64,000 nucleotides of DNA from Microbacterium halotolerans (lineage in GTDB: Bacteria; Actinomycetota; Actinomycetes; Actinomycetales; Microbacteriaceae): contig NZ_KZ984051.1 of NCBI RefSeq assembly GCF_003569805.1, forward strand, positions 1 through 64,000, written 5' to 3'. The notes beneath the pieces are model-generated. The model worked only from the letters and a program-made list of their open reading frames with translations. It ran no database searches and had not been told where the DNA came from. Positions 1 to 64,000 of this stretch are shown one piece after another. The stretch's first letter is position 1, and every line of letters starts with the position of its first letter. A program made the translations under genes and the position numbers.

Positions 1-101
<101 letters not shown>

Positions 102-814
102 AAACAGTTGCCGACCCCACCACCGCAAAAAACAGTGACAAAGCAGCGAGTTCAATCATGACCAAAAAGACGAACCATCAAAAAGCTGACGATTCATATA
201 TAATTGATCCAAAGGAATTCTCAACCCATGTGAAAAAATCACACAAGCCGAGGATAATTTGGCATTTGACAAGTGCACGCTGTTGAGTTCTCAAGGAACG
301 GACGCTCCCAGCCCTGCGACTCCCGCCGCAGCCCTCCGGGGCAACTTCCTCAGCCTATTCGATCAGTATTCATGTTGCAAAAGCAACACGCCGCATCTCG
401 AATGGCTTTGCATCTGGCTTCAGTATTCTCAGTGATTCGTATTTTGAATCGACTTTCAAACCGAAAGGCTTTTGATTCAGTTTATTCAACCGAAGCTGAA
501 TGCTCTCTGAACCGTGTGGCCGTCTTCCTCGAGCCGAAGCTCTTCGAAAGGCAACCCCAGTAGCCTAACTCATCTCACCAGGACTCGCAAACCGAGACCC
601 TCCAGAGAGGAGCAGCCTCCCACGTCTGTTCCGTCGGCGATTGCTTCAGGTTCTTCGATGGGGTTGTGTCGTCGTCTTGGGATGGGAACCTTCCGGCTCA
701 ACCTCACCTCTTGGCGGCGACAGGAGAAACACTACGCGGATCGCCTCAGCCTCACAAACCGGTCCGACGCCCGGGCGTGTCGACGGCGTGACGCCCGATT
801 CCGCCCTGGCTCCG
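102..814. other. rRNA operon leader and upstream region without genes
   Basis: This gap of about 700 bp lies between 16S rRNA and the first protein gene and is clearly more AT-rich near the rRNA than the rest of the window. It should carry the rrn promoters, read leftward, but I could not choose one without doubt. A TTGAGA-16-TATATA pair (minus strand, 197-224) lies between the boxA-like element and 16S, and a small GTTGC/GCAAC stem lies at 374-387. The short reading frames here look like chance frames. Confidence 0.6.
275..300 (-). promoter_or_regulatory. rRNA leader antitermination (boxA-like) element
   Basis: On the minus strand the sequence TTGAGAACTCAACAGCGTGC lies about 180 nt upstream of the 16S start. 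This block is characteristic of actinobacterial rRNA leaders, where a boxA-type Nus site allows transcription to pass Rho signals. Assignment rests on motif recognition and position. Confidence 0.7.
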
Positions 815-1156
815 TCAGCCTTCTCCCCTCGTGATATGAGCAATCGTCAGATGCACGATCACGTCGTTCTCGCCGTGATCGAGCAGGCGCGCCCTCACCA
901 CCTGCTCGATCGCCCTCGCGGTGCTCGGCGCCCGTTCCGACTCAGCGGTGCCCACGGCGATCCGCACCGTCAGCTCGCCGTCGCGGCGTGAGACGGCCAC
1001 CAGGGGCGCACCTTCCCGTACGATCCCTAGTCCGCGCGCGCCGGCGTCGATCACTCGATCGAGCGTGCCACCGCTTCGATAGAGCGCGATCACGTCATCG
1101 TGGGAGCGCACGACCGCTTCCACGCTCGTCGCGAGGTCCGCATCCGCAGTCATCAT
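815..1156 (-). CDS. Small conserved protein of the Asp23 stress operon
   Basis: A 113-residue soluble protein with no signal peptide or membrane segment. The body (ALYRSGGTLDRVIDAGARGL, then short beta-like stretches such as ELTVRIAVG and a C-terminal DVIVHLTIAHI) resembles the two-layer alpha/beta pattern of small Asp23-associated proteins, but I cannot name a family. Its ATG overlaps the stop of the preceding Asp23-like gene (ATGA at 1153-1156), so it is almost certainly translationally coupled and is the last gene of the sigma factor/Asp23 unit. A second ATG follows directly at 1153, so the start is ambiguous by one codon. Function is inferred only from context: cell-envelope stress. Confidence 0.75.
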   Translation of the reverse strand: MMTADADLATSVEAVVRSHDDVIALYRSGGTLDRVIDAGARGLGIVREGAPLVAVSRRDGELTVRIAVGTAESERAPSTARAIEQVVRARLLDHGENDVIVHLTIAHITRGEG

Positions 1157-1764
1157 CGCTCCTCAGTCTCTTCATCGTGCACGTCTCGCACGGTGATGTC
1201 GACGGCCACGATGTTCAGCTCCGTGTGCGAACGCAACCGCACCATGATGTTCTCCCGCAGCCGATCGGCGAGGTCGTGGATCGCTCTGCCGTACGGCACG
1301 CTGGCTTCGACCGTGACATGCACCGGCTCGTGAACGCGCGTGACATCTCCGTCCAGCCGGCATCGCCCGATGAGCACACCGTCGATCGACTGCTCGGCCG
1401 ACCTGATCAGCCCTCGCACCGCTCCCTCAGTGATGCCCAGATCCGCTCGGGGCTCCGACGAAGCGATCGGTATCCGTCTGCCTGACCGGGCCTCGAAGCT
1501 GATGCGGGACATGATGCGCTGCACCCACCCCTCATCCGTGCGCTCCTCCGCCGCGACGTCGGTCGCCAGCAGGTCCGGGCTCAGCCCGTGCAGCCGCTCC
1601 AGCGCCTCGAGGGCGATCCGACATCCGGCGTTCTCCTCGATCGACGGGTCACGCGGCGTGCGCCCCGCGTCGAGGTAGTCCGAGAGCTCCTCGATGGTGT
1701 GCCCTGCGAGGTCTTCCGGCTCCAGCTGCAGTCCGCGCCGCCTCGCTCTCTCCTCGTGACTCAT
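1153..1764 (-). CDS. Asp23/Gls24 family envelope stress protein (longer form)
   Basis: A protein of 203 residues. The C-terminal half (from about residue 110: GAVRGLIRSAEQSIDGV, then HVTVEASVPYGRAIHDLADR and LNIVAVDITVRDVHDEE) shows the Asp23/Gls24 pattern of alternating beta strands, with the final VxVxDV strand typical of the family. The N-terminal half is an extra helical segment (LAGHTIEELSDYLDAGRTP) often seen when the gene follows a sigma factor, where it may act as a partner or anti-sigma-like region; that role is inference. The start ATG at 1764 overlaps the sigma factor stop (ATGA). A longer frame to 1899 exists but lies wholly inside the sigma factor gene and is rejected. Confidence 0.85.
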   Translation of the reverse strand: MSHEERARRRGLQLEPEDLAGHTIEELSDYLDAGRTPRDPSIEENAGCRIALEALERLHGLSPDLLATDVAAEERTDEGWVQRIMSRISFEARSGRRIPIASSEPRADLGITEGAVRGLIRSAEQSIDGVLIGRCRLDGDVTRVHEPVHVTVEASVPYGRAIHDLADRLRENIMVRLRSHTELNIVAVDITVRDVHDEETEER

Positions 1765-2327
1765 CGCCACTCCTCCATTCGAACGAGCATGTGCTTGCGG
1801 GCTCGCGCGAGCATGCCCCGCACGGTCGACGCCGAGAGCTCGAACTGCTCGGCGATCTCGTCGTAGCTGTATCCGCCGATCTCTCGGAGCATCCAGCATT
1901 CGCGCTGCGCGTGCGGCAGCTCTCCCAACACGACGGAGAGCGCTTCGACCCCCGCGCGCGCTTCGACGACCCGCGACGGTGACTCGTGCGGTGCTGCGGC
2001 GGCTTCGACGTCATCGATATCGATGTGCCGGCGCGACGATCGCAGCCGATCCGTCGCCTTCCTGCCTGTGATCCGCATCAGCCAGCTTCTGACCTTGCTG
2101 AGGTCGTTCAGCTCCGGCAGCCGTTCCCACGCCGTGATGAACGCCTCCTGCACGACGTCATCGACGTCGGCGGTGCCAGGGAGCATTCGCCGGACGTAGG
2201 CACGCATCAAGGGCGCATGGCGCCTCACCAGCACGGCGAAGGCATCGGGGTCGCCGTCAGCGGCTCGCCCCGCGATGATGCGATCCGCGGCGCTGTCGAG
2301 TGCACCGTGACCAGGCGGTTGTGTCAT
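1761..2327 (-). CDS. ECF-type RNA polymerase sigma factor
   Basis: A 188-residue sigma-70 family factor of the short ECF type. Region 2 is visible in FAVLVRRHAPLMRAYVRRML followed by VDDVVQEAFITAWERL (the D-VQE-F--AW motif that binds core polymerase and the -10 element). Region 4 near the end (REIGGYSYDEIAEQFELS, then STVRGMLARARKHM) is the helix-turn-helix that reads -35 elements. The start ATG at 2327 is chosen because GAGGA lies upstream; a longer frame to 2396 has no good ribosome site. The gene is coupled to the Asp23-like gene downstream and follows a GlsB-like gene, which suggests control of envelope stress genes. Confidence 0.92.
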   Translation of the reverse strand: MTQPPGHGALDSAADRIIAGRAADGDPDAFAVLVRRHAPLMRAYVRRMLPGTADVDDVVQEAFITAWERLPELNDLSKVRSWLMRITGRKATDRLRSSRRHIDIDDVEAAAAPHESPSRVVEARAGVEALSVVLGELPHAQRECWMLREIGGYSYDEIAEQFELSASTVRGMLARARKHMLVRMEEWR

Positions 2328-2437
2328 GTCAGCGGTCCTCGCCGTCAGAGCCTCGCGCGTCGGCAGCTCTGCCGACCCGCGAGGCCATGATGACATCGGA
2401 GGTCCCTCTCGCTCTTTCCTTCACGGCGATTCAGCAG

Positions 2438-2704
2438 TCACCGCTTCGAACGTCGACCCGCGATGGCCCCGTAGATCACGAGCACCAGCTGGGAACCCCC
2501 GATCGCGAGCAGCCAGGTCGAGAGGGAGAAGAACGACCCCAGCCCGACGTCGAAGATGAGGCTCCCGAGCCAGCCGCCGAGCAGCGCTCCGACGACGCCC
2601 AGCAGCAGAGTCACGAACCACCCTCCTGCCTGTTTGCCTGGGATGATCAGCTTCGCGATCGCTCCGGCGATGAGGCCGAGGAGCAGGAATCCGAGAAAGC
2701 CCAT
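2438..2704 (-). CDS. GlsB/YeaQ/YmgE family stress membrane protein
   Basis: An 88-residue, almost wholly hydrophobic protein with three predicted membrane segments: GFLLLGLIAGAIAKLIIPG, FVTLLLGVVGALLGGWLGSL and LAIGGSQLVLVIYGAIAG. The glycine-rich pattern, the G-I-P-G-KQAGG loop after the first segment and the basic tail (RRSKR) are the signature of the GlsB/YeaQ/YmgE (transglycosylase-associated) family, which is induced by general and envelope stress. ATG 2704 has AAAGGA upstream; the longer frame to 2749 is not needed. It sits between the CsbD gene and the sigma factor in one orientation. Confidence 0.93.
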   Translation of the reverse strand: MGFLGFLLLGLIAGAIAKLIIPGKQAGGWFVTLLLGVVGALLGGWLGSLIFDVGLGSFFSLSTWLLAIGGSQLVLVIYGAIAGRRSKR

Positions 2705-2807
2705 GATGTGCGTCCTTTCGTCTGTGCCGCGGGCGGTGCCGCCCGACATGCGGGATTGCGGTCGCGCTGGGGGCGGCGCGCAAGCGTGTCGCCCCCAGCG
2801 CGCACGG

Positions 2808-2981
2808 TCACTTGTCGAAGGTGTCCTTGACGTTCTCCGCCGCGTCGCGGAGGTGGCCCTTGGCCTGGTCCTTCTTTCCCTCCGCCTCGAGGCGCTCGTC
2901 GTCGGTCATCCGGCCGACCGTTTCCTTGGCCTTGCCCTTGGCCTTGTCCGCGGCCGCCGCCATCTTGTCTTCAGCGCTCAT
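2808..2981 (-). CDS. CsbD family stress response protein
   Basis: A 57-residue, highly charged, lysine- and glutamate-rich protein. The run AADKAKGKAKETVGRMTDDE followed by KDQAKGHLRDAAENVKDTF is the CsbD pattern (K-KG---E--G --- D---L---G---Q--G), known in Bacillus as a SigB general-stress target of unknown biochemical role. The start at 2981 is set by the family's usual length and by a GA-rich ribosome site; the longer frame to 3146 is rejected. It lies with the GlsB-like gene in the envelope stress block. Confidence 0.93.
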   Translation of the reverse strand: MSAEDKMAAAADKAKGKAKETVGRMTDDERLEAEGKKDQAKGHLRDAAENVKDTFDK

Positions 2982-3037
2982 CGCTTCTTCCTCTCTCTCA
3001 CTGCCCCGCGGGGTTGCGGGGCAGACGTTCTCTGCGG

Positions 3038-3637
3038 TCACTCCACTCGAGTCATGCTCCGCAGCGCCTGCCAACGGCCGCGACCCTGAAGGTGCAGCAC
3101 GATGGGAAGTCGTGATCCTGACAGCGCGTCCCAATCGGCGATGCACCGCTCGGCCGCTGCGATCAGCCGGCCGAGGTCTGCACCCCTGCGGGGCCGAACG
3201 GCGAACCGGATGGCTTCCGAACCGCGAACGCGGTATGCGTCGGCACGGCAGGAGAGCACGTCGTTCCGAAGCCGCATCGTCTCGGTTATCACTGCATCCG
3301 CGACGCCGGCGTCGACGTCGATGCGCCCGTCAGGCCCGGTGCGACGGAACACGGTCGCTGTGCGCCCTCCGCCTCGGGAGATGATGAACCACACGAGCAT
3401 GACGACGGCGAGCCCGGCGCATGCCGCCACTGCGGCCGTTGCGATTCCGGCGCCCCACGCCGCCGGATCGGCGAGCGCAGCGACGCGCTCGCGCGCCCAC
3501 GTGTCAGCGGCGGCGGCGAAGCGTTCGACGAAGGCAGGTCGCGTCACCCAGACCACGCAGAGGGCTCCGGATGCGGCGAGCGCCAGCCCGATGACGAGCA
3601 GGAGGGCGCGTCCGAGCGGACGGTTCGAGGCGTTCAT
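3038..3637 (-). CDS. DUF6286-like membrane protein of the Asp23 operon
   Basis: A 199-residue protein with two membrane segments near the N-terminus (ALLLVIGLALAASGALCVVWV and GIATAAVAACAGLAVVMLVWF) and a C-terminal cytosolic domain of about 95 residues that includes the stretches DAGVADAVITETMRLRND and FAVRPRRGADLGRLIAAAE. This two-TM plus Asp23-like domain layout is usual for the DUF6286 proteins found in actinobacterial Asp23 operons, though the family name is from memory of that context. ATG 3637 overlaps the upstream stop (ATGA). A membrane tether or partner for the Asp23 proteins is a reasonable but unproven role. Confidence 0.75.
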   Translation of the reverse strand: MNASNRPLGRALLLVIGLALAASGALCVVWVTRPAFVERFAAAADTWARERVAALADPAAWGAGIATAAVAACAGLAVVMLVWFIISRGGGRTATVFRRTGPDGRIDVDAGVADAVITETMRLRNDVLSCRADAYRVRGSEAIRFAVRPRRGADLGRLIAAAERCIADWDALSGSRLPIVLHLQGRGRWQALRSMTRVE

Positions 3638-4209
3638 TCGACCCTCCCTCGGTCTGCGACGGCGACGGCGACGTTCAGCTCCGCCCCGAGTCGCGCCGCC
3701 GTCGCACGCGCCGCTTCGGCGGCGACGCCGGGGTCGACGTCGACCCCGCTCGTCGGCGTGAGCCAAACGTGGAGCTTCCGACGAGCCGCCGTGACGGAGA
3801 CACGCGGGCGCGGGAGCCGCGCGGCCGCGGCGACGGCGTCCGCGACGGCATCGGCCAGCACGGAGTCATCCACCAGGAGCGCGATCCGTTCGCCTCGTGT
3901 GCCGCGGCGCGCGCGGCGCCCCGGCAGCACGGCCAGCGCGATCAGCACCGCACCAGCGATCGCCGCCGTCGCGCCCGCTGCGAGCACGACGGGAGTCGTC
4001 TCCTGAGACGGCGATGCCGCACCGATGGTGATCGCAGCCTCCGCAAGTTGCGCACGGAACGCCGCGTCGACCATGGCCAGCAGCACGACGGCGAGTGCCG
4101 CGGCCGCCAGCATCGCCGCGGCGAGCGCCGAGATCACGGCGGGCACGGAGCGCGACGCGTGCGTTTCGCGTCTGATCACTCTGCGGTACACCGCGTCCTC
4201 TGCGATCAT
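3634..4209 (-). CDS. Two-TM membrane protein of the Asp23 operon
   Basis: A 191-residue protein with two hydrophobic segments (about residues 23-48 and 73-93), a basic RRARRGTRGER stop-transfer patch, and a C-terminal domain of about 85 residues carrying DSVLADAVADAVAAAARLPR and then KLHVWLTPTSGVDVDPGVAA. The C-terminal domain has the helix/strand rhythm of an Asp23-like or alkaline shock fold. No named family can be given with certainty. The gene overlaps its downstream neighbour by ATGA (3634-3637) and its stop-codon side of the upstream gene is within a few bases, so it is an interior gene of a coupled operon. Confidence 0.7.
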   Translation of the reverse strand: MIAEDAVYRRVIRRETHASRSVPAVISALAAAMLAAAALAVVLLAMVDAAFRAQLAEAAITIGAASPSQETTPVVLAAGATAAIAGAVLIALAVLPGRRARRGTRGERIALLVDDSVLADAVADAVAAAARLPRPRVSVTAARRKLHVWLTPTSGVDVDPGVAAEAARATAARLGAELNVAVAVADRGRVE

Positions 4210-4532
4210 GTTCGCGCCCTCTTCGCCGCTGAGACGAATCTCACGTCGACTCGCGACACCTTCCGGTCCGCCTTGGAGCCCATCTCCGAGATGAGTCGCT
4301 GCTGCAGTTCTGCCCCGAGCTCAGTCAACGAGGCGGCATCGCCGCGCGGGTACCGCACTGGCACGGTCACCTCGACGCGCAGCCTGCCCCGATCGTCGCG
4401 CAGCGCGACGACTCCGACCTCACCCGCCGTGTCGCGCACCACTGCGGCGGCGATCCGCTCGATCGCACGCCCGCGCAGCACTGTCGTGCCTGGCCGGGCA
4501 GGAGACCCGGTGACGGCGGCGACGGCGGTCAT
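4206..4532 (-). CDS. Small Asp23-like protein
   Basis: A protein of 108 residues without membrane segments. It reads like a compact Asp23-type domain: TTVLRGRAIERIAAAVVRDT, GVVALRDDRGRLRVEVTVPV, a helix LTELGAELQQRLISEMGSK, then KVSRVDVRFVSA. The last strand (V-R-VDVR-V) matches the terminal strand of Asp23/Gls24 proteins. The start ATG at 4532 overlaps the upstream stop (ATGA); the longer frame to 4670 lies within that neighbour and is rejected. Role inferred from operon: envelope stress. Confidence 0.72.
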   Translation of the reverse strand: MTAVAAVTGSPARPGTTVLRGRAIERIAAAVVRDTAGEVGVVALRDDRGRLRVEVTVPVRYPRGDAASLTELGAELQQRLISEMGSKADRKVSRVDVRFVSAAKRART

Positions 4533-4720
4533 GACGAGGTGCGCCGCCCGCGCAGCGCCGCAGCTACGGCGCGCACATCGAGCTGCCCTGTGACGACCCT
4601 GGCGACGAGCGCCCCGACAGCCATCGTGACCGAGACGAGCACGCACGCCCAGAAGCCGAGCGCGATCCATGTCAGAGCGATGACCGCTCCGACAGTCGCA
4701 CCGACGCCGGTGGCGCTCAT
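4529..4720 (-). CDS. Small membrane protein (DUF2273-like) of the Asp23 operon
   Basis: A 63-residue protein with one or two hydrophobic stretches (ATVGAVIALTWIALGFWACV and VLVSVTMAVGALVARVVTG) and a basic tail. A protein of this size and shape next to asp23 is the usual partner in Firmicutes and Actinobacteria (the AmaP/DUF2273 type), thought to hold Asp23 at the membrane. The sequence alone does not prove the family. Overlaps on both sides (ATGA) show tight translational coupling with the Asp23 gene before it and the small protein after it. Confidence 0.75.
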   Translation of the reverse strand: MSATGVGATVGAVIALTWIALGFWACVLVSVTMAVGALVARVVTGQLDVRAVAAALRGRRTSS

Positions 4721-5178
4721 CGGACTCGCGTCTCCTGCGACACCTCGTCCTCGTCGTCCGACGGGATGTGCACGTCGTTCACCTGCACGTTGACCTCTGC
4801 GACCTCGAGCCCGACCAGCTCCTGCATGGCGTGATGCACTGCGGCCCTCACGTCGTCGGCCACGCGCTGCAGTTCGACGGGGTAGTCGGCCACGATCGTG
4901 ACGTCGACAGCGACCTGCTTCTCGCCTACCTCGACGCTGATGCCCTGGGCCAGATCGGTCGATCCCACCGCCTCACGAAGCGCTCCGACCATCCGCGATG
5001 CTCCGCCGCCGAGCGCGTACACGCCAGGCACGTCGCGCGCCGCGAGCCCTGCGATCTTCGCCACGACGCCGTCGTCGATCGTGGTCCTGCCGCCGAGCCG
5101 CTCGTCGTGCGACCCGGCAGGAGTGCCGCCCGCGGTCGCCGATCGATCCTTGCCGTGCTGCGCTGTCTCGTTCGTCAC
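4717..5178 (-). CDS. Asp23/Gls24 family envelope stress protein
   Basis: A 153-residue protein with the clearest Asp23 domain of the window: TTIDDGVVAKIAGLAARDVP, GVYALGGGASRM, then ISVEVGEKQVAVDVTIVADY, VADDVRAAVHHAMQELVGL and a final VAEVNVQVNDVHIP strand. The first 40 residues are polar and probably disordered. Start is GTG 5178, with GAAGGGTGG upstream; the frame stays open to 5478 but that part has no ribosome site and no family similarity. It is the first gene of the block and probably shares a promoter region with the divergent MMPL transporter. Asp23 proteins coat the inner membrane and support envelope homeostasis. Confidence 0.92.
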   Translation of the reverse strand: MTNETAQHGKDRSATAGGTPAGSHDERLGGRTTIDDGVVAKIAGLAARDVPGVYALGGGASRMVGALREAVGSTDLAQGISVEVGEKQVAVDVTIVADYPVELQRVADDVRAAVHHAMQELVGLEVAEVNVQVNDVHIPSDDEDEVSQETRVR

Positions 5179-5386
5179 GACGAACCACCCTTCGTTCCCG
5201 TTTCTCGCGCCGGAGGCACGATCCGCCGACAACCGGCGACACAGATGAGACGCGATGAGTCGCGCATTCGTCACAAACTCGCGCAGGGGATCCGGACCGC
5301 CCTTCGGACCGCGGTGCGCATACAGCCCGAGGCAATAGATTGGATCGATCGTGCCGCCGCGCGCACGCGACCGATGAGGAGTGCAC

Positions 5387-7573
5387 ATGGCCGTCCAAGA
5401 CACTGCACCGCGCACGCGTCGCGAGCTGCATCCGCGCAGGCGCCGCTCCGGCCCGCTGCGCGTGCTGCTGCCCGCCATGCTGATCCTGGCGTGGTTGACG
5501 GCAGCCGGAATCGGCGGACCCTACTTCGGCAAAGTCGACGAGGTCTCCTCCAATGACCAGACCGCCTACCTGCCGGAGTCCGCCGACGCCACCCGCGTGC
5601 AGCAGCTCCTGCCGGAGTTCACCGAGTCGGATGCCGTTCCGGCGATCGCCGTGTTCGTCGGCGAGGCCGCGCTCACCGACGAGCAGCTGGCGACGATCGG
5701 TGACGAGGTCGCCGCAATCGCCGATCTGCCCGACGTGACATCCGATGTCTCTCCCGTGATCGCCTCGGACGACGGCCTCGCCGCCCAGGCCTTCGTGCCC
5801 GTCTCAGCAGATGCCGACATCGCGGACGCCGTCGCGGCGATCAGCGACGCCGTGAACGAGCGCCTGCCGGACGGCGTCACGGCGTACGTGACGGGCCCCG
5901 CCGGGTTCTCCGCCGACCTCGTCGCCGGGTTCTCCGGCATCGACGGCCTGCTGCTCGGCGTCGCGCTGCTCGCCGTGCTGGTCATCCTCGTGCTCGTATA
6001 CCGATCGCTGCTGCTGCCGGTCGCCGTGCTCGCCACGAGCCTGTTCTCGCTGTGCGCCGCGCTGCTGACTGTGTGGTGGCTGGCGAAGTGGGAGGTGCTG
6101 CTGCTCAGCGGCCAGACCCAGGGCATCCTGTTCATCCTCGTCATCGGCGCGGCCACCGACTACTCCCTGCTCTACGTCGCGCGCTTCCGCGAACAGCTGC
6201 GCGTCAACCGTGACAGAGCGGTGGCGACCACCCGCGCGCTGCGGGCATCCGTCGAGCCCGTTCTCGCCTCGGGCGGCACCGTGATCGCCGGGCTGCTGTG
6301 CCTGCTGCTCAGCGACCTGAAGTCGAACAGCACGCTCGGGCCCGTCGCCGCGATCGGCATCGCCTTCGCGATGCTCGCCGCGCTGACCCTGCTGCCCGCC
6401 ATGCTGTTCGCGTTCGGTCGTGCGGCGTTCTGGCCGCGTCGGCCACGATACGAACCGGAGGTCGTGGCCGCAGAACCCGCCGTGCCGACGAAGGGCGTGT
6501 GGTCGCGGGCGGCGGCGCTCGTGCGCCGACGACCGCGCGCGGTCTGGATCGGCACAGCGCTGGTGCTCGCTGCCGGGGCCGTCGGCGCCACGCAGCTGGA
6601 GGCTTCGGGAGTGCCGCAGTCGGACCTCGTGCTCGGCTCCTCCCCCGCACGCGACGGCCAGGTCGCGCTCGGCGAGCACTTTCCAGGCGGCTCGGGAACT
6701 CCGGTGCGGGTCATCGTGCCCGACGGCGATCTGCAGGAGGCGGCCGACGTGCTGCTGGCGAACGACGGCGTCGATGCCGTTTCGGTCGTCGCGTCCGATT
6801 CCCCGAGCGGCACGGCGCCGGTCGCATCCGACGGCATCGCCTCGCTCGTACCGGATGCCCCGGCTCCCGAGCCGACGATCGTCGAGGGCGATGCGCTGCT
6901 CGAGGGCACGCTCGTCGATGCGTCGGACTCGGCGGCGGCAGAGGACGTCGTGAGGGAGATCCGGAGCGAACTGTCTGAGCAGGTTCCCGGTGCGATCGTC
7001 GGGGGTGTGACGGCGACCGCGATCGACACGAACGACGCGTCGATCCACGATCGCAACCTGATCATCCCGGTCGTGCTCGCCGTGATCGCACTGATCCTGA
7101 TGCTCCTGCTGCGTTCGATCCTCGCGCCGCTGCTGCTGATCGCCACGACGGTGCTCTCCTTCGTCACGGCGCTCGGCGTCTCAGCGCTCGTGTTCGAGCA
7201 CGTCTTCGCGTTCCCGGGCGCCGACCCGGCCGTGCCGCTGTACGGGTTCGTCTTCCTCGTGGCGCTCGGAATCGACTACAACATCTTCCTGATGACGCGC
7301 GTGCGCGAGGAGTCGCTCACATCCGGAACGCGCGACGGCGTACTGCGCGGACTGACCATCACGGGCGGCGTGATCACATCGGCCGGGCTCGTGCTGGCGG
7401 CGACCTTCGCAGCGCTCGGGATCATTCCGATCCTCTTCCTCGCGCAGATCGCCTTCATCGTCGCGTTCGGCGTGCTGCTCGACACCTTCGTGGTGAGGTC
7501 GCTCCTGGTGCCTGCGCTCTCGTACGACATCGGCCGCGCGATCTGGTGGCCGTCGAAGCTGTCGCGGCGGTGA
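5387..7573 (+). CDS. MMPL/RND family transporter
   Basis: A 728-residue membrane protein of the MMPL branch of RND exporters. It has a first membrane segment (VLLPAMLILAWLTAAGIGG), an extracytoplasmic domain of about 140 residues, a block of five or six membrane helices (residues about 185-350, containing GAATDYSLLYVARFREQL), a second external domain, and a second helix block holding the matching VALGIDYNIFLMTRVREE. The paired G--TDY / GIDYN motifs supply the proton-relay aspartates. Actinobacterial members export lipids or small amphiphiles; the substrate here is unknown. ATG 5387 is chosen because GAGGAG lies just upstream. Divergent from the Asp23 operon. Confidence 0.93.
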   Translation: MAVQDTAPRTRRELHPRRRRSGPLRVLLPAMLILAWLTAAGIGGPYFGKVDEVSSNDQTAYLPESADATRVQQLLPEFTESDAVPAIAVFVGEAALTDEQLATIGDEVAAIADLPDVTSDVSPVIASDDGLAAQAFVPVSADADIADAVAAISDAVNERLPDGVTAYVTGPAGFSADLVAGFSGIDGLLLGVALLAVLVILVLVYRSLLLPVAVLATSLFSLCAALLTVWWLAKWEVLLLSGQTQGILFILVIGAATDYSLLYVARFREQLRVNRDRAVATTRALRASVEPVLASGGTVIAGLLCLLLSDLKSNSTLGPVAAIGIAFAMLAALTLLPAMLFAFGRAAFWPRRPRYEPEVVAAEPAVPTKGVWSRAAALVRRRPRAVWIGTALVLAAGAVGATQLEASGVPQSDLVLGSSPARDGQVALGEHFPGGSGTPVRVIVPDGDLQEAADVLLANDGVDAVSVVASDSPSGTAPVASDGIASLVPDAPAPEPTIVEGDALLEGTLVDASDSAAAEDVVREIRSELSEQVPGAIVGGVTATAIDTNDASIHDRNLIIPVVLAVIALILMLLLRSILAPLLLIATTVLSFVTALGVSALVFEHVFAFPGADPAVPLYGFVFLVALGIDYNIFLMTRVREESLTSGTRDGVLRGLTITGGVITSAGLVLAATFAALGIIPILFLAQIAFIVAFGVLLDTFVVRSLLVPALSYDIGRAIWWPSKLSRR

Positions 7574-7582
7574 CTGCGGCCG

Positions 7583-8425
7583 CTACATCTCCTCGTGGAC
7601 GTTCGGATCGGCGTCGGAGATGCGGCCGCGCTCGAGCGAGGCGATCTGCTGGATGTCATCGGGGTCGAGATCGAAACCGAACACGTCGGCGTTCTCGCGC
7701 TGCCGATCCGGCGACGACGATTTCGGGATCGGCGTCGCATCCAGCTGCGTGTGCCAGCGCAGCACCAGCTGCGACGGTGTGACGCCGTATTTCTCGGCGA
7801 GCGCGAGCAGCGACTCCTCCTGCAGCAGCTCCGTGCGGCGCGCCAGCGGACTCCAGCTCTCAGTGCGGATGCCGTGCTCGGCATGGAAGGCGCGCAGCTC
7901 GGCCTGCGGGAAGTAGGGGTGCAGTTCGATCTGGTTCACGGACGGTGTGACACCGGTCTCGGCGATCAGCCGTCCCAGCATCGCGATGGTGAAGTTCGAC
8001 ACTCCGACCGAGCGCACAACGCCCTGCTCCCGCAGCTCGATCATGCCGCGGAAGGTGTCGACATACTTGTCCACACTCGGGTTCGGCCAGTGGATCAGCA
8101 GCAGGTCGATGTGCCCGAGGCCGAGAGCCTCGTTCGACTCACGGCCGCTGGCGATGGCCTCCTCGTGTCCGTGGTGGCGACCGGGGACCTTCGTGGTCAC
8201 CATCACTTCGTCGCGCGGGATTCCGCTGCGGCGCACGGCCTCACCGACCTCGCGCTCGTTGCCGTAGTTCACTGCGGTGTCGAGCAGGCGGTACCCCGCT
8301 CCGATCCCCTCGACGATGGAGGCGATGCCCTCATCGCCGGTGAGCTTGTAGGTGCCGAGCCCCAGCTCAGCGAACGGGCTGCCATCGTTCAGCGTCACAC
8401 CGGGGATCCGGATCGGTTCTGCCAT
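7583..8425 (-). CDS. Aldo/keto reductase
   Basis: A 280-residue soluble NADPH-dependent oxidoreductase. Family signatures are all present: FAELGLGTYKLTGDEG, the catalytic Asp and Tyr in LLDTAVNYGNEREVGEAVRR, the Lys in EVMVTTKVPGRHHG and the His in DLLLIHWPNPS, followed by SVGVSNFTIAMLGRLIAE and the cofactor-binding PIPKSSSPDRQREN. This matches the 2,5-diketo-gluconate reductase-like group that acts on small carbonyl compounds. ATG 8425 has a GAA-rich site; an upstream extension to 8512 is not needed. Converges with the MMPL gene, with only 9 bp between them. Confidence 0.93.
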   Translation of the reverse strand: MAEPIRIPGVTLNDGSPFAELGLGTYKLTGDEGIASIVEGIGAGYRLLDTAVNYGNEREVGEAVRRSGIPRDEVMVTTKVPGRHHGHEEAIASGRESNEALGLGHIDLLLIHWPNPSVDKYVDTFRGMIELREQGVVRSVGVSNFTIAMLGRLIAETGVTPSVNQIELHPYFPQAELRAFHAEHGIRTESWSPLARRTELLQEESLLALAEKYGVTPSQLVLRWHTQLDATPIPKSSSPDRQRENADVFGFDLDPDDIQQIASLERGRISDADPNVHEEM

Positions 8426-8568
8426 TGCGAGCGTCCTTCCGTGCGGGCTTTCGAGCCTACCGGCCGAGGGTGCGGATGTCCGGGCGCTGCGTGCGCCGAA
8501 GCGCGCGGGCACGACGGATCGTCCCTTCGGATGATCTGCGCGCAGCGCTCACGTGCTGAGATGGAGGC

Positions 8569-9888
8569 GTGCCGAACGATCGATCCCCGCGACTCCCCTT
8601 CGACGAGTGGGTGCTGCCTGGCGTGCGCTATCGCTCGCTCGCCGGAGATATCACGGTTGCGATGCTGCTGGTCGCCGCGGGAGCGGCTGCCTGGTTCTTC
8701 CCCGACGTGCGCGCCTGGGTGCTGCCCTTCGACGCGATCGGCATCGCGTGGCTGTGGCCGATCGTGGCCGTCTCTGTGGTGGTCGCGATGACCAAGCGGC
8801 GCCTCCCCGTGGCGGCGGTCGCGCTTGCCGCTGCGCAGATGATCGCCGTGGCGCTCGCCTCGGAACAGCTGCTGGTGCTCCCGGCCTTTGCGATGGTCGA
8901 CGCGCTGTACGCAGCGATGCTGTATGCCTCTCCGTCCGGTCGTGTCGTCGTGTACGCGTGCGCGTTCGCAACCGGCGTCGTGCAGGCTCGTCCTGTGCTC
9001 AGCGCTGAGAGCGCGAGCGAGGCCACCGCCATCATCATCGCCATCGCGCTCCTCAACGGCGGCCCCCTGCTGTCGGGGACCGCCGTGCGCCAGCGCGACG
9101 AGCTGCTGAAGGCGGAGAAGGACCGTGCCGACGCGATCGCGCGCGCCGCCGAAGCGGAGCGGGCCGCCGCCGTGCGGGCGGAGCGCACGGAGGTCGCCGG
9201 GGAGCTGCACGACGAGATCGCCGCGAGGCTGACGGCCATCTCACTGCAGGCATCCGCGATGTCGTCGCGCGTCGACGACCCCGGCCTCACGCGCGCCGTG
9301 ACGGCGATGCGCGCCTCCAGCCACGAGGCGCTCAGCGAGCTGCACCAGCTGATCGGCGTGCTCGCCCAGGATCGCGCCGACGACGGCTCAGCGGTTGAGG
9401 TCCCGGATGAGCCGGACGGGCGCGCAGAAGCAGGAAGCGGCGCCCTCCCTGCCTCATCCGGCGATGCTGGTCCGGACCGGATATCCGGAGCCGTCGACGC
9501 CTCAGCATGCCACGACCCGCGAGCGGCCATGCGCACCCAGGCGGAGGCGTTCGGTGCCGAGCTGACGCTCGTCGGCGACCCCGGCACGCTGTCGGCGCCC
9601 GTCTCGAACGCGCTGGAGCGCATAGGTCGCGAAGCGATCGCGAACGCGGCGAAGCATGCACCGGGCGCGCCGATCGACGTGCGATTCGACCGAGGAGACC
9701 GGACGATCGGCATCACGATCGACAATCCCCTCCCATCCCGCCCGGAGCATGCCCGGGGGGCCGGGCTCGGCACCGAGCTGATGGCCACGCGCTGGCTCAC
9801 GCTCGGGGGCTCCGGGCGCATCGGCGCGGAGGACGGCCGCTGGCGCGTGCGGGTCGAGATTCCGCTGGACACCGACCGTGCCGATTGA
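8569..9888 (+). CDS. NarL-system sensor histidine kinase (HisKA_3)
   Basis: A 439-residue membrane sensor kinase. Four to five membrane helices fill the first 170 residues (for example AMLLVAAGAAAWFFP and AFAMVDALYAAMLYA). A short coiled linker (AEKDRADAIARAAEAERAA) leads to the dimerisation box VAGELHDEIAARLTAI with the phosphorylated His at about residue 214. The ATPase domain shows an N box (EAIANAAKHAPG) and a G box (GAGLGTELMATRW). The stretch between them (about residues 275-320) is acidic and probably disordered. It is followed after 36 bp by a LuxR-type response regulator and forms a two-component pair with it. The stimulus cannot be read from sequence. Start GTG 8569. Confidence 0.93.
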   Translation: MPNDRSPRLPFDEWVLPGVRYRSLAGDITVAMLLVAAGAAAWFFPDVRAWVLPFDAIGIAWLWPIVAVSVVVAMTKRRLPVAAVALAAAQMIAVALASEQLLVLPAFAMVDALYAAMLYASPSGRVVVYACAFATGVVQARPVLSAESASEATAIIIAIALLNGGPLLSGTAVRQRDELLKAEKDRADAIARAAEAERAAAVRAERTEVAGELHDEIAARLTAISLQASAMSSRVDDPGLTRAVTAMRASSHEALSELHQLIGVLAQDRADDGSAVEVPDEPDGRAEAGSGALPASSGDAGPDRISGAVDASACHDPRAAMRTQAEAFGAELTLVGDPGTLSAPVSNALERIGREAIANAAKHAPGAPIDVRFDRGDRTIGITIDNPLPSRPEHARGAGLGTELMATRWLTLGGSGRIGAEDGRWRVRVEIPLDTDRAD

Positions 9889-9924
9889 CCGCCGCCACGG
9901 CGCATCGATTCAGAAGGAGCAGCT

Positions 9925-10572
9925 GTGATCCGTGTTCTCATCGCAGACGACCACGCCGCCGTACGGGCGGGTGTGAGGGCGGTTCTCGAAACCTCGGACG
10001 ATATCGAGGTGGTGGGTGAGGCCGCCGATGGACACATCGCGGTCTCGCAGGCCCGCGCGCTCGCACCGGATGTCGTGCTGATAGATGTGCGAATGCCGCA
10101 CGTCGACGGGATCGCGGCGACCGAGGAGCTCACCCAGCTGCAGATCCCCGTGCTGGTGCTGACCACGTTCGCGATCGACGACTACGTCGACGGCGCACTG
10201 GCTGCGGGAGCTGCCGGCTACCTGCTGAAGACAGCAGAGGCCGACGACATCATCGACGGCGTACGGAGGGTCGCGGCGGGCGAAGGCGTGCTCTCCCCCG
10301 AGGTCACGCGGCGCGTGTTGGAGCACGCGCGAAGCGCATCGAGCAGACAGGACCCCGCGTCCGATGCGACCACGCAGATCGAGCGCCTCACTCCGCGCGA
10401 ACGGGAGGTGCTCGGCGCCCTCGGCCAGGGACTCTCGAACGCGCAGATCGCGGCGACGCTGTTCGTCTCGGAGCCGACCGCGAAGAGCCACGTGTCGAAC
10501 GTGCTCAGCAAGCTCGGCGCCCCGAGCCGGATGCGCGCGGCGGTGATCGCCCGCGACGCCGGGCTGGCCTGA
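9925..10572 (+). CDS. NarL/LuxR-type response regulator
   Basis: A 215-residue two-domain regulator. The receiver domain holds the acidic pocket (ADDH at 7-10), the phospho-acceptor Asp54 in VVLIDVRMPHVDG, Thr in LVLTTF and Lys in GAAGYLLKTAEADD. The C-terminal LuxR helix-turn-helix reads ERLTPREREVLGALGQGLSN and then AKSHVSNVLSKLG. Start is GTG 9925 with AGAAGGAGC upstream. It forms a pair with the upstream sensor kinase. Targets are not visible, though the next transcript is the small RNA candidate at about 10690. Confidence 0.95.
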   Translation: MIRVLIADDHAAVRAGVRAVLETSDDIEVVGEAADGHIAVSQARALAPDVVLIDVRMPHVDGIAATEELTQLQIPVLVLTTFAIDDYVDGALAAGAAGYLLKTAEADDIIDGVRRVAAGEGVLSPEVTRRVLEHARSASSRQDPASDATTQIERLTPREREVLGALGQGLSNAQIAATLFVSEPTAKSHVSNVLSKLGAPSRMRAAVIARDAGLA

Positions 10573-10658
10573 GGCAGCGACGCACGGCGCTCAGCGGCGA
10601 GAACCTGAACGTCTTCGATGAACGAGAGATGAATGTCACAGAAAAATAACGAAAGTGC

Positions 10659-10686
10659 GTGACAAGCGTTACTCCTCCGTTATACA
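10659..10686 (+). promoter_or_regulatory. Sigma-A-like promoter for the small RNA candidate
   Basis: GTGACA (10659-10664) and TATACA (10681-10686) are separated by 16 bp, close to the housekeeping sigma consensus. No reading frame with a ribosome site follows. A TGTCAC/GTGACA inverted repeat overlaps the -35 region (about 10635-10664) and could be an operator. Confidence 0.5.
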
Positions 10687-10691
10687 GTGGG

Positions 10692-10800
10692 AACCACGGA
10701 AGCCGTTTTGCTGTGGCGGCGACCGACATGTGATTGCAGGACACTCTTGGTGCAAGGGACGAGGGGCCGGGCGGAGAATCTCTCCACCCGGCCCCTTCTG
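10692..10800 (+). ncRNA. Candidate small RNA with its own terminator
   Basis: A stretch of about 108 nt lies between a good promoter and a strong GC hairpin and contains no credible coding frame. Near its 5' end a CCACGG...CTGTGG pair can fold, followed by a looser TTGCA/TGCAA pair, then the terminator stem. Size and arrangement match bacterial trans-acting small RNAs. I do not recognise a known actinobacterial family (not SRP RNA, tmRNA, 6C or RNase P). Expression is not proven. Confidence 0.4.
10762..10796 (+). terminator. Rho-independent-like terminator hairpin
   Basis: A stem of about 15 pairs (AGGGGCCGGGCGGAG with CTCCACCCGGCCCCT, one C-A mismatch) with a 5-base loop, followed by a short TTCTG tract. 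It ends the small RNA candidate and might also stop read-through from the response regulator gene. Confidence 0.7.
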
Positions 10801-11083
10801 CTGTGCGCCGCAGCGAGAGCCGCGCGGCGTCTCATCTGCGCCTTGCGCGGCTTATGAGCTCGTTATAGCCGCGTTCGACGCAGACGAGCGCGAGACCGCC
10901 CTGCTGCGATGCCGGAACGGATGGCGCGAGGAGCGCGGGAGCAGAATGAAAATCAGGTCAAGCGCATAGTGATCATCACGCACACAATAGACCCTCATCG
11001 ACTTGACATGTTGATCCTGGATTTGTGTGGTGTGCGCTGACGGCTGGATACTCATCCCGCGCGCACCGACCGCGCAGCACCCC
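10801..11083. other. Intergenic region ahead of the pantothenate genes
   Basis: About 280 bp without a supported gene. It contains a TTGACA hexamer at about 11003-11008 (plus strand) that could be the -35 element for the pantothenate operon, but no good -10 element stands out at the right distance. A short GTGATCATCAC palindrome lies just before it. Confidence 0.45.
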
Positions 11084-11821
11084 ATGAGCACCCACTCCCC
11101 CGCACTCGCAGACCCCCGCGTCGTCGTCATCGGCAACGGCCGACTGGGCGGCGCGATCGCCCGCGCTCTCCGTGCCGCCGGCGTCGACGTGTTCGGACCC
11201 GCCGGGCGCGGCGAGCAGGTTCCGCACGCCGACATCGGCCTGCTCTGCGTCACGGACGCGGAGATCTCGCACGCGGCCGCGGCGGTCGCCGGGCGTGCGC
11301 GCATCGTCGGCCACACCTCGGGAACGACGCCGATCGACGACGTCGACTTCGGGCTGCATCCGGTGCAGACTTTCACCGGCGACGAGCATCCGGATGTCTT
11401 CACCGGCCTTGCGTGCGCTGTCGCGGCCCACACTCCTGCAGGCAGGGAGGCGGCCGTCATGCTCGTCGAGGCGCTCGGCGGCAGGCCGTTCGACATCGCC
11501 GATGAGCACAGGGCCGCCTATCACGCAGCGTGCTGCATCGCCTCGAACTTCCTCGTCACGCTCGAGCAGGCGGCCGCACGCGCGGCCGGGGCGGCCGGAA
11601 TCGACGAGCAGAACGCACGCGGCATGCTCGCACCGCTCATCCGGCGCACGGTCGACAACTGGACGGAACACGGGGCCGCGGCGCTGACCGGCCCGATCGC
11701 GCGCGGCGACCACGGCACCGTGGCGCGGCAGCGCGCGGCGATCGCCGACGTGCCAGGCGTGGTCGAGCTGTTCGATGCGATGCGCATCAGCACCGAGCGC
11801 CTGGCGGAGGAGACCGCATGA
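11084..11821 (+). CDS. Rossmann-like/DUF2520 protein, possible ketopantoate-type reductase
   Basis: A 245-residue soluble protein. The N-terminal Rossmann fold has the dinucleotide motif VVVIGNGRLGGAIARAL, then the strand ADIGLLCVTDAEI. A helical C-terminal DUF2520 domain follows (from about residue 115, including YHAACCIASNFLVTLEQAA). ATG 11084 is preferred over an upstream GTG. Proteins of this type are commonly found before panC. The downstream genes supply PanC, PanD and PanB but no PanE reductase is present in the window, so reduction of ketopantoate is an attractive inference, not a demonstrated one. Its stop overlaps a mini-frame created by a local duplication. Confidence 0.85.
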   Translation: MSTHSPALADPRVVVIGNGRLGGAIARALRAAGVDVFGPAGRGEQVPHADIGLLCVTDAEISHAAAAVAGRARIVGHTSGTTPIDDVDFGLHPVQTFTGDEHPDVFTGLACAVAAHTPAGREAAVMLVEALGGRPFDIADEHRAAYHAACCIASNFLVTLEQAAARAAGAAGIDEQNARGMLAPLIRRTVDNWTEHGAAALTGPIARGDHGTVARQRAAIADVPGVVELFDAMRISTERLAEETA

Positions 11822-11945
11822 GGATCATGAGAGCCGTCGCCGACGCCTCCGATGCACCCGGACTGTTCGACGCGATGTGCACCAGCGCCCACCGGATGAC
11901 CGAGGAGGCCGCGTGAAGATCATCAGAACGATCGCAGAAGTCCGC
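11766..11945 (+). repeat. 95-bp tandem duplication across the DUF2520/panC junction
   Basis: Two diverged copies lie 95 bp apart: CTGTTCGATGCGATG at 11768 matches CTGTTCGACGCGATG at 11863, GAGGAG at 11807 matches 11902, and the two start codons (ATG 11818, GTG 11913) sit at the same place in each copy. Each copy spans the end of the DUF2520 frame and the beginning of the panC frame. Because 95 is not a multiple of three, the frames are shifted and an intervening mini-frame results. Confidence 0.85.
11818..11916 (+). CDS. 32-residue mini-frame from a junction duplication
   Basis: A frame of 32 codons starting MRIMRAVAD and ending MTEEAA. Its first residues resemble the PanC start (MKIIRTIAE) and its last ones resemble the DUF2520 protein's end (FDAMRISTERLAEETA). 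It therefore looks like the joined leftovers of a tandem duplication, not an independent gene. It overlaps its neighbours on both sides (ATGA before, GTGA after) and would keep ribosomes moving from the DUF2520 gene to panC by translational coupling. Whether the peptide itself has a role is unknown. Confidence 0.5.
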   Translation: MRIMRAVADASDAPGLFDAMCTSAHRMTEEAA

Positions 11946-12764
11946 GCGACCGTTGCCGAGGTGCGGGCCTCCGGCAGCACGGTGAGTCTCGTGCCGACGA
12001 TGGGCGCCTTCCACGAGGGGCACCTCTCACTGATGCGCACCGCTCGCGCGCAGAACGAGTTCGTCGTCGTCTCGCTGTTCGTGAACCCGACCCAGTTCGG
12101 CGCGAACGAGGATCTCGGTTCCTATCCGCGCGACGAGGAGCGCGATGCACGGCTGGCCCGCGAAGCCGGCGCAGATGTCCTGTTCGTCCCGCCCGCGAGC
12201 GAGGTCTATCCCGACGGCTTCGCCACCACGATCCATGTCTCGGGCATCACCGATGTGCTGTGCGGTGCGGTGCGCGGCCCCGGTCACTTCGACGGCGTCG
12301 CCACGGTGGTAGCGAAGCTGTTCGGCATCGTCGCACCGGATGTCGCGTACTTCGGTCAGAAGGACGCGCAGCAGGTCGTCGTCGTGCGGCGGCTCGTGCG
12401 CGATCTGAACTTTCCGGTGCGCATCGAGGCGTGCCCGATCGTGCGGGAGCCAGACGGTCTCGCGATGAGCTCGCGCAACGCCTACCTCGACGCGGCGTCG
12501 CGCGAGCGGGCCACCGCGCTGAATCGCGCCCTCGACGCCGCCGAGGCACTCGTCCGATCCGGTGAGCGCCGCGCGGCGCCCGTGCTGGCGGCGGCTCGCG
12601 GCGTGCTCGTCGGCTGGGGCATCGACCCCGAGTACGTCGAGCTGCGGGACCCGGACGACCTGGTCGCGCTCGACGAGATCGGCGACCGTTCCATGCTCGC
12701 CGTCGCCGCACGCGTCGGCACGGCGCGCCTCATCGACAACCGCATCCTGGAAGGAGACCGCTGA
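11913..12764 (+). CDS. panC: Pantothenate synthetase
   Basis: A 283-residue cytosolic enzyme that joins pantoate and beta-alanine with ATP to make pantothenate. The nucleotidyltransferase HxGH motif appears in [16 protein letters not shown]; other family marks are [24 protein letters not shown] and the KMSKS-like loop MSSRNAYL. Length is normal. Start is GTG 11913, overlapping the mini-frame stop (GTGA); the [11 protein letters not shown]-terminus is typical. Followed by panD with a one-base stop/start overlap. Confidence 0.96.
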
Positions 12765-13153
12765 TGCACCGCACCATGCTGAAGTCCAAGATCCATCGCG
12801 CCACCATCACCGGCAGCGACCTGAACTACGTCGGTTCGATCACGATCGACCCCGATCTGCTCGAGGCCGCCGACATCCTGCCGCACGAGCAGGTGCACGT
12901 GCTCGACGTCGACAACGGCGCCCGCTTCGAGACCTACGCGCTTCTCGGCGAGCGGGGTTCAGGCGCGATGCAGGTCAACGGCGCGGCGGCTCGACTGGTG
13001 CACTCCGGCGACACCATCATCGTCGTCTCATACGCCGAGTACGACGAGCGCGACATGGAGAGCTACGAGCCGCGCGTCGTGCACGTCGGCGGCCGCAACG
13101 AGATCATCACCGTCGACGACGCCGTCGACCGGCTGCTCGGAGCGTCGGCGTGA
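12764..13153 (+). CDS. panD: Aspartate 1-decarboxylase
   Basis: A 129-residue pyruvoyl enzyme that turns aspartate into beta-alanine for PanC. The N-terminus [12 protein letters not shown] and the self-cleavage site Gly24-Ser25 in NYVGSITID are present; Ser25 becomes the pyruvoyl group. The motifs [10 protein letters not shown] and [15 protein letters not shown] follow in normal order. TGATG overlap with panC and GTGA overlap with panB show one coupled operon. Confidence 0.97.
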
Positions 13154-14019
13154 GCATGCATGCGCCGCACGGCGAGCGCATCGGCATCGCCGACCTCGCC
13201 GGGATGAAGGCGAACGGCGAGCGCATCGTCATGGTGACCGCCTACGACTACCCCAGCGCGGGCGTCGCCGATGCGGCAGGCGTCGACGTGGTGCTGGTGG
13301 GCGACTCCGGCGCGATGACGGTGCTCGGATACGACAGCACGGTGCCCGTCACGGTCGACGAGATGCTCGTGCTGTGCCGGGCCGCGCGCCGCGGCGCGCA
13401 CCGCCCTCTGCTGGTCGGCGACCTGCCGTTCGGCTCGTACGAAGGCTCGGATGCCGACGCCGTGGCGACCGCGCAGCGCTTCGTGAAGGAGGCAGGATGC
13501 GATGCCGTCAAGCTCGAGGGCGGAGGGTCATCGGTCGAGCGGGCACGGGCGATCGTGCGCGCCGGCATCCCCGTGATGGGCCACGTCGGCCTGACGCCGC
13601 AGACCGCCGCGTCCGACGGCGGTCTGCGCGCGCGGGGGCGCACCGCGGAGGAGGCGCTGGCCGTGCTCGATGCGGCCCGTGCGCTGGAAGACGCCGGATG
13701 CTTCTCGATCGTGTTCGAGGCGATGCCCGCCGCCGCGGCCGCAGCGATCGCACTTCAGTTGAGCGTCCCTGTGATCGGCATCGGAGCCGGAGCGGATGTC
13801 GACGGCCAGGTGCTCGTCTTCCACGACCTGCTCGGCATCCACGACGGCGCACCGGCTCGGTTCGTGAAGCGCTACGACGCACTTCGCGACCGGATGATCG
13901 CGGGAGTGGCGTCGTTCACCGACGACGTCCGATCATCCGGCTACCCCGCCCCCGAGCACACCTACGGCATGCCCGCCGAGGAGCAGACCCGCCTCGAGGA
14001 GCTCCTCGCCGCCCGCTGA
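13150..14019 (+). CDS. panB: 3-methyl-2-oxobutanoate hydroxymethyltransferase
   Basis: A 289-residue enzyme that transfers a hydroxymethyl group from methylene-tetrahydrofolate to ketoisovalerate, forming ketopantoate. Motifs: [18 protein letters not shown], the metal-binding [27 protein letters not shown] and VPVIGIGAG. Start is GTG 13150 (GTGA overlap with panD); ATG 13156 two codons later is an alternative. A longer frame reaching 12562 is an overlap artefact. Last gene of the pantothenate operon. Confidence 0.95.
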
Positions 14020-14030
14020 CGCCCCGGCTG

Positions 14031-14099
14031 CCGAACTGCGCACTTTTCGCCGAGATGCGCCGGTTTTCTCGCCTCTTCGTCGAAAAAGTGCGCAACTCG
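14031..14099. repeat. Imperfect inverted repeat of REP type between convergent genes
   Basis: A left arm around GAACTGCGCACTTTTCGCCG and a right arm around CGAAAAAGTGCGCAACTCG are inverted copies of each other with a few mismatches, separated by about 30 bases. The element lies just past the panB stop and before the convergent NRDE gene, so it could act as a two-way terminator. Its shape recalls short palindromic repeats scattered through Microbacteriaceae genomes; that comparison is from memory and only one copy lies in this window. Confidence 0.55.
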
Positions 14100-14167
14100 C
14101 GAGCCGGATGATCCGGATGCCCGCGACTGGCGGACACGGCCTCGCACTCGGCGCGACCTGACGGGCA

Positions 14168-14875
14168 TCAGGCGAAGAGCAGCGGCGACCACTCACCAGG
14201 CGCATCGAACTCTGCGTACCGCACGTCGACGGCGCCCGACCCGATGCGTGCGACGCACGCGAGCGTCGACAGGGTCGGGTAGCCGAGCGGTCGGTTGTCG
14301 CGCACGATGGCACGGTCGTCGGTGGGCCCGACCTCGGTGGTGCGCTCGAGCAGCCGGATCCACGGTTGGTACCAGTCCTCGCCGACGCCGAGCTCGACTT
14401 CGGCGAAGCCTTCGCGCCAGGCCGCGATGCGTTCGCTGCGCGGGTCGTCGAGGTCGTGATGCGCCAGCATGTGAGTGCCGGGGCCGATCTCTTCCTGGGT
14501 CATCCGGTCGCCGTCCCACGACGTCACTCGTGCCGCGCCCTCGGCGACGGACACGAGGTTGAACCCGCGCATGGCGTGCGGGGCGGGCTGCGGGCGGCCC
14601 GCCGCGGCGTCGAGAGCGAGCGAACCGCGCGACACGATGCGCTCCGGCGAGAGGTCGGGTTCGCCGTGGCGGTTGAGCGTGACCGCAAGCCTCCCCCGTC
14701 CGGCCGCCAACCATGCCCCACCGGCAAGGCGATCCTGCACGCCTGCGACATCCGGATCATCCGGCCACCACCGGCCAAGCGGGTTCCAGGGGCGAGCAGG
14801 ATCTTCGTCGCGCACGGCGAGCAGGCTGATGGGGGTGCCGACGGTCTCGGGCACACGGATGACGACGGTGCACAT
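14168..14875 (-). CDS. NRDE (TANGO2-like) family protein
   Basis: A 235-residue protein that starts MCTVVIRVPE, the invariant MC-T N-terminus of the NRDE family, whose second-residue Cys suggests an N-terminal nucleophile fold. The N-R-DE motif of the family appears here as AVRDEDPARPWNP. Further marks are GGAWLAAGRGRLAVTLNR and NLVSVAEGAARV. Function in bacteria is unsettled (the eukaryotic TANGO2 relative has been linked to haem or lipid handling). ATG 14875 is chosen because Cys must be residue 2; the frame is open to 14935. It sits between panB and coaBC in opposite orientation. Confidence 0.85.
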   Translation of the reverse strand: MCTVVIRVPETVGTPISLLAVRDEDPARPWNPLGRWWPDDPDVAGVQDRLAGGAWLAAGRGRLAVTLNRHGEPDLSPERIVSRGSLALDAAAGRPQPAPHAMRGFNLVSVAEGAARVTSWDGDRMTQEEIGPGTHMLAHHDLDDPRSERIAAWREGFAEVELGVGEDWYQPWIRLLERTTEVGPTDDRAIVRDNRPLGYPTLSTLACVARIGSGAVDVRYAEFDAPGEWSPLLFA

Positions 14876-14966
14876 GGGTATCGGATCCAGCGTACGAGGT
14901 TCCGCCGGAAAGCAGGCGCTCTCGCGTCCCCGCACCGGATGGCGCCCGCACTGTCACAATGGAGCC

Positions 14967-16175
14967 ATGTTCGTCGTCGTGGGAGTCACAGGCGGCATCG
15001 CCGCGTACAAGACCGTGCAGCTGGTGCGCCTGCTGGTGAAGGACGGGCACGACGTGCACGTGGTGCCGACCGAGGATGCGCTGCGCTTCGTCGGCCTGCC
15101 GACGTGGGAGGCGATCAGCCGCAACCCGGTGACCACGAGCGTGCACGACGACGTCGCCAGCGTGCGGCACGTGTCGCTCGGGCACCGCGCCGATCTGGTG
15201 GTCGTCGCGCCGGCGACCGCGAACACGATGGCGAAGATGGCCGCGGGTCTGGCCGACGATCTGCTCGGCACGACCCTGCTGGCCACGTCCGCACCGGTGC
15301 TGATCGCGCCCGCCATGCACACGGAGATGTGGCAGCACCCGGCGACGCAGGCCAACGTCGACACGCTCACCTCGCGCGGCGTGAACATGGTCGGCCCCGT
15401 GTCGGGCGAGCTCACCGGCGGTGACACGGGGCCCGGCCGGATGGCGGAGCCGGAGCAGATCCATGAGGCCGTCGGCCGCGAGCTGCGCCGGAGTACGGAC
15501 GGCGCCGCATCCGGAGCATGGCTCGTGACCGCGGGCGGCACCCGCGAACCGCTCGATCCGGTGCGCTTCATCGGCAATCGCTCGAGCGGGAAGCAGGGCA
15601 CGGAGGTCGCCCTTGCTGCTGCGAGGCGGGGCGCCGAGGTGACGCTGATCGCGGCGAACGTCGACTGGTCGGTGCTCGCCGAGGCGTCGGCGCACGCAGA
15701 GATCCGCGTCGTGCCCGTGAGCACCACGGACGAGCTCGAGCGCGCCGTCTCCGAGGCCGCACCGCCGGCCGACGTGGTGGTGATGGCTGCCGCCGTCGCC
15801 GACTACCGGCTGCCGGAGGTGGCGCAGCAGAAGCTGCGCAAGGAGGAGGCATCGGGGCCGCTGCGGATCGAGCTGGTCGAGTCTCCGGATGTGCTGGCGG
15901 GAGTCGTGGCATCCAGGCGGCCCGGACAGATGATCGTCGGATTCGCCGCCGAGACCCCGGATGACGGCATCAGCCTGGCCGAGCGGGCGATCGCCAAGCG
16001 CCGCCGCAAGGGCGCCGACCTGCTCGCGGCGAACGAGGTCGGGTGGGAAGCCGGCTTCGAGAGCGACGACAACCGTCTGCTCATCGTCGGCGCCGACGAC
16101 CGGATCATCGCCGACGCTTCAGGCACCAAGCGCGCCACCGCCGAGGCCCTGGTGCAGGCGATCGTCTCGCGCTGA
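14967..16175 (+). CDS. coaBC: Phosphopantothenoylcysteine synthetase/decarboxylase
   Basis: A 402-residue bifunctional CoA enzyme. The N-terminal FMN-dependent CoaC domain (about 1-180) shows VVGVTGGIAAYKTVQLVRLL, APATANTMAKMA and APAMHTEMWQHPAT. The C-terminal CoaB domain (from about 185) shows WLVTAGGTREPLDPVRFIGN, RSSGKQGTEVA and AAAVADYRLPE. Two positions differ from the E. coli enzyme: PAMH in place of PAMN, and TGGDTGPGR in the clamp where E. coli has ACGD, so the clamp cysteine is absent. Similar changes may be normal for actinobacteria. Clusters with panBCD as a CoA block. Confidence 0.94.
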   Translation: MFVVVGVTGGIAAYKTVQLVRLLVKDGHDVHVVPTEDALRFVGLPTWEAISRNPVTTSVHDDVASVRHVSLGHRADLVVVAPATANTMAKMAAGLADDLLGTTLLATSAPVLIAPAMHTEMWQHPATQANVDTLTSRGVNMVGPVSGELTGGDTGPGRMAEPEQIHEAVGRELRRSTDGAASGAWLVTAGGTREPLDPVRFIGNRSSGKQGTEVALAAARRGAEVTLIAANVDWSVLAEASAHAEIRVVPVSTTDELERAVSEAAPPADVVVMAAAVADYRLPEVAQQKLRKEEASGPLRIELVESPDVLAGVVASRRPGQMIVGFAAETPDDGISLAERAIAKRRRKGADLLAANEVGWEAGFESDDNRLLIVGADDRIIADASGTKRATAEALVQAIVSR

Positions 16176-16193
16176 GCCGAAGACGGACGGAGC

Positions 16194-16541
16194 CGCCGGA
16201 CACCGCCACCGCTGGATCCGCCGGACGAGCTCGAGGTCGACACCGTCGACGGCAGCGTACCGACGCCCGACGAGATCGACGCCGCGTGGAACGCGCCGCT
16301 GGCCGCCCACCACGACGGCGAGCTATCGGCGTACAGCAGGGCGAGATGCACCAACCACTGCTTCTCGAGCCCGAACACGACCGCGAACGGCAACACCTCC
16401 TCGTACAGGTGCAGCAGCTGACGCGGGTCGTTCGAGTTGACGCAGCGGCGCTGAGCTCCGCTCGGGGACTGCGGCGTGCGGATCCTGTCTTCTTCCGCGA
16501 CCTTGATGAACAGCTTGAGGCCCTTGAGGTCGCGGGCATTA
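16194..16541 (-). pseudogene. Duplicated C-terminal fragment of a DUF2207 protein
   Basis: Read on the minus strand this fragment matches the last 110 or so residues of the intact DUF2207 protein at 19385-21295: LKGLKLFI, AEEDRIRT, QSPSGAQRR, NDPRQLLHLYEE, LPFAVVFGLEKQW and SSPSWWA all recur. The frame is still open through the fragment, but no start precedes it and its glycine-rich tail and stop are lost, so it reads into the coaBC antisense. It is a remnant, not a gene. Its place, directly after the surface protein gene whose other side is the intact DUF2207 gene, points to a duplication event. Confidence 0.85.
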
Positions 16542-16545
16542 GCGA

Positions 16546-19095
16546 CTACGCCGGGCCGGATCGATCAACCGGATCCAACCGTCGCTGTCGGAATGAGCGC
16601 GGGGCGAACACCGCTGCGATGCCAGTGCCGATCAGGACGATCACAAGGATGAGCCAGGGGAGCACTTCACCACCGGTCTGACCGAGTTCTGGCGTCTGTT
16701 CTTCGCCGAGATCGACCGTGTCCGGCGCGACCGGCTCTTCGGGGTCGGGCTCCGGCGCGACCGGCTCTTCGAGGTCGGGCTCCGGCTCCTCGGGGTCGGG
16801 CCCCGGCTCCTCGGCGTCCCCCCGCTCGACGTTGGCGACGAAGGGCTGTGAGGTCACGGGCGAGAAGTTGTCGCTGCCGGTAAAGACCACCACGAGGTGG
16901 TAGGTGCCCGTCGCGTCGAAGACCGGTGCGAACTGTGCGGCGCCTTCGGCGTCGAGCGTCGCACGCGCGAGCAGCTCCCCGCTGGCGTCGTCCCCCCGCA
17001 GCTCGACTGTGCCCTGGAGCGAAGCAGCTGACCCCGTCTCGGAGGCCACGGAGACAGCCACGGAAAGCACACTGCCTACGTTGGTCTTCGTCTCTGCGTC
17101 GACGTCGATCACGGTGCTCGCTCGCGATACCTCGTAGGTCGCGGTGCCCGATGCATCGAGGTGGTGATCATCACCGACGAACCCGATGGTGTCGGTGTGC
17201 TCACCAGCGTCGACGCCGGAGACCACGAAAAGAGCGAGGCCCTCGTCGATCTCGACGCTCTTGCCTGCACGCGTCGCGGTGCCGGTCTCGATCTCCGGGC
17301 ACAGCGCGCTGCCCGGATCGCTTTCGCAAGCGGCCGGGTCGATCTCGGCGTAGAACCGCGCCGAGATCTCCACCGGACCTGGGTACACCCATTCGCCGTC
17401 GGGCGGTTCGGCCAGGGCAACCACGCGCGCCGGTGCCTTCTGCACGGTCCTGTGGAGATCATCGGAAGTCGACGTGGCATACCGCGCTTCATCGCTCTCG
17501 AACGTCGCCGTCAGCGTGTAGTCACCGGCTGGCAGCGAGGTGTCGAGCGTGGCGACGCCCGCGATGTCCACCGCCGCGCTGCCGAGGTCGCGGGCGACGC
17601 CGTCCCCATCCACCACAGTGAACGTCACGGTGCCGGAGAGGGGCTCGGTTCCTACCCGCTCCTCGCCCGCGGTGTGCGAGAGCAGTCGCACCGGCTCGCC
17701 GTCGACGGGCCCGGAGTCGCGGATCGGACTGGACGCATCGAGCGACGTTGTCGTGCCGATGACGTGTTCGTAGATCCGCACGATGCCGTCGTCGCCGGCA
17801 TGGTTCGCCAACTGCGTCGAGTCGTTGAGGACTTCCCCGCCGCCGTCCGGCTCGGTCATCCAGAGCACACCAGGTTCGGGTACGGGAATCTCGCGGTAGC
17901 CCGAACCGAAGTCAGGCGCATACACCCGGGTGGTCAGCGCCTCGTCCGCCTCGGCGTCTATGGTGCCCGGGCGCCGCACGAACTGCACGTCATAGTTGTG
18001 ATTGGTGATGATGCTCGGGGGATCCACATTCGTCAGCCCGACCACGCCGTTGTTGACGATGGTGCCGGTGCCGGCGATCCGCCCGGCGCCGATCGGGTCC
18101 TCCACGGACCCCAGGATCTGCCCGGTCGGGCCGACGGTGAACTCGCCGTCGTCCCAGATCAGGTCGCCGTCGAAGATCGGGGTGCGGGTGTAGAGGGTGC
18201 CGTTGATGACGGCGATTCCGTCCCCTGAGCCCCATGTGCCGCCGATCGATGTGGCGCCACCCGCGGCGATCAGCGTGGCGTCCGGGCCGAGCGCGAGGTG
18301 GCCGCCGATCCCCCCGTTGGATCCGCCCACTGCTGCGGATTCCACCATGGTGCTGCTGGTGGCCAGGACGTAGGCGCGATCGGTGATGGTGACCGTGCCG
18401 CCGTTCCCGCTCACCTGGACGTCGCCGATGTCTCTGTGGAAGCCGCCGCCGATCGCGGCACCGTCGCCGGCTCGGGCGCGGACCGTCGCATTGCCGGAGA
18501 CCTCGATCTCGCCGGCATGGGTGTTCGCATGGCGGGTGCTGCCCCCGAGAGCTGCGTCGCGCCCCAACCCGCGGGCATACACACCGATGTCTCCGGTGAT
18601 CGTCAGCTTCGCACCCAACGGCACGGCGATACCGCTGATCGCCTCGAGCCAGCTGCACTCGGCGTCGGGATGGGCTGCGGGATCGGTGATGACGTCCATG
18701 TCGCAGCCGGGCCCGACGGTGTTGGTGATGGTCAGGTGTTTGCCGGGCTCGACGATCATGCGCAGTGAGGGCAACCAGCCGAAGCCGCGCAGATCGAGAG
18801 TGAGGTCGCACTGGACCCTGGCATCGGCGATGGAGTTGTCGTACTCGCCGCCGTCGCCGGGTACGACGATGCTCCCATCGACGCAGTCTGGCCCGAGAAG
18901 TTCGTGCGCCTCCTCCCAGATGTCGAACACCCGAACCTCCGCGGCGAGCGGTTCGGCCATAGCCTCTTTCGATGTGGAAGCCGGGCTCAGGGCGCTCGCG
19001 TCGGCGGCTTGCGGAACGGCCACACCTGTGATGACGGCCGATGCCGCAACCATGACGGTGAGCACTCGGGCGATTCGTCGCACTGAAATCCGCAC
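16546..19095 (-). CDS. Large secreted surface protein with Ig-like domains and C-terminal anchor
   Basis: An 849-residue protein. The N-terminus has a classical signal peptide (MRISVRRIARVLTVMVAASA, cleavage near ADASA). Residues about 60-330 form a glycine-rich beta-helix-like stretch (GAKLTITGDIGVYARGLGRD, GAAIGGGFHRDIGDVQVSGN). Three or so Ig-like modules follow (ETKTNVGSVLSVAVSVASET and similar), then a repetitive acidic Pro-Glu stalk (EEPGPDPEEPEPDLEEP). The end has ELGQTGGEV, a membrane helix (LPWLILVIVLIGTGIAAVFA) and basic residues: the shape of a sortase-anchored protein, but the motif is a degenerate LGQTG. Ligand unknown. Probably acquired by insertion at the DUF2207 locus. Confidence 0.8.
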   Translation of the reverse strand: MRISVRRIARVLTVMVAASAVITGVAVPQAADASALSPASTSKEAMAEPLAAEVRVFDIWEEAHELLGPDCVDGSIVVPGDGGEYDNSIADARVQCDLTLDLRGFGWLPSLRMIVEPGKHLTITNTVGPGCDMDVITDPAAHPDAECSWLEAISGIAVPLGAKLTITGDIGVYARGLGRDAALGGSTRHANTHAGEIEVSGNATVRARAGDGAAIGGGFHRDIGDVQVSGNGGTVTITDRAYVLATSSTMVESAAVGGSNGGIGGHLALGPDATLIAAGGATSIGGTWGSGDGIAVINGTLYTRTPIFDGDLIWDDGEFTVGPTGQILGSVEDPIGAGRIAGTGTIVNNGVVGLTNVDPPSIITNHNYDVQFVRRPGTIDAEADEALTTRVYAPDFGSGYREIPVPEPGVLWMTEPDGGGEVLNDSTQLANHAGDDGIVRIYEHVIGTTTSLDASSPIRDSGPVDGEPVRLLSHTAGEERVGTEPLSGTVTFTVVDGDGVARDLGSAAVDIAGVATLDTSLPAGDYTLTATFESDEARYATSTSDDLHRTVQKAPARVVALAEPPDGEWVYPGPVEISARFYAEIDPAACESDPGSALCPEIETGTATRAGKSVEIDEGLALFVVSGVDAGEHTDTIGFVGDDHHLDASGTATYEVSRASTVIDVDAETKTNVGSVLSVAVSVASETGSAASLQGTVELRGDDASGELLARATLDAEGAAQFAPVFDATGTYHLVVVFTGSDNFSPVTSQPFVANVERGDAEEPGPDPEEPEPDLEEPVAPEPDPEEPVAPDTVDLGEEQTPELGQTGGEVLPWLILVIVLIGTGIAAVFAPRSFRQRRLDPVDRSGPA

Positions 19096-19384
19096 GGCCG
19101 TCTTCTCTCATCTGGGTCGTCGAGCTGGAATCCCTGTATTCCCCTTCTGGAGCGTATACGCTGCTCAACGGCTGGGCAACGGGATCAACGAGCCGATCAT
19201 CGGCCTGCGCACACCGAAGCGTCTGGCGAGTGCCCGTCGCGGATCTCCGCCACGGGAGCAGACGCCGAGCTACTGAAACCGCTCATCGCCGAGCCAGCGA
19301 ACTTTGTGATTGTGAGCGCTACTGGATCGTTGAAGAAGCGCAAGAAGCTCTCTCAGCGAGCGGCGCGAGTGGTTCGAGCACTGA

Positions 19385-21295
19385 TCAGACGCCGCCGCCT
19401 CCGCCGCCTCCTCCTCCGCCGCCTCCGGAGCCGCCTCCCGTCGAGCCGCCGGACGAGCTGGAGGTCGACACCGTCGACGACAGCGAGCCGACGCCTGCCG
19501 AGAACGACGCAGCGTGGAACGCTCCGGCGCCTGCCCACCACGACGGTGAGCTGTCGGTGTACATGAGCGCGAGATGATCGGACCACTGCTTCTCGAGGCC
19601 GAACACGACGGCGAACGGAAGCAGCTCCTCGTACAGGTGCAGCAGCTGGCGCGGGTCGTTCGGATCGATGCGGCGTCGCTGCGCCCCCGACGGTGACTGC
19701 AGCGTGCGGATCCGGTCCTCCTCCGCCAACTCGATGAACAGCTTGAGGCCCTTGAGGTGATCTCGCACCTCGGCGCCCGCCTCGTTGAACGGATGCTTGG
19801 CGACCACCAGGAGCGCGGCGAAGGAGACGACGAGTCCGACGACGAGCGCCGTCACAGGGAGCGCAGGCGACACGTAGCCCGACAGCGCGAGCACTCCGCC
19901 GACGACCGCGACGACGGCTGAGGCGATCGCGGCGCAGACGACCGCGAAGATCGGCCCGCGCGGAAGCGGCCTGCGGTACAGACGCCGGCTCTCCTTCGCG
20001 GTCTCGTTGTGCAGCTTCGTCACGGCCTTCGACAGGCGTGAGTCCTGTTTGCCGAAGGAGTAGACCCCACCGACGGGGAGGTTCGGCCCGAACAGCGCGC
20101 GCAGCAGCCTGGTGCCGTTCTCGTCGGCGCGGCTCGGATCGACCAGCTCCGCGGCCAGCTTCGGCTTATGGCGCTTGACCGCGGGATGCTCGATGATCCG
20201 CACCGATCCGCGGATCGCCTGTTCGAGGAGCTCGGCGGAGATCGCCTTGTCGAGACCCGTGCTGAAGAACCGTCTGGCGGAGAAAGCATCGATGCCTGGC
20301 GGAGGATCGTACTCCGCGATGATCGTGGGGCGCCCCGGCGAGTCCTTCAGCACCGTGCGGCGCGCGACGACGGCCCAGCCGAGCGTCACCACCGAGCCGA
20401 GGGCGCCGACCAGCGCGGCCCAGCCCCACATCGATGCGAACGGCGAGCTGTCGAAGGGGGTGAAAGTGCCCGAAGCGAACCCGATCGCCACGGTCGCGCT
20501 CTCGTACGGAGCCGCGGCGACGGCGTCCGTCTCGAAGGTCACCGCCCCATCCGGCTCCTCCGTGCTCGAGATGCCGCACTCGTCGCCATCCGGGCCGATG
20601 TAGCAGCGCGCGTCACCGGTGAGCTCGGCCGCGAGATCCGCGTCGATCGTCACGGTCGCGCTCACCCCGTGGAACGGCTGCAGCCATTCCTCTCCGTTGA
20701 TGTCCCAGTAGAACTCGTCGAGACCGTTCTCCATCGACTGCCCGACGTTGTCGATCGTGTAGGTGAAGACGTAGGTCTGCGCACCCTCGGCGAACTCGCC
20801 CTCCGGAACGGCGGAGGTGACCGAGAGATAGCCGTCCTCCGAGTCGCTCTCATAGTCGCGCGCCGCGCCGCGCCCGTCGGTGACGGAGACGATCGTCGGG
20901 TGCGTGGGAGCGCCGAAGGAGCTCTGCGGTATGGCGCGGACCATGCCGCGATTCTGCGCGGCGGGGAACTGCGCGACGAAGGTCTCGGTCACCGTGGCGA
21001 CGCCGACGCCCTCGTCGTCGCGCGACAGCTCGAACTCGGCGTGCAGGCTCTCGAACTCGAAGTCGTCGACGGAAGCCGGCCGGATGCCGGTGGGCAGCGC
21101 GGAGCCGGCGCCGGATGTGCCCGCCGCGGACGCGGGCGGGCTCGTTGCCGACGCGGGCGGGCTCGTTGCCGACGCGGGCTGGCTCGCTGCCGTTGCACCC
21201 GCCATTGGCAGCAGCACGCCGAGCAGAGCGCCGACCGTCACGGCGAGAACTGCTGCAGCCCGTCGGGCGAATGCCCGGGGGTCTCCTGTCTTCAC
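19385..21295 (-). CDS. DUF2207 membrane protein
   Basis: A 636-residue protein with a signal peptide (AVLAVTVGALLGVLLPMAG), an external domain of about 270 residues (ELSRDDEGVGVATVTETFVA, TYVFTYTIDNVGQSMENGLD, EEFYWDINGEEW-like core), a membrane helix near residue 285, then a cytosolic part with two more helices (AVVCAAIASAVVAVVGGVLAL and LPVTALVVGLVVSFAALLVV) and a poly-glycine C-terminus. This is the standard DUF2207 layout of actinobacterial membrane proteins of unknown role. A short Ala-Ser-Pro repeat follows the signal peptide. The last 110 residues also occur as a broken copy at 16194-16541. Confidence 0.88.
   Translation of the reverse strand: MKTGDPRAFARRAAAVLAVTVGALLGVLLPMAGATAASQPASATSPPASATSPPASAAGTSGAGSALPTGIRPASVDDFEFESLHAEFELSRDDEGVGVATVTETFVAQFPAAQNRGMVRAIPQSSFGAPTHPTIVSVTDGRGAARDYESDSEDGYLSVTSAVPEGEFAEGAQTYVFTYTIDNVGQSMENGLDEFYWDINGEEWLQPFHGVSATVTIDADLAAELTGDARCYIGPDGDECGISSTEEPDGAVTFETDAVAAAPYESATVAIGFASGTFTPFDSSPFASMWGWAALVGALGSVVTLGWAVVARRTVLKDSPGRPTIIAEYDPPPGIDAFSARRFFSTGLDKAISAELLEQAIRGSVRIIEHPAVKRHKPKLAAELVDPSRADENGTRLLRALFGPNLPVGGVYSFGKQDSRLSKAVTKLHNETAKESRRLYRRPLPRGPIFAVVCAAIASAVVAVVGGVLALSGYVSPALPVTALVVGLVVSFAALLVVAKHPFNEAGAEVRDHLKGLKLFIELAEEDRIRTLQSPSGAQRRRIDPNDPRQLLHLYEELLPFAVVFGLEKQWSDHLALMYTDSSPSWWAGAGAFHAASFSAGVGSLSSTVSTSSSSGGSTGGGSGGGGGGGGGGGGV
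21129..21191 (-). repeat. Three 21-bp direct repeats inside the DUF2207 gene
   Basis: Three tandem units of 21 bp (GACGCGGGCGGGCTCGTTGCC on the plus strand, the third with two changes) encode repeated ASATSPP heptapeptides just after the signal peptide. In-frame unit gain or loss would change linker length only. Confidence 0.85.
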
Positions 21296-21399
21296 CGCGC
21301 CGCCTCCTCTCCTTCATCCTGTGCCGCCACGATACCGATCCAACCGCCCGGCCACCGCACCCCGGCACCGGGGCGTCAAGGCACAGCCGCGGGAACGGG

Positions 21400-22584
21400 T
21401 CAGGCGTCGCGGCGGGCACCCTCGGAGGGGCGGACTGTGAAGGTGCGCGGGGCGCCGTAGCCGGCCTCGGCGAACGCCGCGGCGACGCGAGATGAGACCT
21501 CGTCGACTCGGTCGTGGTCGATGAGTGCGATCGCCGCGCCGCCGAAGCCGCCTCCGGTCATCCGGGCCCCGATCGCGCCGGCGGACATCGCGGTGTCGAC
21601 GGCGAGGTCGAGCTCGGGAACGGAGATCTCGAAGTCGTCGCGCATCGAGGCGTGCGAGGCGAGCAGCAGGTCGCCGATCGCACGCGGCCCCGACTCGCGC
21701 AGTGCCCGCACCGTGTCGAGCACGCGCGCGTTCTCCGTGACGATATGCCTCGCGCGGCGGAAGGTGACCTCGTCCATCAGCTCGGCGGCCCGGTCGAGGT
21801 CGCTCACCGCGACGTCGCGCAGCGCGGCGACGCCCATCGCGGCGGCGGCCCGTTCGCAGGCGTCGCGCCGGTCGCGGTAGCCGCCCGTGGAGTGCGAGTG
21901 CGCGACGCGGGTGTCCATCACGAGCACCTCGAGGCCTTCGCGCGCGAAGCCGAGGTCGACCGTTTCGACATCGAGCGTGCGGCAGTCGAGGAACGTCGCC
22001 GCGTCGGCGCGGCCCATGATCGACGACACCTGATCCATGATTCCGGTCGGAGCCCCGACGGCCTCGTTCTCGGCGGTGCGCCCTGCCTTGGCCCGTTCGA
22101 GCGGGGCGAGGCCCAGGCTCCACAGTTCGTCGAACGCCGCAGCAGCCGCGCCCTCGATCGCCGCAGACGACGACAGCCCTGCGCCCACCGGCACGTCCGA
22201 GGCGATCGCGATGTCGAGCCCGCGCGGTGCAGGCTCCCCGCGCAGCGCGGCCCATGCCACACCGAGCGGGTACGCGGCCCACTCCGGCACGTCGCCGCGC
22301 TCGACGGCGGCGCCCGGCTCCCCCGCGAACAGCTCGGCCAGCGCCGCGGAATCGACCTCGACGGGATCCGGATCGAATGTGGACGCGACCCGGATGATCC
22401 GGTCGCCCCGCGCTGCCACAGCGGCGTATGTGCGCCGATCGATGGCGAAGGGCAGCACGAACCCCTCGTTGTAGTCGGTGTGCTCGCCGATCAGGTTCGC
22501 CCGTCCGGCCGATGACCACACCCCGATCGGTGCCGCAGCGCCGAGCCAGGCGAGCAGCTCGCGGGCGCCGTCGATCGCGCTCAT
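21400..22584 (-). CDS. galK: Galactokinase
   Basis: A 394-residue GHMP-family kinase that phosphorylates galactose at C1 in the Leloir pathway. The galactokinase signature GRANLIGEHTDYNEGFVLPF, the ATP-binding loop PVGAGLSSSAAIEGAAAAAF and the C-terminal GARMTGGGFGGAAIAL are all present, in the normal order and length. ATG 22584 overlaps the galT stop (ATGA), so galT-galK form a coupled operon; the longer frame to 22659 lies inside galT. Confidence 0.96.
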   Translation of the reverse strand: MSAIDGARELLAWLGAAAPIGVWSSAGRANLIGEHTDYNEGFVLPFAIDRRTYAAVAARGDRIIRVASTFDPDPVEVDSAALAELFAGEPGAAVERGDVPEWAAYPLGVAWAALRGEPAPRGLDIAIASDVPVGAGLSSSAAIEGAAAAAFDELWSLGLAPLERAKAGRTAENEAVGAPTGIMDQVSSIMGRADAATFLDCRTLDVETVDLGFAREGLEVLVMDTRVAHSHSTGGYRDRRDACERAAAAMGVAALRDVAVSDLDRAAELMDEVTFRRARHIVTENARVLDTVRALRESGPRAIGDLLLASHASMRDDFEISVPELDLAVDTAMSAGAIGARMTGGGFGGAAIALIDHDRVDEVSSRVAAAFAEAGYGAPRTFTVRPSEGARRDA

Positions 22585-23750
22585 GCCGGGTCCTCCACGC
22601 GCGCCACGGCCTCGCGCAGGCGGTCGGCCGACTGCTCCGGCGGCACGTCGCCGATCCACGCACCCATCGCGGCCTCGCTGCCTGCGAGGAACTTCAGCTT
22701 GTCGGCGGCGCGGCGCGGCGATGTCAGCTCGAGGTGAAGCCGCGCCGAATCACGCGCGACACCGACCGGCGCCTGATGCCATGCGGCGATGTACGGCGTC
22801 GGGGTGTCGTAGACGCGGTCGACGCCGCGCAGCAGGCGCAGGTAGACCCCGGCGAGCTCGTCGCGCTCGTCAGAGGTGAGCTCGGTGAAGTCGGCGGCGT
22901 GGCGACGCGGCGTGAGGTGCACCTCGACGGGCCAGCGCGCCGCGAACGGCACATAGGCGAGCCAGTGCTCCGCCTCGAGCACGACGCGGGGACCCGCCTG
23001 CTCGAATTCGAGGATCCGGTCGAACAGGTCGGCGCCCTCGCGATCGATCGAGCGCAGCAGCGCTTGGGTGCGGGGCGTGATGTACGGGTACGAGTAGATC
23101 TGGCCGTGCGGGTGGTGCAGTGTGACGCCGATCGCCTCGCCGCGGTTCTCGAACGGGAAGACCTGCTTCACACCGGGCAGCTCCGACAGTGCGGCGGTTC
23201 GATCGGCCCACGCCTCGATCACCGTTCGGGCGCGCGAGCGCGACTGGGTGCCGAAGGATCCGGCACGCTCCGGGCTGAAGCAGACGACCTCGCAACGGCC
23301 GACCGACGTGAAGGTGCGGCCGATGCCCGGTGCGTCGAGGTCGCCGGGGGCCTTCTCGCCCGCCGGAGCGTCACCGGTGGCCACGGCGAGCGCGGGGCCG
23401 AACGACGGCGACTTGTTCTCGAATACGGCGACGTCGTACTGGTCGGGGATCTCCGACGGGTTCGCGGCCGTCTGCGGCGCGAGCGGGTCGAGGTCGGCAG
23501 GAGGAAGATGGGCGCGGTTCTGGCGCGCAGCGGCGATCGACACCCAGTCGCCGGTGAGCACGTCGCGGCGCATCGACGCGGTCGCCGGCCGCGGGTCGAG
23601 GGCGCGCTCGTCGGCGCGGCGCTCGGGCGGCAGCCGCGTATCGACGTCGTCGAAGTAGATGAGCTCGCGCCCGTCGGGCATCCGGGTCGGTCGCTTCACG
23701 ACCCCCGCCCCGAGCTCGACTCCGGATGGGGCTGAGGGGTTCCCGATCAC
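22581..23750 (-). CDS. galT: Galactose-1-phosphate uridylyltransferase
   Basis: A 389-residue enzyme that exchanges UMP between UDP-glucose and galactose-1-phosphate. The active-site HPHGQ motif is seen in TLHHPHGQIYSYPY, with the upstream FENRGEAIGV and the second-half motifs WLAYVPFAARWPVEVHLTPR and HLELTSPRRA. Start is GTG 23750 with GAGGAAG upstream. First gene of the gal operon; no epimerase (galE) lies in the window. Divergent from the MarR-type regulator, which may control it. Confidence 0.95.
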   Translation of the reverse strand: MIGNPSAPSGVELGAGVVKRPTRMPDGRELIYFDDVDTRLPPERRADERALDPRPATASMRRDVLTGDWVSIAAARQNRAHLPPADLDPLAPQTAANPSEIPDQYDVAVFENKSPSFGPALAVATGDAPAGEKAPGDLDAPGIGRTFTSVGRCEVVCFSPERAGSFGTQSRSRARTVIEAWADRTAALSELPGVKQVFPFENRGEAIGVTLHHPHGQIYSYPYITPRTQALLRSIDREGADLFDRILEFEQAGPRVVLEAEHWLAYVPFAARWPVEVHLTPRRHAADFTELTSDERDELAGVYLRLLRGVDRVYDTPTPYIAAWHQAPVGVARDSARLHLELTSPRRAADKLKFLAGSEAAMGAWIGDVPPEQSADRLREAVARVEDPA

Positions 23751-23863
23751 AGCGCTGCTTCCTCATCGAATTGGGCTACGGCCGCACACGATCATACTCA
23801 CCTCCCCGGCGACGCCGGGCATCGAGCGGGTGAAACGACCGCACTTCGCATACTCTTGAATAC

Positions 23864-24292
23864 GTGACGGATCGCAGAACTGCCGTTGAGGCATGGGAGA
23901 GCCTCTTCCGTGCCCAGCACGAGATCTTCGAGTCGATCGAGGGCGACTTCCGCGGCTCCGAGCTCTCCCAGGCGGAGTACGACGTGCTCCTCACCGTGAC
24001 ACGGGCACCGGAGATGACCGCTAGGCTGCGCGACGTCACGGTCCGGATGCTCATCAGCCAGCCCAGCGTCTCCCGCCTCGTCGACCGGATGGTCGCGAAG
24101 GACCTGCTCTCGAAGTGCTCCGACCCGGAGGACGGGCGCGGATCGTTGGTGACCGCGACGGCCGCAGGCGCCCGCGCGTTCCGCGCCGTCGCAACGCAGC
24201 ACGGTCGCCATATCGCCGAGAAGATGAGCGTGCTCAGCGATGACGAGCTCGCGACCCTGCTCGCACTGACCAGCAAGCTTCGCGGAGAGTGA
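23864..24292 (+). CDS. MarR family transcriptional regulator
   Basis: A 142-residue winged-helix regulator. The layout is typical: N-terminal dimer helices (AVEAWESLFRAQHEIFESIE), a DNA-binding helix pair LRDVTVRMLISQPSVSRLVD, the wing DLLSKCSDPEDGRGSLVTAT, and C-terminal helices. The DxR/G motif of the wing (PEDGRG) is conserved. Start is GTG 23864. It diverges from galT with 113 bp between the two genes, so control of gal genes or self-regulation is plausible; the ligand is unknown. Confidence 0.92.
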   Translation: MTDRRTAVEAWESLFRAQHEIFESIEGDFRGSELSQAEYDVLLTVTRAPEMTARLRDVTVRMLISQPSVSRLVDRMVAKDLLSKCSDPEDGRGSLVTATAAGARAFRAVATQHGRHIAEKMSVLSDDELATLLALTSKLRGE

Positions 24293-24688
24293 ACTCGCCC
24301 GCGCCGGGGCCGACATCTGGAAGGGACTCGACAAGCTCCGGATCAGGCTGGAACCGGCGCTGCGCTTCGCGCGCCGGCTGACGGGCTGACGGCGAGTGCG
24401 CGGATCACGCTGGCGGACGCGGAGGCCGTCTCAGATCCTGCGCGCCCGGATGCATGACATTAGAAAGTCATCCTCAACCCTGAGATCGACGCCTCCCAGG
24501 CGATGACCGGCATCGAGACCGATGGCTCGGCTGGGCGGGTGCCTCGACTACCGGCCAGCGGTGCTCGTTGTGCGATCCGTCGAGAAGCAACGCAGGAACG
24601 CAGGAGCAGGTCGCGCTCGCGCCGGGAGCGCACGTGCGGACCGTGCGCTCTGTTCTGCGAACCGCCGCTTCACTCCGCAGCCCGTTCA
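24293..24688. other. Intergenic region with no supported gene
   Basis: About 400 bp between the MarR gene and the convergent MFS gene. Several short frames run through it on both strands, but none has a ribosome site, a family motif or an acceptable length. A short piece just past the MarR stop (encoding WKGLDKLRIRLEPALRFARR) looks protein-like and could be a decayed fragment. A small TGAC/GTCA inverted repeat lies near 24458-24475. Confidence 0.5.
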
Positions 24689-25981
24689 TCACCCGACCGG
24701 AGCTGGCAGCTCGTCGTCCTCATCCTCTTCCTCGGCGTCCAGAGCCGGATCGTCGTCGGTGGCCTTGGGCATCCGCGCGATCCAGAGCAGTCCGATCGCG
24801 AACGCGACGGCACTGGTGCCTGCCATGACATAGAAGATGATCGACGCACCGGCGCCGATCAGCGCGGGTGTGACGAGGGCGACGAGAGCTGCCAAGACGC
24901 GTGCGAACGCGATGGTGATGCCCTGCGCGGTGGCGCGGTGCGCAGTCGGGAAGAGCTCCTGTGACCACACCTTGTACATCGGCTCGCCTGCGACCGCACC
25001 GGCGACTGCGTACAGCACGCCGAAGATCACCAGCGTCACGAGAGAGACGCCGACGAGAGCAGGGATGAGGAACGCGACGAGGCTCACGCCCGCCATGATC
25101 GCGAACCACATGATGCGATTGCGTCCGTCGACGATGCGCATCATGAAGAACACTGCGATCAGGCTGACGAAGACGGTGACGAGGCTCACAGCGGACGACG
25201 TCGAGACGTCCGCGCCCGCGACGTTCACGTAGAGGTAGGTACCGAACTGGCCGTTGATGTTGGCCGCGATGTTGACCAGCGAGTAGAACAGAGCGGTTGC
25301 CGCGAGTGCGGCGATGTAGCGGGGAGTGAGGAGAGCGCGGAAGGCGCTGATGCTGCGGGATCCCGGCTCCATGACGGCGAGCGTTCGACTGTTCTCCCAC
25401 GCGCGCGACTCCGGCAGGCGCAGGCGCAGCACCAGCACCACCGCGGCGACGACGAGAAGGTGGGCGTAGAGGATGCGCGCGGCGATGGTGCCGAGGTTTC
25501 CGAACGCGGTACCGAGCCCGAGGACGGCGATGATGCCGACCATCCAGAGGAAGTGTGAGAACGAGATCAGCTTGCCGCGGTTCGCGTCGCGCGCCACCTC
25601 GGCGATCATCGAGAGCGACACGGGAAGATCCGCACCCGCTGCGAAGCCCAGCAGGACGATGCCGGGGTAGAGCCAGGCCGTGCCCTGGGCACCGACGAGC
25701 AGGGCGGCTCCCAGGATGAAGACGGAGAGGGTGAGGATGAAGATCCGCTTCCGCCCGAACCGGTCACCGAGATTGCCGCCCACGACCGCGCCCACCGCGA
25801 TGGAGAACGTGAGCAGGGCAGACAGCTGACCGTACTGGTCGGAGCTGAAGCCGAACGCCTGCTGGTAGATGACGAGGGCCGTGCCGGTCGAGACGATGGC
25901 ACCGGCGTCGAGATACGACACCATGCCTGCGAGGAACGCGACCCACCATGCGTGGCGGGTCGAGGCGGTCGTGCGGGACAT
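24689..25981 (-). CDS. MFS sugar/metabolite transporter
   Basis: A 430-residue protein with 12 predicted membrane helices. The major facilitator marker after helix 2 reads GGNLGDRFGRKRIFILTL, and helix 4-5 carries GFAAGADLPVSLSMIAEVAR, a pattern like that of the sugar-porter and SP/AAHS groups. The C-terminus is a long acidic tail (DDDPALDAEEEDEDDEL). ATG 25981 follows GGAGAA; the frame is open far upstream into the rhamnosidase but that part is antisense noise. Downstream of the alpha-L-rhamnosidase by 38 bp in the same orientation, so uptake of rhamnose or a rhamnoside is the likely job. Confidence 0.88.
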   Translation of the reverse strand: MSRTTASTRHAWWVAFLAGMVSYLDAGAIVSTGTALVIYQQAFGFSSDQYGQLSALLTFSIAVGAVVGGNLGDRFGRKRIFILTLSVFILGAALLVGAQGTAWLYPGIVLLGFAAGADLPVSLSMIAEVARDANRGKLISFSHFLWMVGIIAVLGLGTAFGNLGTIAARILYAHLLVVAAVVLVLRLRLPESRAWENSRTLAVMEPGSRSISAFRALLTPRYIAALAATALFYSLVNIAANINGQFGTYLYVNVAGADVSTSSAVSLVTVFVSLIAVFFMMRIVDGRNRIMWFAIMAGVSLVAFLIPALVGVSLVTLVIFGVLYAVAGAVAGEPMYKVWSQELFPTAHRATAQGITIAFARVLAALVALVTPALIGAGASIIFYVMAGTSAVAFAIGLLWIARMPKATDDDPALDAEEEDEDDELPAPVG

Positions 25982-26019
25982 CGGGGTTCTCCTTCGAACA
26001 GGGTGGGGTTCTCGGCGCA

Positions 26020-28677
26020 TCAGACGCCGAAGCGGTGGGTGCCCGATCCGACCTCGACGGGGCGCGCCCCCGGCAGGTCGATCACGGCTCGGGCGTTGGG
26101 CGGGACGACGACCGTCGCGCGCAGCGGGCTGCGCTCGCCTGCGGAGGGCTCTGCCGCCTCCCAATCGACGCGGAAGGTGCCGTGCACGGAGTCGTAGCGA
26201 GCTGAGGCACGAGCGGTGAGGCCCGCACGCGGGCGCACGAGCACACGGCGGAAACCGGGCTCGAGCGGTGCGATGCCTCCCACGTCGCGGTGCAGCCAGT
26301 CGGCGACCGCACCGAGCGCGTAGTGGTTGAACGAGGTCATCTCGCCTTGGTTGATCGTGCCGTCGGGAAGCATCGAGTCCCAGCGCTCCCACACCGTGGT
26401 CGCCCCCATCGCGACAGGGTAGAGCCAGCTGGGCATCTCGTCGGTCTGCAGCATGCGCTGGGCCACCTCGCGGTGCCCTGAGATCGTCAGCGCATCGCAC
26501 ACGATCGGCGTGCCGACGAAACCGGTGCCGATCCTGTGCCGGTTGTCCTCCACGATTCTGGCGAGGCGGGCGCCAGCGGCGCTGACCAGCTCTTGCGGCA
26601 GCAGCCCGAAGACGATCCCCAGCGCGTACGCCGTCTGACTGTCGGATGAGATGCGTCCGTCCTCCGCGACGTACTCGCCGATGAACGCCTCGCGCACGCG
26701 ACCGGCGAGCGCGGTGTACTCGTTCGCCTCATCCTCACGCCCCAGGAGACGTGCCGCATCGGACAGGAGCGACGCCGAGCGGAACAGATAGGCGGTCGCC
26801 ACGAGGTGCGGGGCCGTCTGCGCTTCGAACGGGCGATCCGGTGGAGCGGACGGGTCGAGCCAGTCCCCCAGCTGCATCCCCTCCCTCCACAGTCCGTCAG
26901 GCGCCTGTGCGCGCACCACGTCGACCCACGCGCGCATGCTCTCGTACTGCCGCTCGATCACCCGGAGGTCGGCGAACTGCTCCCACAGCACGGACGGCAC
27001 CACCGTCGCCGCGTCGCCCCAGGCCGCGATCGCCGCTGGTGGGAAGAGGTCCTGGTCGATCACCGGCACGTAGAGCGGGCCGATGCCGCCCAGACGCCTC
27101 TGGTCAGCCGCGAAGTCCTCGAGCCATGACGAGAGGAACGCGTGCGTGTCGAAGAGGTACCCCGCAGTCGGCGCGAAGACCTGGATGTCGCCGGTCCACC
27201 CGAGGCGCTCGTCGCGCTGGGGGCAGTCTGTGGGCAGCGTCACGAAGTTGCCGCGCGTGCCCCACACGATGTTCTCGTGCAGCCGGTCGAGCGCGGGAAC
27301 TCCGGTCTCCAGCCACCCGGTGCGCTCGATGTCGGTGTGGAGCACCTCGGCGACGGCTTCGACCGAGTCAGGATCGATGCCTGTCACCTGGGCGTAGCGG
27401 AAGCCGTGGAATGTGAAGCGCGGTACCCACTCCTCACCGTCGGGATCGCCGCGCAGCGTCCAGCGGTCGGTCGCGGCGGCGAACCGCAGCGGACGGGTCC
27501 CGAGCTCGCCGCGCTCGAGCACCTCCGCGTGTCTGAGCACCACCTCGATGCTCTTTCCGGCGCGCACGCGCAGGCGCACGCGCCCGACAACGTTCTGGCC
27601 GAAGTCCAGGATCGGTCCGGACGGCGCTGCGATCACGGACGCGACAGGCAGCGTCTGCGTCACGCGCACCGGAGGCAACGCTGCCGGGCGCAGTCGAGAG
27701 CGATCCGCATCGACCTCGCGCGCAGGACGGGCGCCCGGCAGCGCACCGCCGACCGCCAGCCCGTCGTCCTCGCGGCGGGCGTCGTGCCGCTCTCCCTGAT
27801 AGATGCTCGCGAACTCGATCGGCCCCTCGACGGTCGCGGTCCACCGCCCATCGGTGACGACGGTCTCGACGTCGCCGTCGGTGTACTCGATCCGCAGCTG
27901 CGCGCTGAGCGCACGCGGCCCGTGCCACGTCCGGCGGAAGTCGCCGTCGAAACCGAACCGCTCGGCGTACCAACCGGGCGCCACCCAGGCCCCGAGCGTG
28001 TGATCCCCCGGACGGAGGTGCGCGCTGACGTCAACGCTGCGGAAGAGGAGGCGGTCGGAGTACGAGGTCCATCCGGGCGCGAGGAGGTCATCGCCGACGA
28101 CGACATCGTCGATCCGCATCTCCGCGATTCCATGCGCCGTGTAGGACAGGACCGCTCGCCGCACCGCGCGCGCGACCGTCAGCTCACGACGGAAGCGCGA
28201 CACGCGACGGGCGGGGCCGTCGGCCACGAGCTGCTCGCGCACCTCGTCGGCCGTGGCGCCGTGCGCGACGGATAGACCCGGGTCGACGTCCTCCGACCCG
28301 TCGGCCGCGATGAAGGCGGCGCACCAGTCCTGCGGCGACAGCGGCCCGGCCTCGACGCTCAGCCACTCGCTCCGCCCCGTCGACCAGCCGTCCGTGCTGC
28401 GCGCGGTCACACGGAGTTCGACCGCCTCGTAACCTCTCAGCGGGGCGAAGGGCCAGTCGACCGACGCGCTCTGACCGTCCGGGATCTCGGCGGTCTCCAC
28501 ATGACCGTCGCCACGTCGCAGTTCGAGCAGCGCGGACGCCTGAATCCAGCTCTCAGCGGAAGTGGCGACGATCCAGCTCACGGTGGGACGGGCATCCGCC
28601 ACATGGCGCGGACCTCCGCGTCCGCCGACCCACAGTCTGGCGATCCGGGTCTCTCTCAGTGTCTGCGTGTGCGACAT
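26020..28677 (-). CDS. Alpha-L-rhamnosidase (GH78)
   Basis: An 885-residue glycoside hydrolase. The order of modules is that of bacterial GH78 enzymes: N-terminal beta domains (about 1-330, with an Ig-like part and the GWTSYSDRLLFRSVDVSAHL region), a linker domain containing ILDFGQNVVGRVRLRV, the (alpha/alpha)6 catalytic barrel with the hallmark CPQRDERLGWTGD near residue 480, and a C-terminal beta domain with SFNHYALGAVADWLHR and GFRRVLVRPR. No signal peptide is seen, so it is probably cytosolic and acts on imported rhamnosides. Start ATG 28677. Divergent from the TetR gene and followed by an MFS transporter. Confidence 0.94.
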   Translation of the reverse strand: MSHTQTLRETRIARLWVGGRGGPRHVADARPTVSWIVATSAESWIQASALLELRRGDGHVETAEIPDGQSASVDWPFAPLRGYEAVELRVTARSTDGWSTGRSEWLSVEAGPLSPQDWCAAFIAADGSEDVDPGLSVAHGATADEVREQLVADGPARRVSRFRRELTVARAVRRAVLSYTAHGIAEMRIDDVVVGDDLLAPGWTSYSDRLLFRSVDVSAHLRPGDHTLGAWVAPGWYAERFGFDGDFRRTWHGPRALSAQLRIEYTDGDVETVVTDGRWTATVEGPIEFASIYQGERHDARREDDGLAVGGALPGARPAREVDADRSRLRPAALPPVRVTQTLPVASVIAAPSGPILDFGQNVVGRVRLRVRAGKSIEVVLRHAEVLERGELGTRPLRFAAATDRWTLRGDPDGEEWVPRFTFHGFRYAQVTGIDPDSVEAVAEVLHTDIERTGWLETGVPALDRLHENIVWGTRGNFVTLPTDCPQRDERLGWTGDIQVFAPTAGYLFDTHAFLSSWLEDFAADQRRLGGIGPLYVPVIDQDLFPPAAIAAWGDAATVVPSVLWEQFADLRVIERQYESMRAWVDVVRAQAPDGLWREGMQLGDWLDPSAPPDRPFEAQTAPHLVATAYLFRSASLLSDAARLLGREDEANEYTALAGRVREAFIGEYVAEDGRISSDSQTAYALGIVFGLLPQELVSAAGARLARIVEDNRHRIGTGFVGTPIVCDALTISGHREVAQRMLQTDEMPSWLYPVAMGATTVWERWDSMLPDGTINQGEMTSFNHYALGAVADWLHRDVGGIAPLEPGFRRVLVRPRAGLTARASARYDSVHGTFRVDWEAAEPSAGERSPLRATVVVPPNARAVIDLPGARPVEVGSGTHRFGV

Positions 28678-28749
28678 CCTCGTCCTTCAGCGGTTCGTTC
28701 CGCGGCGTCTGCGACGCTGCCTCGCCAAAAGTACCACGAAACCCGAGTG

Positions 28750-28790
28750 CTTACACTGTTTTTGTGGAACGTTTCATCCGATGTCCGCTG
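28750..28790. promoter_or_regulatory. Possible operator between rhamnosidase and TetR genes
   Basis: The divergent gap holds an imperfect palindrome GGAACGTTTC (eight of ten positions symmetric) near 28770 and a nearby GAAAC that together resemble a repressor site. It is placed where it could control both the GH78 gene and the TetR gene. This is a pattern-only call. Confidence 0.3.
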
Positions 28791-28811
28791 ACAGCGCGAT
28801 ACGGTCGATGC

Positions 28812-29417
28812 ATGTCACCTGTCCCCACCGTGCGCGGGCCGTACGCCAAGAGCGCAGAACGACGCAGTCGGATCCTGGAGGCAGGGATCCGCGTGTTCGC
28901 CGCCCACGGCTACCACGCCGGCTCGATCCAGCGGATCGCCGACGAAGTGGGCATCAGCATGAGCGGTCTGCTGCACCACTTCGATTCCAAGGCAGCACTG
29001 CTCGCCGCGATCCTGGAGCGCCGCGACGAGCTCTCACTCGAGTTCATGGACGTCGACTCGCACCACGGGATCGACCTCTTGCGCGCGCTCATCGCGCTGA
29101 CCGCCTACAACCAATCCTCACCCGGTCTCGTCGAGCTGCACTGCATGCTGTCCGCCGAGGCGACGAGCGCGGACCACCCCGCCCACGACTACTTCGTCGC
29201 GCGGTACGAGACGACTGTCGGCGCGATCGAGACGGCCTTCGCCGAGGCAGCAGATGCCGGCCAGCTGACCGCAGGCATCTCGCCCCCCGAAGCGGCCCGT
29301 GACGTCACCGCGCTGATGGACGGCCTACAGGTCCAATGGCTGCTCACAGGCGGCGCATTCGACATGGCTGTCCTTCTGCGCGCGCATCTCGAGCGCCTGC
29401 TCGCTGTTCCGCTCTAG
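28812..29417 (+). CDS. TetR family transcriptional regulator
   Basis: A 201-residue regulator. The N-terminal helix-turn-helix is typical of TetR proteins: RRSRILEAGIRVFAAHGYHA, GSIQRIADEVGISMSGLLHH and FDSKAALLAAIL. The C-terminal ligand domain is all helical (residues about 70-200). ATG 28812 begins just before the MSPVPTVRGPYAK lead. Divergent from the alpha-L-rhamnosidase gene, which it most likely represses in the absence of a rhamnoside signal. It converges with and overlaps, by the stop codon, a decayed ABM-domain gene on the other strand. Confidence 0.92.
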   Translation: MSPVPTVRGPYAKSAERRSRILEAGIRVFAAHGYHAGSIQRIADEVGISMSGLLHHFDSKAALLAAILERRDELSLEFMDVDSHHGIDLLRALIALTAYNQSSPGLVELHCMLSAEATSADHPAHDYFVARYETTVGAIETAFAEAADAGQLTAGISPPEAARDVTALMDGLQVQWLLTGGAFDMAVLLRAHLERLLAVPL

Positions 29418-29688
29418 CGGCTGGCCAACTGGCAGTCGTCGTGGGCCGCGATGAAGGCCACGGGGTGGAGGTGATGGTCTGGATCAGCGGCTGGAGGTCT
29501 TCGAAGTGCCTGCGGAACCGATCTGGTCTGCGCCATCTCTCTATGGCCGCTGCGGACCGGAAACGGGTGAGGACGATCAGGCTGGTGCCGTCGTGCGAGC
29601 GGTAGACCTCTAAGCCGGTCTGCGACGCGATCCGCATTTTCCGTCCGGCAACCCGCGATGTCCTCACGACCGACGCCATCGACCCCAC
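29414..29688 (-). pseudogene. Frameshifted ABM-domain (antibiotic biosynthesis monooxygenase-like) remnant
   Basis: The minus strand encodes GLEVYRSHDGTSLIVLTRF and SAAAIERWRRPDRFRRHFED, then QPLIQTITST, a pattern very like the central and final parts of ABM-domain monooxygenases. After ITST a one-base frame change continues with PVAFIAAHDDCQLASR and a stop (29414-29416) that overlaps the TetR stop. With the frame broken and the N-terminus short and arginine-rich, it is best read as a decaying gene. A real start cannot be fixed. The two frames could also be joined by a sequencing error. Confidence 0.45.
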
Positions 29689-29709
29689 CAGGAACTACTG
29701 GCGCAACAA

Positions 29710-29746
29710 CGAGAAGGAGCCCGGCCGATGGCCGGGCTCCTTCTCG
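29710..29746. terminator. Strong GC hairpin, terminator for tRNA-Arg
   Basis: Two 17-base arms (CGAGAAGGAGCCCGGCC and its exact complement) flank a GAT loop. It lies about 60 bases past the 3' end of the minus-strand tRNA-Arg gene, in the usual position for its terminator, and could also end plus-strand transcripts. Confidence 0.75.
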
Positions 29747-29766
29747 TGATCTGTCTCTTAAGTTGC

Positions 29767-29787
29767 GACATAGATGTCATCTATGTC
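29767..29787. repeat. Perfect 9+3+9 inverted repeat next to tRNA-Arg
   Basis: GACATAGAT and ATCTATGTC flank a GTC centre. It sits between the tRNA-Arg 3' end and the GC hairpin, in an AT-richer patch than its surroundings. It may be a protein-binding site or a transposon-end relic; nothing in the sequence decides. Confidence 0.6.
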
Positions 29788-29803
29788 CCGACTCATCACA
29801 ACG

Positions 29804-29876
29804 TGCGCCTGGAGGGACTCGAACCCCCAACCTTCTGATCCGTAGTCAGATGCTCTATCCATTGAGCTACAGGCGC
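29804..29876 (-). tRNA. tRNA-Arg (anticodon ACG)
   Basis: The minus strand folds as a normal cloverleaf: acceptor GCGCCTG paired with CAGGCGC, D arm with AGCTCAATGGATAGAGC, anticodon stem and loop CTGACTACGGATCAG giving anticodon ACG, and the T arm GGGGGTTCGAGTCCC. Length is 73 nt with discriminator A. The CCA end is not encoded. Confidence 0.96.
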
Positions 29877-30063
29877 TTGGCGCTGCTGCCGAAGCAACCC
29901 AACGATCATAACCCACGACTCCGTGACGCGTGAAATCGCGCCGCGCTCGAACCGCACCCGGGCGTGGCGCGAAACCCTGCGGCTTGCTCAGCCGTGTCCT
30001 TCGCCTGCACCGTCCGCGGAGTGCTCGTCCGGCTCGTCCGCGCCCGCGGCCTCGCCCCGTCCT

Positions 30064-30708
30064 TCAGCCGCGCCCGTCGCCCCCGCCATCGTCCGGACTC
30101 GTGTCGTCCGAACTCGCGCCATCCGGACTCGCGTCATCCGGCTCGCCCCCGTCGTCGCCTTCGACCTTCTTCCTCGCACGCATCTGCGATGCCAGCGACT
30201 GCAGGTCGACGAGGCGAAGCGCCTGCATGCGCGCTTCGCGCATCCGGTCGTAGTCCGGATCCTCATCCGGGCGCATCGCCTCGATGTTCAGGCGGCGGTC
30301 GATGTTCGACCTGACGTCCTGCCACGCAGCGTCACGCGCCTGTTCGATGATCCCGCGCATGCGATCCGTGTCGTCGAGCAGCTCGCGCAGCCGCTTGGCG
30401 ACGCCGATCGACTGCTTCGCCCGCCGTCGCAGATTGCGCACGTCCTTGTCACGGTAGTCATGCGTGCCGTGGGACTGCGAGTGCCGCCCCCACGCTCGCT
30501 TGCGCAGCCGCCGCAGCGCCTCCGCCGCCTGCTCCGATTCGACGGCCAACCGGTCGACGACCTCGCGCGCCTGCGGCATGAACCGGTCGGTGTCGAAGTT
30601 CGCGTCAGCGGCGATCGTGGTGACGAGGATGCGGTTCTTCAACTCGAGACGCGCCGCAGACACAGCGATGGCCTCGCCCTCGGCGATCGCGTCTGCGTTC
30701 CGTCCCAC
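30064..30708 (-). CDS. Conserved hypothetical, charged helical protein
   Basis: A 214-residue protein with no signal or membrane segment. The middle is rich in arginine and strongly helical (ARLELKNRILVTTIAADANF, REVVDRLAVESEQAAEALRR, LRRRAKQSIGVAKRLRELLD), so a coiled coil or nucleic-acid-facing helix bundle is likely. The C-terminus is an acidic, low-complexity tail (DDGGEPDDASPDGASSDDTS). Start is GTG 30708 with GAGGAGG directly upstream, a very good ribosome site. I do not recognise a family with a known job. It stands between tRNA-Arg and the GAPDH gene, in the same direction as the latter. Confidence 0.8.
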   Translation of the reverse strand: MGRNADAIAEGEAIAVSAARLELKNRILVTTIAADANFDTDRFMPQAREVVDRLAVESEQAAEALRRLRKRAWGRHSQSHGTHDYRDKDVRNLRRRAKQSIGVAKRLRELLDDTDRMRGIIEQARDAAWQDVRSNIDRRLNIEAMRPDEDPDYDRMREARMQALRLVDLQSLASQMRARKKVEGDDGGEPDDASPDGASSDDTSPDDGGGDGRG

Positions 30709-30766
30709 CGGTCCTCCTCATCCGCATAGAGATTAACTGAGCGAGGCCGGTTCCGGCGAAGCATCG

Positions 30767-32254
30767 TCACACGGTCTGGGCGATGGGCACCTCCTCGTGG
30801 GCGACCGCGTCGCGCTCCGGCAGCTGGATCGGATGGGCGCCGGCCATCTTCTCGACCACGCGCACCACCTGGTTCGAGTAGCCGAACTCGTTGTCGTACC
30901 AGACGTAGAGCACCACGTGCTCGTCGCCGTCGGAGAGCGTGGCGAGCCCGTCGACGATGCCGGCGCGGTTGTTGCCCACGAAGTCGGTGGAGACGACCTC
31001 AGGCGACTCGATGTAGTCGATCTGCTGCCGCAGCTTCGACGTGAGGCTCGCCCTGCGCAGGAACGCGTTGATCTCGGCCTTCGACGTCGCCTTCTCGAGC
31101 GTGAGGTTCAGGATCGCGAGCGAGACATCCGGTGTGGGCACCCGGATCGCCGACCCCGTCAGGCGCCCTGCGAGCTGCGGCAGGGCCTTGGCGACCGCCT
31201 TCGCCGCACCGGTCTCGGTGATCACCATGTTCAGCGTCGCTGCCCTGCCCCGTCTGTCGCCCGAGTGGAAGTTGTCGATCAGGTTCTGGTCGTTCGTGAA
31301 GGAGTGCACCGTCTCGACATGACCGCGCTCGACGCCGTACTCCTCGTCGAGTGCCGCCAGCACTGGCGTGATCGCGTTCGTGGTGCACGATGCCGCCGAC
31401 AGGATCCGGTCGCCCTGTTCGATTCCGTCGCTGTTGATGCCGTGCACGATGTTCCTGACGCTGCCGCGCCCCGGCGCTGTCAGCAGCACGCGCGCGACGC
31501 CCCGCGCACGCAGGTGCCGCCCGAGCCCCTCCTCGTCGCGCCACTTGCCCGTGTTGTCGACCACGATCGCGTCGTCGATGCCGTACTCGGTGTAGTCGAT
31601 CGAAGCCGGGTCGTCGGAGTAGATGACCCGGATGAGCGTGCCGTTGGCCAGGATGGTCTGGTTCTGCTCGTCCACCTCGATCGAGCCGTCGAACGAGCCG
31701 TGCACCGAGTCTCGGCGCAGCAGGCTCGCGCGCTTGCGCAGATCCATGTCGCCGCCCGAGCGCACGACGATCGCCCGCAGCCGCAGGCCGGAGCCGCGCC
31801 CCGCGTGGGCGATCAGGATGCGGGCGACGAGGCGTCCGATCCTGCCGAAGCCGTAGAGCACGACGTCGGTGGGGCGCGGCGGCTCGGCCCCGACGACCTC
31901 AGCCAGCTCCGCACGCAGGAAATCTGCGAGCGCCCGCGGCTCGTACGATCCGCCACCGGCGTCGAAGCGCTGGACGAGCCTGGCGACATCGATCGACGCC
32001 GCACCGAGGCCGAGTGCGTCGAGCGACTCGAGAACGGCGAGGGTCTTCGCCGGATCGAGCACGTCGTCGCCGGCGAGCCTGGCGAATCGGTGCGCCTTGA
32101 GGATGTCGATCGGCGAGCACCCGATCAGACGGCGCCCGTGGATGGACACGACGGTGCCGTTCGCCCGATACAGCCTGCCGATGACCGGAATCATCCGCTC
32201 CGCGAGTTCCTCGCGCGCGGCCCAGGCGTGCTGTTCGTCCTCGTACGCGTTCAT
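30767..32254 (-). CDS. GapB-type glyceraldehyde-3-phosphate dehydrogenase with N-terminal extension
   Basis: A 495-residue protein, about 150 residues longer than classical GAPDH. The first 130 residues form an extra helical domain (EELAERMIPVIGRLYRANGT, IDILKAHRFARLAGDDVLDP). The NAD-binding part starts at VLYGFGRIGRLVARIL (about residue 133). The catalytic Cys is at about 290 in SAASCTTNAITPVLAAL, and the usual later motifs GAAKAVAKALPQLAGRLTGS, IRVPTPDVSL and WYDNEFGYSNQVV are intact. This long form matches Corynebacterium GapB, linked there to gluconeogenesis; that role is carried over by analogy. Start ATG 32254. Confidence 0.92.
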   Translation of the reverse strand: MNAYEDEQHAWAAREELAERMIPVIGRLYRANGTVVSIHGRRLIGCSPIDILKAHRFARLAGDDVLDPAKTLAVLESLDALGLGAASIDVARLVQRFDAGGGSYEPRALADFLRAELAEVVGAEPPRPTDVVLYGFGRIGRLVARILIAHAGRGSGLRLRAIVVRSGGDMDLRKRASLLRRDSVHGSFDGSIEVDEQNQTILANGTLIRVIYSDDPASIDYTEYGIDDAIVVDNTGKWRDEEGLGRHLRARGVARVLLTAPGRGSVRNIVHGINSDGIEQGDRILSAASCTTNAITPVLAALDEEYGVERGHVETVHSFTNDQNLIDNFHSGDRRGRAATLNMVITETGAAKAVAKALPQLAGRLTGSAIRVPTPDVSLAILNLTLEKATSKAEINAFLRRASLTSKLRQQIDYIESPEVVSTDFVGNNRAGIVDGLATLSDGDEHVVLYVWYDNEFGYSNQVVRVVEKMAGAHPIQLPERDAVAHEEVPIAQTV

Positions 32255-32503
32255 GGCGCTCCTTCGTCTCGCGCGGCTCGGGTGTTTCGAGATCCGCTTG
32301 TTGAGAGGTTACGAACTCCGAAGGCGTTCTTACTGCCGATCTGAGTCGCAAAACCTTCAGTTCTTTCGTTTGAGCAATGACAGCGGGGCACGGAACGGCT
32401 TCAGACCTTCGCGCGTGCGATCCAAGGTTCCCGTCCTGCACGAACTAGGCTGTGATGAGGCATCCGCCCGCTCGCTGCAGGATCCGTTTCAGGGGGTTTC
32501 TCC

Positions 32504-34048
32504 ATGCAATACGTGCCCACGTGGCCCGCCATCTCCGCGCGCATCGATGACTCGGGCTCCGGCGTCGTCACGCTCAACGACACCGAGCACCAGATCAAGG
32601 CGGAGAGCGCGGAGGACGCGCGGCGCGAGGTCGTGCGTTTCTGCGCGGAGAGCGCACAGAAGCTCCAGCGCCCCGTGCGAGTGACCGTTGAGGAACCGGA
32701 CGCGACATGGCCCCTGATCGTGCACCCCGACGGCAAGGTCGACACGGCGGACGAGACGGTGTCGACCGATGAGACCTCGGGCCTCGAAGCGGTCGTCGGC
32801 TCGGCTCCCGGCAGCGTCATCGATGCGGTTCCAGGGGTGCTCCCACACGCGGAGCCCGGCGACTCATCGACCGGACCGCGACGCACCAGCCACGTGCCGG
32901 TCATCGACGAATACGCCGCTGCAGCCGCACCGGCACCATCCGATGGCGCGAAGGGCGGGACCGACGCCGAAGCCGGTCGCCCGGCCGACACCACCGATGG
33001 CACCGCAGGTGCTGCCGTGCCTGCGGTGCCCGCAGAGCCGACGCCGTTGCCGCTCGGCCAGCCTGCTCCGCCCGAGCCCGGTCTGCCGGGCGCACGCCCG
33101 ATCTCGCCGCACGGACGCACCTCATTCATCCAGAGCGAGACCGCGGAGGATCCGGCCACGCGCGGGTGGCGCGGCTTCCTCGTCCGAGCCGGTGTGAAGG
33201 TCGGGCCTGGCGCGGTGGAGCGCAATGAGCGTGAGGACCGTGTGACGGTTGCCCAGCAGTGGACGGGCCCGCGCACCATCGCCGTTGTGAACGGCAAGGG
33301 CGGAGCGAACAAGACGCCGACGACGATCCTGACCGCTGCGATGTTCGCCCGGCACGGCGGCGCCGGCGTGCTCGCGTGGGACAACAACCAGACCAGAGGC
33401 ACACTCGGCTGGCGCACGGAGCAGGGGCCGCACGACGCGACCCTGCACGATCTGCTGCCCGAGACCGAGCGCCTGCTGTCGTCGGACGCGCAGTCGGCCG
33501 AACTGGCCCGCTTCGTGCACCACCAGTCGCGCGATCACTACGACGTGCTCCGCTCGCAGCCGATGGCGCTGGCGAGCCAGCAGCGCGTGTCGAGCGGTGA
33601 CGTCGACCGGGTGCACTCCGTGGCGGCGAAGTACTATCGGCTCATCGTGATGGACTCGGGCAACGACGAATCCGACCCGATGTGGCTGCGGATGATCGAC
33701 CACACCGACCAGCTCGTGGTGGCGACGTCGTCGCGCGCCGAGCACGCCGAAGCCGGCGCGCTGCTGCTGGAGGCGCTGGCCGATCGCGACGAGCGCTCCG
33801 CCGCTCTGGCGCGGAACGCGGTGGCGGTCGTGAGCCAGTCGGACGAGAAGACGACGCCGTCCGAGATCCGGCGCATCGAGCAGGGGTACGCCGACCTCGT
33901 GCGCGACGTCGTGCGCATCCCGTTCGACCCGGCCATGGGTGCGTCCCAGCTGCATGTGCGCGCGCTGAACCCCACAACCCAGCGCGCCTGGCTCGCCGCG
34001 TCGGCCGCGATCGCGCGGGGCCTGCCGCTCACCCCGCCATCGGCCTGA
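32504..34048 (+). CDS. ParA/MinD-like ATPase with long N-terminal domain
   Basis: A 514-residue protein. Residues 1-75 make a small domain (HQIKAESAEDARREVVRFCA), then comes a long Pro/Ala-rich disordered linker (about 75-250), then a ParA/MinD-type P-loop domain. Its deviant Walker A reads VVNGKGGANKTPTTI, with Asn-Lys where most ParA proteins have Gly-Lys. The later motifs are GVLAWDNNQTRGT and YYRLIVMDSGNDESD. Proteins of this layout occur in actinobacteria near type VII secretion or conjugation-like genes, but none is seen here. ATG 32504 has AGGGGG upstream. Role unknown; positioning or secretion support is a guess. Confidence 0.82.
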   Translation: MQYVPTWPAISARIDDSGSGVVTLNDTEHQIKAESAEDARREVVRFCAESAQKLQRPVRVTVEEPDATWPLIVHPDGKVDTADETVSTDETSGLEAVVGSAPGSVIDAVPGVLPHAEPGDSSTGPRRTSHVPVIDEYAAAAAPAPSDGAKGGTDAEAGRPADTTDGTAGAAVPAVPAEPTPLPLGQPAPPEPGLPGARPISPHGRTSFIQSETAEDPATRGWRGFLVRAGVKVGPGAVERNEREDRVTVAQQWTGPRTIAVVNGKGGANKTPTTILTAAMFARHGGAGVLAWDNNQTRGTLGWRTEQGPHDATLHDLLPETERLLSSDAQSAELARFVHHQSRDHYDVLRSQPMALASQQRVSSGDVDRVHSVAAKYYRLIVMDSGNDESDPMWLRMIDHTDQLVVATSSRAEHAEAGALLLEALADRDERSAALARNAVAVVSQSDEKTTPSEIRRIEQGYADLVRDVVRIPFDPAMGASQLHVRALNPTTQRAWLAASAAIARGLPLTPPSA

Positions 34049-34079
34049 GCCCGTCGGCTGAAGAAAGGAGAACCCCGCG

Positions 34080-34145
34080 ATGAGCACTCCCAGGCGCGAG
34101 GTGTTCAATCTCGCGGAGCAGCGCGCCGAGGCCACCGGGGAGTAG
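34080..34145 (+). CDS. Short 21-residue frame after the ParA-like gene
   Basis: ATG 34080 is preceded by an excellent ribosome site (GAAAGGAG, 9 bp upstream) and opens the frame MSTPRREVFNLAEQRAEATG, which stops after 21 codons. The good site and a 31-bp distance from the ParA-like stop suggest that a real second gene of this operon once began, or still begins, here; the rest may have been lost. The peptide is charged and helical and matches nothing I know. Confidence 0.45.
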   Translation: MSTPRREVFNLAEQRAEATGE

Positions 34146-34178
34146 CGGAAGGCTCCGGATACGGCGCCGGTCGCACCG

Positions 34179-35039
34179 TCACGCGGTGTCTGCGGGCTGT
34201 TCCTCGCCGTTGCCCTGACTCGACGCCGCGGCGGGACGACGCGCAGGCCGTCGCCCGCCGATCAGCAGTCCGACGGTGAGACCGATGACGAGCAGCGCGG
34301 CACCGGCCACGCCGATCGGCAGCCACGGAACATCGCCCTGCGCGGCGGCGGACTGCTCCTGTGCCTGACCCGCATCAGCCTGCGAGCTGTCGTCCGCGAC
34401 CGCGGTGGATGCCTCGGCGCCGCAGTCGCCGAGGTCGAGGTCGAGCGTGAGCGGGTCGAGTTCCGCCCCCGCCTCGTAGAAGCCGGCGAAGGCGTCGGCG
34501 CCGGAGTTCGTCAGCGTGATCGGCGCTGCGTCGATGGCCAGTTCGCCACCGGTCGGCGCGAGGTCCTCGTCGACGGCGATGTCACCGATCCATTCCTGCT
34601 CGGTGTCGACGGCGACCTCGCCCTCCATGTCGTTGCTCCGCGCGTCGAGCAGCAGCGCGGCCGCGCCCTGCCCGTCGAACTCGATGGTCGGGTTCGCCAG
34701 TGTGAGGTCGAGCACCCCGTCGTGGCCGGTGAAGTGCAGCGTGCCGGTGAACGACACGGCGCCTGCGCCCGTCTCGGGGTCGACGCTCCCGGTTGCGCCG
34801 CTCCAGAGGAAGTCAGGGGTGTCGTACTCGGCGCCGTCGGATGTCTCCCACGACCCGTTCGCAATCGACCCGCTGATGTAGGCGCGGAAGCTCTCCTTGA
34901 CGCCCCAGGAGAGGGCGCCGCCGCGGATCTCGCAGCTGGTCGCCGCGTCGGCTGCCACAGCGGCGGAAGGGGCGAGCACGGCGGCCATCGATGCGACGGC
35001 CGCGACCGCGCCCGCACGCAGGAGGAAACGAGGGATCAC
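34179..35039 (-). CDS. Membrane-anchored HtaA-domain protein (haem binding)
   Basis: A 286-residue secreted protein: signal peptide (LLRAGAVAAVASMAAVLAPS, cleavage near AVAADA), one HtaA domain of about 180 residues starting at GGALSWGVKESFRAYISG and containing GTLHFTGHDGVLDLTLANPT with the conserved histidine, then a Gln/Ala-rich spacer and a membrane helix (WLPIGVAGAALLVIGLTVGL) with a basic, then acidic, tail. HtaA domains bind haem in Corynebacterium, with the conserved Tyr and His as ligands; here Tyr of FRAYISG and the His are kept. Third gene of the surface haem locus. Start ATG 35039. Confidence 0.88.
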   Translation of the reverse strand: MIPRFLLRAGAVAAVASMAAVLAPSAAVAADAATSCEIRGGALSWGVKESFRAYISGSIANGSWETSDGAEYDTPDFLWSGATGSVDPETGAGAVSFTGTLHFTGHDGVLDLTLANPTIEFDGQGAAALLLDARSNDMEGEVAVDTEQEWIGDIAVDEDLAPTGGELAIDAAPITLTNSGADAFAGFYEAGAELDPLTLDLDLGDCGAEASTAVADDSSQADAGQAQEQSAAAQGDVPWLPIGVAGAALLVIGLTVGLLIGGRRPARRPAAASSQGNGEEQPADTA

Positions 35040-35078
35040 AGGGTTCTTCTCTCTGTCTGATGTTCTGCGGGCATGTCG

Positions 35079-37466
35079 CTACACGGCCGCGGGCGCGCGG
35101 TGCTGGCGAGCGGCGAGCGTCGCCGTGCATGCGGCGATCGCGACGAGGCTCCAGGCGATCGTCCACCACTCCCACGGCGCCATGCCGCCTGCGGGCACGG
35201 GCTGGGCAGGGCCAGCCGCGACCGCTTCCCCTCCCCCGCTCGGTGCGGTGGGTGCGGATACGGATGTCTCCCGCTCGAGGATCGCGATCTCGGCGCCGGC
35301 CTCGGCGCTGCCCTGCAGCGTGATGACGTGGTCGCCCGTGGCGTCGTCGGGCAGCGTGCCGGCCCAGTGCACGAGGCCGTCGGCATCCGCGGCGGCGTCC
35401 TCGTCGAGCACGATGGGCCCGGTGTCCTCGACGCTGCCGTACAGCACGACGAGCACACCGGTGTCGTCGGCGTCGAATCCGGATGCCTGCAGCTGAATTC
35501 GGCCGCCGGCCCGGATCTGGTCGGCGGGAGTGAGGACCTCCAGCCCCACCGTGGTCGGTGCGCTCTCCGCGGCGGTGTAAGTGGTGTCCTCGCCCCCGGA
35601 TGACGTGGCGCCGAACGAGTCGGAGTTCGCGGTGCCGACCGTGAACGTCAGCGCGTCGAAGCCGATGCTGTTCGAGCTGCCGCCCCCTGGGCCGCCTGTG
35701 AGCGATCCGCTGACGCCGACGCCCGACCAGGTGACCTCGTCGCTCTCACCCTCGGTCTTCGACGCGGACGACAGGTCGAGCTGGTATGAGGACGCGCCGA
35801 AGTTCGCGGTGTTCCCCGTGTGCAGCGTGGCCGACGTCGGACCGTGCACCGTGATCGACGGGTTCGACACGGAGAACATCGTCATCCCGTAGCCCTGGAA
35901 GCTCACGACTCCCGAATAGCGCACGGTTCCCGTCTGGCTCTCGCTGTCCCAGTCGCTGCCTTCGGCCTGCGGGAAGAGGTAGCCGCTGCCGACGCCGCTG
36001 GTCGAGACGGAGCCCTTGGCGCAGTGGCTGTAGCCGAACTGCTCCTTGCCCTCACACGTCGTGTAGGCGACGAAGGCGCTGGACACGCCCCACCGCAGCG
36101 AGCCGGCCGCCGCGGAGCCCTGCGCCTCGGTCGGCGCGGGCTCCGGATCGGCGGAGGGCTGGTGTGCGTCGTCGCCGCGGCCCCCCTGGGCCTTCGGGGG
36201 CTCGGTGACGCCGACCTCGCTGGCCTGCCCGATCGTGAACGTGACCCGATCGAGTGTCTCTCCCTGACTGTAGAACTCGTGCCCCTGGTAGGAGAAGAAC
36301 TGCGCGCCGGCGCGCGTCAGCGCTGCGGGTGCGCTGCTGAACCGCACCGCGTCGCCGGTGAGCGACTGTCGATCGGCCGATGCCAGGTCGATGGTGGCGA
36401 AGACGATGGTGCTGCCGTCGTAGTCGATCCGCAGCTGGGCGCTCTTCGCGTTCGCGACCCGGATCGACGGGTTCGCGATCGTGTGGTCCAGAGCACCGTT
36501 GTGTCCGTAGAAGGTCGCCTGGCCGGCGTACTGCACCGTGCCGGTCTGCCCGTTCCATGTGGTGCCGGATGATGCCTGGGGGAAGGTGAACACGCCGTTG
36601 CCCGATGCCTGCTTCGCCCCCTCCGCCACAGTGATCCTGCCGCCCGCGATGTCGCCGGTGACGTAGCTGCGGAAGTTGCTCTTCACTCCCCACTGCAGGC
36701 TGCCCTCCGTCGATCGCTCGCTGATCGTGACCGGCACCGCGTTGGAGACCGATTCCGCGTAGCCGTCATCGTCCGGAACGAACCGAGCAGTGATGCGGTG
36801 ATCGCCGACCGGCAGATCCTTCGTCGTCAGCACGGCGCTGCCATCGGTCGTCTGCACCGCGCTGCCGAGCTGATCGCCTCCGTTCCAGAAGGTGACGGTG
36901 CCGGTGATGTCGGGATCGGTCGCGGCCGTGAACTCGATCTCCTCGCCGACGTATGCCGAGGACGATTCGGCGGACAGTGTGACCGCGGCCGTCTCCGGCG
37001 CACCGCCGGGGAAGAGCGCACTCCAGTCGACGGTGATGTCGGTGCGTGCGTAGAGGTTCTCAGCGGTCGGGAACGAGCGCGACGGCCACGAGATCACCTC
37101 ATAGTCTCGTGAGGCATCCAGGCTGTCAGCGGGAATCGGCAGCACATCGCTGACCCCGCCGTCGACGTCGATGCTCGCCGAGATCGCCGCCTGCGTATCC
37201 TCCACCGCCGCCAGATCCGAGCCCTTCTCGATCACGGTGAAGTATGCGTGCGGGCCGTCCTGGCCCGGCAGCACCTGCACGTCGCCGTAGCCGGTGCCCT
37301 CGATCGCGATGTCGACCCGGTCGTCGGCGACCTCCGTCACGTCCGCCGTGAAACTCGGCTGCGCTGCCGCATTCGCCGCGACGGGCGCCAGCAGCGCGCC
37401 GCCCAGGGCCAGTGCGGTGGCGGCCAGCAGGCTGGCGGCCCTGCGCATGGGTGTCGATCGAGCCAC
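35079..37466 (-). CDS. Secreted protein with two HtaA domains and a novel N-terminal domain
   Basis: A 795-residue protein. It has a signal peptide (SLLAATALALGGALLAPVAA), then a domain of about 115 residues (from QPSFTADVTEVADDRVDIAI to ARTDITVDWSALFPG) shared with the next protein, an Ig-like module (VTFWNGGDQLGSAVQTTDGS), a first HtaA domain (STEGSLQWGVKSNFRSYVTG, with TFYGHNGALDHTIANPS), a second HtaA domain (SLRWGVSSAFVAYTTC) in which the usual region carries an unusual Cys pair, and a C-terminal membrane helix (WWTIAWSLVAIAACTATLAA). Role: probably surface haem capture. GTG 37466 is used; ATG 37448 six codons on is possible. Confidence 0.86.
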   Translation of the reverse strand: MARSTPMRRAASLLAATALALGGALLAPVAANAAAQPSFTADVTEVADDRVDIAIEGTGYGDVQVLPGQDGPHAYFTVIEKGSDLAAVEDTQAAISASIDVDGGVSDVLPIPADSLDASRDYEVISWPSRSFPTAENLYARTDITVDWSALFPGGAPETAAVTLSAESSSAYVGEEIEFTAATDPDITGTVTFWNGGDQLGSAVQTTDGSAVLTTKDLPVGDHRITARFVPDDDGYAESVSNAVPVTISERSTEGSLQWGVKSNFRSYVTGDIAGGRITVAEGAKQASGNGVFTFPQASSGTTWNGQTGTVQYAGQATFYGHNGALDHTIANPSIRVANAKSAQLRIDYDGSTIVFATIDLASADRQSLTGDAVRFSSAPAALTRAGAQFFSYQGHEFYSQGETLDRVTFTIGQASEVGVTEPPKAQGGRGDDAHQPSADPEPAPTEAQGSAAAGSLRWGVSSAFVAYTTCEGKEQFGYSHCAKGSVSTSGVGSGYLFPQAEGSDWDSESQTGTVRYSGVVSFQGYGMTMFSVSNPSITVHGPTSATLHTGNTANFGASSYQLDLSSASKTEGESDEVTWSGVGVSGSLTGGPGGGSSNSIGFDALTFTVGTANSDSFGATSSGGEDTTYTAAESAPTTVGLEVLTPADQIRAGGRIQLQASGFDADDTGVLVVLYGSVEDTGPIVLDEDAAADADGLVHWAGTLPDDATGDHVITLQGSAEAGAEIAILERETSVSAPTAPSGGGEAVAAGPAQPVPAGGMAPWEWWTIAWSLVAIAACTATLAARQHRAPAAV

Positions 37467-37554
37467 AGTGCATCACTCTCTGGGTTGTTCTCAGTCGTTC
37501 GTCGTGGATCCGCAGGTCGCCTGCGGGCCTTCGCGCATTCGTCGCCGCCTGACG

Positions 37555-37598
37555 CGGCCCCTCCTCCGTCGACCCTGCGGCCGACGGAGGAGGGGCCG
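37555..37598. terminator. Long GC hairpin between two surface haem genes
   Basis: Two 17-base complementary arms (CGGCCCCTCCTCCGTCG and its complement) flank a 10-base loop. It lies directly after the 612-residue surface protein gene and before the HtaA gene, so it may terminate or attenuate transcription between them, making a strongly expressed first gene and weaker later ones. Confidence 0.75.
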
Positions 37599-37626
37599 GC
37601 TCACGCCGTCGCAGCGGATGCTGCGG

Positions 37627-39465
37627 TCAGCGAGCGCTGCCGACTGCGGCGCGGCGGCCGGCCACCAGAACGGCGGCGCCCAGCAGCGTCAGCACTCCGG
37701 CGATCCCGACGAGAGCGAACGGGGCGTCCGCGCCGGTCACCGCGAGGGCGCCATCACCTTCGTCGTCGTTCGTCGTCCCGCCGTCGACGGAACCGGAGCC
37801 GTTGCTCTCATCCGAACCGGCATCAGTGGCGCCGTCATTCGAGTCGGCATCGGTCGCGCCATCGTCCGAATCGGCATCGGCTGCGCCGTCATCCGGGGTC
37901 GTGTCTTCCGCCGCGAGCACCTCGAACTCGGCACTGTGCGAAACCGCGCCGTCGGCAGACGCGAAGGTGACGGTGTGATCGCCCGTCTCGAAGTCGCCTG
38001 GAACGGTCCACGTCGTCGAAGCGACGCCGTCCGCGTCCGCGATCACGGCCGGCAGCGTGACGGGGTCGGACTCGACGGTCACGGCGAACTCCGCTCCGAC
38101 CTCGACCGGGCTGACGGCGAATCCGATGTCGTCGCCCTGCGTCACCGACGTGACGGACTCGCCGTCGGCGTCGGTGATCGCGAACGTGACGGCATCCGGC
38201 TCCTCCTCACCGGGCTCCTCCTCGGCGGGGAAGAGAGCGGCCCAGTCGATCGTGATGTCGGCGCGGGCGTACAGGTTCTCTTCGCTCGGGTTCGATCGCG
38301 ACGGCCACGAGATCACCTCGTACGAGGTGCCCGACACCAGTTCTTCGGCAGGAACCGACAGCACATCGCTGAGCGTTCCGTCTGCCTCGATCGAAGCCGA
38401 GATCGCGGTGTCCGTCTGGCTCACGTCCGACAGGTCGGCGCCCTGCTCGACCAGGGTGAAGTACGCGTGCGGTTCGGTCTGACCCGGCAGCGCCTGCACG
38501 TCGTCGTAGCCCGAGCCCTCGATGGCGACGTCGATGCCCTCGTCCGCCTTCTCCGTCACGTCTGCCGTGAACGTCGGCTGAGCCGGCTCCGGCAGCGCCT
38601 CGGCGAATGCGAGCGCTGCCTTCGCGTCCTGTCCTCGGTCCGTCGCGGCTGTGTGGTTCGCGGCGGTGAAGACGGATGTGGCGCCCTCATCCAGCTGCTG
38701 CACGTCGAACTCGAGCTCGAACGCGCCGTCCTCGTCGAACGTCGTGCGGCCGTCCGTGGTGTCGTCGGAGGGGTAGACGACGGCGGCGCCCTCGCGGCAT
38801 CCGAGTGCGAGTGTCCAGAGGTCGGCCGGAAGGTCGACGTCGCCGCACAGGAATACGTAGATGCCCTGCGCCGGGTTATATCCCGTGCCCGTCAGTGTGA
38901 CGGTGTCGCCCTCGGGGTTCAGGTCGGTCGCCGGGTCGACGGACAGGCTGGGCTCGAAGACCGGCGCCTCCTCCGGGAAGAGCGCGGCCCAGTCGATCGT
39001 GATGTCCGTGCGGGCGTACAGGTTCTCCTCCGTCGGGAACGATCGCGACGGCCACGAGATCACCTCATACGACGTGCCATCGACCAGCTCGTCCGCGGGA
39101 ACCGACAGCACATCGCTGACGGTGCCGTCCGGCTCGACCTCCGCCGAGATCGCGGTGTCGGCCTGGCCGACCTCCGACAGGTCAGCGCCCTGCTCGACCA
39201 GGGTGAAGTACGCGTGCGGCTCGGTCTGTCCGGGCAGAGCTTGAACGTCGCCGTAGCCGTCGCCTTCGATCGCGACATCGATCCGATCGTTCGCGACCTC
39301 CGTCACGTCAGCCGTGAAACTCGGCTGCTCCGCCGCCTGCGCGGCCAGCGGAGCGAGAAGTGCTCCCCCGAACGCCAGCGCGGTGGCGGTCAGCACGCTG
39401 ACGGCCCGCTTCCTGTGCAGTGCGCCGCGCACGCGCGACGGTGTGATTGATGCTGCTTCTGCCAT
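37627..39465 (-). CDS. LAxTG-anchored surface protein with two copies of a novel domain
   Basis: A 612-residue protein. Signal peptide (VSVLTATALAFGGALLAPLA); first copy of the shared domain at about 47-165 (QPSFTADVTEVANDRIDVAI ... SYEVISWPSRSFPTEENLYA ... WAALFP); a beta module with GDTVTLTGTGYNPAQGIYVF and two cysteines (neocarzinostatin-like); second copy at about 297-410; an Ig-like module; an Asp/Gly/Ser-rich wall-spanning stalk; and the sorting signal LAVTGAD with a membrane helix and basic tail, of the LAxTG kind used by class E sortases. Start ATG 39465 with GGAGGAAAAGGA upstream. First gene of the locus, with an iron-regulator-like box and a folded leader ahead. Confidence 0.86.
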   Translation of the reverse strand: MAEAASITPSRVRGALHRKRAVSVLTATALAFGGALLAPLAAQAAEQPSFTADVTEVANDRIDVAIEGDGYGDVQALPGQTEPHAYFTLVEQGADLSEVGQADTAISAEVEPDGTVSDVLSVPADELVDGTSYEVISWPSRSFPTEENLYARTDITIDWAALFPEEAPVFEPSLSVDPATDLNPEGDTVTLTGTGYNPAQGIYVFLCGDVDLPADLWTLALGCREGAAVVYPSDDTTDGRTTFDEDGAFELEFDVQQLDEGATSVFTAANHTAATDRGQDAKAALAFAEALPEPAQPTFTADVTEKADEGIDVAIEGSGYDDVQALPGQTEPHAYFTLVEQGADLSDVSQTDTAISASIEADGTLSDVLSVPAEELVSGTSYEVISWPSRSNPSEENLYARADITIDWAALFPAEEEPGEEEPDAVTFAITDADGESVTSVTQGDDIGFAVSPVEVGAEFAVTVESDPVTLPAVIADADGVASTTWTVPGDFETGDHTVTFASADGAVSHSAEFEVLAAEDTTPDDGAADADSDDGATDADSNDGATDAGSDESNGSGSVDGGTTNDDEGDGALAVTGADAPFALVGIAGVLTLLGAAVLVAGRRAAVGSAR

Positions 39466-39546
39466 GTGATTCCTTTTCCTCCGGGAGGTAGAATCAGCGT
39501 GGCCGCGCGGCCCCGCTGTTTTCAGGCGCGCCGATGGCGCGTGTCA

Positions 39547-39637
39547 GCCTGAGGCCGGCGGCTGGGAGCGGGCGCTGCTTCTTGGTAGGGAGGGCGCTCG
39601 CTCCGCCATCTCGGTCCGGTTGACCCCGGCCTCAGGC
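39547..39637 (-). promoter_or_regulatory. Strongly folded 5' leader of the surface haem gene
   Basis: The outer arms GCCTGAGGCCGG (39547-39558) and CCGGCCTCAGGC (39626-39637) are exact complements, and inside them GAGCGGGCGC pairs with GCGCTCGCTC (9 of 10). This makes a large closed structure of about 90 nt in the 5' leader, ending about 80 nt before the start codon. It does not match the cobalamin, FMN, TPP or c-di-AMP riboswitch patterns I know. Confidence 0.5.
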
Positions 39638-39690
39638 AGTTCTGCATCCGAGCCGCGGCGCACCCACGGGCGACCGAAACTCAGGGAAAC

Positions 39691-39709
39691 CTAACTAAGG
39701 CAACCCTAA
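39691..39709 (-). promoter_or_regulatory. DtxR/IdeR-like iron box
   Basis: On the minus strand TTAGGGTTGCCTTAGTTAG matches 13 of 19 positions of the DtxR/IdeR consensus (TTAGGTTAGSCTAACCTAA). It lies about 230 bp before the first haem surface gene and would give iron-dependent repression, which fits the haem-binding products. Confidence 0.5.
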
Positions 39710-39888
39710 GCGACCCTCGTGTCGCACGCAACCTTCGGTTTCGCAGGCAGTTCGACATGAGGCACCTCGCCCGCCGCTGACGAGAATCCGCGCTCAGGAG
39801 CCGCAATGGCCGAGATGTCGAGAGGTCATCGACATCCGCCGCCTGCGCAGGGAACGACGCGGCATCCGCTGCCGCCCGCCCCTCCAGA

Positions 39889-41493
39889 TCAGCGCATCAT
39901 CCGGATCGCGGTGCGCTGGATCTCGAGACCGGCCGACCAGCGCTCGAGGAACTCGGCGTGGTCGACGATGTCGTCCTCATCCGGTGCGACGGACGTCGTC
40001 TCCTCCGTCTCGAAGATGTTCGCGTCGAGCCATGCGGCGAGCTCCGCCCGCTCGCCGGCGTCACACGCGTGCGCGTAGGCCGCGAGCACCGCCATCCCCC
40101 ATGCGCCGCCCTCGCTGGCCGTGGTGCCGACCGTGACCGGTGCCCCGAGCGCCGCCGCGAGCAGACGCTGTGCGACCCCCGCCGTGCGGAAGATGCCGCC
40201 GTGCGCCCGGATGCCGTCGATGGCCACGCCCTCATCGGCGAGGGTGCGCATGCCGAGGCTCAGCGTCGCGAACGATCCGCGCACCTGCGCACGCATCAGT
40301 CCGGCGAGGCTCATCTTCGACGAGGGCGTGCGCACGATCAGCGGTCGCCCGTCGGTGAGGTCGGCGATCGGCTCGCCTGCGAGATGGTTGTATGCCAGCA
40401 GCCCATCGTCCGTGCCGCGCTCGAGCGCACCCGAGAGCAGTGCGGTGAAGACCTTGTCGGCGGACGCGTCGTCACCGAGAGCCGCGGCGAACTCGCCGAA
40501 CACGCCCGCCCACTCGCCGATCTCGCTGGCGCCGTTGTTGCAGTGCACCATCGCGACGTCGTCGCCTGCGGGTGTGGTGACGATGTCGATCTCCTCGTGG
40601 CGTTTCGACAGCGGCCGCTCGAGCACGATCATGCTGAAGAAGCTGGTGCCGGCACTCACGTTGCCCGTACGGGGTGTGACCGCATTGGTCGCGACCATGC
40701 CCGTTCCCGCATCGCCCTCCGGCGGACCGGCGATCGCGCCGGCCCGCAGCGATCCGGACGGGTCGAGCAGTGCCGCGCCCTCTGCCGAGAGGCGCCCCGC
40801 ATGCTCGCCTGCGCGGCCGACCGGCGGCAGCACCTCGCCGAGCCGCAGGTGACCGGCGCCCGCATCCGCGAGCCTGCCGTCGGCGATCCGGAGCCGCGAC
40901 TCGTCGTAGTCGCGCGTCGCGGCGTCGATCGGGAACATGCCGGATGCGTCGCCGACGCCGAGCACGCGGGTGCCGGTGAGCAGCTCGTGCACATAGCCCG
41001 CCAGTGTCGTGATGCGGGCGACGCGAGCGACGTGGTCCTCACCGTCGAGCACGGCCTGGTAGAGGTGGGCGACCGACCAGCGCAGCGGGATGTTCACGTC
41101 GAGCGCTTCCGAGAGATCGGCCGCCGCGCGGGTCGTGTTGACGTTGCGCCACGTGCGGAACGGCACGAGCAGTTCGCCCGACGCATCGAAGGCGAGGTAA
41201 CCGTGCATCATGGCCGAGACGCCGATCGCACCGACCTGTTCGAGCTTCTCGCCGTGCCGATGTTCCACATCGGATGCGAGATCGGCGAACGCCGCGCGCA
41301 GACCGGTGCGCACATCGTCGAGGGAGTACGACCAGAGCCCGCCGACCAGGGTGTTCTCCCACTCGAAGCCGCCGGATGCCAGCGTCTCGCCGCCCAGCGT
41401 GGTCAGGCACGCCTTGATGCGCGTCGAGCCGAGTTCGATTCCGAGTGCCGTCTGGCCGAGTCCGATCGCTTCGGCGTTCTTCGCGTGCTCCAT
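39889..41493 (-). CDS. FGGY family sugar kinase (xylulokinase/ribulokinase-like)
   Basis: A 534-residue carbohydrate kinase. The N-terminal phosphate-binding loop reads ALGIELGSTRIKACL, the sugar-binding region ISAMMHGYLAF-like segment (VSAMMHGYLAFDASGELLVP) holds the expected charged residues, and the C-terminal ATPase half shows RTGNVSAGTSFFSM and RAHGGIFRTAGVAQRLLAAA followed by TASEGGAWGMAVLAAY. Overall layout resembles the longer FGGY enzymes acting on L-ribulose or xylulose; the exact substrate cannot be set. Start ATG 41493 with GAGGAG upstream. Standing alone, with no isomerase or transporter beside it. Confidence 0.88.
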   Translation of the reverse strand: MEHAKNAEAIGLGQTALGIELGSTRIKACLTTLGGETLASGGFEWENTLVGGLWSYSLDDVRTGLRAAFADLASDVEHRHGEKLEQVGAIGVSAMMHGYLAFDASGELLVPFRTWRNVNTTRAAADLSEALDVNIPLRWSVAHLYQAVLDGEDHVARVARITTLAGYVHELLTGTRVLGVGDASGMFPIDAATRDYDESRLRIADGRLADAGAGHLRLGEVLPPVGRAGEHAGRLSAEGAALLDPSGSLRAGAIAGPPEGDAGTGMVATNAVTPRTGNVSAGTSFFSMIVLERPLSKRHEEIDIVTTPAGDDVAMVHCNNGASEIGEWAGVFGEFAAALGDDASADKVFTALLSGALERGTDDGLLAYNHLAGEPIADLTDGRPLIVRTPSSKMSLAGLMRAQVRGSFATLSLGMRTLADEGVAIDGIRAHGGIFRTAGVAQRLLAAALGAPVTVGTTASEGGAWGMAVLAAYAHACDAGERAELAAWLDANIFETEETTSVAPDEDDIVDHAEFLERWSAGLEIQRTAIRMMR

Positions 41494-41610
41494 CTGCTGG
41501 TCTCACTCCTCGTCGAATTCGCCCAGGCGTCGGGCACCCTCCCAAGCTACCGCGCCGGGTGGACGATTCGAGAGCCTCATGTCCGACGCCCCCGGCGGTA
41601 CGGTGAGAGC

Positions 41611-42243
41611 ATGTGCGCGTCATACGGACTCGACCCGCGGTTCGCTGACAAGAGTGACATCCTCGCTCACGAGCAGGTGATGCTCGACGGCCTGCGCGAG
41701 TGGGCGCGAGAGAACGAGGGCGAGACGCTGCGCCCCACGGGGAAGAACATGCGCAACCTCAACCCGATCATGACCGCGCCGAGCGGTGAGCGCGCGCTCG
41801 AACGGGCGTGGTGGGGCTACCTCGTGGGCGGCGAGCCGGCGAAGTTCCCGTCGATCAACACGCGCTCCGAGAAGCTGCGCACCGCGCGAGGGGCGGCACC
41901 GACGCGGGCGATCGTGCCCGCCACACGCTGGTTCGAGATGCAGAAGCCGCAGCGCACGTGGCACGAGTTCTCGTCGGGCGAGCTGTTCGCCATGGCGGCG
42001 GTCACTCGCCCCGGGCGCACGCCGGACGGGCAGGAGTTCACCTGCTACTCGATCGTCATGCAGGATTCGCCTGACGCGCTTGCGGGGGTGCACGAGCGCT
42101 CTCCCGTCCTGATACCCGCAGACTTCGTCACCGAGTGGCTCACGAGCAGCGCGCCGATGTCCGACCTCGTAGACGAGGCCGTCGCGCTGTCGACAGCAGC
42201 TCTGTCCAACGTCACCGCTGCCCCCATCGCGTCGCGCCCGTAG
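41611..42243 (+). CDS. SOS response-associated peptidase (SRAP/HMCES family)
   Basis: A 210-residue protein that begins MCASYGLDPRF, so the catalytic Cys is residue 2 after Met removal, as required for covalent capture of abasic DNA sites. Other family positions: INTRSEKLRT with the DNA-binding Asn-Thr-Arg-Ser-Glu, the Glu in ATRWFEMQK, and the His in GVHERSPVLIPADFVTEWL. The first 50 residues have an unusual insertion compared with short YedK-like proteins (about 225 residues is normal, so length is fine). Just upstream of a DUF222/HNH gene with an SOS-like palindrome, so both may be damage-related. Confidence 0.9.
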   Translation: MCASYGLDPRFADKSDILAHEQVMLDGLREWARENEGETLRPTGKNMRNLNPIMTAPSGERALERAWWGYLVGGEPAKFPSINTRSEKLRTARGAAPTRAIVPATRWFEMQKPQRTWHEFSSGELFAMAAVTRPGRTPDGQEFTCYSIVMQDSPDALAGVHERSPVLIPADFVTEWLTSSAPMSDLVDEAVALSTAALSNVTAAPIASRP

Positions 42244-42395
42244 CGCAGATGATTCCGGGCGGGCGCTGGCGTCCGCAGGTACGACTCCGGATGGCAGGGG
42301 CGCTCGACGAACCGAAGGTCTCGGATGTCGGATGAGGTCGTATCGGGATCGTCCCGCTGAGCATCGATATCGGCTCGACTCCACTGCTTTCGACT

Positions 42396-42413
42396 CTAGA
42401 ATATTTGTTCTAG
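42396..42413. promoter_or_regulatory. SOS-box-like palindrome before the HNH gene
   Basis: CTAGAATATTTGTTCTAG has perfect 6-base arms around six central bases, and its GAATATTTGTTC core is close to the GAAC-N4-GTTC pattern of LexA sites in Gram-positive bacteria. It lies about 95 bp before the DUF222/HNH start. The mycobacterial 13E12 relatives of this gene are known SOS targets, which supports the call. Confidence 0.45.
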
Positions 42414-42507
42414 TTCTACCAACCTATGCGCGAGAACGGTCGGCGCCATGGTCGACTATCCCAGATTTCGCTTCCCTTTAATCGAACATATATGCTATTC
42501 TAGGTAC

Positions 42508-44001
42508 ATGGCGACGACGTCACGACTCACAGCTCCCGCGCACGACGCGGTCGAGCGGGTCGCGGCGGCAGGCGAGCTGCTCGATGGGCTCAGCAGCGAG
42601 CTGGCGTCGCTGTCCGACGCCGATGTGCTGTCGTTCACGCAGCGACTGGCGTCGTTTGGTCGCCTCGTCGACAGTCTTCAGATCCGGGCGGCGGGCGAGG
42701 TCGCCGTCCGCTCCGATGCCGAGACATCCGGTCGCACTTCCGAGGGCCTGCTCGACACCATCTTCGACTGCCGGAACGCGACCGAGCTGCTCGAGAACGC
42801 GACGGGAGTGCCGGCGCGCGTCGCACAGGCCAGAATGCGCCTCGACCGGCGCACCAGGGCGAGCACGGGGCTGAGCGGCCAGGACATCCCGGCGCGCTTC
42901 CCGCATGTCGCAGACGCGCTGCACCGCGGCGCACTCGCCGAAGAGACTGCGCAGTACGTCACCGATCGGCTCGCCCGCGTCGATGAGCGCGGTCTCGCCT
43001 CGCCTGCTGAGATCACCGCCGCTGAGGAGGAGCTGGTGCCGGCCGCCGTGCGCGGCACGATTCACGACAGGCTGCCGCTCGAGCCGACGACGGAGGCCGA
43101 GTCGGCAGGGGGCGCGCCGCCCGCGACGTTCCACGAGGTCAAGATCATGGTCGACACCTGGGTCGCGTTCCTCGGCCGCGACGGCGTCGAGGCCGATGCC
43201 GAGTGCGCTGAGCGCCTCCGCGGTGTGAACCTGGGCCGCGAGCGCGACGGCCTGGTGCACATCTGGGGTGACCTCGTTCCCGAGACCGCGGCCGCGCTCA
43301 GCCGCCTGTTCGATGCGCACAACGGCTCCCCCGTGCGATTCGCACCGACGCCGAGCGATGACGATGCTGACGCCCCGACCGACCCGCGCACTGCGCAGCA
43401 GAAGCGGCACGATGCGTTCACCTCGATCGTGCACACGGCGGCCGCCGCGGCTGAGTCACCGACCCTCGGCGGCGCGGCCCCCACTCTTCTGGTCACGGTC
43501 GATGCGCGCGATCTCGACGGCGGCATCGCCCGCATCGACGGCATCGACATCCCCGTCCCTGCCAGCATCGCCCACCGCATCGCCTGCACCGGCGCGGTGC
43601 AGAAGATGGTCTTCGACGACCGAGGTCGCCTCATCCGACTCGGCACCAAGGAGCGCCTGTTCAACGCGCACCAGCGCCGCGCCATCACCGCCCGCGACGG
43701 CGGATGCATCATCCCCGGCTGCGCCGTACCCGCCGCCTGGTGCGAGATCCACCACGTCGAAGAACACTCCCACGGCGGAGCAACCCATACCGACAACGGA
43801 GTCCTGCTCTGCTGGTGGCACCACCACAACCTCGACCGCTCCGGATGGCGCATCGAGATGCGCCGCGGCGTCCCCCACGTCGCCGCACCCCGCTGGGTCG
43901 ACCGTCACCGACGATACCGACCCACCCGAAACCTCTCGCGCTATCGACCGCACCTGGAGCGGAGTGCTTCGCAGCTCAACCGTGCAGCTGTTCGCGTCTG
44001 A
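42508..44001 (+). CDS. DUF222/HNH endonuclease domain protein (13E12-like)
   Basis: A 497-residue protein. The N-terminal DUF222 helical region (about 20-330) contains AGEVAVRSDAETSGRTSEGL and RPHVADALHRGALAEETAQY-like helices (FPHVADALHRGALAEETAQY). The C-terminal HNH nuclease fold at about 395-450 has the zinc-finger cysteines of GGCIIPGCAVPAAWCEIHHV and the catalytic block EEHSHGGATHTDNGVLLCWW followed by HHH. This family is multi-copy in many actinobacteria, and members often behave like mobile or repeat families. ATG 42508 is used because TATTCT and a spacing of 10 bp precede it; the frame extends to 42448. Confidence 0.9.
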   Translation: MATTSRLTAPAHDAVERVAAAGELLDGLSSELASLSDADVLSFTQRLASFGRLVDSLQIRAAGEVAVRSDAETSGRTSEGLLDTIFDCRNATELLENATGVPARVAQARMRLDRRTRASTGLSGQDIPARFPHVADALHRGALAEETAQYVTDRLARVDERGLASPAEITAAEEELVPAAVRGTIHDRLPLEPTTEAESAGGAPPATFHEVKIMVDTWVAFLGRDGVEADAECAERLRGVNLGRERDGLVHIWGDLVPETAAALSRLFDAHNGSPVRFAPTPSDDDADAPTDPRTAQQKRHDAFTSIVHTAAAAAESPTLGGAAPTLLVTVDARDLDGGIARIDGIDIPVPASIAHRIACTGAVQKMVFDDRGRLIRLGTKERLFNAHQRRAITARDGGCIIPGCAVPAAWCEIHHVEEHSHGGATHTDNGVLLCWWHHHNLDRSGWRIEMRRGVPHVAAPRWVDRHRRYRPTRNLSRYRPHLERSASQLNRAAVRV

Positions 44002-44112
44002 CGGATGCGACAGGGCAACCTGTGTGTGCGTGCCGTACGGGAACGCGAAGATGGCGACGACGATCGGGCGTCCACAGAAGCAGACGCCCGATCGAGGGGC
44101 GAGTACAGGCGT

Positions 44113-44442
44113 TCAGCCTTCGCGAATGGTCATCTTCGCGAGCTTGCCGCCGTCGACGTCGAAGACGAACTTCGACCGGCCGTTGGCATGATTCGATCGC
44201 CAGTCGCCGACGACCGTGATCGTGTCGCCTGCGGCGTCGACCTCCTCGACGGCGAGGGTGCCGCGAGACCCGATGAACTCCTTGTCGCTCCAGCTCTTGA
44301 TCTGTTCACGCCCGGTGAAGGTGCGGCCCCAGTCGTCCACGGCTCCCTGCGGAGTGAACGCGTCCAGGAACGCCTGTTCATCGTGGTTGTTGACCGCGGT
44401 GATGAACGAGGCCACCGGCTCGGGGATGGTGGGTGCTGCCAT
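44113..44442 (-). CDS. SnoaL-like/NTF2 fold protein
   Basis: A 109-residue small alpha+beta barrel protein. The pattern PEPVASFITAVNNHDEQAFL, DAFTPQGAVDDWGRTFTGRE, IKSWSDKEFI and a final FVFDVDGGKLAKMTIRE strand are typical of SnoaL-like NTF2 folds, which act as isomerases, hydrolases or simple binding partners. No catalytic assignment is possible. ATG 44442 begins the usual MAAPT lead; the longer frame to 44526 overlaps the SDR gene upstream. It follows that gene by 32 bp and probably shares its transcript. Confidence 0.85.
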   Translation of the reverse strand: MAAPTIPEPVASFITAVNNHDEQAFLDAFTPQGAVDDWGRTFTGREQIKSWSDKEFIGSRGTLAVEEVDAAGDTITVVGDWRSNHANGRSKFVFDVDGGKLAKMTIREG

Positions 44443-44474
44443 GAGTTGGATCTCCTTACGTCGAGAGGTCGGGA

Positions 44475-45230
44475 TCAGCGAGTAGTGTAGCCGCCGTTGG
44501 CGAAGATCGTCTGGCCGGTGATCCACCAGCCCTCGGAGGCGAGGAAGCGGACGATCGGGGCGATGTCCTCGATCTTCGTGAGCTGGCCGCCCATGCCCTG
44601 CGACTTGTGGAACTCGACCCGCTCCGGGGTCTCCTGGCCGTAGAAGAACGGGGTGTCCATGGGGCCGGGAGCGATCGCGGTGACGGAGATGCCTCGGTCC
44701 GCGAATTCCTTGGCCGCGGCGCGGGTGAAGTGCTCCACCGGCGACTTGCCACCGGCGTAGGTGGAGTAGCCGTCGGTGAACGCGGCCAGCAGCGCGGTGA
44801 CGATGGTGATGATCTTGCCGCCGTCGGCGAGGTTCTTGCCGGCCTCCTGGATGAAGAAGTACGCGGCCTTGGAGTTGATGTCGAACATCGAGTCGTACTC
44901 GTCCTCGGTGGTCTCCACGATCGGCTTGCGCAGCACCTTGCCCGCCGTGTTCACCGCGACATCGATCTTCCCCAGAGCCGCCTCAGCGTCGGCGAACAGT
45001 CGGGTCACGTTCGCCGGAACCGTGAGGTCCCCCTGAAACACCGCGCCCTTGCCTCCAGCCGCTTCGACGGCGGCCAGCGTCTGCTCCGCGTCCGCGCGAC
45101 TGGAATCGGAGTTGTAGTGGATCGCGACGTTCGCGCCGGCCTCGGCTGCTTGACGAGCGATCAGCCCGCCGAGGTTCTTCGCGCCGCCCGCGATCAGGAC
45201 GTTCTTGCCGTTGAGCGTGTGATCAGCCAT
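44475..45230 (-). CDS. SDR family oxidoreductase
   Basis: A 251-residue short-chain dehydrogenase. The cofactor loop VLIAGGAKNLGGLIARQA replaces the usual TGxxxGxG with a similar glycine pattern, the NNAG equivalent is VAVNTAGKVLRKP, and the catalytic YxxxK appears as YSTYAGGKSPVEHF. Later marks are the PG motif in ITAIAPGPMDTPFF-like sequence (VTAIAPGPMDTPFF) and a normal C-terminal GQTIFANGGY. NAD(P)H choice and substrate unknown. ATG 45230. Divergent from a TetR gene with an operator-like repeat between them, so it is probably repressed by that protein. Confidence 0.93.
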   Translation of the reverse strand: MADHTLNGKNVLIAGGAKNLGGLIARQAAEAGANVAIHYNSDSSRADAEQTLAAVEAAGGKGAVFQGDLTVPANVTRLFADAEAALGKIDVAVNTAGKVLRKPIVETTEDEYDSMFDINSKAAYFFIQEAGKNLADGGKIITIVTALLAAFTDGYSTYAGGKSPVEHFTRAAAKEFADRGISVTAIAPGPMDTPFFYGQETPERVEFHKSQGMGGQLTKIEDIAPIVRFLASEGWWITGQTIFANGGYTTR

Positions 45231-45269
45231 GACAACCCTCCATATCGTTGATATGCAACAGTATTACCC

Positions 45270-45291
45270 TGCTACATACGCTAACGTAGCA
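45270..45291. promoter_or_regulatory. TetR-type operator between SDR and TetR genes
   Basis: TGCTAC and GTAGCA arms lie 10 bp apart, ending two bases before the TetR gene start. Placed over the divergent promoters, it is a natural binding site for the neighbouring TetR protein. Confidence 0.5.
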
Positions 45292-45293
45292 CT

Positions 45294-45977
45294 ATGACAG
45301 GAGCACCGACAAGCGATACACGGGAGCGACTGATAGCGGCAGCCGCCGACCTCATCGCCGCCGCCCCCGGCGAGGAGTTCTCCCTGCGCGCGGTGTGCGA
45401 CGCGGTCGGTGTGAAGATGCCGACGCTGTACCACTTCTTCGGCTCCAAGCAGGGCCTGATCGACGCGGTCGTCGAGCACGGGTTCGATCTCTACCTCGGC
45501 GAGAAGTCGTCGATGGAGTCATCCGGCGACCCGATCCAGGACATCCGCGCAGGATGGGACGCACACGTCGCCTTCGGTCTGGCCAACCCCGGCTTCTACA
45601 CCCTCATGTACGGCAAAGTCCGCCCCGGCCACTCCCCCGAGGCACAGTCACGGGCCAGCAATGTCCTCCGCGCACTCACGGCGCGGGCAGCCGAACAGGA
45701 CCGCCTCATCGTCCCTTCCGAGCAGGCAGCGGCACACATCCTCGTGGCCAACATCGGCGTCACCCTTCGTCAGATCATCCTGGCAGCGCCGGACCCCCTG
45801 CTCTCACATACTGTCCGTGAAGGCGCTATCTCAGCGATCACCGGCAAGGGAGCACGATCCGACAACCGGCTCACCGCAGCGATCGAGCTCGCCGCAGCGC
45901 ACCCCGAAGTCCTGGGAAAGGCCGAGACCCAGCTCCTCATCGAATGGCTCAGCAGGCTGAGCAAGAGGCTGCAATAG
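45294..45977 (+). CDS. TetR/AcrR family transcriptional regulator
   Basis: A 227-residue regulator. The N-terminal helix-turn-helix reads TRERLIAAAADLIAAAPGEE, FSLRAVCDAVGVKMPTLYHF and FGSKQGLIDAVVEHGF. The C-terminal helices (about 60-225, for example GWDAHVAFGLANPGFYTLMY) are of the TetR_C_33-like type. Start ATG 45294. Divergent from the SDR and SnoaL-like genes, with an operator-like repeat in the gap. Likely senses a small hydrophobic compound handled by the SDR. Confidence 0.93.
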   Translation: MTGAPTSDTRERLIAAAADLIAAAPGEEFSLRAVCDAVGVKMPTLYHFFGSKQGLIDAVVEHGFDLYLGEKSSMESSGDPIQDIRAGWDAHVAFGLANPGFYTLMYGKVRPGHSPEAQSRASNVLRALTARAAEQDRLIVPSEQAAAHILVANIGVTLRQIILAAPDPLLSHTVREGAISAITGKGARSDNRLTAAIELAAAHPEVLGKAETQLLIEWLSRLSKRLQ

Positions 45978-46124
45978 TAGGCCTGGGGGCGGGTGGACGG
46001 GTACCACTGGTGGTGATGATCGCCGCGAGTGCGGTGAGCACGGGTGTTCGCTGGGTCGTGGAGAAGAACGATGCAGGGAGGGACCGCCGATCCTCCGCCG
46101 CTGCCCCTTCTCTCCGCCACCGCC

Positions 46125-46634
46125 TCATCGCTGCTGGGCGGAGCTTCGAACACGGGAGGCGTGGGCGCGGGCTTTCATGCGATTGCCGCAGGTGGCCATC
46201 GAGCACCACTTGGCCGTACCAGGTCTCGTGTGATCGATGAGGAACAGGTTGCACTCCTCATTCGCGCACGCCTTGAGTCTGCCCGGGAGCGTTTCGTTCA
46301 CTCTCGACCACGCCTGCGCGATGCGGGCCGCTGGCAGCGCATCGCCCGCGGCGACGAGGTTCCACTGGATGCCCTTCGGCGTCACCGCCGGCGTGAGCGC
46401 GGTGTGGTCCATGAGCGCCTGCAGAGTGTGCGCGGCGTCAGTGCGGCCTCGCACGAGCCACTGGATCGCATCCCGCGCCTGACGGAGGAGATCCACCTCC
46501 CGGTCCGTGCCCGCGCCGCCAAGTCGGCGCGCGAAGCCCACGCCTTTCGCACCTTCGAGCATGTCAGTGGCGACGCCGCCGAGCCTTGGTGCGCTGTTGA
46601 GCACATCGAGCAGCACTGTCTCATCGTCAACCAT
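46125..46634 (-). CDS. CGNR zinc-finger transcription regulator (ABATE domain)
   Basis: A 169-residue protein with an N-terminal ABATE-like helical domain (DREVDLLRQARDAIQWLVRG) and a C-terminal CGNR zinc finger: CANEECNLFLIDHTRPGTAK, then WCSMATCGNRMKARAHASR. The four cysteines and the CGNR motif are complete. Members act as ligand-controlled DNA-binding proteins. ATG 46634. Divergent from the alpha/beta hydrolase gene, 67 bp apart, so it is the probable regulator of that gene. A plus-strand frame that covers the same bases is a shadow. Confidence 0.92.
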   Translation of the reverse strand: MVDDETVLLDVLNSAPRLGGVATDMLEGAKGVGFARRLGGAGTDREVDLLRQARDAIQWLVRGRTDAAHTLQALMDHTALTPAVTPKGIQWNLVAAGDALPAARIAQAWSRVNETLPGRLKACANEECNLFLIDHTRPGTAKWCSMATCGNRMKARAHASRVRSSAQQR

Positions 46635-46701
46635 ACGTCGACCTCCTCCATACCCATGCTACAGTCCGAGTAACCAGCAAACAACGTATAGGAGGTTAGT
46701 A

Positions 46702-47562
46702 ATGGCTACGGTGCATCACAGCACTATCCAGATCGACGGGCTCGAGGTCTTCTACCGTGAGGCGGGGCCGAAGGATGCGCCGGTCATGGTGCTGCTCCAC
46801 GGATACCCCACCAGTTCGCACATGTTTCGCCACCTCATTCCCGCTCTCGCCGACCGCTACCGGGTGATCGCCCCTGACCACATCGGATTCGGGCGCTCCT
46901 CCTCTCCGTCGGTGGAGGAGTTCGCCTACACCTTCGACGAGTTGGCGCGTATCACGCGGGCCTTCCTCGACGCAGTCGACGTGAAGCGGTTCACGGTCTA
47001 CACCCAGGACTATGGAGCGCCCATCGCGTGGCGGCTCGCTCTCACGGACCCTGATCGCATGGAGGGCGTGATCTCGCAGAACGGCAACGCCTACGAGGAA
47101 GGCTTCGTCCCTGACTTCTGGGCACCGATCTGGACCTACGGTCAGAACCCCACTGCAGAGAATGAGGCAGCCCTCCGTCCCGCCTTGGCAAGAGAGGCGG
47201 TGGAATGGCAGTACCTCCACGGAGTTCCTGACCCGACGACGGTGGACCCCGACGCGTGGGAACACGACCTCGCGCTCCTCGGGCGTCCTGGCAACGACCT
47301 CGTCCAGCTGGCACTCTTCGGCGATTATCACACCAATCGAGTCCTCTACCCGAGGTTTCACGAATGGCTTCGCGCCTCCCAGGTGCCCGTTCTGGCGATC
47401 TGGGGCGAGAACGATGAGATCTTCGGGCCGGCGGGAGCCGAAGCCTTCCGCGTCGACGCCCCGCATGCTCGCATCGAGCTCCTGAACGGCGGCCACTTCC
47501 TCCTCGAATCTCACCTGGACGATGTCGCCGGCATCATCCGAGAGTGGCGATCCTCCTTCTGA
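46702..47562 (+). CDS. Alpha/beta hydrolase (haloalkane dehalogenase/epoxide hydrolase-like)
   Basis: A 286-residue hydrolase. The oxyanion loop reads LLHGYPTSSHMFRHLIPALA, and the nucleophile elbow is YTQDYGAPIAWRLAL, with Asp (about residue 103) in place of Ser, which places it with the haloalkane dehalogenase and epoxide hydrolase type enzymes. The later acid is in IWGENDEIFGP and the catalytic His in LNGGHFLLESH. No signal peptide, so cytosolic. ATG 46702 has TAGGAGGT upstream. Divergent from the CGNR-type regulator. Substrate could be a halogenated compound, an epoxide or an ester-like compound. Confidence 0.92.
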   Translation: MATVHHSTIQIDGLEVFYREAGPKDAPVMVLLHGYPTSSHMFRHLIPALADRYRVIAPDHIGFGRSSSPSVEEFAYTFDELARITRAFLDAVDVKRFTVYTQDYGAPIAWRLALTDPDRMEGVISQNGNAYEEGFVPDFWAPIWTYGQNPTAENEAALRPALAREAVEWQYLHGVPDPTTVDPDAWEHDLALLGRPGNDLVQLALFGDYHTNRVLYPRFHEWLRASQVPVLAIWGENDEIFGPAGAEAFRVDAPHARIELLNGGHFLLESHLDDVAGIIREWRSSF

Positions 47563-47656
47563 GACCTGGCCCGTCCGGAACCGCCTCTGGACATCTGACA
47601 CAGACCGTGGGCCCACGGAGAACTCGGCTCTGCGGCGGGAAGAGAGGGGAGCATCA

Positions 47657-47692
47657 CCGCGGAGTGACGGCGTTCATTCCGTCACTCCGCGG
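47657..47692. terminator. Two-way terminator hairpin between convergent genes
   Basis: CCGCGGAGTGACGG and its exact complement CCGTCACTCCGCGG flank an 8-base loop in the 140-bp gap between the alpha/beta hydrolase (plus) and DUF4012 (minus) genes. A natural terminator for both. Confidence 0.8.
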
Positions 47693-47703
47693 CAGGACTC
47701 AGG

Positions 47704-49536
47704 TCACTCGGCTGCCGGAGCCTCGGCGAAGACGGACCCGCAGCTGTCGTCGATCGTCACCGGGGTGTCCGTGACGGTCGGCGAGAAGCGCAGCGACACT
47801 GGGCCGAGGTCGCCGGTCGGGATCGTCGACGTGTACGACATGGTCTTCGTCTCGCCCGTGGGAACGAAGAAGCGGTTGCTCCACACGTTGCGCTCCCGTT
47901 CGATGCCCGTGCGGGTCTCCCACGATACGTCGGGGTCGGGTGAGACGCTCAGGATCTCCGACCCCGGAGGCGCGAAGTACATCACGTCGAGGACGAACCA
48001 GTCGAGCGGAATCGAGTAGCGCTTGTTCCGGATCCCCAGCTGGTAGCTCGTCATGCCGTCCACCGGCACATCGTTGGCCACCGTGATCGAAGTCGTCATC
48101 GTGCCGGCAGCGACATCGCAGGTCAGGCTGAGGCTCGACTCGAGGAAGTACGTCAGCTTGCTCGCCGCGTAGTCGTTCAGGAAGAGCCCGACTTCGGTCG
48201 ACTCCTGGTTGGACGTGGGCAGCGCGCCGTCGATCTCCAGGTCCTCGACCATGGCCTGTTCGTCCTCACGGGGGAACCAGGCGTGCAGTCGTTCTTCCTC
48301 CGCCGCGCGAACGAGCTGGTCGATCATCTGCACCGGGTCCCAGTCGCCGTCTGCGACCTTGTCGAAGACGCGCGCCGCAACGTCACCGAAGAACAGATCC
48401 TGCTGTTCACCGGTGTATCGCTGGTAGGCATCGTAGAGCAGTGCCTGCACGGCGTTCTCGCTCGTCAGCACCGTGCCGTCCGTGCTGGTCACGGGCCCTG
48501 TCGCCTTGAGCATGTACGAAAGCACGACGGGGTCGATCGTGATCACGCCGTCGAGGTGCTCGTCGGTGGTGATGTTCCAGAGCGAGTCGAACGCCTCAGC
48601 CGTCGTCGGGAAGTTCGGCGTGCGCGTGAAGTTGCCGAAGCCGGTGAAGGTGTCGGAGACGTACAGCTGCTCCATCTCGTCCGGCGGATCGATCACCTTG
48701 AGGTCTCGTCGGAATGTGTAGGTGTTGGTCTGGTCGGCGAGCTCCGCCTTGCCGTTGTCGACATCGACGATGGCGGTCGCGGCAGGCAGGCCGCCGCCCG
48801 AGCGGATCTCGGCGTTGTTCTGGAACACGAGCATGTAGCGACGAGGCTCCTCAGCGCCGGCGAGGTCGAGCATGTTCGGCAGATACTGCTCGGCGAGGTC
48901 GAGCGCCGGTGCCGCGATCTCGAACACGTCGGTCAGCGAACTGACCGCGTCGTCCACGACCGGAAGCAGCTTGCTGCGATCGATGCTGCTGACCGTCTCG
49001 TTGGCCGAGTCGAACGCATCGCTGATCTCGGGAAGCGACGACTGCGCGTCGCGCAGCGGCGAGAGGTCGAGGCCGCCGTCGCTGATCGACGCGTCCTTCA
49101 GGTCCAGGCTGTTCAGGATGGCGATACCCGGAGGCAGCGCCCCCTCGACGATCGTGTGGGTCGCCTGTGTCGCGAGCCTGACGGCGTTGACGTTCTCGCC
49201 GATGAGGGGCACGGCTGACGCGACCGACCAGAGCGGTCCGCTCACCTTGCCGTTGGCGTCCTCCACCATGCCCTGGATCTTCTCGGCATGCTCGACGACC
49301 TGCTGGGTGTCTCCGCTCGTGGCGTCATCGAGAACCAGCGAGATCTCGTCCTTCGCGGCGAGCAGGTTCGAAGCGACCGAGACCGCCTGATAGACGAAGA
49401 CTCCGACCACGATGATCCCCAACAGGAGCACACCGCTGAATCCGAACCCGACGATCCTCGGCCAGAGCCGCTTCCGGGGCGGCGCAGCGTGCTGCGCAGG
49501 GCGGCGCGAGCGGCGCACTCCGGTTCTAGACGACAC
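47704..49536 (-). CDS. DUF4012 membrane-anchored protein
   Basis: A 610-residue protein with an arginine-rich N-terminus, one membrane helix (IVGFGFSGVLLLGIIVVGVF) and a large outside part. The DUF4012 pattern is visible in VPLIGENVNAVRLATQATHT, RYMLVFQNNAEIRSGGGLP and HLDGVITIDPVVLSYMLKAT, and the C-terminal half is beta-rich. Proteins of this type are linked with cell-wall or exopolysaccharide genes in actinobacteria, but the biochemical role is unknown. GTG 49536 is used. Follows the HYR surface protein gene by 107 bp on the same strand. Confidence 0.88.
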   Translation of the reverse strand: MSSRTGVRRSRRPAQHAAPPRKRLWPRIVGFGFSGVLLLGIIVVGVFVYQAVSVASNLLAAKDEISLVLDDATSGDTQQVVEHAEKIQGMVEDANGKVSGPLWSVASAVPLIGENVNAVRLATQATHTIVEGALPPGIAILNSLDLKDASISDGGLDLSPLRDAQSSLPEISDAFDSANETVSSIDRSKLLPVVDDAVSSLTDVFEIAAPALDLAEQYLPNMLDLAGAEEPRRYMLVFQNNAEIRSGGGLPAATAIVDVDNGKAELADQTNTYTFRRDLKVIDPPDEMEQLYVSDTFTGFGNFTRTPNFPTTAEAFDSLWNITTDEHLDGVITIDPVVLSYMLKATGPVTSTDGTVLTSENAVQALLYDAYQRYTGEQQDLFFGDVAARVFDKVADGDWDPVQMIDQLVRAAEEERLHAWFPREDEQAMVEDLEIDGALPTSNQESTEVGLFLNDYAASKLTYFLESSLSLTCDVAAGTMTTSITVANDVPVDGMTSYQLGIRNKRYSIPLDWFVLDVMYFAPPGSEILSVSPDPDVSWETRTGIERERNVWSNRFFVPTGETKTMSYTSTIPTGDLGPVSLRFSPTVTDTPVTIDDSCGSVFAEAPAAE

Positions 49537-49643
49537 GGCGCAATCTTATCCGGGTAGTTTCTGGAATATCCCCGAGCAGGTGCCGAGTTCGGGCGTCAGA
49601 CGCTGTTTCCGGCGAGTTGAGGTCAGCCCCGCAGCGCCCCGCG

Positions 49644-51842
49644 TCAGCGCACCCCGTGACGGCGTCGCAACGTCAGCACCAGTCCTCCGAGGACGAGCGC
49701 CAACGCCCCGATGAGACCGGCGACCGGGACCGTGGAACCAGTCGCCGGGAGCTCGGAGACCGTGGCGCCGCTGCCCGATTGCTCCGCGTCCACTGAGTCA
49801 CCGAGTGCGTCGTCATCATCCGGCTGGGCAGCTGCTTCGTCGACGGTGACCTCGAACGCCCCTGATGCGACGTTCCCCGCTTCGTCTGTGGCTGTGCAGG
49901 TGACCGTCGTCGTACCGACCGAGAATGTGTCGCCAGATACGAGTGCGTCAGCACCGGCGGTGCACATCGGGGGCACCGCCCCGTCGACGAGGTCTTCGGC
50001 CGTCGCGACGAAGTACACCTCCGCACCGCTGGATCCGGACGCCTCGGCCGTGATGTCATCCGGAAGACTCAGCACCGGAGCGGTGGTGTCTTCGACCGTC
50101 ACGTCGAACGCTCCTGCCACGGCGTTGCCTGTCTCATCCATCGCTGTGCAGGTCACCGTCGTCACCCCGAGAGGGAATGTGTCGCCCGACGTGAGTGCGG
50201 CAGTATCAGCGGCGCACACCGGAGACACCGCACCGTCGACCAGGTCTTGTGCGGTCGCGACGAACGACACCTCCGCACCATCCGACCCGGATGCCTCTGC
50301 CGTGATGTCATCCGGAATGTGAAGCACCGGAGCAGTGGTGTCCTCGACCGTCACATCGAACGACCCGGTCGCTGCGTTGCCCGCCTCATCCGTCGCCGTG
50401 CAGGTCACCGTGGTTGCGCCAAGCGGGAAGAAGTTCCCCGAAGCCGAGTCACATTCAGGAGCACTGTCACCGTCGACCAAGTCGGTGGCCGATGCTGTGA
50501 AGGCGACGGCCGCACCGTTCTCGTCGGCTGCCTCGGCCGTGATGTCATCCGGAAGATCCAGCACCGGTGCGGTGGAGTCCTCGACGGTGACGTCGAAGGT
50601 GCCCGTGGCGACACTGCCTCCGTTGTCGCTGGCTGAGCAGGAAACGGTCGTCGTGCCGAGTGCGAAGGTCGTGCTGGCGGCGGGAATGCAGTCGACTGCG
50701 ACAGCGCCGTCGACGGCGTCAGCCGCGGTCGCCGTATAGTCGACGATCGCACCGCTCGCTCCGGTTGCCTCCGCCGTGATGTCTGCCGGAAGGTCGAGAA
50801 CGGGTGCAGTGACGTCGGTGACCGTGACGACGAACGTTCCTGCCTCGCTGGCGTTGCCCGCATCGTCGGTGGCAGTGCAGCTCACCGCCGTTTCTCCGAG
50901 AGTGAAGATGCTCCCTGATTCGGGCAGGCACACGGGCGAGACCGGGCCGCTGACAAGGTCCGTAGCGGAGACGCTGTAGTCCACGACGGCCCCGCTGCTC
51001 GCTGTGGCCTCGACGCTGAGATCATCAGCGACGACGAGCTCCGGCGGTGTGGTGTCTTCGACGGTGACGGTGAAGTCGCCTGAGCTGGAGTTGCCTGCGT
51101 CATCGGTGGCGGTGCAGCTCACCACCGTGCTGCCCAGGGGGAACACCGTGCCTGCGGCGGGCGAGCAGTCGGGCGCGATCGCGCCGTCGACGTCGTCGGA
51201 GGCAGACGCGCTGTAGCTGACCTCAGAACCATCCGGACCGGTTGCCTCGGTGACCACGTCCTCCGGGAGCATCAGGTCAGGGGCAGTCGTGTCAGGTGTC
51301 GGCTCTTGTGGGACGATCTCAACGTCGACGGGAAGCGTCTCTGCGTTCACATCGACGGTGAACGCACCGAGATCGGCTGCCGAGCTCCCGGCGACCACGA
51401 GATAGAAGTCTCGGTACTCGAATCCCTCAAGGATCGTGATCGGGTTCTCATATGCCCATTCGACCGCCTCCCCGTTGGCCGAACTGCTGTTCGCACCCCA
51501 GCAGTTCACGATCGGCATGTCCGGCTGGAACGGCGGGTCGTAGAGAGTCGTCGTCAGCGCGAAGTCACCGTTCGGCGTCACGGCGAAATCCATCAGAGAG
51601 CCCGTCGGCCCCGTTCCGATGATCGTCACCTTGACGACAGCGTAGTGAGTCTCCTCACTCCCGGCGGCGCAGCCCCCTGTGACGGGCCGCACGTACGTCG
51701 GGCTTGACGCGTCGATCGTTCCGGTGATCGATTGCGAGTCGGCCCTGGCTGTCTCAGGCGCCATGAACAGCGAGGCCATCAGCGCCAGGACGGCGATCAG
51801 TGAGAGGAGGGTCGGACGGGTCTTCGCCAGTGAAGGGTTCAC
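49644..51842 (-). CDS. LPxTG surface protein with six HYR repeats
   Basis: A 732-residue protein. A signal peptide (LLSLIAVLALMASLFMAPET) leads to a beta-rich head of about 160 residues, then six hyalin-type (HYR) repeats of about 80 residues, each running from the motif D-TAP-L-LP-DI-AEA to a C-A-D--GN pattern ending in F-VTVE, and finally the sorting signal LPATGS, a membrane helix (VAGLIGALALVLGGLVLTL) and RRRHG. This looks like an adhesive or spacer protein on the cell wall. The two cysteines per repeat could form disulfides. Start GTG 51842; no strong ribosome site is seen. Confidence 0.88.
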   Translation of the reverse strand: MNPSLAKTRPTLLSLIAVLALMASLFMAPETARADSQSITGTIDASSPTYVRPVTGGCAAGSEETHYAVVKVTIIGTGPTGSLMDFAVTPNGDFALTTTLYDPPFQPDMPIVNCWGANSSSANGEAVEWAYENPITILEGFEYRDFYLVVAGSSAADLGAFTVDVNAETLPVDVEIVPQEPTPDTTAPDLMLPEDVVTEATGPDGSEVSYSASASDDVDGAIAPDCSPAAGTVFPLGSTVVSCTATDDAGNSSSGDFTVTVEDTTPPELVVADDLSVEATASSGAVVDYSVSATDLVSGPVSPVCLPESGSIFTLGETAVSCTATDDAGNASEAGTFVVTVTDVTAPVLDLPADITAEATGASGAIVDYTATAADAVDGAVAVDCIPAASTTFALGTTTVSCSASDNGGSVATGTFDVTVEDSTAPVLDLPDDITAEAADENGAAVAFTASATDLVDGDSAPECDSASGNFFPLGATTVTCTATDEAGNAATGSFDVTVEDTTAPVLHIPDDITAEASGSDGAEVSFVATAQDLVDGAVSPVCAADTAALTSGDTFPLGVTTVTCTAMDETGNAVAGAFDVTVEDTTAPVLSLPDDITAEASGSSGAEVYFVATAEDLVDGAVPPMCTAGADALVSGDTFSVGTTTVTCTATDEAGNVASGAFEVTVDEAAAQPDDDDALGDSVDAEQSGSGATVSELPATGSTVPVAGLIGALALVLGGLVLTLRRRHGVR

Positions 51843-51890
51843 TGGAGTAGCATACTGGTCAACCGATCGAATCGATGCCCCGGAACAGAT

Positions 51891-51940
51891 AAAAAGTCCT
51901 GAGCCTCGACTCGTCTGTCAACGGTGTCGCGACTCAGGAC
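51891..51940 (-). terminator. Rho-independent terminator of tRNA-Ser
   Basis: On the minus strand GTCCTGAG and CTCAGGAC form an exact stem, and a TTTTT run follows directly. It lies just past the 3' end of the tRNA-Ser (GCT) gene. Confidence 0.85.
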
Positions 51941-51943
51941 AAT

Positions 51944-52035
51944 TGGCGGAGACGGGGGGATTTGAACCCCCGGTCGAGTTTAACCCCGACCCTTCATTAG
52001 CAGTGAAGTCCGTTCGGCCGCTCCGGCACGTCTCC
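51944..52035 (-). tRNA. tRNA-Ser (anticodon GCT)
   Basis: On the minus strand GGAGACG pairs with CGTCTCC; the anticodon loop CTGCTAA gives GCT, which reads AGC/AGT codons; a long variable arm (GGGTCGGGGTTAAACTCGACC) is typical of class II tRNA-Ser; the T arm is GGGGGTTCAAATCCCCC. A CCA end appears to be encoded. A second serine tRNA lies about 830 bp away. Confidence 0.96.
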
Positions 52036-52089
52036 TTGCACCCGCAGGTGCACTGACCATAGTAACGGCTCGACGCGCGCGCACGAAAC

Positions 52090-52298
52090 TCGCTCTGACT
52101 CCGCGCGCGGCGCAGCGCCGCTGCTGCCCGACGAGCGCCGCCGCGCCTACGTGTGGCGCATGCAGCTCGACGCATCCGGTGCCCTCGACGATGCCGCCCT
52201 CATTCGTGCGTGGGTGCGCTCGCGCCGCAAGTGGTCGCGCGAGCCGACAGCGCCCGCGGGAACGCCGAGCTGCGCAAGCCGAATCTCGCGCGGCTGGG
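52090..52298 (+). pseudogene. Possible protein-coding remnant beside tRNA-Ser
   Basis: One plus-strand frame encodes LLPDERRRAYVWRMQLDASG followed by ALDDAALIRAWVRSRRKW, which looks like a genuine helical protein segment with an amphipathic rhythm. It has no credible start, its frame breaks after KWSRE, and the space left between tRNA-Ser and the thioesterase gene is too small for a gene. It is probably a leftover of a removed gene. Parent family unknown. Confidence 0.3.
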
Positions 52299-52766
52299 TC
52301 AGGGCAGCGCGACGGTTCCCGTCCCAGGGTGCTCATGCGGCATCCGGTCGCGGTTGTAGGTGATGTCGGTGTATCCGTGCGGCGTCGGCTTGCCGTCCTG
52401 GTCGACGCTGACGAACACCAGCCGGTCGATCGTCAGAATGCGCTTGCGCGTGATCATGTTGCGCACAACCGCCCGCATGGTCAGCGAGCTGCGCCCGAAG
52501 TGCGTCGCTGCGAGGCCCATTTCGATGAGGTCGCCCTGCAGGGCGGATGACTCGAAGTTGATCTCGGAGATCAGCTTGGTCACCACTCGGTAGTTCCCTA
52601 GCTGGAGGATGGCGTAGATCGCGGCTTCCTCATCGATCCAGCGCAGCAGGCTGCCGCCGAAGAGCGATCCGTTGGCGTTGAGGTCCTCGGGCTTGACCCA
52701 CTTCCGGGTGTGGAAGTTCACTCCGTCGTCCGACCATGGCGGGTCGGAGAAAGTCTGCGCGTTCAC
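52299..52766 (-). CDS. Acyl-CoA thioesterase (hotdog fold, YciA-like)
   Basis: A 155-residue hotdog protein. NANGSLFGGSLLRWIDEEAA holds the long hotdog helix with the catalytic Asp, preceded by the N-G-LFGG loop of YciA/BACH enzymes; INFESSALQGDLIEMGLAAT and GRSSLTMRAVVRNMITRKRI form the core sheet. Length and motifs fit hexameric acyl-CoA hydrolases. Start is GTG 52766. Lies between the two tRNA-Ser genes, on the same strand. Confidence 0.9.
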   Translation of the reverse strand: MNAQTFSDPPWSDDGVNFHTRKWVKPEDLNANGSLFGGSLLRWIDEEAAIYAILQLGNYRVVTKLISEINFESSALQGDLIEMGLAATHFGRSSLTMRAVVRNMITRKRILTIDRLVFVSVDQDGKPTPHGYTDITYNRDRMPHEHPGTGTVALP

Positions 52767-52867
52767 TCCCCCAGGCTACCCGCGGCCGCACGCCGTCGTT
52801 CCGTGCGAGAAACCGACCTCCGCGGACGGGAGGTCGACCTCCGGCCCCGGAGCGGTGCGATCTTCGG

Positions 52868-52952
52868 CGGAGGGTGTGGGATTCGAACCCACGGGACGTT
52901 GCCGCCCACCGGTTTTCAAGACCGGCTCCTTCGGCCGCTCGGACAACCCTCC
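52868..52952 (-). tRNA. tRNA-Ser (anticodon TGA)
   Basis: The minus strand gives acceptor GGAGGGT paired with ACCCTCC, D arm, anticodon loop CTTGAAA (anticodon TGA, reading TCA and other TCN codons), a long variable arm and T arm GTGGGTTCGAATCCCAC. Length is 85 nt. The CCA end is not encoded. Confidence 0.96.
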
Positions 52953-53092
52953 AGGCGGTGACCCGCCGAGCAACGAGTCTATGCCATCCGGCCGACACCG
53001 CCCATTCGGGGCGGTCTGAGTACGTATCCGGCAAGGCGGACGAAGTAGCGTGCCTTGCATGGCGGCCGAGGACAACGCCGCCGGAAGCCTGC

Positions 53093-53917
53093 TCAGGTCG
53101 CTCCGACGCCGATCGCCTCGAAAGCCGCGGCCACGCCGCCGTCCTCCACGTCGTCGGTGATGTCGGTCGCCACTCGGCTCACCTCATCCGGAGCCTGGCC
53201 CATAGCGAAGGCCCTGCCGCCGCCGGCCGCCGCCCACTCGAACATGCCGATGTCGTTGCGGCCGTCGCCGATGACGACGACGCTTTCGCGAGGCACGCGA
53301 AGCATCTCCCGCACGGCCTCGAGCGCGGTCGACTTGTTCACGCCTGCCGGCGCGATGTCGAGCCATGCCGTCCAGCCGACGGCGTAGGAGACCTGGTTCA
53401 GCCCCATCTCCTCGACCATTCGCACGAAGTCCTCCTCCGTGTGGTCTGCCGAGACCACCACGACGCGCGAGACCTCGTGCCCGCGCATCTCGGTGAGCGT
53501 GGCCCGCTGCGTGTCCTCATCGCGCAGATCCCAGTCGTCGACGAAGCTCGTGTACAGTCGCGAGCCGTCGGGCAGTTCGACGAGGTAGGTCGCGTCCGGC
53601 AGCTCCTTCTCGAGCAGCTCGAGAACCTCGGACGGGTCGAACGTCTGGGTGGTGTGGCGCTCGTAGCCGTTCTCGACGGAGTCGTTGCGGCTCATGATCG
53701 CCGCACCGTTGGAGCACACGACGTAGTCGGGCCGGATGCCGAGTCCGTGCAGGATACGCGCTGTCGCGTCCCAGCCGCGACCTGTCGCGATCGTGACGAT
53801 GTTGCCGCCGTGCTCGGCTGCGGCGACGGCGTCGACGACTCCTGGGCTGAAGGTCTCGTCCTCCAGCAGAACGGTTCCATCGAGATCGAGCGCGATGAGA
53901 CGCGGGCCAGCGCTCAC
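53093..53917 (-). CDS. Cof-type HAD phosphatase
   Basis: A 274-residue phosphatase of the HAD superfamily. Motif I with the nucleophile and acid Asp reads [15 protein letters not shown]; the Cof cap domain follows ([20 protein letters not shown]); motif III Lys lies in [14 protein letters not shown]; motif IV is [17 protein letters not shown]. Typical substrates are sugar phosphates, nucleotides or flavin phosphate. Start is GTG 53917, overlapping the serS stop (GTGA); a longer frame lies inside serS. Co-transcribed with serS. Confidence 0.93.
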
Positions 53918-55197
53918 GCGATCGGCTCCATCACCTCGAGGCCGCCCAGGAAGGGTCGCAACGGCTCTGGGACCACCACGGACCCGTCCGGTCGCTGGCC
54001 GTTCTCGAGGATCGCCACGATCCATCGCGTAGTGGCCAGCGTGCCGTTGAGCGTCGCGACGTGCTGGGTGCGACCGCCCTCCTCGGGGCGGTGGCGCACG
54101 TCGAGGCGACGGGCCTGGAAGGTCGTGCAGTTCGAGGTCGACGTGAGCTCGCGGTAGGCGCCCTGCGTCGGCACCCATGCCTCCGTGTCGAACTTGCGGG
54201 CGGCGGACGATCCGAGATCACCGGCTGCGACGTCGATCACGCGGTACGCGAGACCAAGAGAGGTGAGCATCTGCTCCTCGAGCGCGAGCAGGCGCTCGTG
54301 CTCGGCCTCGGCGTCATCCGGAGCCGTGTAGGCGAACATCTCGAGCTTGTTGAACTGGTGCACCCGGATGATGCCGCGGGTGTCCTTGCCGTGCGAACCC
54401 GCCTCGCGACGGTAGCAGGTGGACCAACCGGCGTAGCGCAGCGGGCCGTTCGACAGGTCTACGATCTCGTCGGCGTGGTACCCGGCGAGCGCGACCTCGC
54501 TCGTGCCGACGAGGTACATGTCGTCTTCTTCGAGGTGGTAGATCTCGTCGGAGTGCTCACCGAGGAAGCCCGTTCCGGCCATCACCTCGGGGCGCACGAT
54601 CGTCGGCGTGATCATCGGCGTGAAGCCGTTGTCGAGTGCGACCGAGAGCGCGTAGTTCATCAGCGCGATCTCGAGGCGGGCGCCGATGCCTTTCAGGAAG
54701 TAGAACCGGGCACCTGACACCTTCGCTCCGCGCTCCATGTCGAGCGCACCGAGCTTCTCGCCCAGGGCGAGGTGGTCGAGCGGCCCGTCGGGGAACTCGG
54801 CGGGGTCGAAGGTGCGGGGCGCGCCGACCTCGCGCAGTGTGACGAAGTTCTCCTCGCCTCCTGCGGGAACGCCGTCGATCACGACGTTCTCGATCTTCGC
54901 CATCGCGTCGCGGTACGCCTGCTCGGCCTCGTTCGCGGCCTGCTGCGCGTCCTTCACCTTCGCCGCGAGCTCCTTGGCCTGCGCGACAAGCGTCGGCTTG
55001 TCCTCCTTCGGCGCCTTCGCGACCTGTTTGCCGAATGCGTTCTGCTCGGCGCGCAGCTCCTCGAACGCGGTCAATGCGACGCGACGCTCCTGTTCGGCCG
55101 CGACAGCATCGCTGACCGACTCGGCGGAGTGCCCGCGCGCCTCCTGCGAGCGCGTCACGAGTTCTGGCTGTTCGCGAAGTAGTACCGGATCGATCAC
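53914..55197 (-). CDS. serS: Seryl-tRNA synthetase
   Basis: A 427-residue class II synthetase that charges tRNA-Ser. The N-terminal coiled-coil arm (about 30-100: [40 protein letters not shown]) binds the long variable arm of tRNA-Ser. The catalytic motifs are [34 protein letters not shown] with FNKLEMF (motif 2) and [19 protein letters not shown] (motif 3). Start is GTG 55197. Both tRNA-Ser genes of the window lie within about 3.3 kb on the same strand. Confidence 0.97.
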
Positions 55198-55407
55198 GCT
55201 ACGAGTCTAAGTGCTCGGCGGGCACAGCCCGCATCCGGCACATCCCCTCACCTCTCCGACCCCGAACCTTGCAGCTCGGGGCCAGTTCGACGAGAACGCG
55301 GCTTCGACGGCGGATCCGCACGCGGGGCGCCCATCCGGCGCGACCCTTCCGACAAGGCGCCATGCTTGAGTGACACCTACTCAATGCGAGCGCCCCAGGG
55401 AGAACAC

Positions 55408-56367
55408 ATGAGATTCCTCGTCATCGGTGCGCGCGGGGCCATCGGTCGCGCCGCCGCCTCCGCTCTGCGCACGGCAGGGCACCACATCACGCCCGCAGGC
55501 CGCTCCGCCCCGGATGACGGAATAGCGATCGATCTCTCCACCGGCGCCGGGCGCACCGCACTTCGCGACGCAGCCGCCGACCACGACGTCGTCATCAACG
55601 CGTCAGGGGTCGAGGATCCGCGCATCGCCGAGCTGCTGGGGGGTGCCGTGCTCGTCGACGCCTCTGCCACTGCCGAGTACCTCGCGCAGCTGTCCGCGGC
55701 CGTGGCGGATGCCGGGGCGAGCAGCGTGCTCGGTGCGGGGCTCGCGCCAGGTCTGAGCACACTGCTCGTCGCAGCAGTCGCGAGCGAGCCAGGAGACGAC
55801 GTCGATCTTGCGATCGTGCTCGGCGGGGGCGAGACGCACGGAGCCGCTGCCGTCGAGTGGACGGCAGCGCTCGCGGGACGCAAGGTGTGGGGCGCATCAG
55901 AAGAAGGCGCCGTGTTCAACTTCAGGCAGCGAAGGCGACTGCCCACCGGATCCGGAGAACGGTCGTGCCTTCGCGCGGATTTCCCCGACGACCTGCTGAT
56001 CGGACGCGCACGCGGCGTCGCCGTGCGCTCGTTCCTGGCGACCGACAGCGCGCTGACGACGGCCGCGCTCCGCCTCGTCGGCAGCTTCCCTGCGCTTTCC
56101 CGACTGGTCAGTCGCGCGCCGCACCTCGGGAGCGATCAGTGGTCGCTCACGGCCGTCAACCGGCGAACACGCGAGGTGGTGACGGCGAAGGGTGCGGGTC
56201 AATCGCAGACCACGGGCGAACTGGTAGCGCTTGCGGCCGCCATGGCGGCGCGCACGCAGATCTCCGGCGTGGTGACGTCGGCCGACCTGTTCACGCTCGA
56301 CGATGTTGCGCGAGGGGGTATCGAGCAGGTCCACGTGCACGCACAGATCTCGCGCACACAACCCTGA
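55408..56367 (+). CDS. Rossmann-fold oxidoreductase of saccharopine dehydrogenase type
   Basis: A 319-residue protein with the N-terminal dinucleotide motif MRFLVIGARGAIGRAAASAL followed by the usual VVINASGVEDPRIAELL and AGLAPGLSTLLVAAV segments, as in the saccharopine dehydrogenase-like NADP proteins. The C-terminal part is mixed alpha/beta (GARGVAVRSFLATDSALTTA). No lysine-pathway context is present, so the natural substrate is unknown. ATG 55408 with AGGGAGA upstream is preferred over earlier ATGs. Converges with the operon below, 28 bp apart. Confidence 0.85.
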   Translation: MRFLVIGARGAIGRAAASALRTAGHHITPAGRSAPDDGIAIDLSTGAGRTALRDAAADHDVVINASGVEDPRIAELLGGAVLVDASATAEYLAQLSAAVADAGASSVLGAGLAPGLSTLLVAAVASEPGDDVDLAIVLGGGETHGAAAVEWTAALAGRKVWGASEEGAVFNFRQRRRLPTGSGERSCLRADFPDDLLIGRARGVAVRSFLATDSALTTAALRLVGSFPALSRLVSRAPHLGSDQWSLTAVNRRTREVVTAKGAGQSQTTGELVALAAAMAARTQISGVVTSADLFTLDDVARGGIEQVHVHAQISRTQP

Positions 56368-56395
56368 TCGCGCCGACGTCTGGGGCGCCAACCGA

Positions 56396-56935
56396 TCACC
56401 CGAGCGCCGCCAGTGCCATCAGCATGGTCGATGCTCCCATCGCGCCGTGCTGGATGCGCTCGCGCGCCGGGCGTCCCGCACGGGCGAGCAGCACGGCGGA
56501 CCAGGCGACGAAAGCCGCGGCGGGCAGCAGGAGCAGCGCACCGCTCGATCCGTGGGCATGCACGGCTGCGCCCGCGCGCGCGGCGTCCTGCGCGCCCTGG
56601 TACTCCCCCATTGCGAGCACGAGCGGGATCACGACGAGGCCGCCGATCGCCGTGTGCACCGCTGGGCCCCGCCCGGCATCGGCGCGCCCGAGCATCGCCC
56701 GCTCTCCCACGGCGACGGCGACCGAGCCTGCCAGCAGTGCGACCGCCCACGCGACGGGATGCGCGATGCCGAGCCCGAAGACGATGTCGGACATGGCACC
56801 GATCATGATGAGCGAGGCCACCACGCTCCCTGCCCACACCAGGCGACGCCCGCGACGACGCTCGACCGCCGCGACGAGTCCGCACGTTCCGGCCGCGGCG
56901 AGGACGAGCGCGGCGAGATGAAGGGCGTCGCTCAT
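56396..56935 (-). CDS. Integral membrane protein with histidine-containing helices
   Basis: A 179-residue protein with five predicted membrane helices (LHLAALVLAAAGTCGLVAAV, LVWAGSVVASLIMIGAMSDI, HPVAWAVALLAGSVAVAVGE, GPAVHTAIGGLVVIPLVLAM, LLLLPAAAFVAWSAVLLARA). Histidines occur inside or at the edge of several helices, as in copper or haem membrane proteins, but no motif decides. It is the last gene of the peptide importer operon, one base after the C45 gene. ATG 56935. I do not recognise a family. Confidence 0.75.
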   Translation of the reverse strand: MSDALHLAALVLAAAGTCGLVAAVERRRGRRLVWAGSVVASLIMIGAMSDIVFGLGIAHPVAWAVALLAGSVAVAVGERAMLGRADAGRGPAVHTAIGGLVVIPLVLAMGEYQGAQDAARAGAAVHAHGSSGALLLLPAAAFVAWSAVLLARAGRPARERIQHGAMGASTMLMALAALG

Positions 56936-56936
56936 C

Positions 56937-57992
56937 TCACGCCTCGATGCGACGCCAGCCCTCGCTGGTGACCTCGGCCGGGCCGCCCTCGTGCAGCTCG
57001 ATCGCTGGTTCCGCCACGTCGATGGTGATCGTCGCCTTGGACGCCCACTGCAGATGCCGCGGCGACTCCGGCCTCGGCCGCATCGAGATGGGAGCGTCGG
57101 GGACGGCACCGAGCGCGAGCGCGCGCTCCAGACCCGTCGGCACCGCGATCTTGTCGGCGTGGTCGGTGAGGCACGCGAGGCGCTCCGCCGTGGTGCTGGC
57201 GTAGACCGTCACCTCCCCGGCCGACAGGCCATCGTCGATGAAGTGGTTCGTATGCGCCAGCAGCTGACCGGGCACGGCGTCGATCACGGCGATGCCCGAG
57301 GGCGCGAGCTCGACGCAGACGGCCCGGTCGCGGGTGACCAGCGTGATCACGGTCGACGCCGACAGGGGCACCGCCTCGGCGATCGCCACGGCCTCGTCGA
57401 CGGTCGACGCCTCGTCGAGGATCCTCCGAGCCAGGATGTGCACGGGCAGCCCCGCACCTGCGCCATCCGACGCGTGGTGCAGGATGTTGAAGTGTGCGCC
57501 GAGGCCGCGGGAGTTCACGCCGATCTTCGCGGCCTGCCCGAACTCGGCGAACGTCACCACCCTGCGCCCGTCGGATGCGATGTGCGAGCGCACCAGGTTG
57601 TCGGCCGACAGCGCGTCGAGCCAGTCCCAGGTCTGGATCGTCCGCGGCGGGCCGTCGGCCGGAAGGAACACGGCGGTGGAGCACTCCCCGCCCTCCGGCT
57701 TCTGCAGCGCGAGCACCTCGGTGCGCGCATTGAGCGTCATGATCTCTGCGATCGTCATCTCGGCGCCATCGGCGACGCCGACGAGCTCGTCGAGCACACC
57801 GGGTGCGTGCTCAGCCGTCTGCGCGAGCGCGCCGTCGACGACGCGGGAGACGGCATCCGGGGCGAACGCGAGCCGGTCGAACAGCTCGGAGTACTCCGCG
57901 AGCGAGACCCGCAGCTCGGCGCGCCACGCACGCCCGTACGCACGCCCGCGCTCAGCGGCGTCAGTGCTCTCGGCACGCCACCGCCGGATCAT
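56937..57992 (-). CDS. C45 family peptidase (acyl-CoA:6-APA acyltransferase-like Ntn hydrolase)
   Basis: A 351-residue Ntn hydrolase. Residue Cys104 in KPEGGECSTAVFLP, preceded by Gly-Glu, is the expected self-cleavage site and N-terminal nucleophile after processing. Other family marks are TIQTWDWLDALSADN, AKIGVNSRGLGAHFNILHH and LLAHTNHFI. Relatives include penicillin acyltransferase and other enzymes that cleave or move acyl groups on amides. No signal peptide. ATG 57992 overlaps the upstream stop (ATGA). It is in a peptide importer operon, so a peptide or acyl-amide is the likely substrate. Confidence 0.9.
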   Translation of the reverse strand: MIRRWRAESTDAAERGRAYGRAWRAELRVSLAEYSELFDRLAFAPDAVSRVVDGALAQTAEHAPGVLDELVGVADGAEMTIAEIMTLNARTEVLALQKPEGGECSTAVFLPADGPPRTIQTWDWLDALSADNLVRSHIASDGRRVVTFAEFGQAAKIGVNSRGLGAHFNILHHASDGAGAGLPVHILARRILDEASTVDEAVAIAEAVPLSASTVITLVTRDRAVCVELAPSGIAVIDAVPGQLLAHTNHFIDDGLSAGEVTVYASTTAERLACLTDHADKIAVPTGLERALALGAVPDAPISMRPRPESPRHLQWASKATITIDVAEPAIELHEGGPAEVTSEGWRRIEA

Positions 57993-58660
57993 GCGCTCAC
58001 CTCCGCACCCGTGACGGGGCAGACCATGCGCCCCCTCGATTCCACGAGCGATCCGAGATCGCCGTATGCGTCCCCGCGCTCCCTGGCGTCGCGTGCGACG
58101 CGCTCTCGCACGTCATCCGGTTTGTCCTGGCTCACCTTGAACACCGCCTTCTCGTCGATGACGGTGAGGCGGAAGCCGACGACGCCGTTCACGATCCTCT
58201 CGAAGGTCGGCACCGAGCCTTCGTCGTCCCATCTGGTCGGCATCAGGTCCTCCGCGGCACGCACCGTCTCGCGCACGATGCGCATGCAGTCGTCCGCGCC
58301 CTCGAGCACCTCCACGCGCACCGTGAGGTGCACGGCCGCGTAGTCCCACGTCGGCACTGACGGATCGGAGGCGTAGCTCGTCGGCGACACGTAGCCGTGC
58401 GGGCCGGAGAACACCAGCAGTGCGGGAATCGACTCATCGATGCTCTGCCACTGCGGGTTCGCCCTCGCGATGTGGCCGAGCAGGGTGGTGCCCACGAGCG
58501 TGTCGGCGGGGGCGGCGTCCGAGGGGATCACCACGGGTGCGTGCGTCGCCACCGGCGCCTCGCCGGGCGGCGAGGTCACGATCATGGCGAACGGATGCCT
58601 GCGCACCAGTTCGACGACGTCCTGGCCGGAGGGAGCGGGGTACTTCGCGAACTCGTGCAC
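57989..58660 (-). CDS. PaiB-like FMN-binding split-barrel protein
   Basis: A 223-residue protein of the PaiB/FMN-binding negative regulator family. Family pattern: HEFAKYPAPSGQDVVELVRR, HPFAMIVTSPPGEAPVATHA, GHIARANPQWQSI, VFSGPHGYVSPTSY, TWDYAAVHLTVRVEVLEG. Members carry FMN and were first linked to regulation of sporulation and protease genes in Bacillus, but they may be flavin enzymes. Start is GTG 58660, 3 bp after the P1 peptidase stop, and the stop overlaps the C45 start (ATGA). An enzyme role in degrading the imported compound is possible. Confidence 0.9.
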   Translation of the reverse strand: MHEFAKYPAPSGQDVVELVRRHPFAMIVTSPPGEAPVATHAPVVIPSDAAPADTLVGTTLLGHIARANPQWQSIDESIPALLVFSGPHGYVSPTSYASDPSVPTWDYAAVHLTVRVEVLEGADDCMRIVRETVRAAEDLMPTRWDDEGSVPTFERIVNGVVGFRLTVIDEKAVFKVSQDKPDDVRERVARDARERGDAYGDLGSLVESRGRMVCPVTGAEVSA

Positions 58661-58663
58661 CGT

Positions 58664-59674
58664 CTACCGTCCCGCCTCTACGATCGCGTCCCAGACGACC
58701 TCGCTCGCGAGTGCGCCGATCGCTGTGGCGTTCAGCGACAGGCGCCCGTGCTTCGTCTCAGGCGAAACGGGAAGCTCGACCTCGTCGGTGGTGAGCGCGA
58801 AGAGCGTGTCGCCGTCGAGCGAGGTGTGGAACGGCTGGATGCCGCGGTGCATCGAGCTGTGCACCTGCTTGGCGAGCTGGTTCAGCTCCACGTCGCCGAG
58901 TGCGACGTTGGTGATCACGGCGGTGACGGTCGTGTTGCCAGCCGCGGTGTCGGGCAGACCGCCCTCGGCTATGGCCGCCTCGTAGTGCTCGTTGGGATGG
59001 TGCCGCTCGCCGCTGGACTCGTCGTAATCGCCCCGGATGATCGTGCCGTCGCGGTCGACGACGACTCCGACGGGGTTGACGACGGTCACGGCGAGCACCT
59101 TCACGTCGCCGACCTGGCGGAACGCCGCGCCCTGGCCGGTGAACTCCGCACGCGAGTACTCGATCTTGCCGGCGGACGCCGTCGCGCCGGCGCCGACGCG
59201 GCCGATCCGCACGGCCGGCTCCGCGTTCTCCAGAGCCGCCCGGCCGAGCTCTGTGTCGGGACAGATCGCGTTGTCGCGCACGGCGAGGTCGTAGATGATC
59301 GCGCCGGAGACCAGCTTCAGGTCGGCGAACGACGCCCGGCCCTCCGTGCTCTCCAGCAGCGCGTGCGAGACGCCCGTCGCCGCGGCCAGGCCGTAGACGG
59401 ATCCGCCGGCGAGGCAGATGGCGTGGTTGAACGGATACGACCCGATCTGCCCGACCGCCCCTCCCCTGGCATCGACCGCCGTCCTGGCACCAGCAGGCAC
59501 CGAGATCACGGTCGCACCGGTCGGCCCTTCGTCGTACTCCGCGCTGCCGACGAGCACGCCGGGGAAGTCGTACTCGAGGCGCGACCTGCCCGCTCCGTTG
59601 GCCGGCACCAGCGGAAGATCCCGATTGGTCCGTCCGACGGATGAGGGGAAGTAGGGGGCGAGGCGATGGGTCAC
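58664..59674 (-). CDS. P1 family peptidase (DmpA-type autoproteolytic aminopeptidase)
   Basis: A 336-residue hydrolase. The self-cleavage region is TAAGNTTVTAVITNVALGDV, with Asn247-Thr248-Thr249; members of this family cut before a Ser or Thr that becomes the nucleophile of the small subunit. Other marks are GAVGQIGSYPFNHAICLAGG, SVYGLAAATGVSHALLES and KVLAVTVVNPVGVVVDRDG. Known members are L-aminopeptidase/D-esterase (DmpA) and beta-aminopeptidases. GTG 59674 overlaps the upstream ABC gene stop (GTGA). Cytosolic; it would act on what the ABC importer brings in. Confidence 0.92.
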   Translation of the reverse strand: MTHRLAPYFPSSVGRTNRDLPLVPANGAGRSRLEYDFPGVLVGSAEYDEGPTGATVISVPAGARTAVDARGGAVGQIGSYPFNHAICLAGGSVYGLAAATGVSHALLESTEGRASFADLKLVSGAIIYDLAVRDNAICPDTELGRAALENAEPAVRIGRVGAGATASAGKIEYSRAEFTGQGAAFRQVGDVKVLAVTVVNPVGVVVDRDGTIIRGDYDESSGERHHPNEHYEAAIAEGGLPDTAAGNTTVTAVITNVALGDVELNQLAKQVHSSMHRGIQPFHTSLDGDTLFALTTDEVELPVSPETKHGRLSLNATAIGALASEVVWDAIVEAGR

Positions 59675-60426
59675 GATGTCAACTCCTGGAACAGCTTCTG
59701 CGAATACGGATGGGAGGGGCTCTCATAGAAGACGGAGGTGTCGGCCACCTCGACGACCTCTCCGCGCCGCATGACTGCAACGCGATGAGCGACGTAGCGC
59801 ACCGCAGCGAGGTCGTGCGAGATGAACAGGGAGGAGAAGGCGTGCTCGGCCTGCAGATCCCGGATGAGGTTGAGGATCTGGGCCTGGACCGACACGTCCA
59901 GAGCGCTGACGGCCTCGTCGAAGACGATGAACTTCGGCCGCGTGACGAGGGCGCGCGCAATCGAGACCCGCTGGCGCTGACCGCCGGACAGCTCATGCGG
60001 ATGGCGCCAGGCGAACGACTCCGGCAGCCCGACATCGGCGAGCATGGCGAGCGCGCGCTGTTCGTCGTCCTTGTCGCGCGAGACGACGCGCAGCGGCTCG
60101 AGCACCGAGTCGATCACACGTCGGCGCGGGTCGAGCGCCCACTGCGGGTGCTGCTGCACCGCCTGCATCCGGCCCGCTCGCGAACGCAGGCTGCGGGCGA
60201 GCGGTGCGCCGTCGAAGCGCACGGCGCCGCCGGTCACCCGCTGCAGACCGAGCACGACAGCTCCGGTCGTCGTCTTGCCCGACCCCGACTCCCCCACCAG
60301 GCCCAGCGTCTCGCCCTGCTCGATCGAAAGCGTCACGCGGTCCATCGCGGTGATCTGGCGTCGGTTCGCGCCCCATCCGGTGCGGAACTCGACCGAGACC
60401 TCGTCCAGCTCGACGAGCGCGCTCAT
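59671..60426 (-). CDS. Peptide ABC transporter ATPase (OppF/DppF-like)
   Basis: A 251-residue ATPase. Walker A is GESGSGKTT, Q-loop in QAVQQHPQWALDPRRRV, signature LSGGQRQRVSIARAL, Walker B FIVFDEAVSALDVS (Ala in place of the usual Pro after DE), and the switch His in LFISHDLAAVRY. The short C-terminus lacks the zinc or OppF cysteine motif. Starts at ATG 60426, overlapping the preceding ATPase gene (ATGA). Second ATPase of the importer. Confidence 0.95.
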   Translation of the reverse strand: MSALVELDEVSVEFRTGWGANRRQITAMDRVTLSIEQGETLGLVGESGSGKTTTGAVVLGLQRVTGGAVRFDGAPLARSLRSRAGRMQAVQQHPQWALDPRRRVIDSVLEPLRVVSRDKDDEQRALAMLADVGLPESFAWRHPHELSGGQRQRVSIARALVTRPKFIVFDEAVSALDVSVQAQILNLIRDLQAEHAFSSLFISHDLAAVRYVAHRVAVMRRGEVVEVADTSVFYESPSHPYSQKLFQELTS

Positions 60427-61442
60427 GCGGCGTCTCCCTCGCGACGGGCACCGAGCGGCGCCGGCTCCGGAAGCTCGTCGGTGCGTATGCACAGCACGGA
60501 TCGGCCCTTGCTGGTCACGCGCCGAGGCCGTGTCACGTGACAGGCGTCGACGGCGAAGTCGCATCTCGGCGCGAACGCGCATCCGTGCGCCGCCTCGCGC
60601 AGCACGGGAGGCGTTCCCGCGATCGAGACGAGGCGAGCACCCCTCGGCACGTTCGCCGGGTCCGCGCCGGCGAGCGCCCTGGTGTACGGATGCACTGGCG
60701 CTTCGAGCACGTCTCCGGCAGGTCCTCGCTCGACGACGCGCCCCGCATACATCACCGCGATCTCGTCGCACCAGCGCGCGACGCTGGGCAGGTCGTGGCT
60801 GAGCCACACGATCGTCGTGCCGCTCGCCGCGGCTCGGTCGAACATGAGCCGGATGACCTCCTCTCGCACCTGCGCATCCAGCGCCGCCGTCGGCTCGTCG
60901 GCGACGAGGATCCGCGGCTCGCGGCACATCGCGATGGCGATCGCGATCCGCTGCGCCATCCCGCCCGACACCTCGTGCGGGAACAGCCGCAGCACCCTCT
61001 CGGGGTCGGCGATCCGCACGCTGTCGAGCAGTTCGACGCACGCCGCTCTGTCGTGGTCGCTGCCCGCTTCGCGGAGCACGAGTCGCAGCTGCCGTCCGAT
61101 CCGCAGCGTCGGGTCGAGCGAGCCGATCGGGTCCTGCGGCACCATGCCGACCGTGATGCGACGCAGCTCGCGGACGCGATCGGTCGGCATCGCCGTCACA
61201 TCGGCACCGTCGACGCGCACGGTGCCGCGGGAGATCTCGGCGTTCCGCGGCTGCAGCCGCGCGACGAGCGACGCCAGGGTCGACTTGCCCGATCCGGACT
61301 CGCCCACGATCGCGAGCGACGACCCGGCACGGATGTCGACGCTCGCACCGTCGAGCGCTCTGACGACCCCTGATGGAGTGTCGAAGTCGACCACGACGTC
61401 GTCGGCGTCGAGGGCGGGAGGCGTGTTCTCGGAAGCGCTCAT
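60423..61442 (-). CDS. Peptide ABC transporter ATPase (OppD/DppD-like)
   Basis: A 339-residue ATPase. Walker A GESGSGKST, the Q-loop VGMVPQDPIGSLDPTLRI, signature EVSGGMAQRIAIAIAM, Walker B ILVADEPTAALDAQV and the switch His in WLSHDLPSVAR. The C-terminal OppD extension is present (VHPYTRALAGADP, then HGCAFAPRCDFAVDACH with the cysteines of the Fe-S-like cluster). ATG 61442 overlaps the permease stop (ATGA). First ATPase of the importer. Confidence 0.95.
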   Translation of the reverse strand: MSASENTPPALDADDVVVDFDTPSGVVRALDGASVDIRAGSSLAIVGESGSGKSTLASLVARLQPRNAEISRGTVRVDGADVTAMPTDRVRELRRITVGMVPQDPIGSLDPTLRIGRQLRLVLREAGSDHDRAACVELLDSVRIADPERVLRLFPHEVSGGMAQRIAIAIAMCREPRILVADEPTAALDAQVREEVIRLMFDRAAASGTTIVWLSHDLPSVARWCDEIAVMYAGRVVERGPAGDVLEAPVHPYTRALAGADPANVPRGARLVSIAGTPPVLREAAHGCAFAPRCDFAVDACHVTRPRRVTSKGRSVLCIRTDELPEPAPLGARREGDAA

Positions 61443-62314
61443 GTCAGGCTCCGTGTCTCTCGGGGTTCGAAGGCATCGCGCAGGCTGTCGCCGACGAGGT
61501 TCACGCACAGGATCGAGATCACCAGCGCCAGCCCCGGCGCCATCAGCAGCCACGGCGCCTGGGTCATGTACTGCATTCCCTCCTGCACCAGTGTGCCCAG
61601 CGAAGCGCCTGGCACCTGCACGCCGTAGCCGAGGAAGCTCAGCCCTCCCTCTACGAGGATCGCGATCGACAGCGCGTAGCTGGCCTGCACCGCGATGGTG
61701 CCCGCGATGTTGGGCAGCAGGTGCTCGGCGAAGATGCGCGGGGCCGACACCCCGCTGATCCGCGCCGAGACCATGAAGTCCCTCGGCGCGACGCGCATCG
61801 TGGTGATCCGGACCATCCGGGTCATCAGCGGGATCGTGATGATCGTGATGCTGACGATCGCGGCGACGCGACCCGGCCCCATCAGCGCAGAGACGAGGAT
61901 CGCCAGCACCAGCGCGGGGAAGGCGTAGAGCACGTCGATCACGCGCATCACGACCTCGCTGACGCTGCCGGCGAAGTAGCCGGCGAGCATGCCGAGGATG
62001 GTGCTGACCACGGCCGAGCACACGACGGCGATCAGCGACAGCAGCAGCGTGGTGCCGATCCCCTCGAGCAGACGGGGCAGCGCCGACCGACCGAGGTTGT
62101 CGGTGCCGAGCCAGAACGCGTTGGACGGGCGGTCGAAGCGCGCGCCGACGGTGTCGGTCGTCGAACCGGCGACGTCGGTGAACCACCCGAGCGCCGAGAG
62201 CACGACGAACAGGCCGAGCACCGCCGTCGCGATGACGAGCACGAGGTCGACCCGCCGTCGCCGCCTGCGCCGCTGGGTCGGCATCACGGTTGTGGTCGCG
62301 GGGGCTGCGGACAT
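61439..62314 (-). CDS. Peptide ABC transporter permease (DppC-like)
   Basis: A 291-residue inner-membrane permease with a cytosolic basic N-terminus and six membrane helices. The DppC N-terminal segment with FWLGTDNLGRSALPRLLEGI is typical, and the EAA loop towards the ATPase reads APRDFMVSARISGVSAPRIF, AEHLLPNIAGTI. ATG 62314 shares one base with the DppB stop (TGATG). Confidence 0.94.
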   Translation of the reverse strand: MSAAPATTTVMPTQRRRRRRRVDLVLVIATAVLGLFVVLSALGWFTDVAGSTTDTVGARFDRPSNAFWLGTDNLGRSALPRLLEGIGTTLLLSLIAVVCSAVVSTILGMLAGYFAGSVSEVVMRVIDVLYAFPALVLAILVSALMGPGRVAAIVSITIITIPLMTRMVRITTMRVAPRDFMVSARISGVSAPRIFAEHLLPNIAGTIAVQASYALSIAILVEGGLSFLGYGVQVPGASLGTLVQEGMQYMTQAPWLLMAPGLALVISILCVNLVGDSLRDAFEPRETRSLT

Positions 62315-63273
62315 CAGGCTCTCCTCCCTCTCAGGCGCGGATCGAGCCCCGCGGCGACGAGGTCGACGATGAGGTTGGCGACGATGAACACCACGGCGGC
62401 GAGCAGCACGCCGGCCTGGATGATCGCGTAGTCGCGACGGCCGAGCGCCGTGATCAGGTAGGCGCCGATGCCCGGCACGTCGAAGATGCTCTCCACGATC
62501 ACCGTGCCGCCCAGCAGCGTCGCCGTGATCGTGGCGAGCAGTGTGAGCACGGGAGGCATGGCGTTCCGGATGAGGTGGTGCCGCACGATGAACCACGATG
62601 ACGACCCGCGTGCGACCGCGGCGCCGATGTGCGGTTCGACGAGCACGTTCATCACGGCGTCGCGGGTGTTGCGCGCGGTGATGGCCGCGCTCGGCACCGC
62701 GAGCACGATGGTCGGCAGCACGAGGGAGCTCACGAACGCGGCGGGATCCGTGTCGAACGAACGGTAGCCGCCGACGGAGAGGCCGACCGCCAGCGACGAC
62801 ACGGCGAAGACGACCAGACCGCCCAGCACGAAGTCGGGCACGCTGATGCCGAGCGCGCTGACGATGCGCCCGCCTGCGCCTCCGCCCCTGCGGCCGGAAC
62901 GCAGCGCGGTGAGGAAGCCGAGCGGAATGCCGATGATCACCGTCAGCGCGATGGCACCGAGCGCGACGGTCGCCGTCACCGGCAGCCGCAGCGCGAACTC
63001 CTCCGCGATGGCGACGTCGGAGACGAACGACCGGCCAAGGTCGCCGGTGACCACGCCCATGATCCACTGCGCGAACTGCACGACGATGGGCTGGTCGAGC
63101 CCGGCCTCGGTCATCGCCGCCGCACGCTGCTCGGCGGTGGCGAGCGGACCGAGCGCGACGTCGACGTAGCTGCCGGGCATCAGCCGGACGGACGCGAAGA
63201 TCAGCACGCCGACGGCGAGCACCGTCGCGGCCGCGACGACGATGCGCCGCAGCGCCCACAGCACGACTGTCAT
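62314..63273 (-). CDS. Peptide ABC transporter permease (DppB-like)
   Basis: A 319-residue permease with six membrane helices. The N-terminal WALRRIVVAAATVLAVGVLI helix and the outside loop (GLDQPIVVQFAQWIMGVVTG, DLGRSFVS) match DppB, and the EAA loop is ARNTRDAVMNVLVEPHIGAA with RHHLIRNAMPPVLTLLA. ATG 63273, 23 bp after the binding protein stop. Confidence 0.94.
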   Translation of the reverse strand: MTVVLWALRRIVVAAATVLAVGVLIFASVRLMPGSYVDVALGPLATAEQRAAAMTEAGLDQPIVVQFAQWIMGVVTGDLGRSFVSDVAIAEEFALRLPVTATVALGAIALTVIIGIPLGFLTALRSGRRGGGAGGRIVSALGISVPDFVLGGLVVFAVSSLAVGLSVGGYRSFDTDPAAFVSSLVLPTIVLAVPSAAITARNTRDAVMNVLVEPHIGAAVARGSSSWFIVRHHLIRNAMPPVLTLLATITATLLGGTVIVESIFDVPGIGAYLITALGRRDYAIIQAGVLLAAVVFIVANLIVDLVAAGLDPRLRGRRA

Positions 63274-63296
63274 AGGAGAGCTCCGAAGTGTGGGCG

Positions 63297-64000
63297 CTAC
63301 TCGGCCGCGCGGTACTCGGTGATCGCGCGCAGCACGTTCCCGTAGCCCTCGTCGGCGAAGAGCGTGGGGCTGAGGCTGTCGGTGCGGTAGCCGATCTCGG
63401 TGGGACGCAGCACGAGCGGCACCGTCTCCGACTCCGCATCGACGCTCTCGCAGAGATCGGCGAAGAGGTCTGCCCGCTCAGCACCGGCCGGGGTCCGGGC
63501 CGCGTCGGCGATGAGAGCGCTGGTCTCGTCGGAGCCGACGTTGTACACGCTCGTGAAGCCGGCCAGCGACGGATTCCACCACGTGGTGACCATGGACGGG
63601 TCGGCGTAGCCGGAGAACCAGCTCAGCGCGAGGTCGAAGTCGGACGGGTCGGCGTACACGAGGCTGGAGTACGTCGCGTAGTCGTAGGACTCGATCGACA
63701 CCGTCACGCCGATCTCGGCGAGATTCTGCTGAATGACCTGAGCGATGTCGCTCAGCACGGCCTCGGAGTCGTACACGACGAGGTCGAGGTCGAGACCGCC
63801 GAGGTCGTCGATGACTGCCTTGGCGGTCTCGATCGAGGCCTGAGCGCTGGGAAGATCCTCCGCGACGCAGGCGTCGGGCAGCGTCGCCGGAGTGACGCCG
63901 GTCGCCTGGCTCGTCCCTCCGAGCACGAGCTCGTTGATCGCGTCACGATCGATCGCGGTGTTGATCGCGAATCGCACGTCCTCGTCCTGCAGAGCTGCGT
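63297..64000 (-). CDS. Peptide ABC transporter substrate-binding protein (C-terminal part)
   Basis: The 3' end of a solute-binding protein gene that runs off the right edge of the window; about 234 residues are seen. DVRFAINTAIDRDAINELVL and DLDLVVYDSEAVLSDIAQVI-type segments, then SYDYATYSSLVYADPSDFDL and YRTDSLSPTLFADEGYGNVL, are the C-terminal lobe of SBP family 5 (oligopeptide/dipeptide/nickel binding). The signal peptide and N-lobe lie outside the window. First known gene of the operon. Confidence 0.92.
   Translation of the reverse strand, partial: AALQDEDVRFAINTAIDRDAINELVLGGTSQATGVTPATLPDACVAEDLPSAQASIETAKAVIDDLGGLDLDLVVYDSEAVLSDIAQVIQQNLAEIGVTVSIESYDYATYSSLVYADPSDFDLALSWFSGYADPSMVTTWWNPSLAGFTSVYNVGSDETSALIADAARTPAGAERADLFADLCESVDAESETVPLVLRPTEIGYRTDSLSPTLFADEGYGNVLRAITEYRAAE

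Follow-up and report, generated by a model that had tools for sequence, protein, structure and literature searches.

Three genes in the window (the whole stretch of DNA that was analysed, 64,000 nucleotides) may well encode the surface proteins of a haem-scavenging system under iron control, with a repeated domain, here called R, as its outer docking or capture module. The system would be of the HtaA-HmuTUV-haem oxygenase type, in a Microbacterium-like actinobacterium. By sequence, R is widespread as a family in Microbacteriaceae and also in further families of its order, and it is a companion of HtaA, an association far beyond chance. The features of the gene run are:

39691..39709, no strand assigned: degenerate DtxR/IdeR-like box, ~225 bp upstream of P0001

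37627..39465, minus strand: P0001 of 612 aa, opening with a hydrophobic signal at the N-terminus; next come R copy 1, the neocarzinostatin-like domain, R copy 2, a further C-terminal part, a low-complexity linker and the LAVTG sorting signal

38974..39324, minus strand: core of R copy 1, P0001 residues 48-164

38599..38955, minus strand: neocarzinostatin-like (Ig-like) domain that separates the two R copies, P0001 residues 171-289

38227..38577, minus strand: core of R copy 2, P0001 residues 297-413

35079..37466, minus strand: P0002 of 795 aa, opening with a hydrophobic signal at the N-terminus; next come R copy 3, a Big_3_5 Ig domain, HtaA1, HtaA2, a possible further Ig-like domain and a hydrophobic segment at the C-terminus

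37008..37358, minus strand: core of R copy 3, P0002 residues 37-153

36234..36704, minus strand: HtaA1 of P0002, with helper His and with Tyr at the axial and C-terminal positions; propionate Ser replaced by Asn

35718..36104, minus strand: HtaA2 of P0002, with axial Tyr; helper His replaced by Tyr, Ser replaced by Ala, without an aligned C-terminal Tyr

34179..35039, minus strand: P0003 of 286 aa; between a hydrophobic N-terminal signal and a hydrophobic segment at the C-terminus it has one HtaA domain, in which the set of four pocket residues is complete (Ser50, Tyr54, His106, Tyr188)

An earlier note on this DNA had described a domain of about 115 residues occurring three times, and this architecture is evident in the sequence comparison, with two copies in the LAVTG-anchored P0001 and one N-terminal of the two HtaA domains of P0002. 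The R cores are 117 residues each and share pairwise identities of 84, 71 and 66%. R-R local alignment scores are 419-508 against a shuffle maximum of 64 (300 shuffles per pair), and the R profile matches, margins included, lie at 38962-39333, 38215-38586 and 36996-37367 of the window (E-values 7e-76 to 5e-73). The hallmark motif proposed earlier is exact in R copy 1, but reads SYEVISWPSRSNPSEENLYA in copy 2 and DYEVISWPSRSFPTAENLYA in copy 3; likewise the last strand is ITIDWAALFP, as proposed, in two copies but ITVDWSALFP in the third. The C-terminus of P0001 consists of LAVTG, a hydrophobic segment and a basic tail, and the genome has a single sortase gene; these are the features of an LAxTG sortase substrate. 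The sorting signal scores 18.6 bits against NF058582, below the cut-off of 27.

The three HtaA domains found in the company of R, two in P0002 and one in P0003, score 167.6, 119.8 and 38.1 bits against PF04213, all above the Pfam cut-off of 24. The axial-position Tyr is present in each of them and in 137/140 domains across the set, the remaining 3 being gapped. The helper position holds His in HtaA1 and P0003 and Tyr in HtaA2; in the set it is His in 131/140 and Tyr in 7/140. The role of the axial Tyr as haem ligand follows PMC12494546. In every domain compared, dN is lower than dS; for the window R copies against G164, the nearest relative found, the values are 0.07-0.14 and 0.38-0.65, respectively.

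The link between R and HtaA extends across relatives. A set of 64 loci was found by scanning for R alone, with a broad clade of R, by which copies of the window type (WPSRSFP) are under-sampled. HtaA is in the same open reading frame as R in 57 of these loci and in another open reading frame of the locus in 3; in the other 4 the R gene runs off the contig end. A HmuT-like gene is present in 53/64 and a HmuU-like gene in 37/64 (blastp clusters, with Pfam on one representative each). Among R-bearing genomes of the family, 25/29 have HtaA versus 163/398 genomes overall (Fisher p = 3.6e-7), as do 20/22 further R genomes of the order, 8 of these weakly; HtaA is absent genome-wide from 4/29 and 2/22. 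A second set, of 29 loci, overlaps the first in genomes (e.g. G182/L076, G376/L123) and therefore is not independent of it. Five of the 29 have R without HtaA and three are without R according to our own ORF caller, the source of the gene calls in relatives, which may split genes or miss them. Two of the five HtaA-less loci are at contig ends, and L057 among the five has HtaA in the frame of the R match by a separate search.

R has a preferred place in these proteins. In 57/57 R-HtaA open reading frames of the 64-locus set it is N-terminal of all HtaA domains, and the C-terminus is hydrophobic; in the 29-locus set it is membrane-distal to HtaA in 13/17, with some HtaA N-terminal of R in 4/17. 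A stalk beneath HtaA is an unlikely role for R given this domain order, and was set aside. Proteins with R alone carry LAxTG in the window (P0001) and in G164, and SLH domains in 6/7 Leucobacter proteins tested by Pfam, L135 being without SLH. R-only wall or SLH proteins, without an HtaA domain of their own, recur in haem loci.

The own genome has DUF2470 and haem oxygenase at C1:339192-340220 and hmuTUV at C1:343205-346295, confirmed by Pfam (PF01497, PF01032 and PF00005 consecutive, plus PF01126), ~300 kb from the R-HtaA genes. The earlier statement that no haem ABC transporter lies beside the locus thus holds for the locus itself but not for the genome, where HmuT, HmuU and HmuV presumably transport haem. 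In G164 the genes are in one row, R, R-HtaA-HtaA, HtaA, hmuT and hmuU, and DUF2470 and haem oxygenase adjoin the R gene in divergent orientation.

Corynebacterial haem uptake is under iron control by DtxR. Scans for DtxR/IdeR boxes used an assumed consensus. By this consensus the box above the window operon has 6/19 mismatches and is the best match in the whole 64 kb, and the box above the own hmuT has 3 mismatches. In relatives, 61 of 66 loci were taken (5 were dropped, their upstream sequence being too short) and the promoter stretch was defined as the 400 bp upstream of whichever R or HtaA gene comes first plus the initial 60 bp of that gene. The locus-best match falls inside the promoter stretch in 56/61 loci and fails to do so in 5/61. 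Four mismatches or fewer are found in 50/61 promoter stretches versus 6/2810 background windows. The haem-binding Tyr of HtaA, the genomic hmuTUV and oxygenase, contiguous in G164, and the DtxR-like boxes in most relatives agree with the earlier description of a surface haem locus.

Searches with R of Pfam, NCBIfam and PDB sequences yielded no family. The structure alignment of R has 94 members, consisting of 91 of the 178 full-length copies from the 64-locus set, thinned for redundancy, and the 3 window copies. At E 0.1 each Pfam family is matched by at most 1/94 members and each NCBIfam family by at most 3/94, so that the domain may still be called one of unknown family as regards these two collections; nothing on the R module was found in the literature searched. 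Structure prediction, also proposed earlier, gives an Ig-like sandwich for R copy 1 (AlphaFold2, pLDDT 92.5). R is thus, according to its model, an Ig-like module absent from Pfam and NCBIfam. Its copy number is 1 to 6 per protein, interspersed with other Ig-like domains. Near-invariant columns are Gly48, Gly69, Leu82, Tyr88, Glu89, Trp93 and Trp114. Columns rich in Tyr, His, Cys or Met reach half of the members only at Tyr41 (83/94), Tyr88 (93/94), His96 (80/94) and Tyr105 (53/94), and the loop behind Trp93 is partly kept (His96, Pro99 in 73/94, Arg107 in 65/94). In each of the three window copies the FG-loop His96 is replaced by Arg, which is found at this position in 12/233 copies overall (16 not scorable).

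The domain between the R copies of P0001 clearly has a neocarzinostatin fold in its AlphaFold2 model (pLDDT 92.0). Its nine best VIA matches have Z 9.1-11.4, the next having 7.7; eight are titled neocarzinostatin, macromomycin or C-1027 and the ninth is 4jw3, which we take to be a neocarzinostatin structure. The profile matches are below threshold, with 1.9e-10 and 40.7 bits against NF040680 (cut-off 86) and 18.6 bits against PF00960 (cut-off 25). Among 27 relatives of this domain, 14 match PF00960 (best 2.9e-7) and 15 match NF040680 (best 1.4e-11) at E 0.1.

R itself is likely akin to these neocarzinostatin-fold domains of the same proteins, though this is not proven, as it rests on profile-profile scores, intermediates (e.g. 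L080 residues 43-160) and a strand order that is identical in the two AlphaFold2 models. With hhalign, R and neocarzinostatin-like domains give P values of 6.6e-5, 1e-5 and 1.2e-4 in a local alignment of just 28-37 columns, and controls against HtaA give 0.14-0.48. R matches the neocarzinostatin fold with VIA Z 7.1-8.3 over 88-100 residues, level with other, unrelated folds, and with Foldseek E-values of 5e-3 to 2e-2. Its top Foldseek match (E 1.4e-3, Z 9.1) is the Cu superoxide dismutase subunit 8aca from Deinococcus, which we do not take as a hint of function; the structure matches listed for R include no NEAT domain, which excludes nothing. PF00960 is not among the families matched by the 94 members at E 0.1, and NF040680 is matched by one, at 0.09. 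Iterated profiles seeded with the P0001 middle domain gave window R copy 2 first 0.0064, then 4e-7, but these profiles already contained R-side copies (6, 16 and 130 hits overlapping strong R hits in successive rounds). With profiles built separately from 105 middle-type domains and from 213 R copies, no R copy (0/213; best 0.084, window copies at 2.1 or above) and, in the opposite direction, no middle-type domain (0/105; best 0.58) fell below E 0.01, and reversed sequences did about as well (best 0.98 and 1.4). Direct pairwise alignment of R with the neocarzinostatin-like domain is not above shuffles.

In the reading preferred here, R would be the outermost part of the system, wall-anchored in P0001 alongside the neocarzinostatin-like domain and, in P0002, farther from the membrane than the haem-binding HtaA domains. 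There it would dock or capture a haem source, or partner proteins, and bring these to HtaA in P0002 and P0003. The HtaA domains would bind haem through Tyr, and haem would pass from them to HmuT, to HmuUV and to haem oxygenase. We infer this capture by R, its ligand and the order of haem transfer. Ig-like modules are frequently structural only, and R could be just one of several Ig-like structural repeats that lengthen HtaA proteins across the envelope, itself lacking a ligand, which we consider rather less likely. The predicted fold, the variable copy number among other Ig-like domains and the near-invariant columns, which seem to resemble fold residues, are what such a repeat would show. However, seen from the membrane anchor R sits beyond HtaA in the great majority of these proteins, where a stalk would not be placed, it recurs in haem loci in wall and SLH proteins without HtaA, and the loop behind Trp93 is partly kept.

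Direct binding of haem or another porphyrin by R, in a cleft like that for the aromatic chromophore in neocarzinostatin-fold proteins, is highly improbable. The possible fold kinship with neocarzinostatin, macromomycin and C-1027, the haem-locus context and the frequent His96 and Tyr41 are consistent with it, but the change of His96 to Arg in the window copies speaks against direct haem ligation, the fold match is level with unrelated folds, and a common fold proves no function. The clean profiles do not connect the two domain types, which slightly lowers the probability of direct binding. Nor do we find it at all probable that the locus has come by drift to serve a different surface function, such as adhesion or carbohydrate binding, with the HtaA domains as relics. 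Its distance from hmuTUV, the pocket residues lost in HtaA2 and the weak box above the operon would fit such drift, whereas HtaA1 and P0003 retain Tyr at the axial and C-terminal positions as well as the helper His, all domains compared have dN below dS, and hmuTUV and haem oxygenase are present in the genome. An extension of the capture reading that we consider unlikely is that R and its neocarzinostatin-fold neighbours are a surface receptor lineage for haemoproteins or porphyrins in this actinobacterial order. Such receptors would supply the haem-source binding that seems to be missing from CR (HtaA) domains. The CR domains tested by Ford et al. (2025) bound no haemoglobin, contrary to earlier reports, and binding by other protein segments was left possible (PMC12494546).

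HtaA-type haem scavenging is known mainly from Corynebacterium. The present loci suggest an HtaA system with iron-box-like promoters, a new outer module and sortase- or SLH-anchored partners, spread across Microbacterium, Leucobacter and relatives. If R binds haem sources, the missing receptor step is named; if not, Pfam would still gain a clear new domain family in R. Dependence on exogenous haem has been reported for a Leucobacter strain (PMC6868719), so that the R-HtaA system may bear on culturing such strains.

The closest known system is the corynebacterial HtaA/ChtA-HmuTUV-HmuO system, which likewise has axial-Tyr HtaA (CR) domains, surface and membrane anchoring, hmuTUV and a haem oxygenase. 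In contrast to it, the outer parts here are R and neocarzinostatin-like modules, the run opens with an HtaA-less wall protein and the genes are remote from hmuTUV. HtaA2 of P0002, with Tyr at both axial and helper positions, resembles the Tyr-Tyr haem pocket of the ChtA CR domain; in ChtA a Lys precedes the helper Tyr and a disulfide is in that loop (PMC12494546), whereas HtaA2 has a Gly before this Tyr and its Cys pair in a different loop, and it lacks both the propionate Ser and the C-terminal Tyr. The neocarzinostatin family (PF00960, NF040680) shares its fold and sub-threshold profile matches with the P0001 middle domain and its strand order with the R model, but R has no profile match and fits other folds as well as this one, and, unlike that family, both domains are parts of anchored surface proteins. 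No paper with 'neocarzinostatin' together with 'HtaA' was found in the literature searched. CwpG, a putative sortase substrate of Actinoplanes missouriensis, also has an annotated neocarzinostatin-like domain in a cell-wall protein, but unlike the window locus it has no HtaA or haem context as far as described (PMC13251363).

R, the repeat of about 115 residues that the earlier note had described in three copies, is indeed present twice in P0001 and once in P0002. These are surface-protein genes, found with P0003 in a run.

P0001: 37627–39465, minus strand; 612 aa, first of three consecutive genes
P0002: 35079–37466, minus strand; 795 aa, second of three consecutive genes
P0003: 34179–35039, minus strand; 286 aa, third of three consecutive genes
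R cores: P0001 48–164, P0001 297–413 and P0002 37–153; 117 residues each

Pairwise identities of the cores are 84, 71 and 66%, far beyond those of shuffled sequences. A fourth copy with a credible score was not found in the organism's own genome (next match E = 0.2, with an internal stop). P0001 terminates in an LAVTG motif followed by a hydrophobic stretch and then a basic tail; the genome carries one sortase gene. By profile, P0002 contains Big_3_5 and two HtaA domains (HtaA1 and HtaA2), and P0003 one HtaA. Hydrophobic segments terminate both proteins, and LxxTG was not seen at their ends on sequence inspection.

Other window genes include an 849-residue protein with Big_3_5 Ig domains (16546–19095) that adjoins a DUF2207 membrane protein (19385–21295). 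A 732-residue protein with six HYR matches (49644–51842, minus strand) adjoins a DUF4012 protein (47704–49536). In a glyceraldehyde-3-phosphate dehydrogenase (30767–32254), ~129 residues precede the NAD-binding domain match.

The description of R as belonging to an unknown family is borne out for the libraries searched; at E 0.1 each Pfam family matched at most 1, and each NCBIfam family at most 3, of 94 R members. The AlphaFold2 model of window copy 1, from an alignment with 93 other sequences, has a pLDDT of 92.5 and a pTM of 0.85. It displays strands at 4–13, 16–24, 39–46, 61–65, 71–78, 88–94 and 106–110 and a short helix at 51–56, and R is thus predicted to be an Ig-like module. The middle domain, between the two R copies of P0001, shows the same strand order in its AlphaFold2 model (pLDDT 92.0), with the helix at the equal place, after the third strand. 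Its nine best VIA matches have Z = 9.1–11.4, the next 7.7, and its predicted fold is that of neocarzinostatin. R matches those neocarzinostatin-fold proteins with VIA Z = 7.1–8.3, tied with unrelated folds; its top match is 8aca (Z = 9.1). Profile-profile comparison of R gives P = 1e-5 to 1e-4 with the middle-domain group, over short stretches only, versus 0.14–0.48 with HtaA. With the groups strictly separate, profiles of one group recover none of the other below E 0.01 (0/213 R copies and 0/105 middle-type domains); lower E-values linking the two came from profiles that already contained R-side copies. R is thus a likely, but not proven, divergent relative of neocarzinostatin.

R is found in 29 of 398 genomes of the sampled family (strict three-sequence model) and in 32 of 297 of the order sample (broad model). 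HtaA is present in 25 of the 29 R-bearing family genomes versus 163/398 overall, and in 20 of 22 further order genomes with R, 8 of these weakly (E = 1e-6 to 1e-9). Coordinates and frame lengths place R and HtaA in one open frame in 17 of those 22. A genome scan using the broad R clade gave 64 loci, which come from Microbacterium, Leucobacter, Leifsonia, Microterricola and Homoserinibacter and from one unplaced Microbacteriaceae bacterium. A single ORF encodes both R and HtaA in 57 of them and separate ORFs do so in 3; in the other 4 the R gene is truncated by the end of the contig. In a second set of 29 loci, HtaA is in the ORF of R in 17, in another ORF in 4 and missing in 5, and 3 are without R according to the ORF caller used. 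The layout of the three window genes, a protein with R only, then one with R and HtaA, then one with HtaA, is seen again in 4/15 Leucobacter loci (L125, L129, L130, L132). R is a genuine module, recurrent and uncatalogued, and the haem system to which it belongs is of a known kind. A LATTG protein with the window-type R (WPTRSFP) is found at L038:17575–19479, a locus where HtaA is absent; this is either R outside a haem context or a detached partner.

The haem-locus reading of the earlier note was right, given the HtaA domains and the hmuT, hmuU and oxygenase genes that join the R genes in the nearest relative found (G164). There R, R-HtaA-HtaA, HtaA, hmuT and hmuU are consecutive, with DUF2470 and haem oxygenase encoded divergently from R. 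In the own genome the three surface genes stand alone, and the following genes lie on the same contig at a distance of ~300 kb.

DUF2470-oxygenase: C1:339192–340220
hmuTUV: C1:343205–346295

For putative iron control, each whole locus was scored with what we take to be the 19-bp DtxR/IdeR consensus. In 56/61 loci the top-scoring site falls in the region that runs from 400 bp upstream of the first R or HtaA gene to 60 bp within it, and 50/61 such regions have four or fewer mismatches versus 6/2810 background windows. The window box is a degenerate one with 6 mismatches, although no other site in the 64 kb scores better; the own hmuT has a site with 3 mismatches. A DtxR motif of 19 bases is mentioned in PMC13001254.

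In all 57 R-HtaA ORFs of the 64-locus set, in 13 of 17 of the second set and in P0002, all R copies lie on the N-terminal side of all HtaA domains and the C-terminus is hydrophobic. This arrangement places R on the outside and HtaA close to the membrane, consistent with docking or capture outside by R and haem hand-over inside by HtaA. The R-only proteins, LAxTG-anchored in the window and in G164 and SLH-bearing in 6/7 Leucobacter proteins tested, point to a role of their own. That R is a docking/capture module is the favoured reading, at about even odds; capture had been suggested in the earlier note. Against it stand the four exceptions to the domain order in the second set, the window copies having lost His96, and a few genomes in which R occurs but HtaA does not. 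A purely structural R is a lesser possibility. Direct binding of haem or porphyrin by R is improbable, and drift of the locus to another role is quite as improbable.

Aligned to pocket positions from PMC12494546, P0003 has Ser50, Tyr54, His106 and Tyr188, HtaA1 has Asn, Tyr, His and Tyr, and HtaA2 has Ala, Tyr and Tyr and lacks an aligned C-terminal Tyr. By this alignment all three window domains keep a putative haem-ligand Tyr. A 155-residue protein of the own genome (C1:1356903–1357370; L066:9904–10371) also matches HtaA in part (24.4 bits, profile 4–85); an obvious signal peptide was not seen in it and a cytochrome P450 gene is nearby, so that it is an HtaA-like fragment whose setting is seemingly cytoplasmic. 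In HtaA2 (window 35718–36104) the axial and helper residues are both Tyr, and a Cys...Cys loop is inserted behind the axial one; both features also occur in the third HtaA of Leucobacter L123 and L133 and in the second HtaA of G164. Tyr occupies the helper position in 7/140 HtaA domains of the set. According to PMC12494546, the Tyr-Tyr pair of ChtA is unique among characterised CR domains; HtaA2 shares this pair with ChtA, but the remaining pocket differs.
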